DNA of 64,000 bases from Sphingobacteriia bacterium (GTDB lineage Bacteria; Bacteroidota; Bacteroidia; Chitinophagales; Chitinophagaceae). The translations under genes were made by a program, and so were the position numbers. The stretch lies in contig JAECQP010000002.1 of assembly GCA_015999745.1 (NCBI GenBank), positions 1 to 64,000 on the forward strand, given 5' to 3'. The notes under the pieces are model-generated. The model saw only the letters and a program-made list of their open reading frames with translations. It did no database searches and was not told where the DNA came from. Of the stretch, positions 1-64,000 are shown in pieces (the stretch's first letter is position 1; each line of letters starts with the position of its first letter).

Positions 1-2
1 CT

Positions 3-296
3 ATTTTAGGCCTCGAGACTTCGGTTGATCAGGCAGGACTAAAAGTTTTCAACTCGGGAGTTACAGGAGTAGATTTTAATATGTCGACACATTTTCCAAC
101 TAAAACTGCAGTTACAAGTTTTTTGACAGATAATTTACAGGATGTTATTGAAAGGCTCTCTGAAAATGGAATTATTTTTAGTGGACCCCAAAAATCACAT
201 TTGGGTATGGTATCAATTGAGTTTAATGACCCTGATGGCTATTTAATTCGAGTTAACCAACCGACAGAAGAATCACCGACTTGGTTGAAAGTATAG
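3..296 (+). CDS. VOC-fold (glyoxalase/bleomycin resistance) protein, 5'-partial
   Basis: The reading frame is open from base 3 to the TAG at 294-296, so the gene begins before the window; the ATG at 81 of the ORF track is internal. The visible C-terminal half has the VOC pattern: a beta strand with a buried Phe, a helix (DLQDVIERL-like), then EFNDPDGYLIRVNQP, which is the usual metal-site/closing strand where an acidic or polar residue sits in FxDPDGxxI. Family members are small cytoplasmic metal-dependent or substrate-binding proteins; substrate cannot be told from this fragment. Codon use is AT-rich like the next gene. Confidence 0.75.
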   Translation: MLGLETSVDQAGLKVFNSGVTGVDFNMSTHFPTKTAVTSFLTDNLQDVIERLSENGIIFSGPQKSHLGMVSIEFNDPDGYLIRVNQPTEESPTWLKV

Positions 297-518
297 CAGA
301 ATATGTATCATACCTCAAAAAATCTAAGAGATAATATATGCAGCACACAACATGAATTTGAAGGGGTTATTAGAATTACGTGGAGAAATAATGCCTGCCA
401 CTGATAAGGTATTGCCAAGTGTCCAACATCGCCAATACTTCGATGTTTGTGGCAACGCCAAAAGAGCATCCGGTTTCAAAACCTACTATTGGACTTTTAA
501 ATTTAATTAAGACAAATT

Positions 519-1436
519 ATGATGTACAATAAAGCATTTTTACTCATGACATTTTTGCTTTTAATGGAAACAACTACTAGCGGACAATTCAACAACAACT
601 TTAAGGACAAAATTAAAAGTATAAATAGTCTAATAGCCAAAGCATATTTAGACAAAAATGTTGAAACTATAATCTCTTATTATAACATTGGTGCAACTTG
701 TATGCCTGAATATCATAAAGCACTTTACAACAAAAGCGACATTTCAAAGTATTTCCAGCAATGGTTTGTAGCAACAAAATCCAATATTTATAGCAGAACT
801 ATTTACGATGTAGAAAATATAAAAGGCTATTTAATCGAAGTCGGAACTTTTCAAAATGATTTTGTGAAGGCGGATAATGATTCATTTGTTTATAAAGGAA
901 AGTATATCCGGTTTTGGAAGATCGAAAAAAATAAAACACTGACGATTCTGTCAGACATTTGGGGTGCAGTTGATTATTTAGACCGTTCCAGATTTCCTCT
1001 CATTGAGAATACTGAAACTGATGTTATGCCGAATTATAGTGTAACCCGGAAGGTTAAAAAGGAAGTTGAAAAGAGAAACCAAACTATTGCGGAATTGGTA
1101 ATAAAAAGGCAAGGTGAACAGCACTCAACTTTTTTTTCACAGGACGCTATTTATATGCCCTACTATAAGCCAATGTTAATCGGCATTGATAGTGTTAAAT
1201 CTTATTTTGTTGAACACGAAAAAGTTGGAGATGTAAATATTGACTCATTGCAAATCAAAGCCAGCAAAATAATTGATTTAGGAAATATCGTTTTTGAACA
1301 AGGCTACTATGGCGTAAAATGGCGGACAATGGATAGTAAAAATGAAGGAGTTGTAAAAGGAAAGAGTATCAATATTTGGAAAAGGAATGAGAAAGGAGTT
1401 CTTATGCTTTATCGCCAAATGGTTAATCACGACTAA
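519..1436 (+). CDS. secreted protein with two tandem SnoaL/DUF4440-like (NTF2-fold) domains
   Basis: The 305-residue product starts with a signal peptide (hydrophobic LLMTFLLLMETTTSG, cleavage likely before QFNNN). Two similar halves follow, roughly residues 33-150 and 180-303. Each has a helix, then a segment of the type xxAxYMPxYxKxxxxGxDxVKxYF, then strands ending in a KGKxIxxWK motif followed by a repeat-ending strand. This is the SnoaL/DUF4440 layout and suggests an internal duplication. Such domains bind small ligands or are catalytic; no reaction can be assigned. ATG codons lie at 519 and 522. Its low GC content resembles the preceding VOC gene and differs from most of the window. The 222 bases before it hold no gene I can support. 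Confidence 0.6.
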   Translation: MMYNKAFLLMTFLLLMETTTSGQFNNNFKDKIKSINSLIAKAYLDKNVETIISYYNIGATCMPEYHKALYNKSDISKYFQQWFVATKSNIYSRTIYDVENIKGYLIEVGTFQNDFVKADNDSFVYKGKYIRFWKIEKNKTLTILSDIWGAVDYLDRSRFPLIENTETDVMPNYSVTRKVKKEVEKRNQTIAELVIKRQGEQHSTFFSQDAIYMPYYKPMLIGIDSVKSYFVEHEKVGDVNIDSLQIKASKIIDLGNIVFEQGYYGVKWRTMDSKNEGVVKGKSINIWKRNEKGVLMLYRQMVNHD

Positions 1437-1501
1437 ACGAAGGGCAGCCACCGAAATTGGCTAAATGTCGGAATTGGTATATTTTTACTATATCAAACAC
1501 C

Positions 1502-2416
1502 ATGACTAAAATTTTTCGCTTTATTTTTTTATTCTTGCTGCTTGCCGCAGTTCAGGCAAAAGCGCAAACAATGGATTCTTTGCGTTCCAGAATAGAACAG
1601 CTTTTATTGACAAAAAAGGCGGTTGTCGGGGTGTCTATTAGTGGAATTGACGCTAAGGATACTATGTCGGTCAACGGATTGAAACAGTTTCCATTGCAGA
1701 GCGTCTTTAAATTTCACATAGGATTGGCGATGCTTGCTGAAATTGATAAAGGAAGGTTTTCACTTGGTCAGAAAATTGAGATCCGGAAGAAGGATCTTCT
1801 CCCGGATCTTTATAGCCCAATACGAGACCAATATCCGGGAGGTGCTACACTAACGCTTGCCGATATCCTGGAATATACCATCGCTCAGAGCGATAATGTA
1901 GGATGTGAGCTGCTATTAAGGTTGTTGGGTGGCCCACAAAAAGTAGAGCAATATTTCCGGAGCAAGGGCTTTAAAGATATCTCCATAAAAATCAACGAGG
2001 AAGTAATGCAGGGTAATTGGGATTTACAATTCCAAAATTGGATTACCCCCATTACTGCTAACCGGATTTTGCAGGCGTTTTACTACAATAAGAATAAGTT
2101 GCTTTTTCAAAGCAGCTACGATTTTGTCTGGAAAACAATGCGTGGAACTTTAACCGGGCAAGACCGCCTGAAAGGAATGTTGCCGGAGGGAACAGTTGTT
2201 GCGCATAAAACCGGTTCGTCCGGAACGCATAAAACCACCGGGATCACTGCTGCGGTCAATGATATTGGTGTTGTGTTTTTACCCAATGGGCAACACTTCT
2301 TTATCAGCGTACTGGTGACCGACTCAAAGGAAAATGCATCAGACAATGAACTGATCATTGCTGAGATCGCCAGGGCAGCGTGGGATTATTTTACCAGAAA
2401 GCCTACATTTGAATGA
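1502..2416 (+). CDS. bla: class A beta-lactamase, subclass A2-like (PER/CblA/CGA group)
   Basis: This is a serine beta-lactamase exported to the periplasm. I chose the ATG at 1502 because it begins directly with a signal peptide (MTKIFRFIFLFLLLAAVQAKAQ region); the ORF-track start at 1457 is an upstream TTG. In the 304-residue product the active-site signatures are all present: S67-V-F-K70, S130-D-N132, an omega-loop region with NEEVMQGNWD followed by FQNW, and K236-T-G. The C-terminal block (AHKTGSSG, then NDIGVVFLPNG) closely follows the PER/VEB-like subclass A2 pattern. Hydrolysis of penicillins or cephalosporins is expected from the family, but the spectrum cannot be read here. No BlaI-type operator is visible in its 65-base upstream gap. 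Confidence 0.93.
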   Translation: MTKIFRFIFLFLLLAAVQAKAQTMDSLRSRIEQLLLTKKAVVGVSISGIDAKDTMSVNGLKQFPLQSVFKFHIGLAMLAEIDKGRFSLGQKIEIRKKDLLPDLYSPIRDQYPGGATLTLADILEYTIAQSDNVGCELLLRLLGGPQKVEQYFRSKGFKDISIKINEEVMQGNWDLQFQNWITPITANRILQAFYYNKNKLLFQSSYDFVWKTMRGTLTGQDRLKGMLPEGTVVAHKTGSSGTHKTTGITAAVNDIGVVFLPNGQHFFISVLVTDSKENASDNELIIAEIARAAWDYFTRKPTFE

Positions 2417-2449
2417 AGAAAAACTGGTTAAGAAAATAATATTAAGTAT

Positions 2450-3214
2450 ATGTCTATCAACAAAGAATCTGAATTGATCGGAATGCAAAAAGCTAGTGAG
2501 GCGGTTGCCTTTACATTAAAGGAAATGAGGAACCATGCCCGGCCTGGTATGACAACAAAAGAGCTGGACAACTTTGGCGCAGCATTGCTTTCTGAGTTTG
2601 GCGCAAAATCTGCCCCTTTTTTAACCTATCGCTTTCCGGGTTGGACCTGCATTAGTGTGAACAATGAGTTTTGCCACGGCATTCCTTCCAGCAACAAAGT
2701 ATTGAAAGAAGGCGATTTGATCAACATTGATGTATCTGCCGAGTTGAATGGTTTTTGGTCCGACAATGGAGGATCGTTTGTACTTGGCAATGACCTGTAC
2801 CGTCACCAGAAACTCATCGACGCTTCAAAGCTGGTTTTACATAAAGCCATCTCCAATATTCAACACGGGGCTCGCATTGCCGACATCGGATATTTGATGG
2901 AAACAGAAGCCAAAAAGTATGGCTACAAAGTCATTAAAAATCTTACAGGACATGGCATTGGAAGAAGTCTTCACGAGCCTCCGAGCGAGATTGCCAATTA
3001 CAGGGATCGCTATAATAAGGAACAATTTAAAAAGAATTCAGTGGTTGCCATCGAAACCTTTATTTCAACAGACTCCAGTCTTGCAGTTACCCTGAAGGAT
3101 GGCTGGACCATGGTAGGGAATAAGGGTGGTTTCATGGCCCAGCACGAGCATACCATTGTGGTTACAGACGCCAGCCCGATTGTATTAACAGAAATGAACG
3201 AAATTTGGAATTAA
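2450..3214 (+). CDS. map: methionine aminopeptidase, type Ia
   Basis: Cytoplasmic metalloprotease that removes the initiator methionine. The 254-residue length fits the short type Ia form. The five metal ligands are visible in order: Asp in NIDVSAELNGFW, Asp in SDNGG, His in GHGIGRSLHEPP, Glu in IETFIS and Glu in AQHEHTIVV; the substrate-binding His is in CHGIP. Differences from the usual form are WSDNGG in place of the common GDTS and ETFI in place of EPMI. It stands alone 33 bases after the beta-lactamase and not in a ribosomal protein operon, so it may be a second, non-housekeeping copy; the window cannot show whether another map exists. Confidence 0.93.
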   Translation: MSINKESELIGMQKASEAVAFTLKEMRNHARPGMTTKELDNFGAALLSEFGAKSAPFLTYRFPGWTCISVNNEFCHGIPSSNKVLKEGDLINIDVSAELNGFWSDNGGSFVLGNDLYRHQKLIDASKLVLHKAISNIQHGARIADIGYLMETEAKKYGYKVIKNLTGHGIGRSLHEPPSEIANYRDRYNKEQFKKNSVVAIETFISTDSSLAVTLKDGWTMVGNKGGFMAQHEHTIVVTDASPIVLTEMNEIWN

Positions 3215-3274
3215 CCATACATTTTTTCTTACTGACGTTAAGCTCTATTGTACTTACTATTTAACTTAATAACC

Positions 3275-4435
3275 CTAACCCAACGCCTGCAATATATCCG
3301 CCAGGATATCGTCCCGGTGTTCCAGCCCTGCGCTGATGCGGATCAGGCCAGGGGAGATGTTCACCGCCTGTCTTTCCGCTTCACTGAGTTTGGCATGCGT
3401 GGTACTGGCCGGATGTGAGGCAATGCTCCTGGTATCGCCCAGGTTGGCGGTGAGCGAAAGCATTTTCAGCTTGTTTAAAAAATTTCTTCCCGCTTCCAGT
3501 CCGCCCTTCAGCTCAAAACATACAATACCGCCGCCGTTCTGCATCTGCCGGATGGCTATGGAATGGTGCGGGTGAGAAGGCAGGAAAGGATAACGCAGGT
3601 TGGCAATGGCCGGATGCTGTTCCAGTTGTTGTGCCAGGAACAAAGCATTGGCTGCATGTCTTTCCATTCGTACATCCAGCGTCTCCAGGCTTTTACTGAG
3701 CACCCATGCATTAAACGGAGACAAAGCCGGTCCTGTACTTCTGCAGAACCCGTATATCTCTTTCACCAGGTCTTTGCGGCCTACCACCACTCCTCCCAGT
3801 ACACGTCCTTGCCCGTCAATCCATTTGGTGGCGGAGTGCACCACCAGGTCAGCACCGTATGCAATTGGGCATTGGTTCACCGGTGTGGCAAAACAGTTGT
3901 CTACGTTCAGGATGATCTTGTGTTTTTTGGCCAGCCTGCCAATCATTTCCAGGTCCAGTATTTCCAGGCCGGGATTGGTAGGGGTTTCCAGGTAAATCAT
4001 TTTGGTATTGGGGGTGATGGCTGCTTCCCATTCTGCTTCTGTTGCGCTGGCGCCAACATATCCGTATTCAATACCGTATTTGGGAAGGTATTTGGAGATG
4101 ATGGTATGGGTACTGCCGAAAATGGAATTGCAGGAAAGCAACCGGTCGCCCTGTTTCAGCAATGCCATGAATGAACCAAACACCGCACTCATGCCCGATG
4201 CAGTGGCATAGCCCGCTTCCGCCCCTTCCAGCGCCACCATCTTGTCTGTAAATTCCTGCACACCGGGATTGCTGAACCTGCTGTAGATATTATCATCGGT
4301 TTCATCTGCAAAAGCCGCCCGCATATCTTCCGCATTGTCGAAGCAAAAACTGCTGGTTAAAAATAGGGGAGTGGAATGCTCCATTTCATTGGTTCTGGGG
4401 GTCTGAATGCGGATCGCCTGTGTTTCTTTCTTCAT
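3275..4435 (-). CDS. metZ: O-succinylhomoserine sulfhydrylase (Cys/Met metabolism PLP enzyme)
   Basis: PLP enzyme of the cystathionine gamma-synthase family, 386 residues, making homocysteine from an acylated homoserine and sulfide. The PLP lysine lies in HSATKWIDGQGRVLGG; the DGQGRVLGG variant is typical of the MetZ branch. Upstream landmarks such as YSRFSNPG and ATASGMSAV are also present. The gene is followed upstream (on this strand) by an OsmC gene 18 bases away and lies back to back with metX, which makes its acyl-homoserine substrate. Whether acetyl or succinyl ester is used is not settled by sequence alone. It converges on map with about 60 bases between the stops. Confidence 0.9.
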   Translation of the reverse strand: MKKETQAIRIQTPRTNEMEHSTPLFLTSSFCFDNAEDMRAAFADETDDNIYSRFSNPGVQEFTDKMVALEGAEAGYATASGMSAVFGSFMALLKQGDRLLSCNSIFGSTHTIISKYLPKYGIEYGYVGASATEAEWEAAITPNTKMIYLETPTNPGLEILDLEMIGRLAKKHKIILNVDNCFATPVNQCPIAYGADLVVHSATKWIDGQGRVLGGVVVGRKDLVKEIYGFCRSTGPALSPFNAWVLSKSLETLDVRMERHAANALFLAQQLEQHPAIANLRYPFLPSHPHHSIAIRQMQNGGGIVCFELKGGLEAGRNFLNKLKMLSLTANLGDTRSIASHPASTTHAKLSEAERQAVNISPGLIRISAGLEHRDDILADILQALG

Positions 4436-4453
4436 GATCTTTTTTTAAAAATA

Positions 4454-4873
4454 TTATTCTATGGTTACTGTCCAGTTGATGGTACAACCGCCGGCTCTGA
4501 GGGTGGCGGCTACAGAACAGTATTTGTTTAAAGACAGCGCTACGGCTTTTTCCGCTTTTTCTGCATCTATTTGTCCGGATAAGTAAAAATGAATTTGCAC
4601 ATCTTTCCATAATGCGGGTTCCTTGTCTTTCTCTCTTTCTCCTTCTATTACCATCCTGAACCCGGTGAGCTCCTGTTTCTGCTTCTTCAGGATCAAAACA
4701 ATATCCACCCCTCCGCAACCTCCCAGCCCCATTAACAGGGTCTGCATGGGCCTTATCCCTGTGTTATGACCGCCAATGGCCGCTGCGGCATCCATCCGGA
4801 TGGTATGTCCGTTGCTGTCCATGGCTTCAAAAGCATAGGCATCGTCCACTCTTTTTACCTCAATGCTGTCCAT
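4454..4873 (-). CDS. OsmC/Ohr-family thiol peroxidase-like protein
   Basis: The real protein is 139 residues, starting at the ATG complementary to 4871-4873 (MDSIEVKRVDD); the ORF-track extension to 5071 runs through the metX coding region and is not protein-like. OsmC-fold evidence is the two conserved cysteines, one in the helix LLMGLGGCGGVDIV and one in LNKYCSVAATLRAGG, which in the family reduce organic peroxides. It sits immediately before metZ and shares a 69-base divergent region with metX. A role in protecting sulfur metabolism from oxidants is only inference. Many OsmC proteins in Bacteroidota are annotated by fold only. Confidence 0.85.
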   Translation of the reverse strand: MDSIEVKRVDDAYAFEAMDSNGHTIRMDAAAAIGGHNTGIRPMQTLLMGLGGCGGVDIVLILKKQKQELTGFRMVIEGEREKDKEPALWKDVQIHFYLSGQIDAEKAEKAVALSLNKYCSVAATLRAGGCTINWTVTIE

Positions 4874-4942
4874 TTTACAATATTTCAACAAATGTACGCA
4901 GCACATGCCTTTATTTTGCAGTTGAAACACGGAAATAACAGC

Positions 4943-5950
4943 ATGCCAACATTTTGCTATAATCGCCCCCTTTTGCTGGAGAACGGTAAGGAATTGCCCG
5001 GTCTGGAAATTGCTTACCAAACTTACGGTACCCTGAATGAAGCGAAGAACAATGTAATATGGATCTGTCATGCCTTAACAGCAAACGCTGAAGTGACCGA
5101 CTGGTGGAAGGGCCTGGTGGGCGAACATTGTTTAATTGACCCCAATAAATATTTTATCGTTTGCGCCAATATCATCGGCTCCTGTTACGGTTCTACCGGC
5201 CCCGCCAATGTGAACCCGATTACCGGTAAAGTGTATTATTCCGATTTTCCGCAGGTAACCATCCGCGATATGGTGGCCGCGCATATTTTATTGAGAAAGC
5301 AGCTCGGGATTGATGCTATTTATCTGCTGATGGGAGGCAGCATGGGCGGTTACCAGGTGCTGGAATGGGCCGTGATGGAACCTGCTGTGATTCAGAAAAT
5401 GTTCCTGATAGCCACTTCTCCTTCGGAAAGCGCCTGGGGCGTAGCTGTGCATACTGCGCAGCGCCTGGCCATTGAAGCCGACCAGAGTTGGAAAGATCAT
5501 ACCTCAACGGCAGGCGCCAGGGGACTGAAAGCTGCCAGGGCCATTGGCATGCTTACCTATCGCAACTATACCACGTTCCAGGAAAAACAAACCGATCCCG
5601 ATCCGGAAAAGATCGACAATTTCAAAGCTTCTTCTTACCTGAACTACCAGGGAGATAAACTGGTGAAGCGGTTCAACGCCTACAGTTACTGGCTGCTCAC
5701 CAAGGCTATGGACAGCCATCACCTGGGCCGCGGCCGTGGCGGGAACCTGATAGAAGTATTAAAAACCATTCAGCAGCCTGCTTTCATCATTGGCATCAAC
5801 AGTGATATTCTTTGCCCGCTCGATGAACAACAGTTCATGGCCGATCATATGCCCAATGCGGAACTCTATGCCATCGATTCTACTTACGGGCACGATGGAT
5901 TTATTATTGAAACACAACAGATCACAGCACTGCTGAAAGACTGGATCTGA
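4943..5950 (+). CDS. metX: homoserine O-acyltransferase (MetX)
   Basis: Alpha/beta-hydrolase enzyme that activates homoserine for methionine synthesis. I set the start at the ATG at 4943 (MPTFCYNRPLLLENG), where family similarity begins; the track start at 4766 lies inside the opposite-strand OsmC gene. The product has 335 residues. The nucleophile elbow is GGSMGGYQVLEW, the acid Asp is in NSDILCPLDEQ and the His is in YGHDGFIIE. Early substrate-site motifs such as YQTYG and CHALTANA are present. The DNA just upstream holds TTATTTTG, a near match to the Bacteroidota -7 element. It pairs functionally with metZ. Confidence 0.94.
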   Translation: MPTFCYNRPLLLENGKELPGLEIAYQTYGTLNEAKNNVIWICHALTANAEVTDWWKGLVGEHCLIDPNKYFIVCANIIGSCYGSTGPANVNPITGKVYYSDFPQVTIRDMVAAHILLRKQLGIDAIYLLMGGSMGGYQVLEWAVMEPAVIQKMFLIATSPSESAWGVAVHTAQRLAIEADQSWKDHTSTAGARGLKAARAIGMLTYRNYTTFQEKQTDPDPEKIDNFKASSYLNYQGDKLVKRFNAYSYWLLTKAMDSHHLGRGRGGNLIEVLKTIQQPAFIIGINSDILCPLDEQQFMADHMPNAELYAIDSTYGHDGFIIETQQITALLKDWI

Positions 5951-6000
5951 TGACGATCCAATTGCTGTACACTTGCTATCTTTAATGAAAATTGACCGAT

Positions 6001-6177
6001 ATGGGTATCTGGAAACAAATAGGAGAGTATCTCTATCTCAAAAAAAAGGATCCAAACGAAAAGCCAACTCAATGGATGAAGTACATGCATGGAATGAACC
6101 GGGTTTCCCTGTTCATGTTCCTGGCAGCCCTGCTGTACATCATCTTCAAGCAGGTGATCCTTCCCTTGTTTAAGTAA
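6001..6177 (+). CDS. small single-TM protein, DUF6728-like
   Basis: A 58-residue protein starting at the ATG at 6001; the listed 5992 start is a TTG. It has a basic amphipathic N-terminus (WKQIGEYLYLKKKDPNE), a conserved-looking MKYMHGMNRVSLFMF stretch, and one membrane segment to the C-terminus. Small proteins with KKDPN...FMHxxNR followed by one TM helix are widespread in Bacteroidota and I recognise them as DUF6728-type, from memory. Function is unknown. It lies 50 bases after metX on the same strand and ends 10 bases before the convergent lpxB stop. Confidence 0.65.
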   Translation: MGIWKQIGEYLYLKKKDPNEKPTQWMKYMHGMNRVSLFMFLAALLYIIFKQVILPLFK

Positions 6178-6187
6178 GGCCGGCCTG

Positions 6188-7339
6188 TTAACTTTCCGCA
6201 ATGAATGAGCGCCTGAGGTAAGTCAGTATTTTTTCAGCTGCCTGCTCTGAAGCATTTCCACCGGCAGTCAATACTTCCTTCAACTGCCTGTAATCCTTTT
6301 GCAGCACAGCTTTGGCCTCTTCATTCAACAGTAGCTCATTCAATGCGGCTACCAGGTTGCTGGTGTTCAGTTCATCCTGTATCAGTTCCTTTACTACCAG
6401 CTTGTCCATGATCAGGTTCACCAGCGATATATATTTGATCTTAATCAGCCTTTTGGCAATCTGGTAACTAATGGCGCTTCCCTTGTAACAAACTACTTCC
6501 GGTACACCAAACAAGGCAGTTTCCAGGGTGGCTGTGCCACTGGTTACCAGTGCGGCTCTTGCTTTCAGCAGCAATGCATAGGTGCTGTTTTTTACAACGG
6601 ATACATTGGGATGGCCTTCCAGGAAGGGCGCGTAAAATGCATCTTCCTGCCCCGGCGCTTTGGCCACTACAAAACGATAATCCCGGAACTGATCGGCCAC
6701 GGTTAACATAATGGGCAGCTTCTTGGCAATCTCCTGCTTGCGGCTGCCTGGCAGCAGTGCAATGATATTGGCGCTGTTCAGATCTATATTGCCCGAAGGA
6801 TCGCTCAGCGGCTCCTGGGGCTGTTGGCTGAACCGGTCAATCACTTCAATCAGGGGATGCCCCACATAGTCCACTTCCCAGTTCCAGGTATTTTTATAAT
6901 AATCTTTTTCAAAAGGCAGAATGCAGAGCATGAGGTCGATGCAGGTCTTCATCTTCTTTACCCTGTTGGCTTTCCAGGCCCATACCTGCGGAGAAATATA
7001 ATAGATCACGGAGATGCCTTGTTGTTTGGCCCATTCGGCAATCCGGAGGTTAAAGCCCGGATAGTCGATCAGGATCAGGGCATCGGGACGGAACTGAAGG
7101 ATATCTTCCTTGCACCATTTCAGGTTCCCCAGGATGGTGGGCAGGTTTTTCACCACTTCTGCAAACCCCATGAATGCCAGGTTGCGGTAATGTTTTACCA
7201 GCTCTCCGCCGGCCTGCTGCATCAGGTCGCCTCCCCAGCAGCGGATCCTGGCTGCTGTATCCTTTAGCTGCAACTGTTTAATCAGGTTGCTGCCGTGAAG
7301 ATCTCCGCTGGCTTCTCCTGCTATGATGTAATACTTCAT
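6188..7339 (-). CDS. lpxB: lipid-A-disaccharide synthase
   Basis: GT19 glycosyltransferase joining UDP-2,3-diacylglucosamine and lipid X on the inner face of the inner membrane during lipid A synthesis. The 383-residue product opens with MKYYIIAGEASGDLHG, the family signature, and has the expected YISPQVWAWK, LPGSRKQEI and VTSGTATLE blocks. The start is unambiguous. The -7-like element CAAATTA (reverse TAATTTG) ends only seven bases before the ATG, so the mRNA could be leaderless. In related genomes lpxB usually neighbours surE; here the BlaI/BlaR pair lies between. Confidence 0.96.
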   Translation of the reverse strand: MKYYIIAGEASGDLHGSNLIKQLQLKDTAARIRCWGGDLMQQAGGELVKHYRNLAFMGFAEVVKNLPTILGNLKWCKEDILQFRPDALILIDYPGFNLRIAEWAKQQGISVIYYISPQVWAWKANRVKKMKTCIDLMLCILPFEKDYYKNTWNWEVDYVGHPLIEVIDRFSQQPQEPLSDPSGNIDLNSANIIALLPGSRKQEIAKKLPIMLTVADQFRDYRFVVAKAPGQEDAFYAPFLEGHPNVSVVKNSTYALLLKARAALVTSGTATLETALFGVPEVVCYKGSAISYQIAKRLIKIKYISLVNLIMDKLVVKELIQDELNTSNLVAALNELLLNEEAKAVLQKDYRQLKEVLTAGGNASEQAAEKILTYLRRSFIAES

Positions 7340-7346
7340 ATACCTG

Positions 7347-7353
7347 CAAATTA
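7347..7353 (-). promoter_or_regulatory. lpxB promoter -7-like element abutting the start codon
   Basis: On the minus strand the sequence reads TAATTTGC, close to the Bacteroidota TAnnTTTG element with a one-base shorter spacer. Its G lies seven bases before the lpxB ATG, leaving almost no leader. Confidence 0.4.
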
Positions 7354-7412
7354 CGAATGTTCGGGGATTGAACAGGGGGTTGATCAGGAGGCCGGATCCT
7401 GAAAATTTCCTT

Positions 7413-7452
7413 AAAACTAAAAAAATAGTTTTAAAACTAAAAAATTAGTTAT
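7413..7452. promoter_or_regulatory. two abutting BlaI/MecI-type operators
   Basis: Two 20-base dyads lie head to tail. The first is perfect: AAAACTA, six A, TAGTTTT (7413-7432). The second, AAAACTA-N6-TAGTTAT (7433-7452), is nearly perfect. They sit in the divergent region between lpxB and the blaI-like gene, 43 bases before its ATG. BlaI/MecI repressors bind ACTA/TAGT dyads as dimers, so autorepression of the blaI-blaR pair is the likely role. The binding itself is inference. Confidence 0.75.
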
Positions 7453-7494
7453 AGATTTATCCTGCAATTGCAAATACCCAATTAACCCGATAGT

Positions 7495-7857
7495 ATGAAA
7501 CAATTAACCAAGGCGGAAGAACAGATCATGCAGAGTATCTGGAACCTGGAGCATGCCTTCCTGAAAGACATCATTGAAGCGCAGCCCGAACCCAGGCCCC
7601 ACAACAACACCATTGCCACTATTGTGAAAATATTGGTGGACAAGGGTTTTGTAGGGGTGAAACAAATCGGAAGAGTGCATCAGTATTATCCGGTTGTTTC
7701 CAAGGAAAAATATTCTTCCAATACCATCCGCAACCTGGTGGAGGGCTATTTTGAAGGGTCCTTTGCCGATGCGGTTTCCTTTATGGTAAAACAGAAAGAC
7801 ATCAGCGTTAAGGAACTGGAAATGCTGTTGCAGGAAATTAAAAAAGCTAAAAAATAA
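7495..7857 (+). CDS. BlaI/MecI/CopY-family winged-helix repressor
   Basis: A 120-residue transcriptional repressor. The N-terminal winged helix matches the family (LTKAEEQIMQSIWNLE, then NNTIATIVKILVDKGFV and a wing GRVHQYYPVVSKEKY); the C-terminal 35 residues form the dimerisation helices where cognate proteases cleave or displace the protein. The gene ends four bases before the M56 membrane peptidase, the standard repressor-sensor arrangement. The two dyads upstream are its expected operators. In Bacteroidota such pairs often have no beta-lactam link, so the inducer is unknown. Confidence 0.92.
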   Translation: MKQLTKAEEQIMQSIWNLEHAFLKDIIEAQPEPRPHNNTIATIVKILVDKGFVGVKQIGRVHQYYPVVSKEKYSSNTIRNLVEGYFEGSFADAVSFMVKQKDISVKELEMLLQEIKKAKK

Positions 7858-7861
7858 ATCT

Positions 7862-9805
7862 ATGCTTACCACACTCTATTATTTTTTGCAGGTAGTGTTA
7901 TGCAGTGGAATCATGATGGGTTACTACTGGCTGGTATTGCGCAACAAGCGCTTCCATCAGTACAACCGCTTTTATATACTGGCCATTGCCGCGTTGGCCT
8001 GGATTGTTCCGTTGATCAAGATTCAATGGAATAATCCGGGGAACAATGACCTGCAACTGGTCCGTTTCTTCTCCGTTATTGCCGATAACAATTCGGAAAT
8101 TGAATCCGGCCTTACCGGAAACAGTGTTTATATGAACTGGCAGGGCGCTCTGGTAGCGCTGTACGCCCTGGTAGCATTAGCCCTCCTGATCAGTATGATC
8201 CGGGCAATCTTCCGCATCTATCAGTTGCTGAAAACCCATTCCTGCAAAACGGTCGGAGACGTGTACCTGGTACTCACCAGGGCCGAAGGCGCCCCCTTCT
8301 CGTTCTTCCGGTATATTTTCTGGCACGAATCCATCGACCTGAAGAGTGATGCCGGAAAGCAAATGATGCAGCACGAACTAACCCATGTCCGGCAGAAACA
8401 CAGCATCGATAAAATGGCGATGCAACTGGTGCTCATTGCCGGATGGTTCAATCCCTTCTTTTGGCTGATGAAGAAAGAAATGGAAATGATCCATGAATTC
8501 ATTGCCGATCACAAAGCAGTGGCCAGGGGCGATGCGGCTTCCCTGGCGCAGATGTTGCTCGCTGCCAGCTATCCGCAGCAGCAACACTTATTAACCAATC
8601 CTTTTTTCTTTTCACCCATCAAACGAAGACTTCAAATGATCTCGAACCAGCATCATCCTAAATTCAGCTACCTGCGTCGCCTGGTGGTATTGCCGCTGCT
8701 GGCCGTGGTAGTAGTATTTTTTTCCTTCAGGAATAAAAATGCCGAAAGCGCCGGCTCCATTTCCGTAGCGGCCGTTCTGCAGGAAGTGTATAGGGAAGTC
8801 CCTGCTGCCATGCAACCTGCCAGACTAACCAATCGTCCGGCCAGGGATACCATTATCCTCAACTCCGACTCTGTTTACCGCCTACCCAAAGGAGAACCGG
8901 TGAAACTGGTTCAGGAAAACGGGAAAATGGCCACGGTGGTGATAGATGGGAATGGTTTACAACCGAAGGAGCGCAAAGACGGCAGCGCTTTGCTGAGTTC
9001 CTTCCCCGAAGGAAAGAAGCCGGTTATTTTACTGGATGGAGATAGGGTAACAGAAACAGAACTGTCTGTTATTTCGCCCGATGATATTGCTACCATTAAT
9101 GTAATGAAAGGCGGATCTGCCAGGGAGCTCTTCAAAGAGGATATTGCTGAAAATGGGGTGGTCATGATTACGACTAAAAAAGCCGCTTCCGGGGAACTTA
9201 AAGTGAAAATCCGCAACGAACATGAACCCGTGAAAAAACTCAATGAAAAAGTACTGGTGGTGCTGGACGGTGTTGTTCAGGATAAAACCATCGGAGAGTT
9301 AAACATTCTTCCTGAAAAAATAGCTTCGGTTTCTGTGTTGAAAGGAGCATTGGCTAAACAGTCTTATGGCGAGCGTGCAAAGGGCGGGGCCATACTGATT
9401 AAAACCAAAGAAGGACCTGTTACCGTAAGGGAGTATGAAGGGTCGCCTGAAAAGATCAGGGCTGCTACACAAATGGGTTACAAAATAATTAAGGAACCCG
9501 AAGAACCGGCTCATTTTCCGGGAGGGAAAGAAACCTGGTCCAAATACCTCTACAGAAACCTGAACAAAGAACTGCCCGGGAAAGCCGGAGCTCCTCCGGG
9601 AAATTATACCGTTCAGCTTTCTTTTTTGGTAGCTCCAAACGGACTCATTAGTAATTTAATAGCAGAAAATAATCCGGGTTTTGGAACTGCTGAAGAAGCC
9701 GTTCGTGTGATCAGGTATGGTCCCAAATGGGTTCCTGCCAAAGAGGGAGGGAAAGCGGTTCTATCACAGGTTAAACAAACGATCCGTTTTGTTGTAAAAG
9801 AATAA
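7862..9805 (+). CDS. BlaR1-type M56 membrane metallopeptidase with TonB-receptor plug-like repeats and TonB-C-like end
   Basis: The 647-residue protein has membrane helices near residues 3-25, 35-54, 92-112 and about 276-294. The zinc motif H171-E-L-T-H175 with a downstream ExxADxxA segment (EFIADHKAV) marks it as an M56 peptidase facing the cytoplasm. The periplasmic C-terminal part holds two repeats resembling the TonB-dependent receptor plug: one with LDGDRVTE...IATINVMKGGSA...GVVMITTKK, the other with LDGVVQD...IASVSVLKGALAKQSYG...GAILIKTK. The end (NYTVQLSFLVAPNGLISN) resembles a TonB C-terminal domain. It is predicted to sense an envelope signal and inactivate the adjacent BlaI. Ligand unknown. 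Confidence 0.88.
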   Translation: MLTTLYYFLQVVLCSGIMMGYYWLVLRNKRFHQYNRFYILAIAALAWIVPLIKIQWNNPGNNDLQLVRFFSVIADNNSEIESGLTGNSVYMNWQGALVALYALVALALLISMIRAIFRIYQLLKTHSCKTVGDVYLVLTRAEGAPFSFFRYIFWHESIDLKSDAGKQMMQHELTHVRQKHSIDKMAMQLVLIAGWFNPFFWLMKKEMEMIHEFIADHKAVARGDAASLAQMLLAASYPQQQHLLTNPFFFSPIKRRLQMISNQHHPKFSYLRRLVVLPLLAVVVVFFSFRNKNAESAGSISVAAVLQEVYREVPAAMQPARLTNRPARDTIILNSDSVYRLPKGEPVKLVQENGKMATVVIDGNGLQPKERKDGSALLSSFPEGKKPVILLDGDRVTETELSVISPDDIATINVMKGGSARELFKEDIAENGVVMITTKKAASGELKVKIRNEHEPVKKLNEKVLVVLDGVVQDKTIGELNILPEKIASVSVLKGALAKQSYGERAKGGAILIKTKEGPVTVREYEGSPEKIRAATQMGYKIIKEPEEPAHFPGGKETWSKYLYRNLNKELPGKAGAPPGNYTVQLSFLVAPNGLISNLIAENNPGFGTAEEAVRVIRYGPKWVPAKEGGKAVLSQVKQTIRFVVKE

Positions 9806-9809
9806 CCCG

Positions 9810-10103
9810 TTAAAGAAACCACTTAAACAATAAGGTAACCACTGCATAAAGACAGGTCGCAACAAATACGCCTTTTGCGGTCTTGTCTTTATGCTGGTTA
9901 ATGTAAATGGTGAACACGATGGCGTTTGCCACCAGCGCCACACTGATAATGCCGCTCAATAAAGATTTTTGCATGTTCAGTACCTGGAAGAATTCATTCA
10001 GGGTAAACAGGCGGAACTTCCAGAAATAATAGCCAAAGATCCCGGCAATCGGCGCCAGGAAACCCAATATCAATCCCAATCGGAGATCATCTTTTTTCAA
10101 CAT
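9810..10103 (-). CDS. small membrane protein, three predicted TM helices, translationally coupled to surE
   Basis: A 97-residue hydrophobic protein with segments near residues 8-28, 45-66 and 78-96 and a short positively charged loop (NQHKDKTAKG). I do not recognise a named family. Its ATG overlaps the surE stop codon by one base, so the two genes are very probably cotranscribed and translationally coupled. It converges on the M56 gene with four bases between stops. A gene of this kind next to surE and lpxB recurs in Bacteroidota from memory, suggesting envelope work, but that is inference. Confidence 0.75.
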   Translation of the reverse strand: MLKKDDLRLGLILGFLAPIAGIFGYYFWKFRLFTLNEFFQVLNMQKSLLSGIISVALVANAIVFTIYINQHKDKTAKGVFVATCLYAVVTLLFKWFL

Positions 10104-10906
10104 CAGAATTTCCAGGTTTTTTCCAGTTCTTTCTTCAATGCATAGTTGGTCAGGTCAAACTGTACGGGCACCACGCTTACATAATTGTTCTTCAGTGCCC
10201 ATACATCGCTCTCTTTGCTCTTATCAAAATTGACGAACTCTCCGGTGAGCCAGAAATATTTTTTGCCATGCGGGTCCTTGCGTTCGTCAAATTTCTCTTC
10301 GTATTTGGCATAGGCCTGGTGACAGATCTTAATACCCTTGATCAGTTTTTCGCTCACATACGGAATGTTTACGTTCAGGCAAAGATGCTTGTTGGTCTTT
10401 TTGGATTTTAATACCTGCTCCACAATCATGCGAACGTATTTCTTAGCGGCTGTAAAATCAGCTTCAATGCTGAACTCCAGGAGGCTGAATCCGATGCTCG
10501 GAATGCTTTCGATGGATGCTTCCAGCGCCGCCGACATGGTACCGGAATAAATTACATTGATAGAGTTATTGGCGCCATGGTTAATGCCGCTTAAACAGAT
10601 ATCCGGTTTGCGGTGCAATACTTTATCTACTGATAATTTAACACAGTCTACCGGTGTGCCGCTGCAGCTCCAGCATTCAACGCCTTCTACAATAGGGGCT
10701 GCTTTATGCAAGCGCAGGGGCTCTCCAATGGTAATGGCATGACCCATTCCACTCTGTGGTTTATCCGGGGCCACTACTACAATCTTTCCCAACCCTTTTA
10801 CGGCTTCTGTGAGCGCTTTAATACCGGGAGCCGTGATACCATCGTCGTTGGTGATGAGGATCACCGGTTCGTGCTTTCTTTTTTTGGTTGCTTTTGATAT
10901 TGACAT
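10103..10906 (-). CDS. surE: 5'/3'-nucleotidase SurE
   Basis: Cytoplasmic divalent-metal nucleotidase, 267 residues. The metal site is complete: ITNDDG at the N-terminus (Asp-Asp), Ser in PDKPQSGMGHAIT and Asn in SGINHGANN. The family region YSGTMSAALEA follows. It hydrolyses nucleoside monophosphates and short polyphosphates. A short basic leader (SKATKKRKHEP) precedes the domain. On the minus strand TATCTTG ends five bases before the ATG, another nearly leaderless arrangement. Confidence 0.95.
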   Translation of the reverse strand: MSISKATKKRKHEPVILITNDDGITAPGIKALTEAVKGLGKIVVVAPDKPQSGMGHAITIGEPLRLHKAAPIVEGVECWSCSGTPVDCVKLSVDKVLHRKPDICLSGINHGANNSINVIYSGTMSAALEASIESIPSIGFSLLEFSIEADFTAAKKYVRMIVEQVLKSKKTNKHLCLNVNIPYVSEKLIKGIKICHQAYAKYEEKFDERKDPHGKKYFWLTGEFVNFDKSKESDVWALKNNYVSVVPVQFDLTNYALKKELEKTWKF

Positions 10907-10935
10907 AGCTGCAAGATACAGTTTAGTAAAGCCTG

Positions 10936-12591
10936 TTATTTCTTTTTGGCTGTTGTTTTTGTGCTAAAGTATTTGAACACCGGAAATGCAACCGGCGTTG
11001 TGCCGGCTCCTTTCGCTTCCAGGTATTCGTCGAAGAAATTCCAGGTGAGTAACCCGTCATCCGACTGGGGCTCCAGTGTGTAAAAGATCAGGTTGGCCAG
11101 GGGTTGCGCCAGGTCTACCAAAAAATCGCCCGGCTGTACGGTGTATTCGCCGTTTTGGTACCGGCCTTCGGCGGATGCCAGCGAATGCCCTTCAAATTTT
11201 CTGGGCGCTTTACTGAATTGTTCCACCAGGAATGTTTCTCCGGAATACACTTGTTTTTTGGTGGCCTGCGTTACGATGGCGCCCTGTTGTTTCAGGTGTT
11301 CTGCAATACGTGCAAATGCTGCAGGAATAATATAGCCCCTCGGAAGGGTGGCCCGAACCGTATCCCTGAAATCTGCATAGTAGTTCACATTGTCGTAATG
11401 CACTATGCTACCGGTTTTGGTGTAGGCCGAACTACCGTCTGGCTTGGTGTACCTGATGTAATCATAGGTTCTGAAATGGTTCAGCGGCGTTGGTTTAGCC
11501 ACCATTTTATAGCGAACCCCTTTTTGAATTTTTCCGGCATTCTCCAATACATTTTTAATGGCTGCTGCTTCTGCTTCCTGGTTGATGCGGACAATTTCCG
11601 CAGCATGCCGATTGCAATAATCCAGGATCTCGTACACAAATTTATACGTGGTGTTGATGCGCTGGTAAAAACGTTCGTGTGCAAATGCCTCACTCAAAAC
11701 AGACATCCTGTTGCGGAGCCCGATCTGGTTAATGATATAGCGGGGATGGTGGTTATAGGTATAGAATGATTTTAACGGCCATCCTTCTCTTACATTAAAA
11801 TCGCCGAATGGCCCAAAATAGAGATCGTTCTTTTCCTTCACCTGTTGGGTGATATAGGGCAGCATTTTATGGTTGGTGAACTCGAATGGTCCGGGTTGTC
11901 CTGCATAGAGGTATCCCGGCGCCCAGGTAAGCGAATAACCATGCCAGGTGCCATTGGTGGTATGAAGATCCACTACCATCTGCGGGTCCCATGCGGTGAG
12001 GATATTTTGTATCATTCCCCTTGTTTCCGGCGCTTCCATTTTAATGCCATCCCGGTTCAAATCCAGCCCCTGACCGTTTTCCCGGGTGCCGGTTTCCAGC
12101 GGGCTGTTTTCCTGGCTGGGCCTTAAACCCTTTGCCATCTTGTCGTTGCCATCGGTGTTGTACATGGGAACGAATACAATAATCTGGTTTTTCAGCAGTT
12201 CTTTTTTATTTCCCAGTAAAATATCGCGTATCAGCATCATGCACACTTCTTTTCCTTCCACTTCACCCCCGTGAATATTGGCCTGGATATAGATTACTGG
12301 CTTGCCGGATGCTTTGGCTGCTTCGGGGCTGGTAACAGCAGGTTGCGACAATACGACCATCGGAATATCCTTTCCCAGTGTACTGGTGCCGGTACTGCCG
12401 ATATGAATGTTTGGGCTCATGGTTTTGATGCTGCCGAGAAACTGCATCATATCTGCATAGGTAGTTGTTTTTTCAAAGTTGGATTTTTCAGGAACCAGTA
12501 ACAGCGATTCGGGAAATACCGTGGAAGTTTGTGCGGAGGCACTTAATGTTAATGTGCCTGCCAGCAGAACGAGTGAGAGGTTTTTTTTCAT
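10936..12591 (-). CDS. secreted M14-family zinc carboxypeptidase-like peptidase
   Basis: The 551-residue product has a clear signal peptide (MKKNLSLVLLAGTLTLSASAQ). The M14 zinc site is seen as H-x-x-E in NIHGGEVEGKE near residue 110 and a third His in VVDLHTTNGTWHG near residue 215. The SEAFAHERF segment is a candidate for the catalytic Glu region. About 200 further residues after the peptidase domain are beta-rich and unassigned. Family members cleave C-terminal residues from peptides or act on peptidoglycan peptides; this group is typical of Bacteroidota and probably periplasmic or secreted. It lies 29 bases upstream (in sequence) of surE but is read separately, with its stop facing the surE start. 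Confidence 0.88.
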   Translation of the reverse strand: MKKNLSLVLLAGTLTLSASAQTSTVFPESLLLVPEKSNFEKTTTYADMMQFLGSIKTMSPNIHIGSTGTSTLGKDIPMVVLSQPAVTSPEAAKASGKPVIYIQANIHGGEVEGKEVCMMLIRDILLGNKKELLKNQIIVFVPMYNTDGNDKMAKGLRPSQENSPLETGTRENGQGLDLNRDGIKMEAPETRGMIQNILTAWDPQMVVDLHTTNGTWHGYSLTWAPGYLYAGQPGPFEFTNHKMLPYITQQVKEKNDLYFGPFGDFNVREGWPLKSFYTYNHHPRYIINQIGLRNRMSVLSEAFAHERFYQRINTTYKFVYEILDYCNRHAAEIVRINQEAEAAAIKNVLENAGKIQKGVRYKMVAKPTPLNHFRTYDYIRYTKPDGSSAYTKTGSIVHYDNVNYYADFRDTVRATLPRGYIIPAAFARIAEHLKQQGAIVTQATKKQVYSGETFLVEQFSKAPRKFEGHSLASAEGRYQNGEYTVQPGDFLVDLAQPLANLIFYTLEPQSDDGLLTWNFFDEYLEAKGAGTTPVAFPVFKYFSTKTTAKKK

Positions 12592-12663
12592 CGGGTTGAT
12601 TTACGAGGTGGTTACAGATGGAAAAGTACTGTAATACGATGAATCAAAAATAAATTTTGAAAA

Positions 12664-12678
12664 ACTAAAAAGTTTAGT
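12664..12678. promoter_or_regulatory. dyad operator overlapping the HTH/S24 repressor promoter
   Basis: ACTAAA-AAG-TTTAGT is a perfect 6-base dyad. It overlaps TATTTTG (12678-12684), a -7-like element, and lies 24 bases before the repressor ATG at 12703. Autorepression by the adjacent XRE/S24 protein is the simplest reading. Its ACTA/TAGT half-sites also resemble those of the BlaI operators at 7413-7452. Confidence 0.55.
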
Positions 12679-12702
12679 ATTTTGCAGCTAAATACATTAG
12701 TT

Positions 12703-13458
12703 ATGTCAAACGCTGGAAAAAATTTACGTTACCTGCGCAAGCTGCGTGGCTGGACCCAGGAGGAGTTTGCGAATAAGCTAAAAATCAAAAGATCCCTGGT
12801 GGGCGCTTACGAAGAAGAACGGGCGGAACCCAAGCTGGAAGTAATGGAACAGGTTTGTGCCATTTTTAAACTCAGCTTAGAGGAACTGCTGTTCAAAGAC
12901 CTGAATGAAGCCCGGGGAGGGGGCTCTTACCTCGATAAACGCCGCCAGATGAAGATGGTGGCCGAATCCGCCGAAGTGCGGTTTGTGCCGGTTAAAGCTG
13001 CTGCGGGTTATCTCACGGGCTATGCTGATCCGGAGTTTATTGACGAACTGAATACATTTACGCTGCCCATGCTGGCTCCCGGCCAGTATCGTGCGTTTGA
13101 AATCATTGGAGACAGTATGCTGCCTACCCCAAGCGGTAGCGTAATTGTAGGCGAGCGGGTAGAGGGGTTGGAGGACCTGAAGAACAGTAATACCTATGTA
13201 GTATTATCCCGCACTGAAGGCGTTGCCTATAAAAGGGTGATGAAGAACAATCGCCTGAAGAATAAAATCACCCTGATCAGTGATAATCCGATCTACGAGC
13301 CTTACAATGTAAGCGCGGAAGATGTGCTGGAAATCTGGAAAGCCGTTTACATTCTGCAGAAAGCCAATGCCGCTCCCCGTTGGGACGTGAATCAACTGGC
13401 CGGTATGGTGAACAATCTGCAGGAGCAGGTAAGCACACTGAAGAAAAAAATGAACTAG
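12703..13458 (+). CDS. XRE-family repressor with LexA-like S24 self-cleavage domain
   Basis: The 251-residue protein starts at the ATG at 12703; the track start is a TTG lying in the promoter. Residues 6-62 form a Cro/CI-type helix-turn-helix (LRKLRGWTQEEFANKL...RSLVGAYEEERAEP). The C-terminal half is an S24 domain: cleavage dipeptide A101-G102 in VKAAAGYLTGY, serine S138 in GDSML and lysine K177 in AYKRV. A short coiled-coil end (NNLQEQVSTLKKK) follows. It probably is a RecA-responsive or stress-responsive repressor that cleaves itself; the regulon is unknown apart from its own promoter. The neighbouring DNA-repair genes make a damage link plausible but unproven. Confidence 0.88.
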   Translation: MSNAGKNLRYLRKLRGWTQEEFANKLKIKRSLVGAYEEERAEPKLEVMEQVCAIFKLSLEELLFKDLNEARGGGSYLDKRRQMKMVAESAEVRFVPVKAAAGYLTGYADPEFIDELNTFTLPMLAPGQYRAFEIIGDSMLPTPSGSVIVGERVEGLEDLKNSNTYVVLSRTEGVAYKRVMKNNRLKNKITLISDNPIYEPYNVSAEDVLEIWKAVYILQKANAAPRWDVNQLAGMVNNLQEQVSTLKKKMN

Positions 13459-13464
13459 GCCCCA

Positions 13465-14130
13465 TTAGCTGCTTCGTAATTTCATGATCGTTCCATCTGC
13501 AATGGCATATACGGAATCGCTTTTTTGCGAACGCATGATTTTTATTCCGCTGAACCGGCTGAAGGCCGGTAAAATACATTGCTGTTTTCCAAAGAAGAAA
13601 CAGGGAAACTGCAGACATTGTTTGGCGGTTCCTTGTAAAGAAACGCCGGGATGTATATGTCCGGAAAAACTATAACGCCCCTTTATTGTTTCGGTGTTAT
13701 CTGCGGGGTCGTGTACAAAATCAAATGCATCTATCTGGTAGATGCCCTCCTGCACCTCAATGTCCGCCGCCGCATACCAAGCGGCATCCAGCAGGTCATG
13801 GTTACCCCTGACCAATACCAGGCGCGTATGGACCATGTCCCTTCTCCATTTCAGGAACAGCTCCAGTTCCCGATTTTCCCTGCTGTGAAACAGATCGCCC
13901 ACCACAATAATCTGCTGTGGTTTAAAATGAGTAACCTGCTGCACAAATCGTTGCAGGTCTTCTTTATACACCTGTTGCGGAACGGCAATTCCATTTTTGC
14001 GAAAATGCCCTGTTTTTCCAAAATGAGTATCCGATAAGATCAGTGTTTGCGCTTCCTCCCAAAAAATACACCGTTCGGCGCTGAGCCAGAAATGATGATT
14101 GTTGATGGAATGTAACAGCGGTGCAGACAT
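13465..14130 (-). CDS. pdeM: ligase-associated metallophosphoesterase (PdeM-like)
   Basis: Calcineurin-like phosphoesterase of 221 residues. Metal-binding blocks are visible in order: SDTHFGKTGHFRKNG, VVGDLFHSREN, RGNHD and SGHIHPG. SDTHFGK...FRKxGIAVP is the mark of the ligase-associated branch (TIGR04123 family, from memory), which normally accompanies a DEXH helicase, an ATP-dependent ligase and an exonuclease. I chose the ATG at 14130 because the -7 element (TATCTTTG, 14144-14137 minus) covers the listed start at 14139. The helicase lies just upstream. A DNA-end-processing role is expected from the association. Confidence 0.88.
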   Translation of the reverse strand: MSAPLLHSINNHHFWLSAERCIFWEEAQTLILSDTHFGKTGHFRKNGIAVPQQVYKEDLQRFVQQVTHFKPQQIIVVGDLFHSRENRELELFLKWRRDMVHTRLVLVRGNHDLLDAAWYAAADIEVQEGIYQIDAFDFVHDPADNTETIKGRYSFSGHIHPGVSLQGTAKQCLQFPCFFFGKQQCILPAFSRFSGIKIMRSQKSDSVYAIADGTIMKLRSS

Positions 14131-14136
14131 GGGTTG

Positions 14137-14144
14137 CAAAGATA
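14137..14144 (-). promoter_or_regulatory. pdeM promoter -7 element (TATCTTTG)
   Basis: Exact match to TAnnTTTG on the minus strand, ending six bases before the ATG at 14130 and lying between the helicase stop and pdeM. It gives pdeM its own promoter and predicts an almost leaderless mRNA. Confidence 0.55.
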
Positions 14145-14157
14145 AGTTTACCGGCTG

Positions 14158-16611
14158 TTACAGGGCCGTTAACTGTTCCTGCATTTTTTTGATGCGGTCT
14201 TCCAATTTTTCGGAACTGAGGTTGTTCCGGTTCAACCCGTCTACAATAATCGGGAATGATAATGGCGTAAGTTTTTGAGGGAAGGTCAGCACAATCCTGC
14301 TCTGCGAGATCCGTTGCAGGGCCTGCCGCAAGCGTACCTCGTCCATCTGCTGCACCAGCACTTCATTGTAAGCCTGCCTGAGTAAAATATTGCCGGGATC
14401 GTATTCTTCAAATACTTTAAACAGCAACGAAGCCGATGATTGTAAATGCCTTGCTTTCTGGTGCTGCCCGGGAAAACCCTGAAAAATCAGGCCGCCAATT
14501 ACCGCTATATCCCGGAATTTTCGTTTGGCCATCTCTGTACTGTTGATGCTTCTCTGAATATCCGCCAGCAGGTTTTCATCGGTAAATAATTCTGCCGCAT
14601 TACTGTCGTCTACAGGAATGGGCTGGTCGCTCAGTAATTCAAATCCATAGTCGTTCATGGAAATGGAAAAACTGATGGGCCGGATCTGCCCGATCCTGTA
14701 CGCCAGTATGGCGCTCATGGCTTCATGCACCTGTCTTCCCTCAAAAGGGTACACCAGTAAATGAAATCCATCCCTGTCTTCAATTTGTTCTATCAGCAGT
14801 TCATCTTCACGGGGTATATGCGAGAGGTCCCGCTGCAGCTCAAAGAGTCCCTGCAGGCTTTGTAATTCAATGCCGGCAAGGGGTGTAAGCGCCTGCGCAA
14901 ATGTCTGGCGCAGAATATGACCCAGGTTGGCGGTTAAGCTCATTCTGCCGCCGTTCCAGGAGGGAACAATGGATTTTTTAGCGGATGATTTTCTAACCAG
15001 CACCGTCATGTCTTTGATCATCACCAGTTCCAGGTTTCTTCCGGCCAGTGTAAAAACATCGCCTGGCTCCAGTCTGCTGATGAACCATTCCTCAATCACG
15101 CCTACATAGCCGCCACTCATGAACTTTACTTTTAGCATGGCATCGCTTACGATGGTGCCGATATGCATGCGGTGCCGCATAGCAATGCGTTTATTGTTAA
15201 TTCGGTAGACGCCTCCTTCTAATTCTACTTTATGGTATTCATCGTATTGCTGCAATGCATTTCCCCCGTCTGTTAAATGATGCAGGAGCTCCTGCCATTC
15301 ATTTTCCTGCAGGTCGGCATAGCACCAGGTAGATTTAATCTCTGCATAAATTTCTTCCGCCCGGAATCCTTCTCCAATAGCCAGGGTGCAGAGGTATTGC
15401 AGCAATACATCATAACAAAGCAGCATGGGCTCTTTGCTTTCTATGGCCTCCTCTGCTATGGCTGTTTTCAGGGCAGCAGCTTCCACCAGTTCCAGGCTAT
15501 GGGTGGGCAAAAAATAAATCTTGCTCACTTCTCCGGGCCGGTGCCCGCTTCTGCCTGCTCTTTGCAGGAAACGGGCTACTCCTTTAGGCGAGCCTACCTG
15601 TATCACCGTATCCACCGGCCTGAAATCAACGCCCAGGTCAAGGCTGGCCGTGCATACCACGGCCTTGAGTTTTTCTGTATGCAAGGCTTCTTCTACCCAC
15701 AACCGCAGTTCCTGCTCTATGCTTCCGTGATGCAATGCAATGGCGCCCGCCAGTTGCGGCGCAATCGTGAGCAGGGTCTGGTACCAGGTTTCACTCATGC
15801 CCCTGGTATTGATGAAAATCAAACTGGTTTTGCTTTGTTCTATAATGGGCACCAGGGTAGCGGCAAGCTTTATACCCAGGTGCCCCGACCAGGGATAGCG
15901 CTCTATTTCATCAGGTATGATGGTATGTACTTCTATCGGTTTATGGATATCGGCTTTTACAATGACCCCGGCTTTGTTGAGGGTGCTCAGTAAAACATCT
16001 TTGGCTTCTGTAAGATTGCCGATGGTGGCGCTGATGCCCCAGAGCTGTGTTGCGTTGTGCTGCTGACCGGATCTTCCCTGCCTTGCGGAGGATAATCCTG
16101 CATGAATAATTCTGTTGATGGCCAGTTCGGTCTGTACGCCCCGTTTGCCGCCCATGAGTTCATGCCATTCATCTACTGCTATGATACGCAGGGATCGAAA
16201 CAGTTCAGGGTATCCTTTTTGGGTGAGGATCAGGTGAAGGCTCTCCGGGGTAATGATGAGCACTTCGGGCATGTTCTTTTTTTGTTTTGCCCGCTCTGCA
16301 ACCGGTGTGTCTCCGTTACGGATGCCCACTTTCCATTGCATGCCCAACGATTCAATGGCTTCCTCCATGGCTCTGCCAATATCTTTGGCCAGGGCCCGCA
16401 GCGGCGTGATCCACAACAATTGCAGCCTGTTGTTTTTGAGCTTGCTGTAATCTTCCGGGTGATCGTTGATGAACTGCATCAGCGCGCCTAAAAAAACGGA
16501 ATAGGTTTTTCCGCATCCGGTGGGTGCATTCACCAGGCCGCTCTCCCCATCCAGTATATACTGCCAGGTTTCTTCCTGAAAAGAAAAGGGCTTGAATGAT
16601 TTTGATTTCAA
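14158..16611 (-). CDS. ligase-associated DEXH-box helicase (Lhr-like)
   Basis: Superfamily 2 helicase of at least 817 residues. Motifs seen: Walker A APTGCGKT, motif II DEWH, motif III SATIG, motif VI QRAGRSGH, then the Lhr-type C-terminal region. It belongs to the ligase-associated DNA-damage group (TIGR04121, from memory). The start is odd: no ATG or GTG exists between the in-frame stop at 16669-16671 and the conserved domain. The TTG at 16611 is annotated, but the residues before it (GYQIIQAW) look like conserved family sequence. Initiation may therefore be at a CTG (16653) or ATT (16626), coupled to the upstream gene, whose stop lies at 16656-16658. Confidence 0.93.
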   Translation of the reverse strand: MKSKSFKPFSFQEETWQYILDGESGLVNAPTGCGKTYSVFLGALMQFINDHPEDYSKLKNNRLQLLWITPLRALAKDIGRAMEEAIESLGMQWKVGIRNGDTPVAERAKQKKNMPEVLIITPESLHLILTQKGYPELFRSLRIIAVDEWHELMGGKRGVQTELAINRIIHAGLSSARQGRSGQQHNATQLWGISATIGNLTEAKDVLLSTLNKAGVIVKADIHKPIEVHTIIPDEIERYPWSGHLGIKLAATLVPIIEQSKTSLIFINTRGMSETWYQTLLTIAPQLAGAIALHHGSIEQELRLWVEEALHTEKLKAVVCTASLDLGVDFRPVDTVIQVGSPKGVARFLQRAGRSGHRPGEVSKIYFLPTHSLELVEAAALKTAIAEEAIESKEPMLLCYDVLLQYLCTLAIGEGFRAEEIYAEIKSTWCYADLQENEWQELLHHLTDGGNALQQYDEYHKVELEGGVYRINNKRIAMRHRMHIGTIVSDAMLKVKFMSGGYVGVIEEWFISRLEPGDVFTLAGRNLELVMIKDMTVLVRKSSAKKSIVPSWNGGRMSLTANLGHILRQTFAQALTPLAGIELQSLQGLFELQRDLSHIPREDELLIEQIEDRDGFHLLVYPFEGRQVHEAMSAILAYRIGQIRPISFSISMNDYGFELLSDQPIPVDDSNAAELFTDENLLADIQRSINSTEMAKRKFRDIAVIGGLIFQGFPGQHQKARHLQSSASLLFKVFEEYDPGNILLRQAYNEVLVQQMDEVRLRQALQRISQSRIVLTFPQKLTPLSFPIIVDGLNRNNLSSEKLEDRIKKMQEQLTAL

Positions 16612-16655
16612 CCAGGCCTGTATAATCTGATATCCTTTGCTCCGGTTTTTCAGTT

Positions 16656-17825
16656 TTATTGCACGGATTTAATTTGACCATCCAGTTTGCGAACAAAATA
16701 AAGCTTCTTGTTTTCGAGGTAGTCGGCGCTGAAAGATTCCTTTACAGCTTTTACAGGCTGAAAATCGTACTCGTTGAACAGTTTGAAGTCTTTGTCGGAA
16801 AGGTTGTTGAGCAGCCTGTCCTGGTGTTTCAGCAACAGCCGGCCAAAATGATACAGGGCTTCAAATCCTTTGTACACCATATCGCTGGGCCGGCCAATGT
16901 ATTTGCTGCGATAGGTGGTATTGATGTATTGACCCAGTTTATCTGTTCTGCTGTAATTGTACGGCGTGCTGTAAATGATTTCAGCGTCCTTTCCCAAATC
17001 ACGAATGGCATCCCAGGTGGGCATACCGATGGTAACGGTCTTGTAGCTTTTTACGGAAGCAATGGCTTTCACCAGGTTGGCACCAAATGTTTCATTCAGG
17101 CTGCTGCAGAAAACAATATTCTGCCGGGTGCTGTCTAATTGTTGCAGTACCTGGCCGGTGCTGAATGTATCGCTCAGTTCAACGGACCTGATTTTTAAAG
17201 GCAGCCCCGGTGTTTTTTTGTTCATATCCGCGATCATTCCGGCAATCAAATCTTCTGCCGCCCCTTTTCTTTTGAACAGGGTAATGGACTCAGTAGGATA
17301 ATTCCTGTGCATGTACTTGTACAGGGCCTCAATATGCGTTCTAAGCGTAGGGTTGACCAATGCAAAGTACGGGTTGCCGGTAAGGCCTCCGTCGTTGGGA
17401 TAGGTCATGGAGATCAGCGGAATCCGTTGCTGTTGGGCAAATGCAGCCATTGGTTTTATTTCCGCCCTGGTGTTGAAGGAAGCAATGATCAGCGATACCT
17501 CCTTTAGCGCTTCTTTCTGCAGAATTTTTTCCAAAGGTTCCTGTATGCTTTTGGTATCATAAAAGTACACCTCCAGTTGCTGTTCCTCTGTATTCAGCGA
17601 ATCTGCCGCCAGCATCATTCCATTGTAAAATTCCAGGCCGGGAAGAATGATCCGCGGAAGCGCATTGTTGCCCTGTTTGTATTCCTGTCCGTCAAAAGCA
17701 GAATCCAGGTACACCGGCGCAAACACGGCAATCTTCAGGGGCTTTGTTGCTGTCTGAGCCATTCCTGCCACAAACAAAAGCAAGCAGAAACCTGTTATAG
17801 ATAGTATTTTAAAATGACTGCTCAT
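16656..17825 (-). CDS. periplasmic type 1 ligand-binding protein, ABC-transporter style, without a permease
   Basis: The 389-residue protein begins at the ATG at 17825 (MSSHFKILSITGF), giving a proper signal peptide ending near GMAQ; the longer track start reaches into guaA. It has the two-lobe periplasmic binding protein type 1 pattern: PLKIAVFAPVYLDSAF, a central block with LIIASFNTRAEI and PLISMTYPNDGGLTG, then TVTIGMPTWDAIRD and MVYKGFEALYHFGRLL. No permease or ATPase genes accompany it. It starts seven bases after the guaA stop and is followed by the helicase, so the three form one transcription unit. In Bacteroidota such proteins are sometimes not transport-related; ligand unknown. Confidence 0.78.
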   Translation of the reverse strand: MSSHFKILSITGFCLLLFVAGMAQTATKPLKIAVFAPVYLDSAFDGQEYKQGNNALPRIILPGLEFYNGMMLAADSLNTEEQQLEVYFYDTKSIQEPLEKILQKEALKEVSLIIASFNTRAEIKPMAAFAQQQRIPLISMTYPNDGGLTGNPYFALVNPTLRTHIEALYKYMHRNYPTESITLFKRKGAAEDLIAGMIADMNKKTPGLPLKIRSVELSDTFSTGQVLQQLDSTRQNIVFCSSLNETFGANLVKAIASVKSYKTVTIGMPTWDAIRDLGKDAEIIYSTPYNYSRTDKLGQYINTTYRSKYIGRPSDMVYKGFEALYHFGRLLLKHQDRLLNNLSDKDFKLFNEYDFQPVKAVKESFSADYLENKKLYFVRKLDGQIKSVQ

Positions 17826-17832
17826 GTTGATT

Positions 17833-19368
17833 TTATTCCCACTCAATGGTAGCGGGTGGTTTGCTGCTGATATCATAAACAACTCTGTTGATCCCTCTGA
17901 CATTGTTGATGATCTCATTGGAAATATCTGCCAGGAACTCATAAGGTAAATGCGCCCAGTCTGCAGTCATTCCATCCACAGAAGTTACGGCACGTAAGGC
18001 AACCGTAAATTCATAGGTTCTTTCATCGCCCATTACACCCACACTTTTTACAGGGAGCAGAATGGTTCCGGCCTGCCATACCCTGGTATAGAGCCCGGCA
18101 GATTTCAGCCCGTTGATAAAGATGGCATCTGCGCGTTGCAGCAGGTCTACCCGCTCCGCATTTACTTCGCCCAATATCCTGATGGCCAGTCCCGGTCCGG
18201 GGAACGGATGCCTGTTGATCATATCTGCAGGGATGCCGAGCGCCAGCCCTACTTTTCTGACCTCATCCTTAAACAGGTAGCGTAATGGCTCGATCAGCGA
18301 CAGGTGCATGGTATCGGGCAATCCGCCAACATTGTGATGCGATTTGATGGTTTGTGACGGACCGTGTACACTTACACTTTCAATCACATCCGGATAAATA
18401 GTACCCTGGCCCAGGAAGGAGATATTCTCCAGCTTTTGGGCTTCCTCCTGGAACACATCTATGAACAGCCTTCCGATGGCTTTGCGTTTGGCCTCCGGAT
18501 CTACCTGTCCTTTCAGCGCATCGTAGAAAATTTGTTTGGCATCCACACCCTTTACATTCAAACCAATGGTTTTATAAGTATCCAGCACCTGCTGGAATTC
18601 ATCCTTCCTCAATACTCCATTATCAACAAATATGCCATGTAGCCGGCTGCCGATGGCGCGGGCAATTAAAGTAGCGGCTACGGTGCTGTCTACGCCTCCG
18701 CTCAATGCCATGATTACCTGCTTGTCGCCAATTTCGGCTTTCAGGCGGGCTACTGTTTCATCAACAAAGGAATTAGGGGTCCAGTTCTGGGAACATCCGC
18801 AAACATCCACCAGGAAATTCCGGATCAGTTGTTTGCCTTCGGTGGAATGATATACTTCGGGGTGAAACTGAAAACAATAGAGCGGATGGGTATCGGTGGT
18901 ATCTTTTTTAAAGGCAGCTATCGGGTTGGTTTCGGTGGTGGCCAGTACGGAAAATACCTCAGGTAATACTTTGATGGTGTCGCTGTGGCTCATCCAAACC
19001 TGCGATTTGGGAGACACATTATTAAAAATCGGGTCGGCCTTGATGATTTCCATTGTAGCCCGGCCATATTCCCTGGTATTGGATTGATCTACCCGGCCGC
19101 CAAAAAGCCTGGCAGTCAGTTGGGCGCCGTAACAGATGCCGAGAACAGGTAGTTGCCGTATAAAATCGAGTACATCTACCTGGGGTGCTTTTTCATCGTT
19201 TACACTAAAGGGGGAACCGCTCAGGATGATGCCTTTCAATGATGGATCAATGGTAAAGGCTTTATGATAGGGGATGATTTCGCAATATATATTCGCTTCA
19301 CGGACTGCTCTTGCGATCAACTGTGTGAATTGACTTCCAAAGTCGAGGATCAATATTTTTTCTGTCAT
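17833..19368 (-). CDS. guaA: GMP synthase (glutamine-hydrolysing)
   Basis: Converts XMP to GMP with glutamine and ATP. The 511-residue product starts at the ATG at 19368; a GTG two codons upstream is the track start. Class I amidotransferase domain: [11 protein letters not shown], nucleophile Cys in [12 protein letters not shown] in [13 protein letters not shown] pyrophosphatase domain: PP-loop [13 protein letters not shown]-terminal dimerisation domain ends in the canonical [17 protein letters not shown]. First gene of the run with the binding protein and helicase. TAACTTCG lies just before the start as a weak -7 element. Confidence 0.97.
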
Positions 19369-19462
19369 GGACACGAAGTTAAATGAAATTTGGCAGTGCC
19401 AAAACCCTTAACCTTCTCTGTGTTTAGATATTTTGCTATATTACAGCAACAAACCAAACAAT

Positions 19463-20179
19463 ATGAAACGGCTTTTTTTGCTACTGCTATTGCCCCTGGC
19501 ATTGATTTCCTGCAGATGGAGGTACAAAACCATTGAAGGGAGCGGTAATATTGTTACGGAAAGCAGGAAGGTGAACAAAGCGGAAAATATTAAGCTGGCC
19601 GGCAGTTATGATGTGTTCATTACACAGGGCGAAGCAACCAAAATCAGTATAGAGGCAGACGAAAACCTAATGGATTATATTATCCTGAGCGAAGGCCCCG
19701 ATCAACTGGTATTGAAGGAAAAGAACAACTACAACCTGAAGAGCGATCACCCGATCAAAGTATATATCACTACTCCCCGGTTATCCGGCGTTAAACTGGC
19801 AGGAACAGGTTCTGTTACCGGGAAGGGCAAGTTTACGGGCAGTGAAAAACTCTCTATTGATATTGCGGGAAGCGGTGATATGAATTTTGAAGTAAATGCT
19901 CCTGAAGTGGATGTGGACATTGCAGGTGTGGGTTCTCTTACACTGGCGGGTGAAACCAAAAATGCCCGGTATGATATTGCCGGGTCGGGAGATTGCGATG
20001 CCCTGAACCTGAAATCGGAGAATGCTAAAGTGAAAGTGGCCGGAATCGGTACGGTGAAAGTATTTGCCGATGCAACTCTGGATGTGAATGTAGCCGGTAG
20101 CGGTACGGTCTATTATAAGGGCGCTGCAACTGTAAAGCAAAAGATTGCAGGAGTGGGCTCCATCAAAAAAATAGAATAA
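19463..20179 (+). CDS. GIN-domain (DUF2807) lipoprotein
   Basis: A 238-residue lipoprotein starting at the ATG at 19463; the lipobox is LALISC (Cys about residue 17). After it comes a head GIN domain (DUF2807), an auto-transporter-adhesin-like beta-helix. About seven short repeats ending in AGSG or AGVG run through residues 110-235, as expected for stacked helix turns. The common neighbour of this domain is a two-component system, and here the response regulator starts 18 bases downstream. Role unknown; an envelope-stress output or adhesin is possible. A TATTTTG element lies about 25 bases upstream of the start. Confidence 0.88.
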   Translation: MKRLFLLLLLPLALISCRWRYKTIEGSGNIVTESRKVNKAENIKLAGSYDVFITQGEATKISIEADENLMDYIILSEGPDQLVLKEKNNYNLKSDHPIKVYITTPRLSGVKLAGTGSVTGKGKFTGSEKLSIDIAGSGDMNFEVNAPEVDVDIAGVGSLTLAGETKNARYDIAGSGDCDALNLKSENAKVKVAGIGTVKVFADATLDVNVAGSGTVYYKGAATVKQKIAGVGSIKKIE

Positions 20180-20197
20180 ATTTAGTAGCGGAAAAAG

Positions 20198-20878
20198 ATG
20201 GAAAAAAAATACAGGATACTGTTGGTGGAGGATGAGGTAAAACTGGCTCAGATCATTAAAGACGAGTTGTCACGGGCCGGGTACAGGATAGATATTGTCT
20301 CCGATGGAAATGAGGCTTCCAGGCTTTTTGGACAACAGGAATATGCATTGGTGATCCTGGATATCAATATCCCCGGCAAAAGCGGCCTCGTACTCTGCAG
20401 GGAGTTCCGTGAAATGAACCAGAAAGTGGCCATCATCATGCTGACAGCTGTTGGAGAAATACAGGATAAAATTGAAGCCTTCGATATCGGGGCAGATGAT
20501 TACCTGGTAAAACCCTTCCATTTTGATGAACTGTTCGCCCGTGTAAAAGCCCTGTTGAAACGTTCGGAGCCTGTTGATGAAAGCAACCGGATTGTGGTGG
20601 AAGACCTGGTGATTGATTTCCGCAACAAATCCGTGGAACGGGCCGGTAACAATATTAACCTTACTGCCAAAGAGTTTACCCTGCTGGTACTGCTGGCAAG
20701 GAACAAGGAAAGAGTGATCTCCAAACAGGAAATTCTGGAAAAGGTATGGGACCTGAGTTTTGATACCGGAACCAATACCATTGAAGTATACATCAGCTTC
20801 CTCCGGAACAAGATTGATAAGCCTTACGAACGTAAGCTGATTTATACCAAGCCGGGATTCGGGTACTATATTAAATAG
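20198..20878 (+). CDS. OmpR/PhoB-family response regulator
   Basis: The 226-residue protein has a receiver domain with acidic pair E11-D12, phosphoacceptor D55 (LVILDINIPGKSG), Thr in MLTAVGE and Lys in YLVKPF. The C-terminal winged helix runs from about residue 130 (FRNKSVERAGNNINLTAKEFTLL, then SKQEILEKVWD and TIEVYISFLRNKID, wing ending YTKPGFGYYIK). It is separated by five bases from its cognate histidine kinase and follows the GIN-domain lipoprotein, which may be a target or part of the same unit. Confidence 0.94.
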   Translation: MEKKYRILLVEDEVKLAQIIKDELSRAGYRIDIVSDGNEASRLFGQQEYALVILDINIPGKSGLVLCREFREMNQKVAIIMLTAVGEIQDKIEAFDIGADDYLVKPFHFDELFARVKALLKRSEPVDESNRIVVEDLVIDFRNKSVERAGNNINLTAKEFTLLVLLARNKERVISKQEILEKVWDLSFDTGTNTIEVYISFLRNKIDKPYERKLIYTKPGFGYYIK

Positions 20879-20883
20879 CGGGT

Positions 20884-22257
20884 ATGAATATCAAACTCCG
20901 GTTCGCACTGCTTTTTACTTCCTTCGTTGCCATCATCCTGTTAATCTCCGTTACAGCCATTTATCTGTTGTATGCAAGCTATCGTTCTGAAGATTATTTC
21001 AACCGGGTTAATTTTGAAGCCAATGAAGTGTACCGGATCTTCAACGAAATAAGGAAACCCGACCGGCAGGTAACAGCCGACCTGGTAAAAGATGTACACG
21101 ACAAGGCCCTCTTTAATGAGGAACTGTTTATAGAAGACTCCCTCGGAAATACCCTGTTTAAAATGCCCGACACCGCCTGGAATACCATGGCCGTTTCCAG
21201 GGCGCTGGTCATCAAAAAAAAGGAATACGAATTTACCGATGAGCAGAATGTGCAGCATGTGGTTCTTTACAAGCCCGACACTAAATTATTTGTGCATGCT
21301 TCCGGGTACGACCGGAGTGGGCTTAGCAAGCAGGGTACGTTAAAAGTGATTTTACTGGTGGTTTTTTTCGGTGGACTCTTATTAACGGCCGTGATGTCTT
21401 TTCTGTTTGTACACCAGGCCATTAAGCCAATTGTGTTGCTGAGTCTGCAGATGCAGCGTACCAACGAACAAAACCTTTCCGACAGGATTGAGGTAAAACC
21501 GGCCAATGATGAAATCAATGCCATTGCCCGTAACTTCAATGCCATGCTGGAAAGGCTCCGGAAAGCCTTTGAATCGCAGAAAAGTTTCGTGCAACATGCT
21601 TCCCATGAATTGCGCACTCCCCTGGCGGTAATGCTTTCGCAAACAGAGTCTGCGCTGAACCGTACATGCACAGAAGAGGAATACCGGTTAATCCTGGAAT
21701 CACTTAAGGAAGAACAGCAGCACATGGTGCAGCTGACCAATTCCCTGCTGGTGATATCTCAATATGAATCCCTGGAATACCTGGCAGACTGGCCCCTCAT
21801 ACGTATTGATGAATTGCTCTATGAAACCATTGCCATGTCTAAACGGATGTACCCGGGTATCCGGATCAGCTTTTCTTTTGAACATCCTCCCATGAACGAC
21901 CGGGAGCTGATGGTAAAGGGCAATGATACACTGCTGAGGTCCGCGTTTATGAACCTGATTAAGAATGCATTTAAGTATTCGGTAGATCAGAAAGTAAATA
22001 TCCTTTTGGAAACCAGTGCTGATGAAGTGAAAATCAACATCAAAAACCGGGGGCCGCAATTAACGCTGGCCGAAGTGGAAAAAATGATGATTCCGTTTTT
22101 CAGGGGAGAGAATGCCGCTAACAAGAAGGGGTTTGGGTTGGGACTTTCCATTATAGACCGGATCGTAGCCCTGCACAAAGGCAGGGTAGCATACAAACCC
22201 GAAGGTAAAGACATGAATGTATTCAGTGTAACCCTGAAGCATCACCAGGTACAATAA
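20884..22257 (+). CDS. membrane sensor histidine kinase
   Basis: A 457-residue kinase with TM helices near residues 8-30 and 154-177 flanking a roughly 120-residue periplasmic sensor loop. A HAMP linker follows, then HisKA with phosphoacceptor H241 (HASHELRTPLAVM), and HATPase with N box LMNLIKNAFKYS and G box KGFGLGLSII. It partners the response regulator directly upstream. The periplasmic region shows no recognisable ligand motif. The pair is of the CusS/ArlS-like architecture, but metal sensing should not be assumed. Transcription meets rpsT at the shared terminator. Confidence 0.94.
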   Translation: MNIKLRFALLFTSFVAIILLISVTAIYLLYASYRSEDYFNRVNFEANEVYRIFNEIRKPDRQVTADLVKDVHDKALFNEELFIEDSLGNTLFKMPDTAWNTMAVSRALVIKKKEYEFTDEQNVQHVVLYKPDTKLFVHASGYDRSGLSKQGTLKVILLVVFFGGLLLTAVMSFLFVHQAIKPIVLLSLQMQRTNEQNLSDRIEVKPANDEINAIARNFNAMLERLRKAFESQKSFVQHASHELRTPLAVMLSQTESALNRTCTEEEYRLILESLKEEQQHMVQLTNSLLVISQYESLEYLADWPLIRIDELLYETIAMSKRMYPGIRISFSFEHPPMNDRELMVKGNDTLLRSAFMNLIKNAFKYSVDQKVNILLETSADEVKINIKNRGPQLTLAEVEKMMIPFFRGENAANKKGFGLGLSIIDRIVALHKGRVAYKPEGKDMNVFSVTLKHHQVQ

Positions 22258-22260
22258 AAA

Positions 22261-22284
22261 AAAGCCGGTTGGGTAACCGGCTTT
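22261..22284 (-). terminator. rpsT terminator hairpin, possibly bidirectional
   Basis: AAAGCCGGTT-GGGT-AACCGGCTTT is a perfect 10-base stem. A run of eight A on its left gives a U-tract on the minus strand, so it ends rpsT; on the plus strand the following bases are only AT-rich. Confidence 0.8.
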
Positions 22285-22312
22285 GAATATTTTGAGGAAA
22301 TAACAACAGCTA

Positions 22313-22567
22313 CTAAGCTACTGCTACTGTCTTTTTCGCTAATTTGCTCTTCAGGTTGGCAGCTTTGTTTTTATGGATAATTCCACGCTTTGCCAACTTA
22401 TCGATCATAGAAACAACGTTAGGTAATTGCTCGTCGTACGCTTTTTTCTCCGTATTGGATTTCAGGTCACGTATTGCATTACGGGTAGTTTTACCATAGT
22501 AACGGTTACGATCACGGCGCTTAGAGGCTTGTCTTACGTCTTTCTTTGTAGCTGAATGATTTGCCAT
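22313..22567 (-). CDS. rpsT: 30S ribosomal protein S20
   Basis: An 84-residue basic protein that binds 16S rRNA. It opens MANHSATKKDVRQASKRRDRNRYYGK and has the family's long helical pattern with K-rich end (KAANLKSKLAKK). Monocistronic: promoter -7 element TACCTTTG on the minus strand at 22596-22589 and hairpin terminator at 22261-22284. The start ATG is 21 bases downstream of that element. Confidence 0.97.
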   Translation of the reverse strand: MANHSATKKDVRQASKRRDRNRYYGKTTRNAIRDLKSNTEKKAYDEQLPNVVSMIDKLAKRGIIHKNKAANLKSKLAKKTVAVA

Positions 22568-22588
22568 TTTCTAATTTTTTCAGGACGG

Positions 22589-22596
22589 CAAAGGTA
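22589..22596 (-). promoter_or_regulatory. rpsT promoter -7 element (TACCTTTG)
   Basis: Exact TAnnTTTG match on the minus strand, 21 bases before the rpsT start. A TTTG farther upstream is closer than the usual -33 spacing, so no -33 box is claimed. Confidence 0.55.
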
Positions 22597-22782
22597 AGGG
22601 CTGGAGGCCAAACTTGGAAATTAAATCTGAAAAAAAACAAAAAAAGCTGTTCCAACGGGTTGGGGATGGGCTTCTCTTGTTACAAATTTATCGCTTTTTG
22701 ACAATTTTTTGCGGTGGTTTCTGCGTTCAAACAACGATATTTGCCCTCCATTTTGACCATCAAGTTCCATTAAAAGAGACCA

Positions 22783-25521
22783 ATGAAGGATTTTTCATAT
22801 ATCAGCAACTCTCATCCGGCATTTATTGAAGCCCTTTACCAGGATTTTTTGAAGAATCCGGAAAGCGTAGACCCCGATTTAAAGAAGTTTTTTGAAGGAT
22901 TCGACTTTGCAATATCCAACCAGGCTGCCGCAGGTACCGGAACCGGCCCCGTTTCCGCCAACGGAATAGACTGGATGAACGAAATTAAAGTGTACCGGCT
23001 GATCCTTGGATACCGGAACAAGGCGCACCTGATCGCCACCACTAACCCCATCCGAAGCCGGAAAGACCGGGGTGCCAACCTGGAACTCTCTTTTTTTGGA
23101 TTGTCCGATGCCGACCTGAACACCACTTTCCAGGTGGGTAACCTGGTAGGCCTGGGCGCCACTACCTTACAGAATATTCTGACCCATCTCCGGAATGCCT
23201 ATGCTAAAAATGTAGGGATTGAATTCAAATACATTGGCGATCAGGAAAAGATTGACTGGCTCACCAAAGAAATGGAACAGAACTTTTCAGGCCAGTTGTC
23301 CATCGAAAAGAGAAGAAGGATCCTGGAGAAACTGAACCAGGGGGTGATGTTCGAAAAATTCCTGCATACTAAATATGTAGGCCAGAAAAGATTTTCGCTG
23401 GAAGGCGGTGAAACTACCATTGCTGCACTGGATGCCATGATCAATGTGGCGGGAGACAACGGTGTGGAGGAAGTGGTGATTGGTATGGCGCACAGGGGCC
23501 GTTTGAATGTGCTGGCCAATATCATGGGTAAAACCTACGAACAAATATTCAGTGAGTTTGAAGGAACCGCGGCCATTGATCAAACCATGGGCAGCGGAGA
23601 CGTTAAATACCATATGGGCTTTGGAAGTGAAGTGCTCACTGCTTCCGGAAAAGACATCTACCTCAAATTAATGCCCAACCCCTCTCACCTGGAGGCGGTG
23701 GATCCGGTGGTTCTGGGTTTTGCAAGAGCCAAGGCCGATGTGATGCAGCACAGTGAGTTCGATAAGATCCTGCCGATCCTGATTCACGGAGATGCATCGG
23801 TGGCCGGTCAGGGTATTGTATATGAAGTGTTACAGATGTCTAACCTGCGTGGTTATTATACCGGTGGTACCATCCATTTTGTGATCAACAACCAGATTGG
23901 TTTCACCACCGATTTTGATGATGCAAGAAGCGCTGTTTATTCTACCTCTGTTGCTGCCATGATTCAGGCGCCTGTATTGCATGTAAACGGAGATGATGCA
24001 GAAGCTGTGGTGAAGTGCGCTGAAATTGCTACCCGTTACCGCCAGGAATTCAACAGCGATATTTTCATTGATATGGTTTGCTACCGCAAACACGGACACA
24101 ATGAAGGGGATGACCCCAAATATACCCAACCGCAATTGTATGCGTTGATAGACAAGCACCAGAACCCAAGAGAGATCTATACCAAATACCTGATGGAGAA
24201 CGGAAAGCCCGAAGCGCAGGTGCTGGCCAAAGAAATGGAACAGAAGTTTTGGGCAGATCTCCAGGAGCGGCTCGATGAAATTAAACAGAACCCACTGCCT
24301 TATAAATACCAGCCACCGGAACTGGTGTGGAAGAGTATGGTGAAAGCCACGGCTGCTGATTTTGAGCAGTCTCCCAATACTGCCATCAACGAAGAAATTT
24401 TTAATCTCCTGTTCAAAGGACTGATGAAATGGCCGGCAGATTTCAAGCCGCTGAAGAAGATTGAAAAGCTGGTACAGGATAAAATTAAACTGCTGGAAAC
24501 AGAAGGGAAAGTAGACTGGGCAACAGCAGAACTGATGGCCTATGGTTCATTGCTCATCAACGGAAATATTGTGCGAATGAGCGGGCAGGATGTACAACGC
24601 GGTACATTCAGCCACCGTCATGCCATTCTGCGGGATGAAGTTACCAATAAGGGACACAACCGGTTGAACCATTTCCGGGATTCACAGGAAAAATTCAGAA
24701 TTTATAATTCACTGCTGAGCGAGTATGGCGTACTGGGTTTTGAATATGGTTATGCCATGGCCAATCCGCAGGCGCTGGTATTGTGGGAAGCACAGTTTGG
24801 TGATTTCAGCAACGGCGCTCAAACCATGATCGACCAGTTTATTGCTGCGGGCGAACAGAAATGGCAAAGACAGAACGGCCTGGTAATGTTGCTGCCACAT
24901 GGTTACGAAGGGCAAGGCCCCGAGCACAGCAGTGCAAGGATGGAACGCTTCCTGCAAATGTGTGCAGAACTGAATATGGTTATTACCAATGTAACCACGG
25001 CAGCCAACCTGTTCCATATGTTCAGAAGACAGCTCACCTGGAACTTCCGTAAGCCATTGATCAACTTCTCTCCAAAAGCCAACCTGCGGAACCCCGGAAC
25101 CTACAGTCCTGTAGCCGATTTCCTGACCGGCGGATTTAAGGAAGTAATTGATGATGTTTATGTAACCGCAGCTGCCGAAGTAAAGAAAGTGTTGTTCTGC
25201 AGCGGTAAGCTCTATTATGAACTGGCCGACCGGCAGGCGAAGGAGAACCGGAAGGATATTGCCATTGTTCGCCTGGAACAGGTTTATCCTTTACCTTACC
25301 AGCAGTTGGATGCATTGCATAAAAAATACAGTAAGGCAACCTGGTTCTGGGTTCAGGAAGAACCCATGAATATGGGGGCCGCCGGCTTCCTGCAAATGAA
25401 TCTCAAGACCATCAACTTTGGCGTCATCAGCAGAAATGCAAGTGCTGCAACGGCTACCGGCTATGCAAAGATTCATGCGAAAGAACAGGCCGAAATAATT
25501 GAAACCGCATTTACGATTTAA
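22783..25521 (+). CDS. sucA: 2-oxoglutarate dehydrogenase E1 component
   Basis: Thiamine-diphosphate enzyme of the TCA cycle, 912 residues, decarboxylating 2-oxoglutarate and passing the succinyl group to SucB. The N-terminal segment (SYISNSHPAFIEALYQDF) is the E2-binding region of SucA. The ThDP domain shows GMAHRGRLNVLANI, then GDASVAGQGIVYE and INNQIGFTT; the transketolase-like half has HGYEGQGPEHSSARMERFL. ATG at 22783 is the correct start; the overlapping ORF 22614-22829 is noise. It is followed 24 bases later by sucB. The rpsT-sucA divergent gap is 215 bases and holds a GATATTTG near 22736. Confidence 0.97.
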   Translation: MKDFSYISNSHPAFIEALYQDFLKNPESVDPDLKKFFEGFDFAISNQAAAGTGTGPVSANGIDWMNEIKVYRLILGYRNKAHLIATTNPIRSRKDRGANLELSFFGLSDADLNTTFQVGNLVGLGATTLQNILTHLRNAYAKNVGIEFKYIGDQEKIDWLTKEMEQNFSGQLSIEKRRRILEKLNQGVMFEKFLHTKYVGQKRFSLEGGETTIAALDAMINVAGDNGVEEVVIGMAHRGRLNVLANIMGKTYEQIFSEFEGTAAIDQTMGSGDVKYHMGFGSEVLTASGKDIYLKLMPNPSHLEAVDPVVLGFARAKADVMQHSEFDKILPILIHGDASVAGQGIVYEVLQMSNLRGYYTGGTIHFVINNQIGFTTDFDDARSAVYSTSVAAMIQAPVLHVNGDDAEAVVKCAEIATRYRQEFNSDIFIDMVCYRKHGHNEGDDPKYTQPQLYALIDKHQNPREIYTKYLMENGKPEAQVLAKEMEQKFWADLQERLDEIKQNPLPYKYQPPELVWKSMVKATAADFEQSPNTAINEEIFNLLFKGLMKWPADFKPLKKIEKLVQDKIKLLETEGKVDWATAELMAYGSLLINGNIVRMSGQDVQRGTFSHRHAILRDEVTNKGHNRLNHFRDSQEKFRIYNSLLSEYGVLGFEYGYAMANPQALVLWEAQFGDFSNGAQTMIDQFIAAGEQKWQRQNGLVMLLPHGYEGQGPEHSSARMERFLQMCAELNMVITNVTTAANLFHMFRRQLTWNFRKPLINFSPKANLRNPGTYSPVADFLTGGFKEVIDDVYVTAAAEVKKVLFCSGKLYYELADRQAKENRKDIAIVRLEQVYPLPYQQLDALHKKYSKATWFWVQEEPMNMGAAGFLQMNLKTINFGVISRNASAATATGYAKIHAKEQAEIIETAFTI

Positions 25522-25545
25522 TGTTCACCCGGAAATAAAAAAATT

Positions 25546-26769
25546 ATGATCGAGATAAAAGTACCAACAGTTGGAGAGTCTATCAGCGAGGTTACGCTGT
25601 TAAAATGGACGAAAAAAGACGGAGAATGGGTTGAGCGGGACGAAGTGATTGCCGAGTTGGAAAGTGAAAAAGCCACTTTTGAAGTAAATGCTGAAAAAGC
25701 AGGCGTTCTGACGACCGTTGGTAAAGAAGGCGATACCTTGAATATCGGAGATGTATTGGCCAGGATTGATGAAACGGCCACAAAGCCGGAAGGCGCTGCA
25801 GCACCTTCCGCCGCTCCAACGGCCGAAGCCGTTAAACCTGTGGTGAACGAAGCGCCGGTAACGGCAGTTCCCAATGAGGTAAAAGCGACCCCGGTTGCAT
25901 CGGCGATCATCGCCGATAAAAAAGTGGATACCAAGGCCATCACCCCTTCGGGTGTGGGTGGAAAAATCATGAAGCAGGATGTGCTGGAAGCGATCTCCAA
26001 CCCCGGTAAAAAAGCATTTGTTGCCGGAGCTGAACTGTTCAGCAGAAATGTTCGCCAGGAAAAAATGAGCGCCCTCCGCAGAACCATCAGCAGAAGACTG
26101 GTGGAGTCTAAGAATACCACGGCGATGCTCACCACTTTCAACGAAGTGGACATGACCCGCATCATGGAAACCCGGAAAACATTCAAGGATAAATTTAAAG
26201 AGAGCCACGGCGTGAACCTGGGCTTCATGAGTTTCTTTGCCAAAGCCTGCGCCATTGCATTGGGCGAATGGCCTTCTGTAAATGCTTATATCGACGGGGA
26301 CCAGATCCTGTACCACGATTATGCAGATATCAGCATTGCCGTAAGTACCCCGAGAGGACTCACCGTTCCGGTGATCCGGAATGTGGAAAGCCTGAGCATG
26401 GCGGAGATTGAAAAAGCCGTACTGGTGCTGGCAGGAAAAGCAAGAGACAGTAAACTGACTGCCGAAGAACTGCAGGGCGGAACCTTTACCATCACCAATG
26501 GTGGTGTGTTTGGTAGCCTGATGAGTACTCCCATCATCAATATTCCACAGAGCGCTATTTTGGGTATGCATAAAATTCAGGAGCGTCCGATGGCCGTGAA
26601 TGGCCAGGTGGTGATCCGCCCAATGATGTACATTGCTTTAAGCTACGATCATCGCATCATCGATGGAAGAGAAAGCGTGAGCTTCCTGGTAAGGGTGAAA
26701 GAATTGCTGGAAAATCCGGAGTTGCTGCTGATGGGCAAGGATCCGGTGAAAGCATTATTAGAATTATAA
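25546..26769 (+). CDS. sucB: 2-oxoglutarate dehydrogenase E2 (dihydrolipoyl succinyltransferase)
   Basis: A 407-residue protein with an N-terminal lipoyl domain (lipoyl lysine in [14 protein letters not shown]), an Ala/Pro-rich linker at about residues 80-125, a peripheral subunit-binding domain around residues 128-160 ([19 protein letters not shown]) and the catalytic acyltransferase domain with the active-site [12 protein letters not shown]. It completes the 2-oxoglutarate dehydrogenase pair with sucA; the E3 gene is not in this window. It is terminated by the hairpin at 26797-26824. Confidence 0.97.
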
Positions 26770-26796
26770 TTCAATACCCGGTATTGTAAAAAATAA

Positions 26797-26828
26797 TTAA
26801 AGCTCACTCACCGGTGAGCTTTAATTTT
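26797..26828 (+). terminator. terminator after sucB
   Basis: TTAAAGCTCAC-TCACCG-GTGAGCTTTAA, an 11-base perfect stem followed by TTTTA. It lies 27 bases after the sucB stop and ends just before the methyltransferase ATG at 26837. Confidence 0.85.
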
Positions 26829-26836
26829 ATCCGCGA

Positions 26837-28039
26837 ATGAGGTACGCACATCAATATGTAAAATCGGCTGTTGCGCTCTTGCAGACCTATAACGGATCTG
26901 TTCCACTGGCTGCTTTCCTGAAGCAATATTTTGCGCAGCACAAAAAATTTGGTTCCAAAGACCGGAAATATATTTCCCGGCTCTGTTACTATTATTTCAG
27001 ACTGGGGCATGCGGCCCGGATGCTTTCTGCTGAAGACGCCATCAGGCTGGCTGTTTACTGCTGCAATGATACTTCCTCCGAATGGGCAGAACTCTACAAC
27101 GAAAGCTGGCTGGGTCATTGGCCGGAACTGTTGCAGCAACGACTGGATTATGCCACATCGCTGTATCCTTCCTTCAGGCGGGAAGATATATTTCCTTTTC
27201 ACCAGGCGCTTTCTGCCGAAGTGAATGCAACTTTGTTCAGTGTATCGCACCTGGTGCAGCCGGATCTTTTTCTTCGCATCAGGCCGGGCAAAGCCAGATT
27301 GTTGCAGGCAGCATTAACCTCCTCCGGCGTTCCCTTTACCGTACTTTCTGAAACAGCATTGGCCCTGCCCAACGGTACCAACCTGGAGGGTATTGTTGAA
27401 ACAGACCGGGAAGGGGTGGTACAGGATTACAGTTCGCAGAGAGTAGGAGCATTACTGGAACTGGTGCAAGAGGAGTGGAATACCCGATCCACTGCACGCA
27501 CCGCTGCTCCCATTACGGTATGGGATTGCTGCGCAGCCAGCGGAGGAAAATCCATTCTTGCGAAAGACATATTGGGCAATATCCGGTTAACTGTTTCGGA
27601 TCTGAGAACCTCCATGCTGCACAACCTGGAACAACGCCTGCATAGGGCTGGCATCAATACCGGCAAAATGTTCAGAGCCGATCTTACCGTGCCCGATCAG
27701 GTACCTTCCGAACAGTTCAACCTGATCATTTGCGATGCACCCTGCTCCGGCAGCGGTACCTGGGGACGCACGCCGGAACAATTGTACTATTTTGAAGAAA
27801 AACAGGTAGATGCTTTTCAACAATTGCAACAAAAAATAACGTCCAATATTCTTGCCGCAGTAAAACCGGGTGGTTATCTCCTGTACATTACCTGTTCTGT
27901 ATTTGCCAGGGAAAATGAGGAAATGGTAAAGTTTATTCAGGCAGGATCGGACCTGCAACTGGTGCAACAGCAACTCATAAAAGGATATACGCAAAAAGCG
28001 GATACTATGTTTGCCGCATTGTTGCGCAGGCCGGCATAA
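26837..28039 (+). CDS. RsmB/NOP-family rRNA cytosine-C5 methyltransferase
   Basis: A 400-residue SAM-dependent RNA methyltransferase. The N-terminal helical part resembles NusB-like RsmB regions. The Rossmann domain has motif I WDCCAASGGKS, motif IV CDAPCSGSGTWGR with the catalytic or release Cys, and motif VI ITCSVFARENEEM with the second Cys; two cysteines are the RNA m5C hallmark. It targets 16S rRNA or another RNA. RsmB versus RsmF cannot be decided. It starts only nine bases after the sucB terminator, so its promoter must overlap that region. It converges with mnmA. Confidence 0.9.
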   Translation: MRYAHQYVKSAVALLQTYNGSVPLAAFLKQYFAQHKKFGSKDRKYISRLCYYYFRLGHAARMLSAEDAIRLAVYCCNDTSSEWAELYNESWLGHWPELLQQRLDYATSLYPSFRREDIFPFHQALSAEVNATLFSVSHLVQPDLFLRIRPGKARLLQAALTSSGVPFTVLSETALALPNGTNLEGIVETDREGVVQDYSSQRVGALLELVQEEWNTRSTARTAAPITVWDCCAASGGKSILAKDILGNIRLTVSDLRTSMLHNLEQRLHRAGINTGKMFRADLTVPDQVPSEQFNLIICDAPCSGSGTWGRTPEQLYYFEEKQVDAFQQLQQKITSNILAAVKPGGYLLYITCSVFARENEEMVKFIQAGSDLQLVQQQLIKGYTQKADTMFAALLRRPA

Positions 28040-28067
28040 TTCTGAGCTACTTCTGCCTGCGAAGGCG

Positions 28068-29177
28068 TTAACCCAATACCAGTTCTCCGCGCTGAATAAT
28101 TCCACCGCCAATTACATCGTTGCCTTCGTAGAATACAGCACTTTGTCCGGGTGCTATGCTTTTTACATTTTCATAGAAACGTACCCGCAGGCCATCTTCG
28201 GCATTGTATAAATGACTGAGCGATCCTTTGTCTTTATAACGGATCCGTGTAACGGTTTCCATGCCTTCGGTGATGCATTCGTATTTGATCATGTTGAGTT
28301 TGCCCACCAGCATATCGTTCTGCTCCAGGTCCGATTCGTCTCCCAATACAACGGTATTGGTGTCCGGATGAATGGAGGTAACATAAACGGGCCTGCCCAT
28401 GGCAATCTCTAGGCCCTTGCGCTGACCGATGGTATAAAACGGATAGCCTTTATGGGCTCCCAGTTTCTTTCCATTCTTGTCTACAAACCAGCCGCCGGCT
28501 ACTCTTTCTTCCAGGCCGGGTACCCGGTTTCTCAGAAATCCACGGTAATCGTTGTCGGGTACAAAACAGATTTCGTAACTCTCGCTTTTTTTGGCCAGTT
28601 CGGGGTATCCCATATCCATGGCCATCTGGCGGATTTCGGTTTTATGGTAGCCTCCCAGCGGCAGCATGGTCCTGCTCAGCAGTTCCTGGTCCAGTCCCCA
28701 AAGCACATAGCTCTGGTCTTTGGTTTCGTCGAGCCCCTTGCTGATATAATAGCGGTCATTGTGGTGCCGGTGGATTTTTGCGTAATGGCCCGTTGCAATA
28801 AATTCACAATCCATGGCATTGGCCCGCTTCAGCAGGGCGCGCCATTTAATATGAGTATTGCACATCACGCAGGGATTGGGGGTTCGCCCTGCAATGTATT
28901 CGTCTACAAAATTCTCAATCACAAAATCTCCGAACTCCTCGCGGATATCCAAAATGAAATGCGGGAATCCGTGGTGCACGGCAGCCTGGCGGGCATCATT
29001 GAATGAATCAATATTGCAACAACCCGTTTCCTTGCTGCTGCTGCCGCTGCTGGCATAATCCCATGTTTTCATGGTAATGCCGATCACTTCATATCCTTCG
29101 TTGTGAAGCATGAGGGCCGTAACAGTACTGTCAATACCTCCGCTCATGGCCACCAATACTTTTCCTTTACGACTCAT
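28068..29177 (-). CDS. mnmA: tRNA-specific 2-thiouridylase
   Basis: Inserts sulfur at U34 of tRNAs for Glu, Gln and Lys. I set the start at the ATG at 29177 (MSRKGKVLVAMSGG), giving 369 residues; the track extension to 29279 runs through the promoter. PP-loop: MSGGIDSTVTALML. The catalytic cysteines are in NPCVMCNTHIKW and YEICFVPDNDYRGF. C-terminal beta-barrel is complete. The -7 element TACTTTTG lies at 29202-29195 on the minus strand, 17 bases before the ATG. Confidence 0.96.
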   Translation of the reverse strand: MSRKGKVLVAMSGGIDSTVTALMLHNEGYEVIGITMKTWDYASSGSSSKETGCCNIDSFNDARQAAVHHGFPHFILDIREEFGDFVIENFVDEYIAGRTPNPCVMCNTHIKWRALLKRANAMDCEFIATGHYAKIHRHHNDRYYISKGLDETKDQSYVLWGLDQELLSRTMLPLGGYHKTEIRQMAMDMGYPELAKKSESYEICFVPDNDYRGFLRNRVPGLEERVAGGWFVDKNGKKLGAHKGYPFYTIGQRKGLEIAMGRPVYVTSIHPDTNTVVLGDESDLEQNDMLVGKLNMIKYECITEGMETVTRIRYKDKGSLSHLYNAEDGLRVRFYENVKSIAPGQSAVFYEGNDVIGGGIIQRGELVLG

Positions 29178-29194
29178 GGTAACTAAACTTTGTG

Positions 29195-29202
29195 CAAAAG
29201 TA
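29195..29202 (-). promoter_or_regulatory. mnmA promoter -7 element (TACTTTTG)
   Basis: Exact TAnnTTTG match on the minus strand, upstream of the mnmA ATG at 29177. Its position supports the shorter mnmA start. Confidence 0.55.
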
Positions 29203-29427
29203 GAACAACTGGGCTGAAAATGCCGGGCGGGGTAACCGCTGAAGGCCCCCGGGCCCTGTCGAAAAGCGAAAAAATCCATCTGCGGAAACTGAAAAGGCCC
29301 GATTGCCCCCTTTATAGGGGAGGGGAACCGCGGAAATGGCTGAAGAAACCGTGTTAAAAAACTTTTAGACCGTGGTTAATACGCATTTACTTAATTTCAT
29401 TTTTCGAATATTTATAAAAACAATACT

Positions 29428-29856
29428 ATGATCAAGTTAACAGCAATCGGTAATCTGGGCAGGGATGCAGTTTTGAATACCGTAAGTGGCAAGAATGTAA
29501 TCAATTTCACCGTGGCTCATACGGAGCGTTATAAGGATGCACAGGGTAACCAGAAAGACAAAACCATTTGGGTGGATTGTGCTTATTGGACGGAAAGAAC
29601 CGGTATTGCTCCTTACCTGAAAAAAGGAACACAGGTATATGTGGAAGGCCAGCCTGATGTCAGAACCTATACCACCAAGGAAGGTGTAAACGGTGCAACA
29701 CTCTCTTTGCGTGTTTCAAGTGTACAGTTACTGGGTAGCAGACCCAGTGAAGGTGGAAGCGCCGGCGGGTACCAGCCCGCACCTGCAGTAGCTTCACAGC
29801 CTTCTGCTCCGGCTGCGTCCGATATCACGGAAGCTTTTGATGATCTTCCTTTCTAA
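29428..29856 (+). CDS. ssb: single-stranded DNA-binding protein
   Basis: A 142-residue SSB. The OB fold covers residues 1-105: MIKLTAIGNLGRDAVL, VINFTVAHTERYKD, TIWVDCAYWTERTGIAPYLKKG and VYVEGQPDVRTYTTKEG. A Gly/Ser/Pro/Ala-rich tail leads to the acidic tip EAFDDLPF, the conserved peptide that recruits partner proteins. Stand-alone gene with its own terminator. The 250 bases before it are a divergent promoter region with mnmA, unusually GC-rich in the middle (GGCCCCCGGGCCC-like) and with a CCCCTTTATAGGGG hairpin of no known role. Confidence 0.95.
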   Translation: MIKLTAIGNLGRDAVLNTVSGKNVINFTVAHTERYKDAQGNQKDKTIWVDCAYWTERTGIAPYLKKGTQVYVEGQPDVRTYTTKEGVNGATLSLRVSSVQLLGSRPSEGGSAGGYQPAPAVASQPSAPAASDITEAFDDLPF

Positions 29857-29882
29857 ACAAAGCAACGCATTACGCATATAAG

Positions 29883-29904
29883 GGATGGCTTGCCATCCTT
29901 TTTT
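29883..29904 (+). terminator. ssb terminator
   Basis: GGATGGC-TT-GCCATCC followed by six T. It lies 26 bases after the ssb stop and 25 before the next ATG. Confidence 0.8.
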
Positions 29905-29929
29905 ATTTTCAAAAACATAATTTTACGGA

Positions 29930-31006
29930 ATGCAGGTATATCCCTACGATCAATTGTACCGGTTTACACAGGATGTTTTTATAGCAATGGGTTGCAGCGC
30001 AACTGATGCCACTACGGCTACAGAAGTGTTGTTGTCGGCCGACCTTAGAGGCATTGACAGTCATGGTGTGGCCCGGCTCAGCGGTTATGTGCGTTTGTGG
30101 CAATCCAAACGGATCAACACCCGCCCTTCCATCCGGATCATTCATGAAACGCCCTCCACGGCCGTGATAGACGGCGATGCCGGCCTTGGGCTGGTGGTAG
30201 CGCCATTTGCCATGCAGGTAGCCATCGATAAGGCAAAGCAGGTAGGAACGGGATGGGTTAGTGTGCAAAACTCCAATCATTTTGGGATAGCGGGTTATCA
30301 TGCCATGATGGCCCTGCAACAGGATATGATCGGTATGGCTATGACCAATGCCAGTGCATTGGTTGCACCTACTTTTTCCATAGAAAAAATGCTGGGGACC
30401 AATCCGATTGCGGTAGCCGTTCCCGCAGGGGAGGAGCCGCCCTTTGTGGCCGATATGGCCACTACTACAGCAGCCAACGGAAAACTGGAAATCCTGCAGC
30501 GCAAAAATGCCGAAGCACCATTGGGTTGGGTGCAGGATGAAAACGGGGAACCCAGTACTGATGCAAATATTCTGAAGAAAAAAGGCGCCCTGCTCCCTCT
30601 GGGAAGCGACCGGGAACACGGCAGCCACAAGGGATATGCGCTGGGAAGTATTGTAGATATTTTCTCTGCCGTGTTGAGCGGCGCTTCTTATGGCCCCTGG
30701 GCACCGCCTTTTCCCGCATATGTCCCCATGCCGGAAAACATGCCGGGCAAAGGGTTGGGACATTTCTTCGGCGCCATGAGGGTAGATGCGTTCAGGCCTG
30801 CGGACGAATTTAAAATGCATATGGATCATTGGATCAAACGCTTCCGTCAGGCAAAACCTGCAGCAGAACAGGAGCGCGTACTGATACCGGGAGATCCTGA
30901 ACGGGAAATGGAAGTGGTGCGAAGAATTGAAGGTATCCCGTTGCTGGACCCTGTGGTGGAAGACCTGAAGCAAACCGGCATGATTTTTAATATCAATGGA
31001 TTATAG
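29930..31006 (+). CDS. malate/L-lactate dehydrogenase family (Ldh2/YlbC-type) oxidoreductase
   Basis: A 358-residue NAD(P)-dependent dehydrogenase of the Ldh2 family, unrelated to the Rossmann malate dehydrogenases. Family blocks: ADLRGIDSHGVARLSGY (catalytic His), NSNHFGIAGYHAMMA (substrate-binding), GTNPIAVAVPAGEE and SHKGYALGSIVDIFSA. Members reduce pyruvate, oxaloacetate, delta1-piperideine-2-carboxylate or ureidoglycolate; the substrate cannot be determined here. Its TAG stop shares its last base with the GTG start of the following GH19 gene, indicating translational coupling. Cytoplasmic. Confidence 0.9.
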   Translation: MQVYPYDQLYRFTQDVFIAMGCSATDATTATEVLLSADLRGIDSHGVARLSGYVRLWQSKRINTRPSIRIIHETPSTAVIDGDAGLGLVVAPFAMQVAIDKAKQVGTGWVSVQNSNHFGIAGYHAMMALQQDMIGMAMTNASALVAPTFSIEKMLGTNPIAVAVPAGEEPPFVADMATTTAANGKLEILQRKNAEAPLGWVQDENGEPSTDANILKKKGALLPLGSDREHGSHKGYALGSIVDIFSAVLSGASYGPWAPPFPAYVPMPENMPGKGLGHFFGAMRVDAFRPADEFKMHMDHWIKRFRQAKPAAEQERVLIPGDPEREMEVVRRIEGIPLLDPVVEDLKQTGMIFNINGL

Positions 31007-31866
31007 TGTTTCGTTTATTCCGATATGGTTTGATGCTGTTGGGCTGCATGGCGGTCATAACCCTGCATGCACAGTCCTTACCGCCTGTAAGTAAATACAT
31101 CAGCCGGAAACAATGGAACCAGTTGTTCCCCAACCGTTATGCGGTATCGAAGGAAAGATCAGGCTATGCCGCTGCGGTTGCGCAGAAAGATTTTTATTCC
31201 TATGATGCTTTTATTAAAGCAGCCAAACGCTTTCCAAACTTTCTGGCAAAGGGTTCCACCGTGCAGAAAAAAAGAGAGCTCGCCGCGTTCCTGGCCAATA
31301 TTGCCCATGAAACCAGCGGTGGATGGGAGGAAGCACCGGGCGGCTATTTTGCCTGGGGACTTTATTTCCTGGAAGAACGGGGTTGTTCCAACGGATGCGC
31401 GCATTACAGCGATACCAGCAAGAAAAAATTTCCGCCCATGCCCGGCCGGTCCTATCACGGAAGGGGCCCCATGCAGTTGAGTTGGAACTATAACTATGCG
31501 CAATTCAGCAGTTTTTATTTTAAAAACCAGCAGATTCTCTTAAACAATCCTTCCCTGCTGGCTACCGATCCGGTACTGAGTTTTGCCTCGGCCATCTGGT
31601 TCTGGGTAACCCCGCAATATCCTAAGCCATCCTGCCATGAAATCATGTCTGGTAAATGGATTCCCGAAAAAAAGGACAGTATCGCCGGGAGACTTCCCGG
31701 CTTTGGTGCAGTAATGAATGTCATTAACGGAGGAATAGAATGCGGAGGAACAAATTCGCAGAAAGCCGCATACAGATTAAATTATTATACATATTTCTGC
31801 CGCTATTTTAAAGTGGACCCCGGTCCGGCCATGAGTTGTGAAAATCAACGCCCGTTTGGATTATAG
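31006..31866 (+). CDS. secreted GH19 chitinase-like glycosidase
   Basis: The 286-residue protein starts at a GTG that overlaps the upstream stop (TAGTG), then has a signal peptide (LMLLGCMAVITLHAQS). The GH19 fold is recognisable: catalytic Glu in AHETSGGW, then PGRSYHGRGPMQLSWNYNY (a family signature), and GFGAVMNVINGGIECGG. Three or four Cys pairs suit a secreted protein. Substrate may be chitin or peptidoglycan. It is odd to find an exported hydrolase coupled to a cytoplasmic dehydrogenase. The end of the gene lies 24 bases before the lysC promoter. Confidence 0.9.
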   Translation: MFRLFRYGLMLLGCMAVITLHAQSLPPVSKYISRKQWNQLFPNRYAVSKERSGYAAAVAQKDFYSYDAFIKAAKRFPNFLAKGSTVQKKRELAAFLANIAHETSGGWEEAPGGYFAWGLYFLEERGCSNGCAHYSDTSKKKFPPMPGRSYHGRGPMQLSWNYNYAQFSSFYFKNQQILLNNPSLLATDPVLSFASAIWFWVTPQYPKPSCHEIMSGKWIPEKKDSIAGRLPGFGAVMNVINGGIECGGTNSQKAAYRLNYYTYFCRYFKVDPGPAMSCENQRPFGL

Positions 31867-31890
31867 CCTGTTAATGTGGCGCAGGTAAGT

Positions 31891-31898
31891 TACATTTG
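31891..31898 (+). promoter_or_regulatory. lysC promoter -7 element (TACATTTG)
   Basis: Exact TAnnTTTG match, 41 bases before the lysC ATG and just after the GH19 stop. Confidence 0.5.
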
Positions 31899-31939
31899 CA
31901 TCCAATATCAAATTACCATTATTTAAATCGGAAGGTCTT

Positions 31940-33259
31940 ATGAAAGTTATGAAGTTCGGAGGCACCAGTGTGGGAAAGCCGGAACGTATGCATGAAGTGG
32001 CGCAATTAATTACCAAAGATGATACACAGAAAATCGTTGTATTGAGCGCACTGAGCGGTACTACCAATGCATTGGTGGAAATCAGCAATCACCTGGCGGG
32101 AGGGGATCGTGCTGCAGCAGAAAACAGGATTGATCTGTTGCTGGAGCACTATCAGAATTTTATTCAGCAACTGGTTGTTACAGAAGAATACAGGAAAAAA
32201 GCCAACGATGTGATCGCAGAGCATTTTGAATTTCTGCGCATCATTCTCCGCATCTCTTTCAGTGAAGCGCTGAACAAGGATATCCTGGCACAGGGCGAAC
32301 TGATGAGTACCAAACTCTTTTGTGTGTACCTCCGGGAAAAAGGTATTGACCATGCATTGCTGCCTGCACTGGAGTTCATGCTGATTGATGCCAACGAAGA
32401 ACCGCAGCTGGATATGATTAAAGTGAAGCTGGCGGAACAACTGAAGCTGCACGCCGATAAAAAAATTCTGGTTACACAGGGATATATCTGCCGTAATGCA
32501 AGGGGAGAGGTTGATAACCTGAAGCGGGGAGGAAGCGATTATACCGCTTCACTGGTTGCGGCGGCAAGCCATGCCACCGTATGTGAAATCTGGACCGATA
32601 TAGATGGCATGCACAACAACGATCCGCGTGTGGTTCCCAGAACAGTGGCCATTGAACAACTCAGCTTCGACGAAGCTGCGGAACTGGCTTATTTTGGCGC
32701 CAAGATCCTGCACCCAACCTGTATCTGGCCTGCACAGCTGGAAAACGTTCCGGTACGCCTGCTGAATACGATGCAGCCCGAGGCGCCCGGCACGGTGATT
32801 ACCAAGGAAGCCGGAAGTGTTGGTGTTAAAGCCGTAGCAGCCAAGGACGGGATTATTGCCATCAAGATCAAGAGCAGCAGAATGTTGCTGGCCTATGGTT
32901 TCCTGCGCAAAGTATTTGAAGTGTTTGAGAAGTATAAGACCTCTATAGATATGATCACCACTTCCGAAGTGGCGGTCTCCGTAACCATCGATACCGATCA
33001 GTTTTTAGCGCAGATCGTGAAAGAACTGGAGCCATTCGGATCTGTGGATATTGAAAAAAATCAGACCATTGTATCGATTGTAGGGAATGAAATTGCCCAG
33101 ACCAAACATGTGTTGCAACGTCTTTTTGAATCTTTGAAAGAGGTGCCGGTAACCATGGTGAGTTATGGTGGCAGCCCGCATAATATTTCTTTGCTGGTTC
33201 CCGGAACAGAAAAAAATAAAACCCTGCAACTGCTGAACAGCGGTTTGTTTGGATTATAA
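31940..33259 (+). CDS. lysC: aspartate kinase, monofunctional
   Basis: Phosphorylates aspartate at the head of Lys, Thr and Met synthesis. The 439-residue protein opens with VMKFGGTSVGK, has the catalytic kinase domain with GGSDYTASLVAA and WTDIDGMHNNDPR, and two C-terminal ACT regions (around residues 300-365 and 375-435; DMITTSEVAVSVTID is typical) for feedback control. It is not fused to homoserine dehydrogenase, unlike ThrA. It has its own promoter at 31891. The feedback inhibitor cannot be read from the sequence. Confidence 0.95.
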   Translation: MKVMKFGGTSVGKPERMHEVAQLITKDDTQKIVVLSALSGTTNALVEISNHLAGGDRAAAENRIDLLLEHYQNFIQQLVVTEEYRKKANDVIAEHFEFLRIILRISFSEALNKDILAQGELMSTKLFCVYLREKGIDHALLPALEFMLIDANEEPQLDMIKVKLAEQLKLHADKKILVTQGYICRNARGEVDNLKRGGSDYTASLVAAASHATVCEIWTDIDGMHNNDPRVVPRTVAIEQLSFDEAAELAYFGAKILHPTCIWPAQLENVPVRLLNTMQPEAPGTVITKEAGSVGVKAVAAKDGIIAIKIKSSRMLLAYGFLRKVFEVFEKYKTSIDMITTSEVAVSVTIDTDQFLAQIVKELEPFGSVDIEKNQTIVSIVGNEIAQTKHVLQRLFESLKEVPVTMVSYGGSPHNISLLVPGTEKNKTLQLLNSGLFGL

Positions 33260-33334
33260 TATTGAAAAGTATAAGCGGTTCATGCGGCGAATGGAGAATA
33301 TTTAAATTGCGGGCCAATTAAACAGCGATATACA

Positions 33335-34738
33335 ATGAATGAATTATTGCGGAAGGATGCGGCAGAGATGGCCAACTTGCTGGAACAGGTGAAATTACAG
33401 GGTGTCCATTACCTGGAACAGGTCAGCCAACGGTCTACCAATGCGCAGCAGGCAGTTGCGCTTCAACATGATTTGCCTGCAGAAGGCGTAGGGGCTGAAG
33501 CTGCGCTCCGCGAATTCAATCAGCGTTTTGAACCCGTTATGGCCGCAACCAGCGGTCCCCGTTACTGGGGCTTTGTGACCGGAGGCTCAACACCGGCTTC
33601 TATCGCAGGCGACTGGCTTACTTCCGTGTACGACCAGAACTCCTTTGCCGTAAAAGGCTTGGGAGATATTTCTGCCAATATAGAACTGGAAACCATTCAG
33701 CTGCTGCTGAACCTGCTGGAACTGCCCGGTGATTTCCTGGGTGGATTTGTAACAGGCGCCACCGTGTCTAATTTTACCTGCCTGGCGGTAGCCCGGCAAT
33801 GGGTCGGAAAACAATCCGGAGAAGATATTGCCAAAGACGGCCTGAGTGGCCCGGTGCATATTCTTTCCGCAACACCGCATTCCTCCGCTATTAAATCGCT
33901 CTCGCTACTGGGCATTGGCAGTAACCAACTCATTGCGGTGAAAACGGAGGAAGGGAACCGGGAATCTATGCTGGTAGCTGATCTGGAAAACAAAATAGCC
34001 GCACTGCACGGACAACCATTTATACTGATCTCGAGCGGAGGCACCGTGAACACAGTAGACTTTGATGATTTTGCCGCTATTGCCGTACTGAAAAATAAAT
34101 ATAATTTCTGGTGGCATATTGATGCTGCATTCGGAGGTTTTGCCGCCTGTTCCGATGCGCACAAACATTTGCTGAAAGGATGGGAGGGCGCAGACAGTAT
34201 TACGGTAGACTGCCATAAATGGCTAAATGTGCCGTATGAAAGTGCAGTATTCCTGGTTAAAAACCAGCACCGCTTATTGCAGGTGGAAACCTTTCAGAAC
34301 TCCAATGCGCCATACCTGGGAGACCCTTTGGAAAATTTCAGCTACATGAATTTCCTTCCGGAAAATTCCCGCAGGCTCAAGGCCCTGCCTGCATGGTTCT
34401 CGCTGAAAGCGTATGGTAAACAGGGATACAAAGACATCGTGGAAAATTGCATCGGGCTTGCGCAACAATTTGGACAATACATAGCGCAGAGTCCTCACTT
34501 TGAATTACTCGCTCCTGTGCGGCTCAACACCGTTTGTTTTACATTGAAACAGCCCGATGGTGCAGACCGTGCCACTGAATTTTTACATCAACTGAACAGC
34601 ACCGGAAAAGTGTTTATGACACCAACTGTATACAAAGGCAAAAAAGGCATCAGGGCTGCATTGGTGAACTGGCGCACTACTGCAGATGATCTGCATATTG
34701 TTCAAACATTAATGGAGCAGGTGATTGCGAAGTTGTAA
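33335..34738 (+). CDS. group II PLP-dependent amino acid decarboxylase-like protein
   Basis: A 467-residue fold-type I PLP enzyme. The PLP lysine is in VDCHKWLNVPYESAVF, the DxHKW motif of the Glu/aromatic amino acid decarboxylases; WHIDAAFGGFA gives the Asp that contacts the pyridine nitrogen. The family also includes sphingosine-phosphate lyase-like enzymes. Substrate unknown: DABA, glutamate, aspartate and aromatic acids are all possible. It follows lysC by 75 bases on the same strand, but a shared pathway is not evident. Cytoplasmic. Confidence 0.85.
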   Translation: MNELLRKDAAEMANLLEQVKLQGVHYLEQVSQRSTNAQQAVALQHDLPAEGVGAEAALREFNQRFEPVMAATSGPRYWGFVTGGSTPASIAGDWLTSVYDQNSFAVKGLGDISANIELETIQLLLNLLELPGDFLGGFVTGATVSNFTCLAVARQWVGKQSGEDIAKDGLSGPVHILSATPHSSAIKSLSLLGIGSNQLIAVKTEEGNRESMLVADLENKIAALHGQPFILISSGGTVNTVDFDDFAAIAVLKNKYNFWWHIDAAFGGFAACSDAHKHLLKGWEGADSITVDCHKWLNVPYESAVFLVKNQHRLLQVETFQNSNAPYLGDPLENFSYMNFLPENSRRLKALPAWFSLKAYGKQGYKDIVENCIGLAQQFGQYIAQSPHFELLAPVRLNTVCFTLKQPDGADRATEFLHQLNSTGKVFMTPTVYKGKKGIRAALVNWRTTADDLHIVQTLMEQVIAKL

Positions 34739-34785
34739 TCCATTTATTCATTGCTGTTGTTGCAGGTATTCGTAGATTTACCGCA

Positions 34786-35760
34786 ATGAAGCCTTTGTTC
34801 AGAGAAAGAATCATCAACCGGATCCTCAGAAGCAAATACAAAAACACTGCTGAGAAGTCTTCCTATTCCGGTTATGAGATCGCAAAATCTGTGAGTGAAT
34901 TCAAGCGCTACCTGTTGTCGCAAATCAGGGATGTTGTATACATCACCATCGGTATTTTTTCCGCTGCCTTTGGCCTTGAAAGCTTTTTATTGCCCAATAG
35001 TTTTATTGACGGTGGTGCAACCGGTATTTCCCTGCTTGCCGCCCGGTTGTTTCATGTGCCCGTGTATGTGTTCATTGTGTTGGTGAACATTCCGTTTCTG
35101 ATTATGGGATTGAATGTGATCAGCAAACAGTTTGCCATCAAAGCAAGCCTGGCCATCATTGGCCTTGCCTTTGTGCTGGCCACTGTTCATTTCCCGGAAG
35201 TGACCCACGATAAACTGCTGGTGGCGGTATTTGGCGGATTCTTCCTGGGTGCGGGTATCGGTCTCTCTGTAAGAGGGGGTGGGGTGCTGGATGGAACGGA
35301 GGTATTGGCCATTCACCTGAGCCGGAAATTTGGGACCACCATTGGCGATATCATTACCCTGATCAATATCATCATCTTTTCTGCAGCAGCTTACCTCCTT
35401 TCGATGGAAACAGCGCTTTATTCGATGCTCACCTATCTGGCCGCATCCAAAACACTGGATTTTATCATTGTGGGTGTGGAGGAATACACCGGTGTTACCA
35501 TTGTATCGGTTCACAGCGACGAAATCCGTGCAATGATTATCGATGTACTGGGCCGTGGCGTTACTGTGTACCGGGGTAAACGCGGATTTGGTAAACACGG
35601 GCACACGCATGAAACCGATATTGTTTACACGGTGGTAACCAGGCTGGAGATCAGCAAACTGAATGGAGAAATTTCCAAGATAGATCCCAATGCATTTGTG
35701 GTGATGAACAGCATCAAAGACACCAGGGGCGGTATGATCAAGAAACGGCCAATGCATTAG
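34786..35760 (+). CDS. YitT-family membrane protein (DUF161 plus DUF2179)
   Basis: The 324-residue protein has about five or six membrane helices between residues 40 and 215 (VYITIGIFSAAFGLESFLLP, then FIDGGATGISLLAAR) and a soluble C-terminal DUF2179 domain (TGVTIVSVHSDEIRAMIIDVLGRGVTVYRGKRGF). The AF-like GGATG motif is typical of YitT proteins. Function unproven; the DUF2179 domain is thought to be regulatory. It differs from many homologues by a longer basic N-terminus (about 35 residues). A hairpin terminator follows between it and queA. Confidence 0.85.
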   Translation: MKPLFRERIINRILRSKYKNTAEKSSYSGYEIAKSVSEFKRYLLSQIRDVVYITIGIFSAAFGLESFLLPNSFIDGGATGISLLAARLFHVPVYVFIVLVNIPFLIMGLNVISKQFAIKASLAIIGLAFVLATVHFPEVTHDKLLVAVFGGFFLGAGIGLSVRGGGVLDGTEVLAIHLSRKFGTTIGDIITLINIIIFSAAAYLLSMETALYSMLTYLAASKTLDFIIVGVEEYTGVTIVSVHSDEIRAMIIDVLGRGVTVYRGKRGFGKHGHTHETDIVYTVVTRLEISKLNGEISKIDPNAFVVMNSIKDTRGGMIKKRPMH

Positions 35761-35803
35761 CGCGCCTCATTGTTGCGCGCCGGCCTGAACGCAGCGCATA
35801 AAA

Positions 35804-35825
35804 AAAGCGGGGCAGGCCCCGCTTT
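35804..35825. terminator. bidirectional terminator between YitT gene and queA
   Basis: AAAGCGGGG-CAGG-CCCCGCTTT, a perfect 9-base stem, with an A-run on the left (U-tract for queA on the minus strand) and a T-rich right side. The two convergent genes stop either side of it. Confidence 0.85.
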
Positions 35826-35843
35826 CAATTTTCTCCACCGGTA

Positions 35844-36893
35844 TTAAACAATCAGCAGTGCATCTCCATAGCTGAAGAAACGGTATTTATCTTTAATGGC
35901 TTTCTTGTATGCTTCAATGGCCAGATCATATCCTGCAAAAGCACAGGTCATGATCAACAGGCTTGTTTTAGGCAGGTGGAAGTTGGTTACCAGGCTGTCT
36001 GCCACGTTGAAGTTATAAGGCGGGTGAATAAAGTGATTGGTCCATCCCTCACTTGGTTTCAGTAATTTTTGTGCAGTAAAACTGCTCTCCATGGCACGCA
36101 TGGTAGTGGTGCCGATGGAACAGATGCGGTGACCGTTTTGCTTTGCTTTGTTTACAATATCACAGGCCTGCTGATCAATAGCATAATACTCTGCATCCAT
36201 CTTGTGTTTGCTCAGGTCTTCCACTTCAATCGGACGGAAAGTGCCCAGTCCGGTATGCAGGGTTACCTCTGCAAAACGAATACCCTGGATTTCGCAACGT
36301 TTAATCAGTTCCTTGCTGAAATGCAATCCTGCTGTTGGAGCTGCAACCGCGCCCTCATGCTTGGCATAAACGGTTTGATATCTTTCCTTATCTTCTTCAT
36401 CCGGCTTACGCTTGATGTATTTAGGAAGGGGTGTTTCGCCTAAGAATTCCAGCATTTTTTTGAAACTGGCATCATCATCGTCCCATAAGAAACGGATGGT
36501 GCGGCCCCTGCTCGTCGTATTATCAATTACTTCAGCAACCAGTTCCTCATTATCTCCAAAATACAATTTGTTTCCTACACGGATCTTTCTTGCGGGATCA
36601 ACAATTACATCCCATAAACGGTTGGGCTTGTTCAGTTCGCGCAATAAGAATACTTCTATCTTGGCGCCTGTTTTTTCCTTACGGCCATACATTCTTGCCG
36701 GAAATACCTTGGTGTTGTTCACTACAAATACATCTTTATCGTCGTAGTATTCCAGGATATCCTTGAAATGACGATTCTCCATATGTCCACTTTTGCGATC
36801 CACAACCATCAAACGGCTGTCTTCTCTTCTTTTAGTGGGATTCTGGGCAATGAGGTTCAGTGGAAGGTCAAACTTGAACTGGGATAATTTCAT
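35844..36893 (-). CDS. queA: tRNA preQ1(34) S-adenosylmethionine ribosyltransferase-isomerase
   Basis: Queuosine synthesis: transfers and rearranges the ribose of SAM onto preQ1 in tRNA. The 349-residue form starts at the ATG at 36893 ([19 protein letters not shown]); the track extension is upstream noise. Motifs include YSF-like FDLP at the start, [38 protein letters not shown] and [13 protein letters not shown]. It is terminated by the hairpin at 35804. Its promoter -7 element lies about 100 bases upstream, leaving a leader with a hairpin. Confidence 0.96.
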
Positions 36894-36962
36894 GTAACTA
36901 ATCTGTTTTAAGATGATAGCCACATTCAGTTTGCCGGCCCGCAGCAGGCGGGTGGCGATAAC

Positions 36963-37000
36963 TTCATGTTACGGCATGAATTTTTGAGTGTGCAAAGTTA
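36963..37000 (-). promoter_or_regulatory. queA promoter -7 element and leader hairpin
   Basis: Minus-strand TAACTTTG (37000-36993) is an exact -7 match. Just downstream in the transcript lies TTCATG-N6-CATGAA (36980-36963), a 6-base dyad. No preQ1 riboswitch consensus was recognised. The rest of the queA/WG gap is without features apart from the plus-strand promoter at 37122. Confidence 0.45.
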
Positions 37001-37121
37001 CGAAATTAAACCGAAAGCCTTCCAATTTGAATAAACCGGGTCTAATGGATTGATTCTCAATGACGAATTTAAGGGGCGTTGTATACCCTGCAGCGGGTAT
37101 AGGACGGGTATTTCGGGCGGT

Positions 37122-37129
37122 TATTTTTG
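37122..37129 (+). promoter_or_regulatory. promoter -7 element (TATTTTTG) of the WG-repeat gene
   Basis: Exact TAnnTTTG match. It is 17 bases before the ATG at 37147, and it rules out the upstream start at 37060. Confidence 0.5.
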
Positions 37130-37146
37130 CCTATCAAATCATGATT

Positions 37147-38418
37147 ATGAAAAAGACAGCAGCTTTCCTGATTTTGGGGGTTCTTTTAATGGTACAGGCC
37201 AACAGGGCCCATGCACAAACCGCTCCCACGGATTATCTCTATCCGGTACTCGTAAAAGGCAAACTGGGGTATATCGATAACAAAGGTGTGTTGCAGATCA
37301 AAGCCAGCCTGAACAAACAGGCTGCGTATGAATTGGAAAATGTAAAAACGCCCTTCATCATTGTAAAGAACGGAACGGAATCCGGGTTGTACAGCCGGAA
37401 AACCCAAAAAATGGTTGTGGAAACAAAGTATAGAAACATACTGGTAGATGAAGCGGTGAAGCGCATTAAGATCGGGTTGGGCGGGGGATTCTTCAATACT
37501 TCATACGGCTACGTGGATTATGATGGCAAAGAAGTGATTCCTGTTGCTTATAAAACACAACTCCTGACCGGCGGTTACCGGTTTAAAGAAGGGTTGTGGT
37601 GTTTTGAGAAAGAGGGCAGGCAGGGTTATATGGACCCCAACGGAAATGTCGTGATCGCCCCACAGTTTGAATCTGCCAGTGATTTTACCAACGGGATGGC
37701 ATTTGTACGGAAGCCCGGTGAAACCCTCTATGGATACATTGATCCAAAAGGCAACTACCTGATCAAACCACAGTTTTATGATGCAGGTGCCTTTGATGAA
37801 AACGGATTTGCATTGGTGCGGCTGAACAAAACAGATGCCAGACATAGCGTCATCGATAAAAAAGGAAAGCTGATTGTAAGAGCCATTCCGCATCCTGCCC
37901 AGGAAGACGGTTTTGGTGGCAATATCCATTTCACCAAAGGGCTGGCGCTGGTGTTGGATACCACCAGTAAAAAATATGGTTATGTGGATCAGTCGGGTAA
38001 ACTGACCATTGCCGTGCAGTTCAGCTCTGCGGAAGAATTTGACAAAGAGGGCAGGGCCCTGGTTAGTATGGGCGGCCTGATGGATGGGGAAGGATTGTTT
38101 GGAAAAATGCTGGGCGCCAAATGGACTTTTATTGATACAAAGGGTACACCGCTGATGCCTTATTTCAGGGCCGATGAAGTGAGCCGGTTCTCCGAAGGGC
38201 TGGCGGCTGTAAAATTCAATGGCTTATGGGGATTTATCAACCTGAGAGGCGAGGTAGCGATTGAACCGCAATGGACAGAACGCCCCAGTCTTTTTGAAGG
38301 GGGCATTGCCCGGGTTATGATGAAATCTGATGCCGAAAGTGATAAAGCTTACAGTTCGGATGTGGCAGTCGGATACATCAACCAGCAGGGCCGGTATGTA
38401 TGGAGTATGCAGAAATAA
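37147..38418 (+). CDS. secreted WG-repeat protein
   Basis: The 423-residue protein starts at ATG 37147 (another ATG two codons earlier), with signal peptide MKKTAAFLILGVLLMVQANRAHAQ. The rest is about nine WG repeats of the form GYID..GK..I.PQF, for example YGYVDYDGKEVIPV, QGYMDPNGNVVIAPQF and YGYIDPKGNYLIKPQF. WG repeats form an all-beta scaffold whose function in Bacteroidota is not settled; ligand or partner binding is assumed. Exported, probably periplasmic or surface. It converges with the ABC ATPase gene, 10 bases between stops. Confidence 0.85.
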   Translation: MKKTAAFLILGVLLMVQANRAHAQTAPTDYLYPVLVKGKLGYIDNKGVLQIKASLNKQAAYELENVKTPFIIVKNGTESGLYSRKTQKMVVETKYRNILVDEAVKRIKIGLGGGFFNTSYGYVDYDGKEVIPVAYKTQLLTGGYRFKEGLWCFEKEGRQGYMDPNGNVVIAPQFESASDFTNGMAFVRKPGETLYGYIDPKGNYLIKPQFYDAGAFDENGFALVRLNKTDARHSVIDKKGKLIVRAIPHPAQEDGFGGNIHFTKGLALVLDTTSKKYGYVDQSGKLTIAVQFSSAEEFDKEGRALVSMGGLMDGEGLFGKMLGAKWTFIDTKGTPLMPYFRADEVSRFSEGLAAVKFNGLWGFINLRGEVAIEPQWTERPSLFEGGIARVMMKSDAESDKAYSSDVAVGYINQQGRYVWSMQK

Positions 38419-38428
38419 TCCACCGTTT

Positions 38429-40180
38429 TTATGCAATGATACCTTTGGGAATGGCGGCAATCAGTTGTTGTGTATAAGCTTCTTTCGGATGATAATAGAC
38501 GGAGGAAGCTTCGCCGGATTCAATAATTTTCCCTTTCTGCATTACAAGAATCCGGTCGCTGATATATCGTACCACCGAAAGATCGTGCGAAATAAACACG
38601 GCGGTAAAACCAAAGTCGGCCTTCAGATCGTTGAGCAGGTTCAATACCTGCGCCTGTACACTTACATCCAGTGCAGAAACGCTTTCATCACAAATAATGA
38701 AAGAGGGATTTAATGCAAGGGCGCGGGCTATTACAATTCTTTGCCGCTGGCCTCCGCTGAATTCATGCGGATAACGATTGTAGTGTTCGGGCAGCAGTCC
38801 TACTTTTTCCAGCAGGTGCATCACTTTCTCCCTGGCTTCTTTTTTATCCCGAACCAGTTGATGCACGAGCAGGGGCTCTGCAATGGCTTCTCCAATTCGC
38901 ATTCTCGGGTTTAAAGAGGAATACGGATCCTGGAAAATGATCTGCATTTCCCTGCGCAGTCTTTTCAGGGTTAGGGCATCGGCCCTGGTGAGGTCGTAGC
39001 CTTTATATAAAACCTGGCCTTCCGTGGCAGGGATCAGTTGCAACAGTGTTCTGCCCAATGTGCTTTTACCACAGCCCGATTCTCCAACCAGCCCCAGTGT
39101 TTCACCCGGATAAATATCAAAGCTCACATCGTCCACTGCCCTCGTGCAGGCCAGTGTTTTTCCGAGGAATGATTTTTTGGTGGGGAAATGCACCTGGAGA
39201 TTGCGGACAGTAACCAGGGGTTCCTGCCCGTCATTCGGCTGGAATGGCCGGTTGGCAACGGTCTGTGGGTTCGCATTTGCCGCGGTCTGCCGGCCCGCAT
39301 TGGGCTCAACACTTGCCGTGCCGTTTCCATCAACCTGCATAAAATCACTCACAACAGGTAACCGTTCCCCCTTGGCATGCAATACCGGTCTGCACGCCAG
39401 CAAGGCCCTGGTATACGGATGCTGCGGATGTTTGAACAGTTCCTGAGTGGTATTTTCTTCTACCAGTTGCCCCCTGTATAACACCACCACCCGGTCGGCA
39501 ATTTCGGCCACCACTCCCAGGTCGTGGGTGATAAAAATCACGCCCATCTGTTGTTCTATCTGCAAAGACCGGATCAGTTGCAAAATGTTTTTCTGAACGG
39601 TTACATCCAGCGCTGTGGTGGGTTCGTCGCAGATCAGCAATTCCGGTTCGCAACTGATGGCCATGGCAATCATGACCCGCTGTTTCTGGCCCCCGCTGAT
39701 CTGGTGCGGATACCGATTAAATATGCCTGCCGGATCGGGTAGCTGTACTTTTTCAAAAAGCGCAATGGTTTTTGCCTTTGCGGCCGCCGGATCCAGTTTT
39801 AAATGGGTACGGATGGCTTCCATTACCTGGAACCCACAGGTTAATACCGGATTCAGGGATGTCATGGGTTCCTGGAAGATCATGGCAATCTTATTCCCCC
39901 TTAGCGCCTCCATGGTTTTCCCCGGAACTTTCAGCAGGTCTCCGGTCCAATTGCCCTGGGTAAACAGGATGGCCCCCTGCGTGTATTTTGCCGGAGGGCT
40001 TGCCAACAGGCCCAGTATGGAGAGGGAAGTAATGGATTTTCCGGAACCGGATTCCCCTACAATGGCTACAGTTTCGCCTTTATTTACCTGAATATGAATG
40101 TGCTGCAATGCGGGCCTTAACCCTTCGGGGCCCTGAAACGAAATACAGAGATCATTGATCTGTAAAAGGGTTGCTGACAT
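38429..40180 (-). CDS. fused dipeptide/oligopeptide ABC transporter ATPase (DppD-DppF type)
   Basis: One 583-residue polypeptide carries two complete ABC domains. Domain 1: Walker A GESGSGKS near residue 43, signature ISGGQKQR, Walker B LLICDEPTTALD. Domain 2: GESGCGKS, FSGGQRQR, FIICDESVSALD. Each is followed by the Opp/Dpp C-terminal extension (HPQHPYTRALL, YHPKEAYTQQL). The linker at about residues 285-325 is rich in Asn, Ala, Gln and Thr. No permease or binding protein is nearby, so it must work with membrane parts encoded elsewhere. Start ATG 40180. Confidence 0.9.
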   Translation of the reverse strand: MSATLLQINDLCISFQGPEGLRPALQHIHIQVNKGETVAIVGESGSGKSITSLSILGLLASPPAKYTQGAILFTQGNWTGDLLKVPGKTMEALRGNKIAMIFQEPMTSLNPVLTCGFQVMEAIRTHLKLDPAAAKAKTIALFEKVQLPDPAGIFNRYPHQISGGQKQRVMIAMAISCEPELLICDEPTTALDVTVQKNILQLIRSLQIEQQMGVIFITHDLGVVAEIADRVVVLYRGQLVEENTTQELFKHPQHPYTRALLACRPVLHAKGERLPVVSDFMQVDGNGTASVEPNAGRQTAANANPQTVANRPFQPNDGQEPLVTVRNLQVHFPTKKSFLGKTLACTRAVDDVSFDIYPGETLGLVGESGCGKSTLGRTLLQLIPATEGQVLYKGYDLTRADALTLKRLRREMQIIFQDPYSSLNPRMRIGEAIAEPLLVHQLVRDKKEAREKVMHLLEKVGLLPEHYNRYPHEFSGGQRQRIVIARALALNPSFIICDESVSALDVSVQAQVLNLLNDLKADFGFTAVFISHDLSVVRYISDRILVMQKGKIIESGEASSVYYHPKEAYTQQLIAAIPKGIIA

Positions 40181-40260
40181 ATAGTCCACAAGTTAAGCGG
40201 ATTTAACAATCAGGTGGGTAATTTTTACACATTCATTCGCTTTATTGAGGTGGTTTCACC

Positions 40261-40268
40261 TAATTTTG
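40261..40268 (+). promoter_or_regulatory. ccmC promoter -7 element (TAATTTTG)
   Basis: Exact TAnnTTTG match 42 bases before the ccmC ATG, in the divergent gap with the ABC ATPase gene. Confidence 0.5.
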
Positions 40269-40310
40269 CCAACACGTTGTTCAAACGTATTCTGTGGCTA
40301 AATACATCGT

Positions 40311-40991
40311 ATGATTCGACAGTCCTGGTGGAAAATATTGGCTTTCTGTTTATTGCTTTATACCTGTGTTTACGGGTTCTATGTTAAAGTGCCAAAGCTG
40401 GATGATCGGATGCAGGAATCCATCCGTAACTTTTTCTTTCATGTGCCCATGTGGTTTGGCATGATGATCCTCCTACTGGTGTCACTGATCTATGCCATCC
40501 GTTACCTCAAAAATCCTACTGTTAAAAACGATGCCTGCTCTTCTGCCTTTGCCGCTACCGGCGTTGTTTTTGGTATGCTGGGGCTGGTAACGGGCTCCAT
40601 CTGGGCCAATTACCAGTGGGGCAGCCCCTGGAGCGGCGACCCCAAACAGAACGGAGCTGCTATTGCCATGCTGATTTACCTGGCCTATTTTGTGCTGAGG
40701 GGCAGTATGAACGATGAAGAAAAGAAAGCACGCATTGGTGCTGTCTATAATATCTTCGCCTTTTTTATGCTCTTTCCAACCCTGTGGATCCTGCCCCGTT
40801 TAACGGAGTCGCTGCATCCCGGCGGGCAGGGCAGCGAGGGTAATCCGGGTGTGAATGGTAAAGACCTGGATATTCAGATGCGCGCGGTTTTTTATCCTGC
40901 TGTAATCGGCTGGACACTACTGGGTGTATGGATCAGCACACTGAAAATCAGGTACACATTATTGGCCGAACAAAAATTATCCAATGAATAA
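40311..40991 (+). CDS. ccmC: cytochrome c biogenesis protein CcmC/CcsA-like
   Basis: A 226-residue inner-membrane protein with six predicted helices. The haem-handling tryptophan-rich segment is WANYQWGSPWSGDPKQNGAA, a variant of the WWD motif; the His in FFFHVPMWFGM is a haem-ligand candidate. It passes haem towards cytochrome c maturation. The next gene is a CcmD-like peptide overlapping it by eight bases. Its partner ccmB is found 3.2 kb away on the other strand. The second loop (about 30 residues of Gly-rich sequence) is periplasmic. Confidence 0.88.
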   Translation: MIRQSWWKILAFCLLLYTCVYGFYVKVPKLDDRMQESIRNFFFHVPMWFGMMILLLVSLIYAIRYLKNPTVKNDACSSAFAATGVVFGMLGLVTGSIWANYQWGSPWSGDPKQNGAAIAMLIYLAYFVLRGSMNDEEKKARIGAVYNIFAFFMLFPTLWILPRLTESLHPGGQGSEGNPGVNGKDLDIQMRAVFYPAVIGWTLLGVWISTLKIRYTLLAEQKLSNE

Positions 40992-41202
40992 GTTCAAAAA
41001 GTATATGCTGCTTGCAGTCGCTTTTCTTGTTGCTGTATCAGCCCGGGCCCAGGAGGTTCCATCTGCCGACCTGATGCGGAGCAACGGAAAAATATTTGTA
41101 GTGGTGGCCGTAGTGGTGACCATACTGGTTGGCCTCTTCATTTATGTATTTGCCATCGACCGTAAGTTATCCCGTCTCGAAAAAGGAGAGACGTTTAAGT
41201 AG
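40984..41202 (+). CDS. ccmD: CcmD-family small membrane protein
   Basis: A 72-residue protein whose ATG lies inside the end of ccmC (eight-base overlap). Signal-like N-terminus (MLLAVAFLVAVSARAQ), a short linker, one membrane helix IFVVVAVVVTILVGLFIYVF, then the charged tail DRKLSRLEKGE that is typical of Bacteroidota CcmD-like proteins. In the system CcmD helps CcmC release haem-loaded CcmE. The pairing with ccmC is the main support, since the sequence is short. Confidence 0.82.
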   Translation: MNKFKKYMLLAVAFLVAVSARAQEVPSADLMRSNGKIFVVVAVVVTILVGLFIYVFAIDRKLSRLEKGETFK

Positions 41203-41245
41203 TTTTCAAATTCACGATTGTAATAAACCTATAAATTGATTGCCA

Positions 41246-42667
41246 ATGTCAAATCAACATGAGTACAGCTTTTTTCAAAGTGTTGAAAAAAGTTTTGAAA
41301 AGGCGACTAAGTTTACCAAGTGGGAAAAGGGTCTGCTGGAACAAATCAAAGCGTGTAACAGTATCTACAGCATGCGTTTTCCTGTTAAGATGGACGACGG
41401 AAGAATTGAAGTAATTGAAGCATATCGTGTGCAGCACTCTCAGCACAAATCTCCTTGTAAGGGCGGTATTCGTTTCAGTGATGCAGTTAACCAGGACGAA
41501 GTGATGGCGCTTGCCTCTCTGATGACCTATAAATGTGCTATTGTAAACGTTCCGTTTGGTGGTGCAAAAGGCGGTATCAAAATCAATCCCCGTCAGCACA
41601 GCGTATACGAACTGGAAAAAATCACCCGTCGTTATACCAGCGAACTGGTGAAGAAAAATTTCATCGGACCTGGTATTGATGTTCCTGCTCCTGACTACGG
41701 AACCGGCGAACGCGAAATGGCCTGGATCGTAGATACCTATGCTTCTCTGAAGCCGGGTGATATTGATGCTGCAGGTTGTGTTACCGGTAAACCCATTACA
41801 CAGGGCGGTGTACGCGGAAGAAAAGAAGCAACCGGGCTGGGTGTATTCTTTGGTATCAGGGAAGTGTGCAACATGCCGGATGTGATGAAACGTTTGAGCC
41901 TTTCTACAGGTGTGGAAGGAAAAACAGTGATTGTGCAGGGGATGGGTAATGTGGGTTACCACTGCGCTAAATTCTTCCGTGAGCATGGTTCTAAAGTGAT
42001 AGCGATTGCAGAATATGAAGGCGCTATCTACAATGCCGGCGGATTGAACGAAGAAGAAGTATTCCAGCACAGAAAAGCAACCGGCTCTATCCTGAATTTC
42101 CCTGGTGCAACCAACCTGGCTAATAGCAGTGACGCCCTGGAAACAGCATGTGATATCCTGATCCCTGCTGCATTGGAGAATGTAATCAATGGAAGCAATG
42201 CCGACAGAGTAAAGGCCAGGATCATTGGTGAAGCTGCCAACGGTCCTTTAACGCCTGATGCGGATGATATATTTGCGAAGAAAGGCATCCTGGTTGTACC
42301 GGATATGTACCTGAACGCAGGTGGTGTAACCGTTTCTTATTTTGAGTGGTTGAAAAACCTGAGCCACGTTCGTTACGGACGTATGGAAAAACGTTTCACT
42401 GAAAACATGAACGGAAATATCCTGGAGCAGATCGAATCCCTCACCGGTAAGAAAGTATCTGATGCCGAAAGAAAAGTAATTCAGCATGGCCCTGAAGAAG
42501 TAGACCTGGTGCACAGCGGCCTGGAAGAAACCATGATTTCTGCTACCCGCGAGATTATGGATATCTGGCATAAGAATCCGGAGATTCCTGATATGCGTAC
42601 TGCTGCGTATGTTTGCGCTATCGACAAAGTAGGTACCTCTTACGCTGAACTCGGAATCTTCCCTTAA
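41246..42667 (+). CDS. gdhA: glutamate dehydrogenase (Glu/Leu/Phe/Val family)
   Basis: A 473-residue NAD(P)-dependent dehydrogenase interconverting glutamate and 2-oxoglutarate. I use the ATG at 41246; the track start is a TTG. The substrate domain holds the catalytic-Lys motif VPFGGAKGGIKI and GPGIDVPAPDYGTGEREMAW; the Rossmann segment is VIVQGMGNVGYHCAKFF. It links ammonium assimilation to the TCA cycle. Monocistronic, ended by the hairpin at 42706. The window does not show cofactor preference. Confidence 0.93.
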   Translation: MSNQHEYSFFQSVEKSFEKATKFTKWEKGLLEQIKACNSIYSMRFPVKMDDGRIEVIEAYRVQHSQHKSPCKGGIRFSDAVNQDEVMALASLMTYKCAIVNVPFGGAKGGIKINPRQHSVYELEKITRRYTSELVKKNFIGPGIDVPAPDYGTGEREMAWIVDTYASLKPGDIDAAGCVTGKPITQGGVRGRKEATGLGVFFGIREVCNMPDVMKRLSLSTGVEGKTVIVQGMGNVGYHCAKFFREHGSKVIAIAEYEGAIYNAGGLNEEEVFQHRKATGSILNFPGATNLANSSDALETACDILIPAALENVINGSNADRVKARIIGEAANGPLTPDADDIFAKKGILVVPDMYLNAGGVTVSYFEWLKNLSHVRYGRMEKRFTENMNGNILEQIESLTGKKVSDAERKVIQHGPEEVDLVHSGLEETMISATREIMDIWHKNPEIPDMRTAAYVCAIDKVGTSYAELGIFP

Positions 42668-42705
42668 TCGTTTGGAATTCCGGTTTACCGGATCAGTTTA
42701 TATCG

Positions 42706-42738
42706 TCCGGGAGCATGTATATGCTTCCGGATTTTTTT
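42706..42738 (+). terminator. gdhA terminator
   Basis: TCCGGGAGCAT-GTAT-ATGCTTCCGGA, an 11-base stem with one G-T pair, followed by seven T. The T-run reaches the stop codon of the convergent HsdR_N gene. Confidence 0.85.
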
Positions 42739-43168
42739 ATGGGTAGGCCGGAATCTCCGGTTCATTGGAAAGCTGCCCGTTGCTAACGCCAAAGCAATGC
42801 GTATAGTTGCCGTTGGTGATGACCATATAACTGGTTTGTACTACGGAGTAATAAGGCAGTAGCTGTTTAATTACCGCTTCGGTAAGCGGAACATTTTGCT
42901 CCTTGCATTCTATAATCATCCAGGGCTTGTCGTTTTGGTATACCAAAATGTCAAAACGCTTTTTCATTTCACCTGCCAGTATTTCTTTTTCCACTGCAAT
43001 CAGGGCGGGCGGGTATTGTTTTACCCGGATCAGGTAGTTGAGGAAATTCTGCCGTACCCATTCTTCGGGCGTTAGTTTCACCCATTGTTTCCGCACTTCA
43101 TCAAAGATCATTTCCCTGCCTGCTTCGCCTTTTATTTTGGGTTGATATGCAGGGTACTGAATGGTCAT
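42737..43168 (-). CDS. stand-alone type I restriction HsdR N-terminal (PD-(D/E)xK) domain protein
   Basis: A 143-residue protein with only the HSDR_N nuclease-like domain. The catalytic core is visible as RFDILVYQNDKPWMIIECKEQ-type sequence: Asp, then ExK in a strand, with a Gln further on (VIKQLLPYY). It has no helicase or specificity parts and no hsdM or hsdS neighbours, so it is not a restriction enzyme in the usual sense. Free-standing copies are common in Bacteroidota. Function unknown; a nuclease or nucleic-acid-repair role is inferred from the fold. Confidence 0.83.
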   Translation of the reverse strand: MTIQYPAYQPKIKGEAGREMIFDEVRKQWVKLTPEEWVRQNFLNYLIRVKQYPPALIAVEKEILAGEMKKRFDILVYQNDKPWMIIECKEQNVPLTEAVIKQLLPYYSVVQTSYMVITNGNYTHCFGVSNGQLSNEPEIPAYP

Positions 43169-43280
43169 GCTGGTTGGTATTCGGGATGAGTTGACATTTG
43201 TTTCCGGGTCATCCGGGCCGTAAAAATAAGGAATGCCGGGGTCTGCAGAACGGATTGCCGGTCATCACATCATTTTTTTG

Positions 43281-43386
43281 TATATTTACAGATTAACCAA
43301 CGGACAACGACCCCGCATGGAACGTCCGGAATGACCCCGTTTGATCCGCTCTTTCAGCAGGTTGTCTGTTTTCAAAGTGAAGCATT
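43281..43386 (+). promoter_or_regulatory. candidate promoter and roughly 90-base leader of amn
   Basis: TATATTTA (43281-43288), one base from TAnnTTTG, follows a T-tract. The leader contains two copies of GACCCCG (around 43307 and 43335) and can form local stems around CGTCCGG. No known riboswitch was recognised. Confidence 0.3.
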
Positions 43387-44157
43387 ATGAAAACGAGAGA
43401 AGATATTGTAAACAACTGGTTACCCAGGTACACAGGCGAAAAATTAGAGAATTTCGGCAAATACATTTTACTGACCAACTTCAGTAACTATGTAACCATG
43501 TTCGCCAAGTGGAATAAAGTAAAAGTGGTAGGACAAGACAGGTCCATGCAATGCGCCACCGCCGATGGAATTACCATTATTAATTTCGGAATGGGCAGCC
43601 CAGGCGCTGCTACCATTATGGACCTGCTCACCGCTATTGAACCCGAAGCTGTTTTGTTTCTCGGAAAATGCGGCGGCCTCAAGAAAAGAAATAAACTGGG
43701 CGACCTGATCCTGCCGATTGGAGCCATTAGGGGAGAAGGTACTTCCAATGACTATTTTCCTCCGGAAGTGCCCGCTATGCCTGCATTTGCGCTACAAAAA
43801 GCCATCTCCACCACTATCCGCGATTACAAGGTAGACTACTGGACCGGTACCGTATACACCACCAACAGAAGGGTTTGGGAACACGATGATGCTTTCAAGG
43901 AATACCTTACCAAAGTGAGGGCCTATGCCATTGATATGGAAACGGCCACCATTTTCACGGTGGGCTTTTACAATAAGATTCCTACCGGCGCCTTACTGCT
44001 GGTGAGCGATCAGCCCATGATTCCGGAAGGGGTTAAAACTGAGGCCAGCGATAAACAAATTACCGCACAGTTTGTAGAAAGGCACCTGAAAATTGGGGTA
44101 GACTCTTTGAAGCAACTGATCAGCAACGGCCTTACCGTGCGCCACCTGCGGTTCTGA
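43387..44157 (+). CDS. amn: AMP nucleosidase
   Basis: A 256-residue enzyme of the nucleoside phosphorylase fold cleaving AMP to adenine and ribose 5-phosphate. It is the short Bacteroidota form, lacking the long N-terminal domain of the E. coli protein. Family points: INFGMGSPGAATIMDLL, FLGKCGGLKKRNKLGDLILP, and the ribose-binding DMETATIFTVGF. It lies opposite ccmB with five bases between stops and has a structured leader. Confusion with MTA/SAH nucleosidase or purine phosphorylase is possible but AMP nucleosidase fits best. Confidence 0.9.
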   Translation: MKTREDIVNNWLPRYTGEKLENFGKYILLTNFSNYVTMFAKWNKVKVVGQDRSMQCATADGITIINFGMGSPGAATIMDLLTAIEPEAVLFLGKCGGLKKRNKLGDLILPIGAIRGEGTSNDYFPPEVPAMPAFALQKAISTTIRDYKVDYWTGTVYTTNRRVWEHDDAFKEYLTKVRAYAIDMETATIFTVGFYNKIPTGALLLVSDQPMIPEGVKTEASDKQITAQFVERHLKIGVDSLKQLISNGLTVRHLRF

Positions 44158-44162
44158 TTTTA

Positions 44163-44822
44163 CTAATCCTTCCAGAGAAAGGGAAAGAGAATATAGGCCA
44201 GGACAATGATCATCAGATCGAGCCCGCCCAGCATGCCTGCCATATTCCACCAGCCGTCCTGTATAACAGAAGAGAAAGCAGCGGAACTGATTTTCATGAG
44301 CAGTAATAACTGGGGGACAATAATGGGAAATCCCATGATGGCCATCAGGGCTGCCTGTTGCTGCGCTTTTGCGGCTATGGCCGCCAGGAAGGTAAAGACC
44401 AGGCTTAGGCTGATTCCTCCCAGCATACTGATGCATACAAACTCCATCATTTTAGTGATGGGGTTGCCCAGTAATAAGGTGAATACAGCCAAACTAAGCA
44501 GGTTCATCAGCAGCATCAGAATGGCGTTGAAGATGAGCTTAGACAGAATGAAATCGGTAGGGCCTGCAATGGAATAAAAGTACAGCATCCTGCCCCTGCT
44601 ATCCTGCAGAAAGCTTTTGGCAACAGCATTGATACATACAAAGAGTTGCAATACCCAGAATAAACCGTTCCACACCTTGTCTTCTGGCTGACCCATCGAC
44701 AGGTATACCACAAAAGTGGTAGAAGCAATATAGAGCAATACACCATAAAACGTATGCTGCTGGCGGGTTTCCAGTAACAGGTCTTTCCGGATCAGGGTCA
44801 GTATGGCTGTTTTATTGTTCAT
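44163..44822 (-). CDS. ccmB: haem exporter subunit CcmB
   Basis: A 219-residue membrane protein with six predicted helices, starting at the ATG at 44822 ([18 protein letters not shown]); the longer track form lies in tdk. The [10 protein letters not shown] motif at the N-terminus and the block [25 protein letters not shown] are CcmB features. It would form the CcmAB ABC exporter with an ATPase not in this window. Its start overlaps the tdk stop by 11 bases, so it is cotranscribed with tdk and not with ccmC-ccmD. Confidence 0.88.
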
Positions 44823-45378
44823 TGGCGCAGTTTCTGCAACGGGGTTCGTAGGTTTCTTTTTCGCCCAGCAACACCTGTCCCTTTGCGGCTGTTTTGCGAT
44901 AGGAGATATTGGCAATACTGCCGCATTTTACACAGATTGCATGTAATTTGGTAATATAGTCGGCAGTGGCCAGCAGGTTGGGCATCTGGCCAAAAGGCTT
45001 ACCCTGGTAATCCATATCCAGCCCGGCTACGATCACCCGCACCCCTCTCAGGGCGAGGCTTTCGCAAACATTCACCACTTCCTCGTCAAAAAACTGGGCC
45101 TCGTCTATCCCCACTACATCCACGTCCTGAGACATCAGCAAAATGGTCTGGGAATTATCGATGGGGGTGGAAGCAATGGCATTGGAGTCGTGGCTCACCA
45201 CTTTGGTTTCGTCGTAACGCACGTCTATGGCAGGTTTGAAGATTTCCACCCTCAGGTTGGCAATCTTAGCCCTTTTTAGCCTGCGGATCAGTTCCTCCGT
45301 TTTTCCACTGAACATACTTCCACAGATTACTTCAATCCATCCCCTTCTCTCTCCCCGCAAGTTTGGCTCTATAAACAT
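44812..45378 (-). CDS. tdk: thymidine kinase
   Basis: Type II thymidine kinase, 188 residues. P-loop [16 protein letters not shown]; catalytic Glu in [10 protein letters not shown]; zinc-binding cysteines in CVKCG and CRNC; lasso with [12 protein letters not shown]. The ATG at 45378 is only four bases after a TTATTTTG element, another near-leaderless case. It salvages thymidine to dTMP. It precedes ccmB with an 11-base overlap, an unrelated pair fused into one operon. Confidence 0.96.
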
Positions 45379-45461
45379 CCTGCAAAATAAATTATAAGTT
45401 TTAGCGTTAGTTACTTAACTAAGAACGCTCATTTGGTAACCCCCCAAAAGTATCATATCCT

Positions 45462-46112
45462 ATGGAAAGAGTGGGCACTTTAATTAATAAATTGAAAGAT
45501 CAGTTTGAACAACAGGCTGATCCGGAAAAACTGGCGCAAACCGCCCAGTTGCTCTTAGCCGAACTTCAATGCAAAAGAACTGCAGAACAGGTTACGGGCG
45601 GGGTATCAGTTCAGATGCCTTCAGTAGTGGTCAGCAGCCCCTCCCCGGAAGAAATGCCCGTGTTCGTAAATGCCGGTAAACCGGCCTCCAAAAAAGAAGA
45701 GATTTCCGGCTGGTTGTTTGATACACCGGTTGAAATACCCACACTGGTTCACCAGGATTACAATGTTCCCGAAACACCGGTTCCCCTCAATGAGGTCATT
45801 GGCACAAAGAAAACCGAACTCAATGACCACCTGAAAGAAGAAAGGGTGGAAGTGGCTGCCAAGCTGGAAGAAACGCCTATCCGTGATCTCCGGAAAGCCA
45901 TTAGTGTAAACGATCGCTACCTCTTTACCCATATGCTGTTCAGGGGTGATGAGAACATGTATGAGCGCAGCGTTAAAACCATTAACAGTTTCAGTATTTA
46001 TCCCGAAGCGCAGTATTGGATTCAGCGCGAATTAAAAGTAAAACTGGGATGGACTGAAAACCATGAGGCGGTAAAACTGTTCGATCACCTGGTTAAGCGA
46101 AGATTTTCCTGA
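45462..46112 (+). CDS. unrecognised protein with a conserved-looking C-terminal domain
   Basis: A 216-residue cytoplasmic protein. The first 35 residues are helical (LINKLKDQFEQQADPEKLAQ). Residues 40-130 are low in complexity with many Pro and Val. Residues 140-216 look like a compact helical domain: DLRKAISVNDRYLFTHMLFRGDENMYERSVKTINSF, then YWIQRELKVKLGW. I have seen the INDRYLFxxxLFxGD pattern in many Bacteroidota proteins of unknown function. It is divergent from tdk, and its last 28 bases overlap the end of the convergent kdtA. No function is proposed. Confidence 0.75.
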   Translation: MERVGTLINKLKDQFEQQADPEKLAQTAQLLLAELQCKRTAEQVTGGVSVQMPSVVVSSPSPEEMPVFVNAGKPASKKEEISGWLFDTPVEIPTLVHQDYNVPETPVPLNEVIGTKKTELNDHLKEERVEVAAKLEETPIRDLRKAISVNDRYLFTHMLFRGDENMYERSVKTINSFSIYPEAQYWIQRELKVKLGWTENHEAVKLFDHLVKRRFS

Positions 46113-47350
46113 ATATAGTGCAGCACTTTCTCAGTTGCACCGGCATGGTCCCGTACATAGTTCCTGGCGGCAGTGCCTGCAACCGATCTCTTCTCTTTAT
46201 GGGCTAACAGCTCATTGATGATCTCTTCCAGTTCCACCACATCCAATGCAGTGAAAGCAGCTCCTGCTTCAATCAATTCAATGGCTTCGAGGTATTTTTC
46301 GTAAACAGGGCCAAATACAACCGGTACCCCGTAAACAGCGGCTTCCAGCGTATTGTGTATGCCGTCGTCTGTAAACCCGCCACCAATAAAGGCAATCTGT
46401 GCATAATGGTACAGGCTGCTGAGCATACCCATATTATTGATGATCAGGGTGCGAACCTGTTCAGGTGCATTGTTCTGTTCAAAGGCAGCCAGGTACTCGG
46501 TATAGAGCATAGCATCGGGGTAATATTTACTGCATTCGTTCAGCCGCTCCTGCTGAATATCATGCGGCGCAACAATCATGCGCAGCTCCTTGTGCTGTAC
46601 AGCCAGGTGATGCAGGGCTTTGTCGTCCTCGCTCCAGGTACTGCCGGCTACAATGGTGGTATGCGTAGCGCAGAAATGTGTAATGGCCGGGTTCTCCCGG
46701 AACTGGTGTGCAATATCAATCACCCGGTCGAAACGGGTATCACCCGAAACCGTGGTCCGGTTGCCGTAGCCGATGGAATCCAGCAGTTTTTTGGAATGTT
46801 CGTCCTGTACAAAGAATTGGGTGAAATTGGGGAGCATGTTCCTGTAAAAGCCGCCATAGCTGCGGAAAAACAACTGATCGGGACGGAATATGCCGGATAC
46901 CAGCAGGGTAGGGACCTGCCGTTCTTTTAAGGTAGACAGATAATAAAACCAGAACTCGTATTTAATGAAGATGGCCAGTTGGGGTTTTACCAGCAGCAGG
47001 AACTGGCGGGCATTGCTGTGGCTATCCATTGGCAGGTAAGTTACATAATCGGCAATGGGGTGGTCCTTTCTGACCAGGTATCCCGAAGGAGAAAAAAAAC
47101 TGACCAGCAAACGATATGCGGGGTATTGCTTTTTCAGGGCCGTGGCAACCGGTAAACCCTGTTCAAACTCTCCCAGCGAGGAACAATGCATCCAGATGAC
47201 CGGCGCTTTGGAAGCTGCTGCAAATTTGCTCAAACCGGCAAACACATCCTGCCTGCCCCTGGTCCATTCTTTTGCTTTTGGATTGAAGGGGGCAATCAAC
47301 CTGGCACCAATCGGATAAAGTGCAATAAACAGTCTGTAAAACAGCTTCAT
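46085..47350 (-). CDS. kdtA: 3-deoxy-D-manno-octulosonic acid (Kdo) transferase
   Basis: GT30 enzyme adding Kdo to lipid A at the inner membrane, 421 residues, starting at the ATG at 47350 (MKLFYRLFIALYP). The catalytic Glu is in WMHCSSLGEFEQG, the WaaA signature; then VSFFSPSGYLVRK, SGIFRPDQLFF, and the C-terminal FIGGGFTDDGIHNTLEAAVYGVPVVFG. An N-terminal membrane anchor is present. The -7 element TACCTTTG lies six bases before the ATG. It is divergent from the sugar-nucleotide operon. Confidence 0.95.
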   Translation of the reverse strand: MKLFYRLFIALYPIGARLIAPFNPKAKEWTRGRQDVFAGLSKFAAASKAPVIWMHCSSLGEFEQGLPVATALKKQYPAYRLLVSFFSPSGYLVRKDHPIADYVTYLPMDSHSNARQFLLLVKPQLAIFIKYEFWFYYLSTLKERQVPTLLVSGIFRPDQLFFRSYGGFYRNMLPNFTQFFVQDEHSKKLLDSIGYGNRTTVSGDTRFDRVIDIAHQFRENPAITHFCATHTTIVAGSTWSEDDKALHHLAVQHKELRMIVAPHDIQQERLNECSKYYPDAMLYTEYLAAFEQNNAPEQVRTLIINNMGMLSSLYHYAQIAFIGGGFTDDGIHNTLEAAVYGVPVVFGPVYEKYLEAIELIEAGAAFTALDVVELEEIINELLAHKEKRSVAGTAARNYVRDHAGATEKVLHYIQENLRLTR

Positions 47351-47356
47351 CGCTTG

Positions 47357-47364
47357 CAAAGGTA
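47357..47364 (-). promoter_or_regulatory. kdtA promoter -7 element (TACCTTTG)
   Basis: Exact TAnnTTTG match on the minus strand; its G is six bases before the kdtA ATG, predicting a leaderless or nearly leaderless mRNA. Confidence 0.55.
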
Positions 47365-47422
47365 AGGCTGTTAGGGCCAGGATTGGGCGAATGTCCGAAT
47401 TCTTTCTTGACCTTTTTTATGC

Positions 47423-47430
47423 TAATTTTG
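47423..47430 (+). promoter_or_regulatory. promoter -7 element (TAATTTTG) of the sugar-nucleotide operon
   Basis: Exact match, 20 bases before the ATG at 47451. It lies downstream of the track start 47391, which supports the shorter protein. It opens the DegT-ugd-uxs-rfbD run. Confidence 0.55.
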
Positions 47431-47450
47431 CACCATATAAAAATTCTCTT

Positions 47451-48581
47451 ATGCGGCCTATTCAGATGGTAGACACCAAAACCCAGTATTTGCACATTAA
47501 AGATGAAGTAGACCAGGCCATTCACGAAGTTTTAGACTCAGCAGCATATATCAACGGAAAACCGGTTCAGGACTTTACCGCTGCCCTCAGCAGCTACCTG
47601 AATGTGAAGCATACCATTCCCTGTGCCAACGGAACAGATGCACTGCAGATTGCCATGATGGCAGTGGGATTGCAACCCGGAGATGAGGTCATAACGCCTT
47701 CTTTTACCTATATCGCCACCACCGAAGTAGTGGCCTTGCTGAAGCTTACACCAGTGTTTGTGGAGGTGGATCCAAAAACCTTCTGCATCGATCCGGAATC
47801 GGTGCGCAAAGCCATTACCCCAAAAACCAAAGCGATTGTTCCCGTGCATCTCTACGGGCAGGCTGCGCCGATGGAAGCCATCCTGCAGATAGCCAAAGAA
47901 TTCAACCTCTGTGTAATCGAAGACAATGCACAGGCCATTGGCTGCGACTATACTTTCTCAGATGGCGCTAAAAAGAAAACAGGTACCATCGGAGATATCG
48001 GCGCTACTTCTTTTTATCCTTCCAAAAACCTGGGCGCATACGGAGACGGGGGAGCCATCTTTACCAACAATGATGCGCTGGCGCAAAAAATGAAAATGAT
48101 TGCCAATCATGGCCAGCAAAAAAGATATTATCACGAAGTAGTGGGATGTAATTCCAGGCTCGACTCCATACAGGCAGCTGTGTTGAATATTAAGCTTAAA
48201 CACCTGGATGAATACAATGAAGCACGCAGGGCGGTTGCAGCGCATTACGACCGGGCATTTGCCAATCATCCAAAGATCACCACACCTTTTGTGGCGCCAT
48301 ACAGTACGCATGTGTACCACCAGTACACTCTGCAACTGAATGGGGCAAGCAGGGATGGATTGAACGAATACCTGGCAACTAAAAAAATTCCTTCCATGAT
48401 CTATTATCCTGTACCCGGGCATCGGCAGGACATGTTTGCTTCATTTGATTTGCCCAAACTGGATATGCCGGTAACAGACCAGCTGACCGCTGCTGTTATT
48501 TCATTGCCGGTTCATACCGAAATGGATGAAGAACAACTGAATTATATCAGCACCGAAGTTTTAAATTACGTAAATCAATAA
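47451..48581 (+). CDS. DegT/DnrJ/EryC1/StrS sugar aminotransferase
   Basis: A 376-residue PLP aminotransferase acting on a keto-sugar nucleotide. I start at 47451 (MRPIQMVDTKTQYLHIKDE). PLP lysine: SFYPSKNLGAYGDGGAI. Other blocks: CANGTDALQIAMMA, PSFTYIATTEVV, PVHLYGQAAPM and EDNAQAIG. The profile resembles WbpE/ArnB-like enzymes making 3- or 4-amino sugars, but the exact sugar is not decided. First gene of the cluster; ugd begins three bases after its stop. Confidence 0.9.
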   Translation: MRPIQMVDTKTQYLHIKDEVDQAIHEVLDSAAYINGKPVQDFTAALSSYLNVKHTIPCANGTDALQIAMMAVGLQPGDEVITPSFTYIATTEVVALLKLTPVFVEVDPKTFCIDPESVRKAITPKTKAIVPVHLYGQAAPMEAILQIAKEFNLCVIEDNAQAIGCDYTFSDGAKKKTGTIGDIGATSFYPSKNLGAYGDGGAIFTNNDALAQKMKMIANHGQQKRYYHEVVGCNSRLDSIQAAVLNIKLKHLDEYNEARRAVAAHYDRAFANHPKITTPFVAPYSTHVYHQYTLQLNGASRDGLNEYLATKKIPSMIYYPVPGHRQDMFASFDLPKLDMPVTDQLTAAVISLPVHTEMDEEQLNYISTEVLNYVNQ

Positions 48582-48583
48582 TT

Positions 48584-49885
48584 ATGAGAATTGCTGTAGT
48601 CGGAACCGGCTATGTTGGATTAGTCACTGGTACCTGCTTTTCTGAAACCGGTAACAAAGTAACCTGCATCGACATAGATCAATCCAAAGTAAATAAACTG
48701 TCTGGCGGAGAAATTACCATCTATGAGCCCGGACTGGAGAAAATATTTTTACGTAACCTCAAGGAAGGCCGTTTGAAGTTTACCACCAACCTGGCAGAAG
48801 GTGTGAAGGATGCAGAGATCGTATTCCTGGCGCTGCCTACGCCTCCCGGAGAAGGCGGGGCCGCAGACCTGCGCTATGTACTGGGCGTAGCCAAAGACCT
48901 GGGGAAAATCCTGACAGATTACAAAGTGATTGTAGATAAAAGTACCGTGCCGGTCGGAACGGCCGAAAAAGTATATGCTGCCGTTGCAGAGAATTTCAAA
49001 GGGGAGTTTGATGTAGTGAGCAATCCGGAATTCCTGCGCGAAGGCGTGGCGGTGGATGATTTCATGAAGCCCGACCGGGTAGTGGTGGGGACCCGTTCTG
49101 AGCGTGCCAAAAAAGTAATGTCCGACCTGTACGCCCCCTTTGTGCGCCAGGGAAACCCGGTGATCTTTATGGACGAGAAATCTGCTGAGTTAACCAAATA
49201 CGCAGCCAACTCATTCCTGGCAGCCAAGATCTCGTTCATGAACGAGATTGCACAACTCTGTGAAAGACTGGGTGCGGATGTAGACATGGTAAGAAGAGGG
49301 ATTGGAAGCGATGACCGCATAGGTAAACGCTTTTTATTTCCCGGTATCGGATATGGTGGCAGTTGCTTCCCTAAAGATGTTCAGGCACTGATCATGAGCG
49401 CAGAAGAAGTGAACTACGATTTCAAGATCCTGAAATCTGTAGAGGCGGTGAACGATGCACAGAAACTGCACCTGATGCCGAAGATTCTGAAATATTTTAA
49501 CGGAGATATCAGGGGCAAACATTTTGCATTGTGGGGACTGGCCTTCAAACCCAATACAGATGATATCCGTGAAGCGCCGGCCTTGTACCTGATTGATGCC
49601 TTAACCGAACTGGGCGCAACCATCACCGCGTTTGATCCGGAAGCAATGTCCAATGTGAAGAAGACCATTGGCGATAAGATTCATTATGCAGAAAACCAGT
49701 ACAAAGCACTGGAAGGAGCAGATGCACTGATCATTGCAACAGAGTGGAGCGAATTCAGAACGCCGGATTTTGAACAGATCAACAGCACGCTGAAAGGCAA
49801 AGCCATCTTCGACGGAAGAAACCTGTTCGACGTAAAATTCATAACCGATATGGGCTACCACTACGAAAGTGTGGGCCGCAAATAA
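48584..49885 (+). CDS. ugd: UDP-glucose 6-dehydrogenase
   Basis: Oxidises UDP-glucose to UDP-glucuronate with two NAD. The 433-residue protein has the N-terminal Rossmann GTGYVGLVTGTCF, DKSTVPVGTA, the substrate hinge NPEFLREGVAV, and catalytic Cys in GIGYGGSCFPKDVQAL; C-terminal UDP-binding WGLAFKPNTDDIREAPA. It feeds the decarboxylase encoded next. Cytoplasmic; tightly spaced (2 bases after the aminotransferase, 6 before uxs). Confidence 0.96.
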   Translation: MRIAVVGTGYVGLVTGTCFSETGNKVTCIDIDQSKVNKLSGGEITIYEPGLEKIFLRNLKEGRLKFTTNLAEGVKDAEIVFLALPTPPGEGGAADLRYVLGVAKDLGKILTDYKVIVDKSTVPVGTAEKVYAAVAENFKGEFDVVSNPEFLREGVAVDDFMKPDRVVVGTRSERAKKVMSDLYAPFVRQGNPVIFMDEKSAELTKYAANSFLAAKISFMNEIAQLCERLGADVDMVRRGIGSDDRIGKRFLFPGIGYGGSCFPKDVQALIMSAEEVNYDFKILKSVEAVNDAQKLHLMPKILKYFNGDIRGKHFALWGLAFKPNTDDIREAPALYLIDALTELGATITAFDPEAMSNVKKTIGDKIHYAENQYKALEGADALIIATEWSEFRTPDFEQINSTLKGKAIFDGRNLFDVKFITDMGYHYESVGRK

Positions 49886-49891
49886 TTTACC

Positions 49892-50875
49892 ATGGCAAAG
49901 AAACGCATACTGATTACCGGTGCAGCCGGATTCCTGGGGTCTCACCTCTGCGATCGTTTTATCCGTGAAGGATTTCATGTGATTGCAATGGACAACCTGA
50001 TCACCGGCGATCTGCGCAACATAGAACACCTGTTTAAACTGGAAGACTTTGAGTTTTATCATCATGATGTAACCAAGTTCATCCATGTGCCGGGTCACCT
50101 GGATTATATCCTGCATTTTGCTTCTCCTGCGAGCCCCATTGATTATTTAAAAATCCCGATTCAAACCCTGAAAGTGGGTGCGTTGGGAACCCATAACTGC
50201 CTGGGACTTGCCAAAGCAAAAGGCGCCAGGATGCTGGTAGCGTCTACCAGTGAAGTGTATGGCGATCCGCTGGTGCATCCTCAGACAGAAGAATACTGGG
50301 GCAATGTGAATCCGGTAGGACCGAGAGGGGTATATGATGAAGCCAAACGTTTCATGGAATCCATTACCCGCGCTTATTATACCTTCCATGGCGTGGAAAC
50401 CAGAATCATCAGAATCTTCAATACCTATGGCCCAAGAATGCGCCTGAACGACGGAAGGGCATTGCCTGCATTCATCGGGCAGGCTTTGCGTGGCGAAGAC
50501 CTGACGGTATTTGGAGACGGCAGTCAAACCCGTTCATTTTGTTATGTAGATGACCTGATTGAAGGAATCTACCGCTTGCTGATGAGCGATTATACCATGC
50601 CGGTCAATATTGGTAACCCCAATGAAATTACCTTGAAGGATTTTGCAGAAGAAGTGCTGAAACTCACCGGTTCCTCCGTTAAGATTATATACAAGCCATT
50701 GCCGGTAGACGATCCCAAACAGCGTCAGCCGGATATTACCAAGGCCAGGGAGATCCTGGGCTGGGAACCCAAAATAGACCGTGCAGAAGGCTTGAAAAGA
50801 ACTTATGAGTATTTCAAATCGCTGCCGAAAGAAGAATGGTCTAAGCAACCGAAGGAATTTTATTCAGGAAAATAA
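49892..50875 (+). CDS. uxs: UDP-glucuronate decarboxylase (extended SDR)
   Basis: A 327-residue SDR: NAD site [26 protein letters not shown], active-site Ser region STSEVYGDP, and YDEAKRF giving Tyr and Lys. The sequences [11 protein letters not shown] and [11 protein letters not shown] are the hallmark of UXS. It converts UDP-glucuronate from Ugd into UDP-xylose via the 4-keto intermediate. The amino-transferase in the same operon could act on a 4-keto intermediate, which is inference only. Confidence 0.93.
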
Positions 50876-50880
50876 TATGT

Positions 50881-51750
50881 ATGAAGCCGATTGTTGTAAT
50901 AACAGGAAAGAACGGACAGCTTGGTTGGGAATTACAACAATTGGCTTCCTCTTTTGAAAGCAGGTACCAGTTTGTTTTTGCAGACAGGGCCATGCTGGAT
51001 CTGTCTCAACCCGAAACCATAGCTCCATTCATTGAGCAATACCATCCGCAATATGTACTGAACTGTGCAGCCTATACCGCAGTGGATAAAGCAGAATCAG
51101 AGCAGTTGGAAGCCATGACCATCAATGGTATTTCCGTAGGAGAGCTGGCAACTGCCTGCGAAAAACATCATTGCAAACTGATTACTGTTTCCACCGATTA
51201 TGTGTTTAATGGAAATGGCACATCCCCTTACCAGCCCGATACACCCACCGATCCGGTGAATTATTACGGATATTCAAAATGTATTGGGGAGCAGTTGGCA
51301 CAGCAGAATAACCCATCTTCCATCATTGTAAGAACATCCTGGGTATATAGCGTACATGGTCATAACTTTGTGAAGACCATGTTGCGGTTAATGAAGGAAA
51401 GGCCCGAATTAAAAGTAGTCAGCGATCAGGTAGGATCACCCACTTATGCAGCAGACCTGGCTGCAGCGTTGATGCAGATTGTGGAAGAAGATCAGCAAGG
51501 AAATCATCATTCGGGAATCTATCATTACAGCAATACGGGGGTAATATCCTGGTACGATTTTGCTGTGGCCATCCGGGATCAGGCAAAGCTTTCTGCCAAT
51601 GTGTTGCCCATACCAGGCAGTGCGTATCCTACGCCGGCATTCAGGCCTGCGTATTCGGTGATGGATACTTCTAAGATTGCCGCAGACTTTGGGATTGAGC
51701 TAAAGCCCTGGGAGCAGAGCCTGGCGCAATGTTTGAAACAGCTCTTATAA
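50881..51750 (+). CDS. rfbD: dTDP-4-dehydrorhamnose reductase
   Basis: A 289-residue SDR: TGKNGQLGWELQQL at the N-terminus, NCAAYTAVDKAE, STDYVFNG, and YYGYSKCIGEQL with catalytic Tyr/Lys. NADPH-dependent last step of dTDP-L-rhamnose synthesis. The other rml genes (A, B, C) are missing from this window, so they must lie elsewhere or the enzyme serves another 4-keto sugar. It ends the operon; the next gene starts 20 bases after its stop. Confidence 0.92.
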   Translation: MKPIVVITGKNGQLGWELQQLASSFESRYQFVFADRAMLDLSQPETIAPFIEQYHPQYVLNCAAYTAVDKAESEQLEAMTINGISVGELATACEKHHCKLITVSTDYVFNGNGTSPYQPDTPTDPVNYYGYSKCIGEQLAQQNNPSSIIVRTSWVYSVHGHNFVKTMLRLMKERPELKVVSDQVGSPTYAADLAAALMQIVEEDQQGNHHSGIYHYSNTGVISWYDFAVAIRDQAKLSANVLPIPGSAYPTPAFRPAYSVMDTSKIAADFGIELKPWEQSLAQCLKQLL

Positions 51751-51770
51751 AAGTGATTAAATTGTTTCTT

Positions 51771-52367
51771 ATGAAAAACGCTTTAGTAGTAACCCTAACG
51801 TTGGTTGCAGCAGTAGTTGTAATGATTGCCTGTAATCAATCCGGATCCGAAGAAGCCGCCCTGCTGGAATCCTACCGGCTAAAAGGAGATTCCATCAGCA
51901 CCACGGCACAACAAACCATCTTCAGGAGCCTTACCAGGGCGGTGGATACCGGCGGACTGGTGTATGCTGTAGACTTCTGTAGCAATAATGCAATGCGTAT
52001 TACCGATTCATTGTCTCAGTTAGCGGGATCAACCATTCAGCGACTGAGCAATCGAAACCGGAACCCGGCTAACCGGCTTGCAGAAGAGGGCGACCGGGTG
52101 ATTTGGGAACATTTTAACAGCCATACCGATGGAAACGTTGATGATACATTGATTCATACCAACGATAGTTACACCTATTACAAGCCCATCCGGATAGCCA
52201 TGCCGGCCTGCCTGAATTGCCACGGTAAAAAAGACAAAGACCTTGATCCGCTGGTTGCTGAAGTGATTGCCGGGAAATATCCCAATGACCTTGCAACCGG
52301 TTACCAGATGAATGACCTGCGCGGAATCTGGAAAATCACTTTCCGAAAGTCACCACCTGCAAAATAA
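51771..52367 (+). CDS. DUF3365-type haem c lipoprotein
   Basis: A 198-residue lipoprotein starting at ATG 51771 with lipobox VVMIAC21. It carries one haem c motif, C147-L-N-C150-H151, near the C-terminus. The body matches DUF3365 (Tll0287-like) proteins: helical N-terminal part, then YKPIRIAMPACLNCHG and KYPNDLATGYQMNDLRGIW. Such proteins are periplasmic redox sensors or electron carriers. Haem attachment would need the Ccm system found at 40-45 kb. Its 3' end overlaps the convergent gene by 32 bases. Confidence 0.9.
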   Translation: MKNALVVTLTLVAAVVVMIACNQSGSEEAALLESYRLKGDSISTTAQQTIFRSLTRAVDTGGLVYAVDFCSNNAMRITDSLSQLAGSTIQRLSNRNRNPANRLAEEGDRVIWEHFNSHTDGNVDDTLIHTNDSYTYYKPIRIAMPACLNCHGKKDKDLDPLVAEVIAGKYPNDLATGYQMNDLRGIWKITFRKSPPAK

Positions 52368-53166
52368 TTTTCCAGCCCTGATCGGTAGCCTGCCAGAATC
52401 GGAAGTAACCATCTTTTTTTCCATTGAGTTCTGTAATACCATAGGTGACGGCCGATTGTTTATCCGCGGCAAACTGACCACCTGCAGGAGAAAGTCTGGC
52501 CGATTCCGGAAACTTTTCCAGGAAACGGGCAGTAGCATTGGCGCCCATGATGGGGTAGTGGCCGGTCAGGTTGAAAATGGTTTCATGGGTGGGAACTTTT
52601 TCCCAATAGCTTTTCCCTTCGGCCAATAAACGGGTATTGAAATCGATGTCTAGTTGTACCGCGCTATCCGGTGCAGCGGGAAGCTTTTTGTTTGTATGAT
52701 TCAGGGAAATCACCTGCACCTCTTTTGCCCGTTCAGGTATTGCCGGCAACTCAATACCCAGATCAACCAGGAATTTCCATTCTCCTGCCGCGTTCTTTTT
52801 CCATACGGTTGCATACTGTCCGTAACCCAATACTGCAGCCGTATCGGATAGGTTGTTCTTCATCCAGTATGGCCCGGTGGTAAAACCAAAATCCGCTGAT
52901 GCACTCATTGCAGCAATGGCAGGTTCCCAGATTAGTTTCGCAGGGTTTTCCGGTAGCCTGGTCCAAAGGCGTTTGGCATTTACAGCATTTCCCCTGGCAA
53001 AAACGATGGCAGTGGAATCCATGTGTTGCAGGAATGCAGACCTGGTGGAATGCTCCAGGGCGTGGGCGGCAAAGCTGCGTTCTGCATTGATGACGGGGCC
53101 CGAGTTTTGTGCAAAACTGCTGTGCAGTAAAAAGCAAGATAGCAGAAGGGAAAAGAAGGATCTCAT
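52336..53166 (-). CDS. secreted protein with NTF2/DUF4440-like halves
   Basis: A 276-residue protein from the ATG at 53166, with signal peptide MRSFFSLLLSCFLLHSSFAQ. Two related halves: one around residues 30-140 ending GQYATVWKKNAAGEWKFLVDLG, the other around 170-276 ending YFRFWQATDQGWKIILQV. Both show the xxxYxxxWxxxxxxxWKIxxD strand that ends SnoaL/DUF4440 domains. Function unknown. It resembles the fold of the protein at 519-1436 in layout but not closely in sequence. 32-base tail overlap with the haem lipoprotein. The 274-base region upstream of it, before the sigma factor, holds no clear gene. Confidence 0.7.
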   Translation of the reverse strand: MRSFFSLLLSCFLLHSSFAQNSGPVINAERSFAAHALEHSTRSAFLQHMDSTAIVFARGNAVNAKRLWTRLPENPAKLIWEPAIAAMSASADFGFTTGPYWMKNNLSDTAAVLGYGQYATVWKKNAAGEWKFLVDLGIELPAIPERAKEVQVISLNHTNKKLPAAPDSAVQLDIDFNTRLLAEGKSYWEKVPTHETIFNLTGHYPIMGANATARFLEKFPESARLSPAGGQFAADKQSAVTYGITELNGKKDGYFRFWQATDQGWKIILQVVTFGK

Positions 53167-53440
53167 ATTAAACAAATTAGCCTGGAATAGATGAACGTAA
53201 AAAAGATTGCTGTATCACAGGTGATACGAAACCGAAAATAAGCCCGCAGTATTGCTGTAGATATGGGAAAAAGGATGAGCGGTTTTACGAAGCGATTGCA
53301 GGTAGTGTACGCTGAGTTGTGTTATGCGGGAAAGGCAGCTTTCAGCAGTTTTTAATTGTCATAAGACGAACGGATATTATTTTTTCACTAGTTTTCCGCT
53401 TCCATCCAAGCCCGGATCGGAATAATATTTTACGCTCCCA

Positions 53441-54055
53441 GTGATCGACTATACTACATATGATGATACGGCGCTGATGCGCGTGATTGCCCTGGAAGAG
53501 GCGGATAGCCAGGCATTTACCATCTTCTATAACCGGCATTTGGCAAGGGTTTACAAGAAAATGCTGGTGTTCCTGAAAAGTTCGGATGAAGCAGAGGAAG
53601 CGGTACAGGAAGTATTTATACGGATCTGGAAAAGAAAGGAATTCTTACATGAGGTACATAATATAGAGGCATATTTCAATACAGTCTGCCGCAACCTGGT
53701 ATACGACCGGTTCCGCAAAGCCAGGAACGATAAACACCTTCTCGAAAAACTAAAAGCAGCGGCAAGTGAACATCCGGAACAGGCGCCCGGTGCAGATGCA
53801 CAGCTACTGGTGAAACAACAATGGGAACTCCTGCAGAGGGCCCTGGATACATTGCCCCCGCAAAGACGTAAAGTATTTGAACTATGTAAAGTGCAGGGTT
53901 TGTCCTATGACGAAGTATGTGCCGAACTTGGTATCACCCTGCCCACAGCCAAAGAACATGTGATGAGGGCAAAGCGCGATATCCGTGATTACCTCAATGG
54001 GCAGGGAGAGCTGGCAGTAAGCCTGCTGATCCTGCTGGATATGATCCACGAATAG
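53441..54055 (+). CDS. ECF sigma-70 family RNA polymerase sigma factor
   Basis: A 204-residue ECF sigma factor. Region 2: ADSQAFTIFYNRHLARVYKKMLVFLKSSDEAEEAVQEVFIRIWK; region 4: LDTLPPQRRKVFELCKVQGLSYDEVCAELGITLPTAKEHVMRAKRDI. The start is GTG, since no in-frame ATG exists before the domain. It is followed 95 bases later by a FecR anti-sigma gene and then susC, the normal cell-surface signalling order in Bacteroidota. A short hydrophobic C-terminal tail (AVSLLILLDMI) is extra. It is expected to activate the fecR-susC-susD run. Confidence 0.94.
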   Translation: MIDYTTYDDTALMRVIALEEADSQAFTIFYNRHLARVYKKMLVFLKSSDEAEEAVQEVFIRIWKRKEFLHEVHNIEAYFNTVCRNLVYDRFRKARNDKHLLEKLKAAASEHPEQAPGADAQLLVKQQWELLQRALDTLPPQRRKVFELCKVQGLSYDEVCAELGITLPTAKEHVMRAKRDIRDYLNGQGELAVSLLILLDMIHE

Positions 54056-54100
54056 GGAAAAGCCGGGATCCGGGAAAAATAATTAGCAAAAAGTTCATAT

Positions 54101-54140
54101 TGGGACCCTACGCTTTTTCCTTAGCCGAGTCTTAGTTAAA
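54101..54140 (+). promoter_or_regulatory. candidate ECF-dependent promoter upstream of fecR
   Basis: TGGGACCCTACGCTTTTTCC followed by TTAGCCGAGTCTTAGTTAAA resembles the T-tract plus GTCTTA sequences seen before Bacteroidota fecR genes (recollection, not measured). It ends about 10 bases before the FecR start. Confidence 0.35.
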
Positions 54141-54150
54141 AACACCCCTT

Positions 54151-55350
54151 TTGGAACCCCGCTACACACCTGAAGAGTTTACTGTACTGCTGCAACGCTA
54201 TATCGAAAATCGTTACAGCAGGGAAGATGTGGACCTGCTTACCCAACTGATCGATGAGCCGGCCTATCATGGGCTAGCCATGGAGCTGATTGAGGGAACG
54301 CTGCACAAAATAAAGGTGGAGGAGGGAGAAATTGCACCTGATGTACTGGAACGCCTGCGCAATAAACTTCCCGGGATCCTTGGTGAAGAACAAGCTGCCC
54401 AAACATCAGCCCGGCCAAGTGTTTCGGTGTTGCGCCGGATGCGCTGGGCTGCAGCGGCGGCTATCCTTTTGGTTGCGGGCACGGCAGCTTATTTCTTGCT
54501 GCAGCCCAAACAGCCTGCCGGTAGTACAGCACAACCCATTGCGGATGTGAAGGCCCCGGAGAAGAACCGGGCCATGATTACCCTTGAAAATGGAAAAACC
54601 ATTTACCTGGATAGTGTGGGCAACGGACAACTGGCTGCGATGGGAGCAGTGAAATTGGTGAAACTGGCCAATGGCCAGATCCGTTATTCCGGAAAGGCAT
54701 CAGACATTGCTTATCATACGCTCACAAATCCACGCGGCAGCCAGCCGATCGATATGACGTTAAGCGATGGAAGCAGGGTATGGCTAAACGCAGGTTCTTC
54801 TATTACTTATCCCATTGCTTTTGTAGCAGGACAACACAGAAAAGTAAACATGACCGGCGAAGCCTATTTTGAAGTGGCGCATGATGCGGCCAATCCTTTT
54901 TATGTATCACGCGGAGGAATGGAAGTTAAAGTACTGGGTACCCATTTTAACGTGAACGCCTACGATAATGAAGGCGCCTATAAAGTGACGCTGCTGGAGG
55001 GCGTTGTAGCAGTGAAGAAAGCAACAGGTCAACTACTGTTGAAACCAGGACAGCAGGCGCAGGTAAATCAAACTGTTACATTGGAAACCGCGGTTGATCT
55101 GGAACAGGTAATGGCCTGGAAAAACGGCGCCACTTATTTCACCAATGCAGACCTGGGTGTGGTACTGCGGGAACTGGAACGATGGTACGATATCAAAGCA
55201 GAAGTGAAGGGAACATTGGGTAGTAAGCGTTTTTACCTGGATGCACCCAGGAGCGCTTCCCTGCAGGATGTGTTGAAGTCGATACTGGAAGACAATCAAC
55301 TGCGCTATGCGTATGATGCAAACAACAGAACACTAACGGTTCATCCGTAA
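54151..55350 (+). CDS. FecR-family anti-sigma transmembrane regulator
   Basis: A 399-residue protein with N-terminal cytoplasmic region (YTPEEFTVLLQRYIENRYSREDVDLLTQL), one TM helix near residues 96-116, the FecR domain (LSDGSRVWLNAGSSITYP, GEAYFEVAHDAANPFYV, VLGTHFNVNAY) and the C-terminal DUF4974 domain (VVLRELERWYDIKAEV ... LRYAYDANNRTLTVHP). Starts at TTG; the next Met is at residue 39 inside the first helix bundle, so TTG is preferred. It relays the SusC STN signal to the ECF sigma. Confidence 0.92.
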   Translation: MEPRYTPEEFTVLLQRYIENRYSREDVDLLTQLIDEPAYHGLAMELIEGTLHKIKVEEGEIAPDVLERLRNKLPGILGEEQAAQTSARPSVSVLRRMRWAAAAAILLVAGTAAYFLLQPKQPAGSTAQPIADVKAPEKNRAMITLENGKTIYLDSVGNGQLAAMGAVKLVKLANGQIRYSGKASDIAYHTLTNPRGSQPIDMTLSDGSRVWLNAGSSITYPIAFVAGQHRKVNMTGEAYFEVAHDAANPFYVSRGGMEVKVLGTHFNVNAYDNEGAYKVTLLEGVVAVKKATGQLLLKPGQQAQVNQTVTLETAVDLEQVMAWKNGATYFTNADLGVVLRELERWYDIKAEVKGTLGSKRFYLDAPRSASLQDVLKSILEDNQLRYAYDANNRTLTVHP

Positions 55351-55357
55351 AATAGAT

Positions 55358-55410
55358 TGCTCAAAAAAAACCGCAAGTGGTCGCACCCACTTACGGCGAT
55401 GATTTGAGCA
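55358..55410 (+). other. nested stem-loop between fecR and susC
   Basis: Outer arms TGCTCAAA (55358-55365) and TTTGAGCA (55403-55410) enclose an inner hairpin CCGCAAGTGG (55371-55380) and CCACTTACGG (55387-55396) with loop TCGCAC; the inner stem has one mismatch. It starts seven bases after the fecR stop and ends 66 bases before susC. No U-tract follows, so it is not a standard terminator. An mRNA processing or attenuation element is inferred. Confidence 0.5.
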
Positions 55411-55475
55411 GGCAACCAATATCTAAGAAGGAATCATCATTGCTTAACCGCCTGTGAAGAACGGGCTCAAACCAC

Positions 55476-58400
55476 ATGCAAAGTATGCATTCAACTGCTT
55501 TTGGCCATCAAATTAATTTTGGGCCATTCACCCAAATGCTGCGCATCATGAAAATGTCAGCTTTATTAGTCCTGCTTGTATTGCAGGCTGCCGCCCACCC
55601 CAATGCTATCGCCCAGGTAACCCTGAAGGAGAAGGCTGCTCCATTGGAGAAGGTACTGAAGGCGATTAAGAAACAATCTGCCTATGGACTGGTTTTTGAT
55701 GAAACCCTGGTACGGGCCAAGGGAAGGCCCGTGTCCATAGAGGTATCTGACCGGCCGGTGGAAGAAGTGCTGGCACAGATATTCAGAGGTCAGGACCAGC
55801 TTACCTATACGCTCAATGGAAGAATCATCAGCGTTAAAGAGAGGTCCGTGGGAAAGTTGCCCGCGGCAACAAAGGCCGCGGAAGCCAATGAACCTCCGCA
55901 GCCAATTACAGTGAGGGGTAGGGTGGTGAATGAAAAGGGGGAGGCTGCTGTTGGGGTTGCTGTAATGATTAAAGGAACAACCAGAGGAACCAGCACGAAT
56001 GAGCGCGGAGAATTTTCGCTGAGCGGGGTGCCGGAGAATGCAATGCTTGTGTTCAGTAGTGTGAACCTGGAGCGATTTGAAATGAAAGTGACTGCAGATA
56101 AAGCAGCGGACCTATCGATCACGCTTAAAGCCAAGATCAGTGAACTGGCAGATATTACCATATCCTCTGTAAATACAGGCTATCAGACCATTTCAAAGGA
56201 ACGTGTCAATGGAAGTTATTATGCTATGGATAGCACTGCATTCAACCGCCGTGTAAGCACTGATGTGATATCCCGTTTAGAGGGTATGGTTCCGGGATTG
56301 CTGTTCAATCGGAATGTTTCCGGAACGGGCCTGAATCTGAGTATCAGGGGACATAGTACCATTCTTGCCAATGATCAGCCATTGATTGTTGTAGACAATT
56401 TCCCATACGATGGAAGTATTGATAATATCAACCCGAATGATGTTGAGAGCATTACGGTACTCAAAGATGCATCTGCGGCATCTATCTGGGGTGCAAAATC
56501 CGGCAATGGAGTGATCGTAATCACTACCAAGAAGGGCAGGCGTTACCAACCACTGATCATGGAATTAAACAGCAATGTTACTATTGGAAGCAAGCCTGAT
56601 CTTTTTTATAGCCCTAAATTTATTGCGTCGAGCGATTTTATTAATGTTGAGAAAACCCTTTTTGGCATGGGGTATTATGATGCAAACCTGGCGAATTCGG
56701 GTAAACCTGCGGTTTCCCCAGTTGTTAAAATACTTGCCAGGCAACGTGCGGGGCAGATTACCACTGATCAGGCGAATCAGCAAATTGATGCACTTCGCCA
56801 AAATGACATTAGAAATGATCTAAACAAGTATTTATTACAAAAATCAGTTAGTCAGCGATACTCGCTTAATATCAGAGGTGGTGGTCTGTCAAGTGATTAT
56901 TTCCTTTCTTTTGGCTTTGATAATAATCGAAGCAGTAATGTCGCCAATTCTAACAAACGTGTAACAATCACAGGAATCAGTAATTTTTATCCCACAAAGA
57001 ATCTTACGCTTTCTGCTGCTGTATATTATGTGCAGTCAAATAACCTTGCAAATGATGTGAGTATAAATAGTATCAACCCACTTAACAGGCCAGTTACCTA
57101 TCCCTATGCTCAATTAGTGGATGCCGGTGGCAGGCCAGTAAATATTGACAAGGATTTCAGTTCCTTTTATACAGATACCGTTGGTACGGGAAAGTTGATG
57201 AGTTGGAGGTATTCTCCATTGGAGGAAATAGCGCAGAACTATGATAAAACCAATTTAATTGATAATCGTATTAATCTGGCAGTTAGGTACAATTTCCTAA
57301 ATGGATTCGGTGTTGAAGGAAAATTCCAATACCAAAAAAGTTCCAGTAGCAATAAGGATTATTCCGGAGATTCCAGTTATGCCGTAAGGTATTTATACAA
57401 TCGCTATACTAACTTAAGTACCGGCGCACATCCTGTACCAGCAGGTGGAATCTTAGGACTCTCGAATCGGAATCTTGTTTCTTACCGTTCGCGCTTTCAA
57501 TTGAACTATAACCATACTTGGGCAATGCATTCAGTAAACTTACTTGCAGGGGCGGAGATTAACTCTACAACTGCTGAATCTTCAAATAATACCTTATATG
57601 GTTATAACGAAGACCTGGGAACCTTTCAATATATTGATCTTGTTACTGTTTTTCCGACCATTCCAACCGGAAGTAATAGAGTCCCATTTTCCAGCGGAAT
57701 CTCCCAGACAAATGACAGATTCTTGTCTTACTACTCGAACGCTTCTTATTTGATAAATGGTAAATATTCTCTCACAGCCAGCGCGCGAATAGACAAATCC
57801 AACCTTTTTGGTGTGAATACCAATCAGAAGGCGATTCCCCTTTATTCCATTGGGGCAGGGTGGGAATTCAGCAAGGAAAAATGGTTGAACCTTGCCTGGT
57901 TGGATGCAGGTAAACTCCGCGTTACTTATGGCTACAACGGCAATATCAACAAAAGCGTTGCTGCTATCACAACTTTTACTTCATTAGCCAGCTCAACTTT
58001 AAACCGTATTCCTTATGCCACTCTTTCTAATCCTGGCAATCCGGAATTAAGATGGGAGCGAATTTCCATGGTCAACTTCGGGATGGATTTTAGCGTCCTA
58101 AAGAACCGCATTACCGGCAGCATTGAATATTATCGGAAAAAGGGCACGGACTTGTTTGGACAGGCGCCATTGCCAGGATCATCCGGACTGACCAGCCTTA
58201 CAGGTAATTTTGCGAATACCAAAGGATACGGCGTTGATATCTTGATCAGGTCTGTTAACGTGCGATCAAAGAATATTCTTTGGACTACGGATTTTATTTT
58301 TAGCAAGGCAAAGGATGTCGTTACGAAGTATGGAGTTAAAGCAGCGGTGAGCAACTATTTATTGCAGGGAGATAATAATGGTACAGGTGCCAATATTCCC

Positions 58401-59045
58401 CTGGAAGGGAAACCTCTTTTTGCCATTTACAGCTACCCCTTTGCAGGACTTGATAACAATGGAGACCCCCTTGGATATTACAACGGTAAGCCAAGTAATA
58501 ATTGGGCTGGTATTATAGGAAATACTACTACGGATAGTATGCTGTTCCACGGTAGCTCAAGGCCAACAGTATTCGGATCGCTCAGAAATACTATTTCCTA
58601 TAAGGGATTTACATTATCATTCAACCTGCTCTATAAGTTTGGATACTATTTTCGTCGTTCAACTTTGGGTGCAGCCTCGTTATTTGGCAGTTGGATAGGA
58701 CATGAAGATTATTATAGCAGATGGCAAAAACCGGGTGACGAAAATTATACAGATGTTCCTGCCTTACAGTACCCTCCGATAAATAACAACCGTGGAACCT
58801 TCTATTCAAATTCCTCTGCATTGGTTGAAAAGGGAGATCATATCCGGTTGCAGGATATCAATCTGAGTTATCAGTTCAACAATAAGGTTTTAAAGTCAAT
58901 AGGCTTAAATGACCTGCAGGTGTATAGCTATCTAAATAATATTGGACTGGTATGGCGTGCCAACAAAAGTCATCTTGATCCAGACATATACGGCGATTAT
59001 CGAATACCGCTTTCCATCGCATTCGGAATTAAAGCAACCTTTTAA
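55476..59045 (+). CDS. SusC/RagA-family TonB-dependent receptor with STN domain
   Basis: A 1189-residue outer-membrane receptor. After an extended N-terminus with a hydrophobic signal (MKMSALLVLLVLQAAA) come an STN signalling domain (about 55-125), a CarboxypepD_reg-like domain (about 145-222: VRGRVVNEKGEAAVGVAV), the plug (about 240-355, with LIVVDNFPYDGSIDNINPNDVESITVLKDASAASIWG and GVIVITTKKGR) and the beta-barrel ending in aromatic F. The STN domain implies surface signalling through FecR. GC content falls just after the plug, near base 56,560. The ATG at 55476 fits long SusC leaders in this group. Substrate unknown. Confidence 0.93.
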   Translation: MQSMHSTAFGHQINFGPFTQMLRIMKMSALLVLLVLQAAAHPNAIAQVTLKEKAAPLEKVLKAIKKQSAYGLVFDETLVRAKGRPVSIEVSDRPVEEVLAQIFRGQDQLTYTLNGRIISVKERSVGKLPAATKAAEANEPPQPITVRGRVVNEKGEAAVGVAVMIKGTTRGTSTNERGEFSLSGVPENAMLVFSSVNLERFEMKVTADKAADLSITLKAKISELADITISSVNTGYQTISKERVNGSYYAMDSTAFNRRVSTDVISRLEGMVPGLLFNRNVSGTGLNLSIRGHSTILANDQPLIVVDNFPYDGSIDNINPNDVESITVLKDASAASIWGAKSGNGVIVITTKKGRRYQPLIMELNSNVTIGSKPDLFYSPKFIASSDFINVEKTLFGMGYYDANLANSGKPAVSPVVKILARQRAGQITTDQANQQIDALRQNDIRNDLNKYLLQKSVSQRYSLNIRGGGLSSDYFLSFGFDNNRSSNVANSNKRVTITGISNFYPTKNLTLSAAVYYVQSNNLANDVSINSINPLNRPVTYPYAQLVDAGGRPVNIDKDFSSFYTDTVGTGKLMSWRYSPLEEIAQNYDKTNLIDNRINLAVRYNFLNGFGVEGKFQYQKSSSSNKDYSGDSSYAVRYLYNRYTNLSTGAHPVPAGGILGLSNRNLVSYRSRFQLNYNHTWAMHSVNLLAGAEINSTTAESSNNTLYGYNEDLGTFQYIDLVTVFPTIPTGSNRVPFSSGISQTNDRFLSYYSNASYLINGKYSLTASARIDKSNLFGVNTNQKAIPLYSIGAGWEFSKEKWLNLAWLDAGKLRVTYGYNGNINKSVAAITTFTSLASSTLNRIPYATLSNPGNPELRWERISMVNFGMDFSVLKNRITGSIEYYRKKGTDLFGQAPLPGSSGLTSLTGNFANTKGYGVDILIRSVNVRSKNILWTTDFIFSKAKDVVTKYGVKAAVSNYLLQGDNNGTGANIPLEGKPLFAIYSYPFAGLDNNGDPLGYYNGKPSNNWAGIIGNTTTDSMLFHGSSRPTVFGSLRNTISYKGFTLSFNLLYKFGYYFRRSTLGAASLFGSWIGHEDYYSRWQKPGDENYTDVPALQYPPINNNRGTFYSNSSALVEKGDHIRLQDINLSYQFNNKVLKSIGLNDLQVYSYLNNIGLVWRANKSHLDPDIYGDYRIPLSIAFGIKATF

Positions 59046-59056
59046 AAACGGAAATC

Positions 59057-60448
59057 ATGAAAAAATCAGTATATTTTTATTTGCTTCTATTTTCATCTGG
59101 AATGTTAAGTTCTTGTAAAAAAGAAGATGCATTCCTGGATGTAAAACCAAACATATCATTGGTTGTTCCTTCCAATCTGGATGACTATCAGAAGCTTTTA
59201 TACAATGAAGGGGTTTTTAATACAGCCGTTGATCCAGCAATGGGTTCAATTACATCAGAGGAATATTATGTGACACCCGCTTTTTGGGCGGGCCGTCCGA
59301 TTCTTGACCGCAACCTTTATGTTTTTGGTAGTGGTTACGTTTATGAGTCGTGGCCATTGTTTACCGATTGGGAGCTTCCATATAAACAGGTTTATTATGC
59401 CAATATTGTCCTAGACAGGATAGATAAACTTGAAATTACCAATGATTACCAAACTCAATATAAAACCGTAAAAGGGCAGGCTTTATTCTTTCGTGCTCGC
59501 GCATTTTACAACTTAGTTCAAACCTTTGCCATGCCGTTTGATTCCACCAATTTTTCCACTGGGTTGGGCATACCTTTGCGACTAACATCTGATTTTAATG
59601 TTGTTATACAGCGATCTACGATCCAGCAGACTTATGATAGAATTTTGGCGGATCTGACGGCAGCAGTAGAATTTCTTCCCGTTTCAACAGCCTATCCAAC
59701 CCAGCCATCAAGAACGGCTGCCAATGCGCTTCTAGCCAGAATTTATTTGGCTATGCGGAATTATGTGAAGGCGTTGCAATACTCAGATGCTACCTTATCA
59801 TTTAAAAGCGATCTTATAGATTACAATGCACTGAGTCCTACAAATACCAATCTGTCGACCACTTATTTAAAAGAAGATATTTTCCAAGCCTCTTTGTTGT
59901 CAGGTATATTCACATTTAGTGGCTCTACAACGGTAGATACAAATTTATTGAAGCTTTATGATGATCCAAATGATCTTAGACGGACTGTTTGTTACAGAAC
60001 TAATGGGAGTAATGTTGAGTTTAGGGGTACTTATGGATTGGGCACTGGTTCAAAATATAGTGGCCTTGCTACTGATGAAATGTATTTGATTCGTGCAGAA
60101 TGCCTTGCCAGGCAGGGAAATGTGAGTGGGGCTATGACTGATGTAAACACGTTGCTGCGCACCCGATGGAAGAAGAATGGAACTTTTAGTACTTATGTTG
60201 ATAAGACGGCCCCCTCTGCAGCAGTCGCTCTCAATCTTATCCTGAAAGAAAGGAGAAAAGAGCTTCCATTCAGGGGCTTGCGGTGGACAGATATACGAAG
60301 ACTGAACCTTGAGCCAGGCTTTCAAACTACTTTAGCAAGAGTACTAAATGGCGTAACCTATATTTTGCCTCCTGGTGATCCAAGATTTGCAATGCCTATT
60401 CCACTCACTGAAATACAATTGTCAGGTATTCAGCAAAATGATAGATAA
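59057..60448 (+). CDS. SusD/RagB-family surface lipoprotein
   Basis: A 463-residue outer-membrane lipoprotein starting 11 bases after susC. Lipobox region GMLSSCKKEDAF; then the SusD fold: YDRILADLTAAVEFLP, RTAANALLARIYLAMRNYVKALQYSD (TPR-like) and YLIRAECLARQGNVSGAMTDVNTLLRTRW, then ERRKELPFRGLRWTDIRRL. It caps the SusC barrel. It is slightly shorter than many SusD proteins. Low-GC codon use matches the distal susC. Ligand not identified. Confidence 0.9.
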   Translation: MKKSVYFYLLLFSSGMLSSCKKEDAFLDVKPNISLVVPSNLDDYQKLLYNEGVFNTAVDPAMGSITSEEYYVTPAFWAGRPILDRNLYVFGSGYVYESWPLFTDWELPYKQVYYANIVLDRIDKLEITNDYQTQYKTVKGQALFFRARAFYNLVQTFAMPFDSTNFSTGLGIPLRLTSDFNVVIQRSTIQQTYDRILADLTAAVEFLPVSTAYPTQPSRTAANALLARIYLAMRNYVKALQYSDATLSFKSDLIDYNALSPTNTNLSTTYLKEDIFQASLLSGIFTFSGSTTVDTNLLKLYDDPNDLRRTVCYRTNGSNVEFRGTYGLGTGSKYSGLATDEMYLIRAECLARQGNVSGAMTDVNTLLRTRWKKNGTFSTYVDKTAPSAAVALNLILKERRKELPFRGLRWTDIRRLNLEPGFQTTLARVLNGVTYILPPGDPRFAMPIPLTEIQLSGIQQNDR

Positions 60449-60503
60449 GTAAGTGACAGATAATTTTTATTCGCTACTACTAAACGTGATAATTCATAAT
60501 AAG

Positions 60504-62036
60504 ATGAAACAGCGATTACTTTTTTTGCTATTTATATATTCAACAACATACTTTGACTTGTATGCACAGGACCGGCCTTCCTTTAAGTGCCAACCAGTGG
60601 TTGTCAAAGGGCATTTTCAAGATTTGAGATTGGGAGATAGTTTACGAATTGGGGGAGCCATATTAGAATATGGCCTTGGAGCCAGTTCCGCTCAGAGGTA
60701 TTTTAGCGTGGGAAGCGAATCTTTTGTATTTAAATTCGACCCGATAAGAGTGCCATCACAGATTCAAATAAGAGTAGATACAATCAGAAATGGGAAAAAC
60801 ATACCATTAATGATATCTGACGTTTTTTTAATCGAGCCGGGAGACACCATTATACTTTCAAAAAATGGCAGAAAAGTAAGCTATTCAGGTACAGACAGGA
60901 AAATATCGCTCCTTCAGGAAGTTGATAAGATTGGAACAATATTAAAGAAAAAGCGATGGCAAAACGTAGAACAAATTCGACCTGTAGAGAACGATTACAA
61001 TTACCTGGATTCCGTTACTATATTACAATTATTATATCTTGAACAAATTAAGGATCAAATTTCAACTACTGCATATTCTTTATCGAAAATAGATATTCTT
61101 TGCAGTAACTTGTCTTTTAAACGCCACATTGAAAGACGGGTTGTTAACAAGGATAATTATCTAAAACTTCGGAATTTCTACAATGTTCAGGATGCCAATT
61201 TTGGAAAGGCAGAATCTATAAGAAAATCTCTTGCCAATTATTATGATAGGATAGCTGAAGAATTAAAAAGTGCAAGAGCCAAGTATTCCTTTTTTTTTCC
61301 ATACAGTAAAGCCTATTCATCACTCATTAAGCTGAATTACGAGAAAGATTCTTGTATTATACCTGATTCCCCTTTTGACCTTAGGAAGTATTATTGCTAT
61401 CTAAAAAATAATTTTGGTGGCTTGCTTCGTGAACGATTACTTGTTGATTTTGTTTTTAGCAATATCTCCACGATTGATGACCGTGGCTTTTTCATAAGGG
61501 ATGCTATGCCATATATTAAAAATCATGATTTTGTAAATTACTTATTAAAAATAAGCACAGGCGTAAAAGGCGATCCAGCGTATAATTTTACTTTACCCGA
61601 TTTGAGTGGAAACAAAGTAAGTATGGAGTCTTTAAAAGGAAAAGTGGTTGTTATGGATTTTTGGGGAACTGGTTGTGGGCCTTGTATTAAGTTGCACCCG
61701 ATATTTGATAAAGTTGTTGATTATTTTTCTGATAATTCTAATATTATATTTCTAAGTGTAAGTTTAGATGAAGACAGTTTAAAGTGGAGAAATAGCGTTA
61801 TGGGAGGAAAATATACATGCACTTCAAAGCCTAATCTTTTGAATATTTATACAGACGGACTCGGGCATAATCATCCCATGATAAAATATCATAATATACG
61901 AGGCATTCCAGCAATGGTATTAGTGAATAGTATAGGAAACATAGAGGAAAATCCAACCGATCCCTGGTCAGAAGATGGGAAGGGCTTGATAAAGAAAATT
62001 GAGTTACTAATTAAAGCAATACCTGAAGCTGATTAG
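60504..62036 (+). CDS. TlpA-like thiol-disulfide oxidoreductase with unusual N-terminal extension
   Basis: A 510-residue exported protein. I start at ATG 60504 (MKQRLLFLLFIYSTTYF) for its signal peptide; the track GTG start overlaps nothing useful. The C-terminal 140 residues are a thioredoxin-fold TlpA/AhpC-TSA domain: FTLPDLSGNKVSMESLKGKVVVMDFWGT, active site C391-G-P-C394, and cis-Pro region GIPAMVLVN. The first about 360 residues contain a beta-rich DUF4369-like part (VVKGHFQDLRLGD ... GDTIILSKNG) and an unassigned helical region. It follows susD by 56 bases. It could reduce or form disulfides in exported proteins such as the DUF6520-like protein opposite. Confidence 0.85.
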   Translation: MKQRLLFLLFIYSTTYFDLYAQDRPSFKCQPVVVKGHFQDLRLGDSLRIGGAILEYGLGASSAQRYFSVGSESFVFKFDPIRVPSQIQIRVDTIRNGKNIPLMISDVFLIEPGDTIILSKNGRKVSYSGTDRKISLLQEVDKIGTILKKKRWQNVEQIRPVENDYNYLDSVTILQLLYLEQIKDQISTTAYSLSKIDILCSNLSFKRHIERRVVNKDNYLKLRNFYNVQDANFGKAESIRKSLANYYDRIAEELKSARAKYSFFFPYSKAYSSLIKLNYEKDSCIIPDSPFDLRKYYCYLKNNFGGLLRERLLVDFVFSNISTIDDRGFFIRDAMPYIKNHDFVNYLLKISTGVKGDPAYNFTLPDLSGNKVSMESLKGKVVVMDFWGTGCGPCIKLHPIFDKVVDYFSDNSNIIFLSVSLDEDSLKWRNSVMGGKYTCTSKPNLLNIYTDGLGHNHPMIKYHNIRGIPAMVLVNSIGNIEENPTDPWSEDGKGLIKKIELLIKAIPEAD

Positions 62037-62124
62037 AGTTGCAAGACTGCATCGATTGTCAGCTTCCCAACCGGGATGCCTAAAATTGTCGTTTTAAGCG
62101 GGCTTTGTTTTGCAAAGGTCTAAA

Positions 62125-62400
62125 CTAAGGGTAGGCACCCAGTTGCTTTGAGGGTTCAACTACATCCTCGGGGTCCGGTTCATTATTTGGTTCGGGTACG
62201 TCTGCATCATTTTCAATCAGATACGAACAGGGTTGAAGTATGACCGGGTCACAATCGCCAGTAGTAGGTTCTTCTTCAACCCAATGAAATTCTCCATCGC
62301 CATCATCTACACGGAAGATGGATTTTTCAAATTTTGTGTTAAATGCGCTACCGACAGCAAACAACAATGCCAGCAGACACAATAATCTAACCTTTTTCAT
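62125..62400 (-). CDS. small exported DUF6520-like protein with one Cys pair
   Basis: A 91-residue precursor. Signal peptide MKKVRLLCLLALLFAVGSAF, then an acidic mature part with Trp in DGEFHWVEEE and two cysteines C50-x7-C58 (TGDCDPVILQPCSYL). The acidic Pro/Asp tail (PEPNNEPDPEDVVEP) is low in complexity. The MKK...AVGSAFxTK start and single Cys pair followed by an acidic tail match the DUF6520-type small proteins as I recall them. It lies 77 bases downstream of a MauE gene on the same strand. Function unknown. Confidence 0.72.
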   Translation of the reverse strand: MKKVRLLCLLALLFAVGSAFNTKFEKSIFRVDDGDGEFHWVEEEPTTGDCDPVILQPCSYLIENDADVPEPNNEPDPEDVVEPSKQLGAYP

Positions 62401-62477
62401 AAATGAAAATTTTGTTGTTGTTGCCTACTCTTTTTAAAGGTTTTCGGCAATCCCCTTTTTTTATAGCTATAAAGATT

Positions 62478-62918
62478 TTAAGCGATGGAAATTTCCGCTT
62501 TATGGTTTGTTTTGTGTTTTTCGAGCCATAGACCGATCATGCTGATAGCGGTAAAGAAAAGGTTGATATAAAAATGATTTTCCCATGTGAGCTTTTCCAT
62601 TATCCCACCGCAAATACATGGTTTTTTTGCTATGATGTTAAAGGCGAACAATGCAGCATATATCGTAAAAGCCACCATTAATGAAAGAGCTACTTTTAAA
62701 GCAGGACGCCTCGTTCTGTCAAAGAATAGTAATCCTGCAATTAATAGTTCAGCAGCAGGTAAAGTAGAGGCAATAAACCAGCCCATCCAATCGGGGAAAG
62801 GTTGTGTTTTCATTGCATCAAAAAAGACAGGGTAATTGATGAACTTGCTAATACTTACGTAGGCAAATAATAGGATGAGCAAGGCGCAGCAAAGTTCCAG
62901 CCAGATTGACTTTTTCAT
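62478..62918 (-). CDS. MauE/DoxX-type redox-associated membrane protein
   Basis: A 146-residue protein with four predicted TM helices (about 5-24, 46-66, 76-97 and 114-131). The loop after the third carries the paired cysteines C101-I-C103-G-G (KKPCICGGIMEKLTW), the MauE family mark. MauE in methylamine operons supports disulfide formation in the small subunit. Here it precedes the DUF6520-like gene and faces the TlpA-like gene, so a thiol-redox relay is suggested. It is not part of a methylamine cluster. Confidence 0.85.
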   Translation of the reverse strand: MKKSIWLELCCALLILLFAYVSISKFINYPVFFDAMKTQPFPDWMGWFIASTLPAAELLIAGLLFFDRTRRPALKVALSLMVAFTIYAALFAFNIIAKKPCICGGIMEKLTWENHFYINLFFTAISMIGLWLEKHKTNHKAEISIA

Positions 62919-62981
62919 ACAGTAGCATTTAATACATCAATGAAGCGGGTAGAGATATTTGTATTCCATCAGGCGCAGAAA

Positions 62982-63010
62982 GTAAATGCCCGTTTGTCAC
63001 AGGCATTTAC
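62982..63010 (-). other. perfect hairpin upstream of mauE
   Basis: GTAAATGCC and GGCATTTAC form a perfect 9-base stem around an 11-base loop, 64 bases before the mauE ATG. On the minus strand it is followed by TTTCT, a weak U-tract. It may be a leader attenuator, or an operator. Confidence 0.45.
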
Positions 63011-63375
63011 GGATATTCACTTACGATACGGAGGAGGTTGCTATCAATTACGTAATACTAAGTTAGATATAAAATATCAGCTTTTCATTTTCTAACAAAT
63101 GTATTTAGCGTTGGTAAGTGTTATCCATTAGTTCGCTTTGCCGTATTGGTTAGCTGTCAACTATTTTTTCTCCTTCTCTCTTGTTCATTCCAAAGAGCTA
63201 AATCGTTTTTGCATTTTAAGTTATCTAACATTTTATGAAGTTCGTTCGGTTTTTGTAAAATTCAACATGTCAATAAGCGTGAGTAATGCGATCGGTAGAT
63301 GGATAATATGGTTGGAACTTTTATCTTGCAGTATCATAGGATAAGGTTTAATGGTTAATGGTATTTGATTAGTGC

Positions 63376-63411
63376 GACCTCCCTGTTCATGGGGAATAGG
63401 GAGGTCTTTTT
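63376..63411 (+). terminator. strong intrinsic terminator with no clear upstream gene
   Basis: GACCTCCC, a 15-base loop, GGGAGGTC, then TTTTT. It is the best terminator in the AT-rich tail of the window. The transcript it ends is unknown: either a short RNA begun near 63332 or the leader of the next gene. Confidence 0.75.
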
Positions 63412-63460
63412 AACCAAATTGCATTTAGGTTGTCCTAAAGAGTAAAACTAAATCTGTACT

Positions 63461-63949
63461 ATGGCATTACAAGTATTGGCTGTGAGTAGTGATAACCATG
63501 CTGCGTTATGGCAGCTTGAATGTAGTTTAAAGAAAGATGAAATATTTAGCAGGCGAAGCATAGAGATTATGAGTTTTTGCACACTGCGTAATGCTTTACA
63601 TGTGTTCAATTGTTTGCGCCCAGATGTGCTTTTAATAAATGTAAAATGGCTTGAGTTTTCCCGTGTTGAAAGAGTACAAGAGATCATTGTGCAGCTAACG
63701 GAATTGGAACCGGCAGCTAATATTGTGGTTATGACGCCAAACTACTGTTCACATACCCAACAATACATGCAGTTATCCGGTGTTAAGGGTTACGTATATC
63801 TTGATTCTCCATTCTTTACGGAAAGGGAAGTGTGGGAACATTTTGTTGTTTCACTTGAATATGCGGCAAAGGGGGAGTCTTTTTTTTGTTGCCCGTCCTC
63901 GCAGCAGAAATGGCAATTTCAAAGCTGTTTGGCAGATCGGCCAGCGTAG
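63461..63949 (+). CDS. orphan receiver-like regulator, probably frameshifted near the end
   Basis: A 162-residue ORF resembling a response-regulator receiver domain: LQVLAVSSDNHAAL at the start, LRPDVLLINVKW (the usual phospho-Asp may be the Asp in PDVLLI or is replaced), AANIVVMTPNY, and VKGYVYLDSPF. There is no DNA-binding domain. After a T8 run (63880-63887) the annotated frame gives unlikely QQKWQFQSC..., while the frame shifted by one gives PVLAAEMAISKLFG..., a typical linker-like helix, ending at TAA 63967-63969. It may be a pseudogene, a phase-variable gene or a sequencing error. Confidence 0.6.
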   Translation: MALQVLAVSSDNHAALWQLECSLKKDEIFSRRSIEIMSFCTLRNALHVFNCLRPDVLLINVKWLEFSRVERVQEIIVQLTELEPAANIVVMTPNYCSHTQQYMQLSGVKGYVYLDSPFFTEREVWEHFVVSLEYAAKGESFFCCPSSQQKWQFQSCLADRPA

Positions 63950-64000
63950 AATGTGATATTGACAGGTAATTTTCTTGAAATCCGTAAACAATCCGCAATA

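Follow-up and report, generated by a model that had tools for sequence, protein, structure and literature searches.

A small protein with a cysteine pair, encoded head-on to a SusC–SusD operon, belongs to an exchangeable cassette

Introduction

Few proteins of Bacteroidota are as numerous as SusC–SusD (SusCD) pairs, which are almost always interpreted as food importers. In a Sphingobacteriia bacterium, one such operon runs head-on into the genes for a MauE membrane protein and a small, exported-looking protein with two cysteines, which raises the question of what this small protein does for the pair. The locus lies in what we call the window, the whole stretch of 64,000 nucleotides that was analysed, from contig 36 of a 3.03-Mb genome (98% complete). 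A first-pass annotation had proposed that the small protein is exported, matured through a disulfide by MauE and TlpA and active together with SusCD, possibly as a secreted peptide, a ligand carrier or a signalling molecule that is taken up again. Here we follow up these claims by comparing the locus with its counterparts in related genomes.

Results

Gene content of the locus

The seven genes named in the first-pass annotation are all open, and their order, strands and families were confirmed (Table 1). Both the SusC and the SusD profiles score above cut-off within one operon; 8ypt/8ypu is the closest PDB match for both proteins, and RagA and BT_2264 are also among the matches. The TlpA-like protein carries a thioredoxin-like domain with the CGPC motif, as recognized by several thioredoxin-clan Pfam matches above cut-off, and has ResA structures among its PDB matches. 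Its listed reading frame opens at a GTG (60453), and the probable start is the ATG ahead of the signal-like stretch (60504).

Table 1. Features of the locus, with positions in the window. L148 is the syntenic locus of a Sediminibacterium genome.
Feature	Position	Strand	Matches and remarks
ECF sigma factor, conserved cassette flank	53441..54055	+	Pfam Sigma70_r2/r4_2; Sigma70_r4_2 60 bits; 86% identical in L148
FecR-type anti-sigma factor, conserved flank	54151..55350	+	Pfam FecR 61 bits, FecR_C 46 bits; 87% identical in L148
SusC, whole gene	55476..59045	+	TIGR04056 503 bits (cut-off 368); TIGR04057 55 bits
N-terminal sensor part of SusC, on the conserved side of the break, with signal peptide, STN-like region and carboxypeptidase-regulatory-like extension	55476..56085	+	
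SusC plug and barrel, exchangeable	56086..59045	+	39% identical to L148; other clade than L148
SusD-like surface lipoprotein, exchangeable	59057..60448	+	SusD-like_3 PF14322 117 bits; 40% identical to L148
TlpA-like periplasmic thiol-disulfide protein (CGPC), exchangeable	60504..62036	+	AhpC-TSA 38 bits, Redoxin, Thioredoxin_8; 27% identical to L148
DUF6520-like small exported protein (91 aa), exchangeable	62125..62400	-	PF20130 21.0 bits; 24% identical to L148
MauE membrane protein	62478..62918	-	PF07291 84.9 bits (cut-off 27); CICGG
Receiver-like protein that lacks a DNA-binding domain, divergent from MauE	63461..63949	+	Weak response-regulator matches

The FecR and ECF sigma factor genes are adjacent and lie upstream of SusC, whose N-terminal extension is 80–92% conserved in L148. 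The putative STN domain of SusC scores 16.5 bits with PF07660, under the Pfam cut-off of 28.4, though it is recognizable and conserved.

MauE has the features of its family (PF07291): besides the score above cut-off, it has about four hydrophobic helices and a CxC in a loop. In an alignment of 29 MauE sequences the PCxC motif is invariant, the GG that follows nearly so, and a W-H-N pattern comes after it; the invariant residues are K25, P54, E57, F84, Y87, P100, C101, C103, W112, H115 and N119. The PCxCGG motif sits in the loop that connects the predicted helices TM3 and TM4. Charge is somewhat higher at the ends of the protein and, per length, in the helix 2–3 loop than in the other two loops, a pattern that would fit a periplasmic location of the CxC loop.

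Some MauE proteins come with an additional partner. The MauE of L128–L136 carries a fused domain, about 350 residues long and without a Pfam match above cut-off, which L105, L138 and other loci apparently encode as a gene of its own. A propeller fold is our guess for it, family matches being weak or under cut-off. In the distant phylum members L146 and L147, which lack SusCD, MauE lies near a gene with a weak six-bladed-propeller match, along with thioredoxin-like genes, RND-pump-like genes and small proteins that look exported or are rich in cysteine; the RND-like pump could be an export route there.

The cysteine pair of the small protein is conserved

The small protein of the window has a C50-x7-C58 pair, a predicted mature mass of about 8.0 kDa and a pI of about 4. 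Its gene lies 77 bp from that of MauE and its start is signal-like by pattern. The wording 'DUF6520-like' proved right: PF20130 reaches 21.0 bits over positions 1–67 of 83, under the gathering cut-off of 25.4, and strict Pfam membership was rejected on that score. Proteins at the matching position in relatives pass the cut-off (for instance 32.8 bits in L129). A literature search for DUF6520 found no paper, many subscription journals and all preprints lying outside its coverage.

To judge the cysteine pair, we collected the small genes that follow MauE and have a signal-like start; the pair itself was not a selection criterion. A C-x(4-13)-C follows the signal-like start in 66 of these 67 homologues, with a spacing of 6–7 residues in 54 of them, as compared with 27 of 67 on average, and 36 at most, in shuffled sequences. 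The sole exception is a thioredoxin-like protein. The cysteine pair noted in the first-pass annotation is thus real and beyond chance. The export claim is supported in so far as the counted homologues have a signal-like start, a feature by which they had themselves been picked, by pattern and not by a trained predictor. Across loci the predicted mature proteins have a median mass of about 8 kDa and a pI of about 4.7.

Tandem small genes, two to six in a row, occur in 12 of 75 loci. One locus (L078:1316-10286) has five to six of them beside a single MauE and a single SusCD pair. All ten genomes of one genus keep the whole locus, with roughly 60–75% conservation of the small protein among eight of them; two of the ten small proteins have lost extra cysteines and retained the core pair. 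A link between cysteine loss and MauE loss was considered and rejected, as it rested on a partial single case (L187) and was contradicted by L182. AlphaFold2 models built from two-sequence alignments were uninformative (mean pLDDT 44.8 for the small protein and 53.9 for MauE).

MauE and the small protein accompany one group of SusCD pairs

This type of MauE is present in 78 of 200 genomes of the same family, often in several copies. Sixty regions around such genes mostly have the same layout, with some parts absent or reordered: MauE is followed by a same-strand small gene, head-on to TlpA, SusD, SusC, FecR and sigma factor genes. The convergent SusCD persists in four other families of the class (five families in total), where some loci have MauE fused to the 350-residue domain and an S9 peptidase in place of TlpA in the receiving operon. 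Altogether, a convergent SusC or SusD is found at 85 of 95 MauE loci, several of the remaining ten lying at contig ends, and 39 of the 95 have an AraC-type regulator gene upstream of MauE. TlpA had been counted as part of the module, which holds for 51 of the 85 SusCD-linked loci, one of them also with an S8 peptidase; ten have an S9 peptidase, never together with TlpA, and 24 have neither TlpA nor a recognized peptidase. MauE, too, is sometimes absent beside the small gene.

Since the 95 loci had been chosen via MauE, we also ran the reverse test and ranked 150 SusC proteins from 20 genomes by how closely they resemble that of the window. MauE lies within 8 kb of 51 of the 72 top-ranked SusC genes and of 3 of the next 78, and the linked SusC is convergent with MauE in 50 of 54 cases. 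Fisher's test on this split gives 3e-19, a guide and not an exact probability because the SusC sequences are related. Neighbourhood conservation, on which the first-pass proposal had been made to depend, is therefore very strong (85 of 95 loci, the rank test, five families), and we consider the association of MauE, the small protein and SusCD well supported. One could also suppose that MauE and the small protein work in general oxidative folding and lie next to SusCD by chance. The abundance of SusCD pairs in these genomes and the independence of MauE from the small protein (see below) might lend this some colour, but it has next to no probability left in view of the rank test, the convergent geometry and the joint exchange described below, and we rejected it.

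We then considered 20 loci that had been fetched mainly for a SusC without nearby MauE. About half of them still hold a small exported protein at the same place; one (L182) has a MauE that the search had missed. The small protein thus goes with SusCD no less regularly than MauE does. No recurrent outer-membrane exporter and no recurrent immunity gene were found across the examined loci.

The genome of the window holds a second copy of the module on contig 32 (L127:3351-4180 and upstream), with AraC, MauE and a 105-aa small protein head-on to SusD/SusC.

The block is exchanged between conserved flanks

The same locus occurs in a Sediminibacterium genome of the family Chitinophagaceae (L148, the sole locus that came from a single-protein scan with MauE). 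The flanking gene, the sigma factor, FecR and SusC residues 1–150 are 73–92% identical between the two (80–92% for the SusC residues), with 86–88% overall for the sigma factor, FecR and the SusC sensor part, and on the other side the receiver-like protein is a common flank (38% identical, reciprocal best match). The 83% nucleotide match stops abruptly at 56085, inside SusC and ahead of the plug. Past residue 200, fifty-residue blocks of SusC are 20–48% identical, with the exception of one 78% stretch at the SusC signature; identity is 40% for SusD, 27% for TlpA, 24% for the small protein and 40% for MauE.

This loss of similarity reflects replacement and not mere drift, because the two barrels fall in different clades: in a tree of SusC barrels, that of the window has L070 as its sister (support 99), whereas that of L148 clusters with L073, L074 and L244 (97). 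Within L148, the best matches of the SusC barrel, SusD, TlpA and the small protein all lie in L074 (a weak one, 34 bits, for the small protein), whereas the sigma factor, FecR and SusC sensor match the window best. The small protein, the SusC plug and barrel, SusD and TlpA have thus been replaced together, while the SusC sensor, FecR and the sigma factor stayed. No other close syntenic copy of the sensor region of the window was found among 399 family genomes.

Other pairs of loci behave likewise. L102 and L104 share 10 kb at 97.3% nucleotide identity; the match breaks off 8 bp past MauE, the next 5.5 kb are unalignable, and an identity of 93.5% sets in again inside SusC. A match between the second locus of the window genome and L110 (genome G167, same genus) ends at the AraC stop codon, just before MauE, beyond which protein identity is 37–51%. 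In L098/L115, L131/L133 and L189/L190, conserved flanks surround diverged modules with less sharp edges. Abrupt loss of similarity, conserved flanks and conflicting trees are what characterizes an exchangeable cassette, and the block behaves as one, which the first-pass annotation had not foreseen.

In L102 and L104 the cassette adjoins TraG, TraJ and RteC genes, in related conjugative elements of two different genera, and their 97% identity over 10 kb probably reflects a recent conjugative-element transfer. At the RteC–MauE flank of L102, no further allele was found in 150 relatives. Neighbouring ICE-type genes were seen at 14 of 60 loci of the family and at 9 of 20 other loci, as compared with 3 of 20 loci chosen for lacking MauE. 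Being conjugative-element cargo was rejected as a general account of the module; no ICE-type genes were found in the window.

Joint divergence was assessed over 59 loci, across which the small protein shows a weak but significant correlation with the SusC barrel (r = 0.17) and SusD (r = 0.13; p = 0.0005) and none with MauE (r = -0.005). Where a sensor part is present (17 loci), the correlation of the small protein with FecR is at least as good as that with SusC. Joint exchange and joint divergence support the earlier claim that small protein and SusCD pair work together. By contrast, MauE was rejected as a specificity partner: it does not track the small protein and was left behind in the L102/L104 swap.

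Discussion

A dedicated partner of SusCD

What, then, is the small protein? We tentatively favour, at somewhat short of an even chance, a modular receptor–partner cassette in which the small protein would be a dedicated partner of its SusCD pair, most likely a self-made ligand or ligand precursor, within a loop made of MauE, TlpA and STN–FecR–sigma. Oxidation by MauE, reduction by TlpA and signalling through STN, FecR and the sigma factor are roles known for these families, and the disulfide formation and reduction assumed here fit the families. In the periplasm, MauE would introduce the disulfide into the small protein, which would then exit the cell and be caught by its matching SusD lid on SusC; TlpA, or an S9 or S8 peptidase at other loci, would open or degrade the imported material; and the STN domain of SusC would act through FecR on the sigma factor to turn up the operon. 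This last step would not be general, since many loci have no sigma factor or FecR nearby. Such a system could be a private peptide signal or a scavenger loop, the specificity of which is changed by swapping the block.

The strongest points against a ligand are size and the absence of a recognized exporter. A total limit of about 5 kDa has been proposed for SusCD cavities (PMC7782687). Because the mature protein, at about 8 kDa, exceeds it, intact uptake is unlikely, and the re-uptake of the whole small protein suggested in the first-pass annotation is doubtful. Size would cease to be an obstacle if it were a processed fragment spanning the disulfide loop that is taken up. Two further observations speak against the proposal: the small protein correlates with FecR at least as well as with SusC in the loci with a sensor part, and the stability of the locus in all ten genomes of one genus, with roughly 60–75% conservation of the small protein among eight of them, is unlike a fast arms race.

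The main competitor, which we consider rather unlikely, is that the small protein is a resident periplasmic or surface accessory of SusCD (a plug, gate or chaperone) with a MauE-made disulfide, swapped along because subunits must fit. Joint exchange and divergence with SusC and SusD fit this equally well; moreover, an accessory sidesteps the missing exporter and the size limit, and the small protein does remain where MauE or TlpA is lost. A subunit would hardly be expected, however, to occur next to a single SusCD pair in as many as six tandem copies, to be encoded on the opposite strand, often with an AraC-type regulator of its own, or to show such very low sequence conservation. It is the tandem copies, the separate regulation and the presence of disulfide-opening or peptide-cutting enzymes in the receiving operon that lead us to infer a ligand and not a subunit.

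A more specific form of the ligand proposal, possible and on the whole doubtful, is pherotype-like communication or self-recognition: a secreted allele-specific disulfide mini-protein, or a fragment of it, would be captured by the cognate SusCD and reported through STN, FecR and the sigma factor, the ligand, SusD and the SusC barrel being swapped as a block. In pherotype loci such as agr and comQXPA, signal and receptor genes likewise co-vary within conserved flanks; these systems differ in using histidine kinases, and at the present locus signalling is deduced from family roles. What we observe is that a group of soil and water bacteria repeatedly carry an import gate and a co-diverged mini-protein, with one probable disulfide, as a swappable block, which hints at a private 'key and lock' so far undescribed. 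If this is true, many SusCD gates would serve the recognition of the bacterium's own products. The cassette also offers a first testable handle on DUF6520 and on the presence of MauE and TlpA in SusCD loci.

Other readings and related systems

That the SusCD pair imports an outside nutrient or peptide, its diversity stemming from diet or from phages that use SusC and the small protein being a carrier or redox substrate but not a signal, appears improbable. SusC/SusD shuffling is known in Bacteroides fragilis, where parts vary at a locus through recombination (PMC4747536), glycans and peptides are the best-known SusCD ligands (PMC7782687), and TlpA, S9 and S8 proteins suit peptide use. Nutrient import alone nevertheless does not account for the link between one SusC group and an exported protein with a cysteine pair. 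The B. fragilis shufflons have in common with the present cassette the variation of SusC/SusD at one locus; here, unlike there, whole alleles differ between species, secreted protein included, and we know of no secreted partner in B. fragilis. The peptide importers RagAB and BT2261–64 share the SusC/SusD fold and layout with the window pair. They differ in that they bind outside peptides, and to our knowledge they have no self-encoded secreted partner.

Still less probable is a narrow-range antibacterial protein that enters or blocks cells via SusCD, with self-protection provided by the neighbouring genes and diversification as in toxin–receptor pairs. Diversified alleles, tandem variants and the proximity of some loci to conjugative-element genes would suit it, as would the comparable layout of isopeptidase-type lasso clusters (astexin, sphingopyxin, benenodin), in which a peptide gene accompanies a TonB-dependent transporter and sigma/anti-sigma genes (PMC9266682). 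However, neither an immunity gene nor an exporter recurs, nearly all lasso peptides of isopeptidase clusters are reported to be without antimicrobial activity (PMC9266682), and the locus is vertically conserved throughout one genus.

These lasso clusters are nonetheless the closest in layout, with a small peptide gene of their own, a TonB-dependent transporter, sigma/anti-sigma genes and a prolyl-oligopeptidase-like enzyme. The likeness extends to the S9 enzyme of some other-family loci, the best NCBIfam match of which is the lasso isopeptidase AtxE2; at 108 bits, as compared with a cut-off of 400, it is not a member. A profile search found no lasso cyclase, leader protease or above-cut-off isopeptidase at the present locus, which is thus not a lasso cluster, and which differs further in its Sec-type signal and cysteine pair and in having SusCD in place of a lone receptor.

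The mau cluster encodes MauE, MauD, the disulfide-rich MauA and the propeller protein MauB. It resembles the cassette in combining MauE, a thioredoxin-like protein and a small exported cysteine protein and, in some relatives, in the possibly propeller-like domain fused to or beside MauE. The cassette differs in having its parts split over two convergent operons, and an amine dehydrogenase-like reading was set aside as weak, given two conserved cysteines only and no sign of an amine dehydrogenase.

Neighbouring genes

Just past the window, about 2.4 kb from MauE on the minus strand (contig 36, about 65.3–68.8 kb; L126:5338-8811), lies a bufferin-like operon that encodes an ECF sigma factor, an 89-aa anti-sigma-like protein, an MNIO protein (PF05114, 321 bits), DUF2063 and DoxX; no precursor peptide was identified in this operon. 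On the other side, directly upstream of the locus, the window encodes a Tll0287-like protein (51729-52367; PF11845, 70 bits).

Follow-up and report, generated by a model that had tools for sequence, protein, structure and literature searches.

The SusC/SusD (SusCD) pairs that typify the Bacteroidota are importers and are commonly interpreted as systems of nutrient uptake. The RagAB/SusCD peptide importers resemble the locus described here, which lies near the end of a 64,000-nucleotide stretch of DNA from a Sphingobacteriia bacterium of the Chitinophagaceae (contig JAECQP010000002.1, positions 1 to 64,000; hereafter the window), in their SusC-SusD pair and in the peptidases adjoining it in Flavobacteriia, but each pair here has an exported peptide of its own and usually a MauE gene too. 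The MauE/MauD maturation of methylamine dehydrogenase in Paracoccus likewise combines MauE, a thioredoxin-fold protein and a small exported disulfide protein, whereas here the putative client is a variable peptide of 70 aa with one loop and the partner is SusCD; no structural genes of methylamine dehydrogenase were found at the window end or among the recurrent neighbour clusters. The decRiPPter candidate clusters of Streptomyces hold mauE/mauD, with MauE beside a small putative precursor peptide as in our case, though they belong to another phylum and have no SusCD, and any relationship of the peptides would be putative (PMC7794033). For methanobactin, a layout of the peptide with a FecIR-regulated TonB-dependent transporter was proposed (MbnT-MbnR-MbnI) (PMC3621798), and such a self-made peptide adjoining a transporter under FecR/FecI-type control is close to our module; on the other hand, our module carries a SusD lid and a Sec leader, has no MNIO/MbnC enzymes, and its metal binding is only putative. 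Bufferins (MNIO-DUF2063-DoxX) also join a small Sec-exported Cys protein to a DoxX-clan membrane protein, but MNIO and DUF2063 are missing from our module. Finally, the Pfam family DUF6520 (PF20130) shares with our protein the leader type, length and Cys-pair region, though the window protein and many relatives stay under its cut-off and a second peptide of the same genome is not matched. We found no pertinent report on DUF6520, on NVEALA, on MauE with SusD or on the module in the open literature; most subscription journals were outside the search.

In the window, plus-strand genes for a sigma factor, FecR, SusC, SusD and TlpA converge on the small gene and the MauE gene, both on the minus strand, as follows.

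53441 to 54055, plus strand: ECF (FecI-type) sigma factor, score over the Pfam cut-off
54151 to 55350, plus strand: FecR-type anti-sigma/sensor protein, score over the Pfam cut-off
55476 to 59045, plus strand: SusC/RagA-type TonB-dependent transporter with CarboxypepD_reg (CarboxypepD_reg_2), Plug and a weak N-terminal STN domain
59057 to 60448, plus strand: SusD/RagB-type surface lipoprotein (SusD-like_3 117 bits, SusD_RagB 44 bits)
60453 to 62036, plus strand: TlpA-like protein, convergent with the small gene, with a variable N-terminal domain and a C-terminal thioredoxin fold with CGPC
62125 to 62400, minus strand: DUF6520-like small exported acidic protein, 91 aa, a real ORF with ATG start
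62341 to 62400, minus strand: its Sec-type leader MKKVRLLCLLALLFAVGSAF, codons 1-20, with Cys8 inside and F20 invariant among relatives
62227 to 62253, minus strand: its conserved Cys pair C-x7-C, codons 50-58, a predicted disulfide loop
62478 to 62918, minus strand: MauE-family membrane protein, 146 aa (PF07291), four-helix model with pLDDT 91
62604 to 62618, minus strand: MauE codons 101-105, CICGG, the invariant CxCGG loop, probably on the periplasmic side by the positive-inside rule

MauE scored 84.9 bits against PF07291 (cut-off 27), and the gap between its end and the start of the small gene is 77 bp, so the small gene stands directly behind MauE as the first-pass annotation had stated. 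The signal peptide of the TlpA-like protein points to a start at 60504, and the STN (signalling) domain match at the SusC N-terminus reached 21.2 bits against a Pfam cut-off of 28.4. Upstream of MauE and divergent from it, a 162-aa ORF at 63461-63949 (plus strand) has a response-regulator-like look with no Pfam match; its place is occupied by AraC or CRP regulators in relatives.

There are three MauE genes in this genome, namely two short ones and one for a 362-aa BT_3928-like protein. Each short gene is accompanied by a separate small C-x(n)-C protein that faces a SusD, while no peptide was found alongside the 362-aa one. The second set is on another contig.

Contig C32, 1959 to 3305, plus strand: SusD
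Contig C32, 3351 to 3668, minus strand: peptide, no Pfam match
Contig C32, 3749 to 4180, minus strand: MauE

This genome has about 17 SusD loci, and such a peptide is present at just 2 of them, exactly those with a short MauE.

The protein of 62125-62400 consists of the leader MKKVRLLCLLALLFAVGSAF, which has a K-rich n-region, a hydrophobic core and the motif VGSAF, and the predicted mature part NTKFEKSIFRVDDGDGEFHWVEEEPTTGDCDPVILQPCSYLIENDADVPEPNNEPDPEDVVEPSKQLGAYP (translation of the minus-strand ORF). The mature part comprises 72 aa from residue 20, with a single Trp (W40), a tail rich in D/E/P and a predicted pI of about 4.05, in agreement with the earlier description of a tiny secreted acidic protein with one Trp and an Asp/Glu/Pro tail. 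The "exact two-cysteine design" of that description applies to the mature form only (C50 and C58), because a third Cys, C8, sits in the leader; among 140 relatives it holds for 88, the remainder having mostly 4-5 Cys. The score for DUF6520 was 19.1-21.0 bits, under the gathering threshold of 25.4, with profile positions 1-67 aligned to residues 1-65, so that the protein is a sub-threshold member, and the NCBIfam search gave chance-level matches only. The AlphaFold model of the peptide is a hairpin of low confidence (pLDDT 63), and because of this poor model a ligand role is without fold support.

Relatives of the peptide were compared to see what stays constant. Behind MauE, 69 small secreted ORFs were collected without a Cys filter, and 68 of them had the pair C-x(5-9)-C, as did all 28 proteins retrieved with the Pfam DUF6520 model; these numbers imply that the pattern is not due to chance. 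In all 88 two-Cys proteins the gap between the cysteines was 5-9 residues, and the Cys count was even in 127 of 140 peptides. In an alignment of 26 sequences, 23 of which matched PF20130, the only invariant columns were M1, F20, C50 and C58. Little was conserved beyond leader and cysteines, apart from a residue two places past the second Cys that is hydrophobic or aromatic (Y/I/V). Thus, the alignment proposed by the first-pass annotation gave the expected picture of constant leader and cysteines with a variable rest, and the refuting outcome that it had named, cysteines not kept among homologues, did not appear. The constant leader is a Sec signal peptide of the usual kind and not a modification leader, ending in ..SAF or AFA in the relatives.

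Several known peptide classes were considered and rejected. Against a RiPP precursor with a modification leader stand the plain Sec signal of the peptide and the presence of LanKC genes at only 9 of 80 MauE loci; for a GG-leader class II bacteriocin, the leader is again of the Sec type and no peptidase-ABC exporter recurs as a neighbour; for the NVEALA family of Bacteroidales, the 26 relatives gave no Pfam match at E <= 0.1; for a bufferin precursor, the peptide has neither a DUF2282 match nor EGKCG repeats; and for methanobactin, the MNIO modification enzyme is missing from the module. As a separate observation, the class III lanthionine synthetase-like genes adjoining MauE in those 9 loci, whose enzymes would be cytosolic, are near Sec-leader peptides, upstream of MauE in L069, L073, L077, L080, L093 and L101 and downstream in L081, L097 and L116. 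The one of L081 has RamC_N, kinase and LanC domains, and some others lack the LanC part and reach a length of only about 430-440 aa.

The short, poorly conserved sequence and the sub-threshold Pfam score would also fit a trivial adjacency, either through conserved synteny or because a non-functional ORF happens to have a signal peptide. It is evident, however, that dN is well below dS in most close pairs of the peptide genes (pairs with computable dS), so the small gene is coding; and the Cys pair is nearly always there, while the linkage is seen across orders and in several copies per genome, against the controls. We therefore regard a trivial adjacency as very improbable.

With regard to this linkage, 80 MauE loci were taken from named genomes (Chitinophaga, Niastella, Mucilaginibacter, Pedobacter, Chryseobacterium, Flavobacterium, Dyadobacter, Draconibacterium and Cyclobacteriaceae), of which 79 were usable. 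A small secreted protein with at least two Cys was encoded within 300 bp downstream of MauE at 68 of the 79 loci, and as a control only 7 of 399 further genes taken from these loci had such a protein downstream. In a phylum-wide sample picked by MauE score, the peptide was behind MauE in 26 of 30 cases of the class Bacteroidia and in 1-2 of 19 cases of other classes, and it was found in none of 11 cases of the BT_3928-type MauE. Two whole genera had the peptide at 59 of 60 MauE loci.

The MauE alignment retained an invariant motif CxCGG...W..H...N, in which C101 and C103 of the CxC are the only invariant cysteines. In the structure model, four long helices carry the CxC in one loop, which probably faces the periplasm as judged from the charge distribution. 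A Foldseek search with this model gave zero matches to solved structures at E below 0.001; therefore a relationship to DsbB/VKOR by fold was rejected, and MauE may be either an oxidase or a reductase. MauE occurs in two forms, stand-alone or with a predicted beta-propeller region, which is fused or encoded by a separate gene. The predicted propeller region of 350 aa has no Pfam family and is found in MauE of Flavobacteriia and some others (L162-L178, L296-L314, L075, L105, L107, L109, L112 and L164), always with four-Cys peptides. Neighbours of the propeller-bearing MauE had 4 Cys in 34 of 34 distinct peptides, and those of the stand-alone MauE had 2 Cys in 73 of 89 (p about 2e-19, uncorrected for relatedness; both forms coexist in one genus). 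Within this Weeksellaceae genus, MauE form and Cys number split 14/14 versus 8/8. Thus, the MauE form predicts the Cys number of the adjoining peptide. In another respect, a similar short C-terminal tail (SRKPV, SRKPVEYS, SRIPV) was noticed on the otherwise divergent MauE of L006, L012, L027 and L236.

These results suggest that MauE probably acts on the Cys pair. They are also what one would see if the peptide were a periplasmic dithiol/disulfide carrier for MauE, that is, a mini-redoxin giving the second Cys pair (cf. DsbB, VKOR) and serving SusCD indirectly: MauE has only the CxC as a conserved pair, the Cys number of the peptide matches the MauE form, peptide and MauE adjoin and share one orientation at nearly all MauE loci, and redox genes for TlpA and MauE recur in the module. 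However, the Cys spacing varies from 5 to 9 with unconserved flanks, unlike redox-active motifs, the peptide has tandem divergent copies at some loci and is kept without MauE at others as described below, and a carrier could do without a SusCD branch dedicated to it, so that we consider a redox carrier rather unlikely. One tandem was seen in L237 around 5845-8500, where six diverged small Cys proteins (123-125 aa) stand behind one MauE and face one SusCD.

To read the locus from the side of the peptide, 20 loci seeded with DUF6520 were examined with 6-kb flanks, 6 of the 20 having been chosen because MauE was not within 1.5 kb. A convergent (tail-to-tail) SusD-SusC pair was present at all 20 loci, and MauE at only 9, being missing within 6 kb at 11. 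Because of these 11 loci, SusCD is the more universal partner. To the first-pass annotation the peptide looked like a "dedicated client" of MauE, and it had left the adjoining SusC, SusD, TlpA, FecR and sigma factor genes unlinked to it. Its client part gains from the strong and specific linkage and from the agreement of MauE form with Cys number, but "dedicated" finds no support in that form, and the neighbours that it left unlinked include the most constant partner of the peptide.

SusD was found far more often downstream (57 of 66 flanks) than upstream (6 of 66). In a quick maximum-likelihood tree of SusDs, one branch (SH-aLRT 100) was made up solely of 31 of the 40 cassette members, and the remaining nine were in a second branch shared with two further SusDs, one of them (L100) from a co-directional version of the module. 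The window SusD belongs to a SusD branch confined to such modules. Peptide distances correlated with SusD given MauE at 0.200 (permutation p 0.001) and, more weakly, with MauE given SusD at 0.090 (p 0.013). The stronger correlation with SusD persisted when SusD was cut to 140-aa segments. At the loci with TlpA (n=24), the value was 0.330 for SusD given TlpA and 0.106 for TlpA given SusD (p 0.15), and TlpA was rejected as the best co-varying partner because its link was lost once SusD was accounted for. As these correlations are weak (partial 0.2-0.3) and relatedness was only roughly controlled, they indicate direction only. In the close pairs, the mature part diverged faster than the leader and MauE, at a pace similar to SusD.

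The other partners are less constant. In 8-kb flanks of the 80 MauE loci, FecR was found in 32 and a sigma factor in 26; TlpA was directly adjacent in 29, and an AraC-type regulator was upstream of MauE in 25. At about half of the loci TlpA or a peptidase was between SusD and the peptide; in Flavobacteriia TlpA is replaced by an S9 prolyl oligopeptidase or a zinc protease. No exporter was linked to the peptide gene.

One case bears on how the mature part evolves. Two metagenome-derived genomes, deposited as Sediminibacterium (L098) and Flavihumibacter (L120), were placed in the window's own genus. Their loci are 95-100% identical across MauE and the peptide leader, fall to about 60% from about codon 33, and are again 97% identical in SusD, which shows that the mature part behaves as an exchangeable unit in this case. 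L120 has an extra TlpA (47% identical) beside the peptide, with the counterpart of the L098 TlpA (92%) pushed to second place and a third TlpA behind, and L096 has two of the L120 types. Side by side, L098 (7600-10800), L120 (7600-13500) and L096 show a sharp break of DNA identity within the peptide gene, together with a stack of as many as three divergent TlpA genes that resembles displaced partners in polymorphic toxin-immunity loci.

Such a constant leader with an exchanged mature part (about 97-100% identity around MauE and leader) could mean an antagonistic, bacteriocin-like peptide, for which SusCD is the target or uptake route and the adjoining TlpA protects the producer. The divergent TlpA added beside the swapped peptide, the displacement of the old one and the arrays of 2-3 TlpA genes in L061, L096 and L120 point in the same direction, with a pattern like displacement in toxin-immunity loci. 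Nevertheless, about half of the loci have no TlpA, and TlpA is part of the SusCD operon; its correlation with the peptide is not significant given SusD; there is neither an exporter nor a killing-type domain; close pairs show purifying selection; and the swap is known from one pair of metagenome-derived genomes. We consider an antagonistic role unlikely, slightly more so than the redox carrier.

FecIR systems often respond to metal complexes, and this speaks for a metal or cofactor carrier like methanobactin or bufferin, secreted or periplasmic, whose Cys and acidic residues would bind the metal or cofactor and which SusCD-FecIR would recover. The arrangement of a peptide with a FecIR-regulated TonB-dependent transporter is that of methanobactin (PMC3621798), and most of the 140 peptides are acidic with a median pI of 4.9. 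Some relatives, however, are basic, no ligand residues are conserved besides the Cys pair, and the module has no modification enzyme; the MNIO (MbnB) enzyme was not among the recurrent neighbours of the 80 MauE loci. An MNIO enzyme does lie 2.6 kb past the window end, but it is part of another operon, of the bufferin type, that encodes an EGKCGG precursor of its own. A metal carrier thus appears improbable, the least so favoured of the three roles weighed here. That operon is complete at L129 5337-8810 on the minus strand (contig C36 65337-68810, 1.3-4.8 kb past the window end) and encodes an ECF sigma factor, a small Cys protein (89 aa, possibly an anti-sigma factor), MNIO/DUF692 (321 bits), DUF2063 and DoxX, in addition to the precursor with a signal peptide and EGKCGG repeats (7475-7822).

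Taken together, we are highly confident that [FecI-FecR-SusC-SusD-TlpA] facing [MauE-peptide] is a real functional module. Since the module joins the peptide to MauE and SusC/SusD, the peptide may be made by the cell itself and then sensed or taken back up. Among the roles named by the first-pass annotation (signalling, competition and cofactor carriage), the evidence leans to a ligand or cargo of SusCD, to which we give about an even chance; the linkage, the dedicated SusD branch and the distance correlation point only indirectly to a putative binding to SusD/SusC and uptake. Our best reading, an exported peptide with a disulfide loop that is matured by MauE and serves a SusCD/FecIR system of its own as ligand or cargo, is likewise evenly balanced between right and wrong. 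According to this reading, the leader would be removed in the periplasm after Sec export, the peptide would fold around one short disulfide loop, and the periplasmic CxC of MauE with a thioredoxin-fold partner would set the Cys50-Cys58 disulfide or proofread it. The peptide would get to the outer surface, where its own SusD/SusC pair would bind and import it, and the binding may be relayed to the sigma factor through the SusC STN domain and FecR. Then TlpA, or the prolyl oligopeptidase or zinc protease of relatives, may reduce or cut the peptide, which could be a signal or a carrier. More tentatively, and with less confidence than in the reading above, this could be a widespread unnamed system of Bacteroidia, in which every strain would export a disulfide-looped peptide, mature it by a MauE variant that fits its disulfide number, and sense or re-import it via a dedicated SusCD-FecIR receptor. 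The mature peptide would be swapped together with TlpA, and nutrient importers would be the basis of a peptide-receptor language or of kin competition.

Finally, the module is conserved across the class Bacteroidia, and it provides a concrete context for DUF6520 and for the stand-alone MauE of these bacteria; what is new here for the Pfam family is the module context with MauE and SusC/SusD. The relation of the MauE form to the cysteine number is a sequence rule that any mechanism must account for. If our reading is true, a part of the "nutrient" SusCD systems would be devoted to a peptide of the cell's own making.
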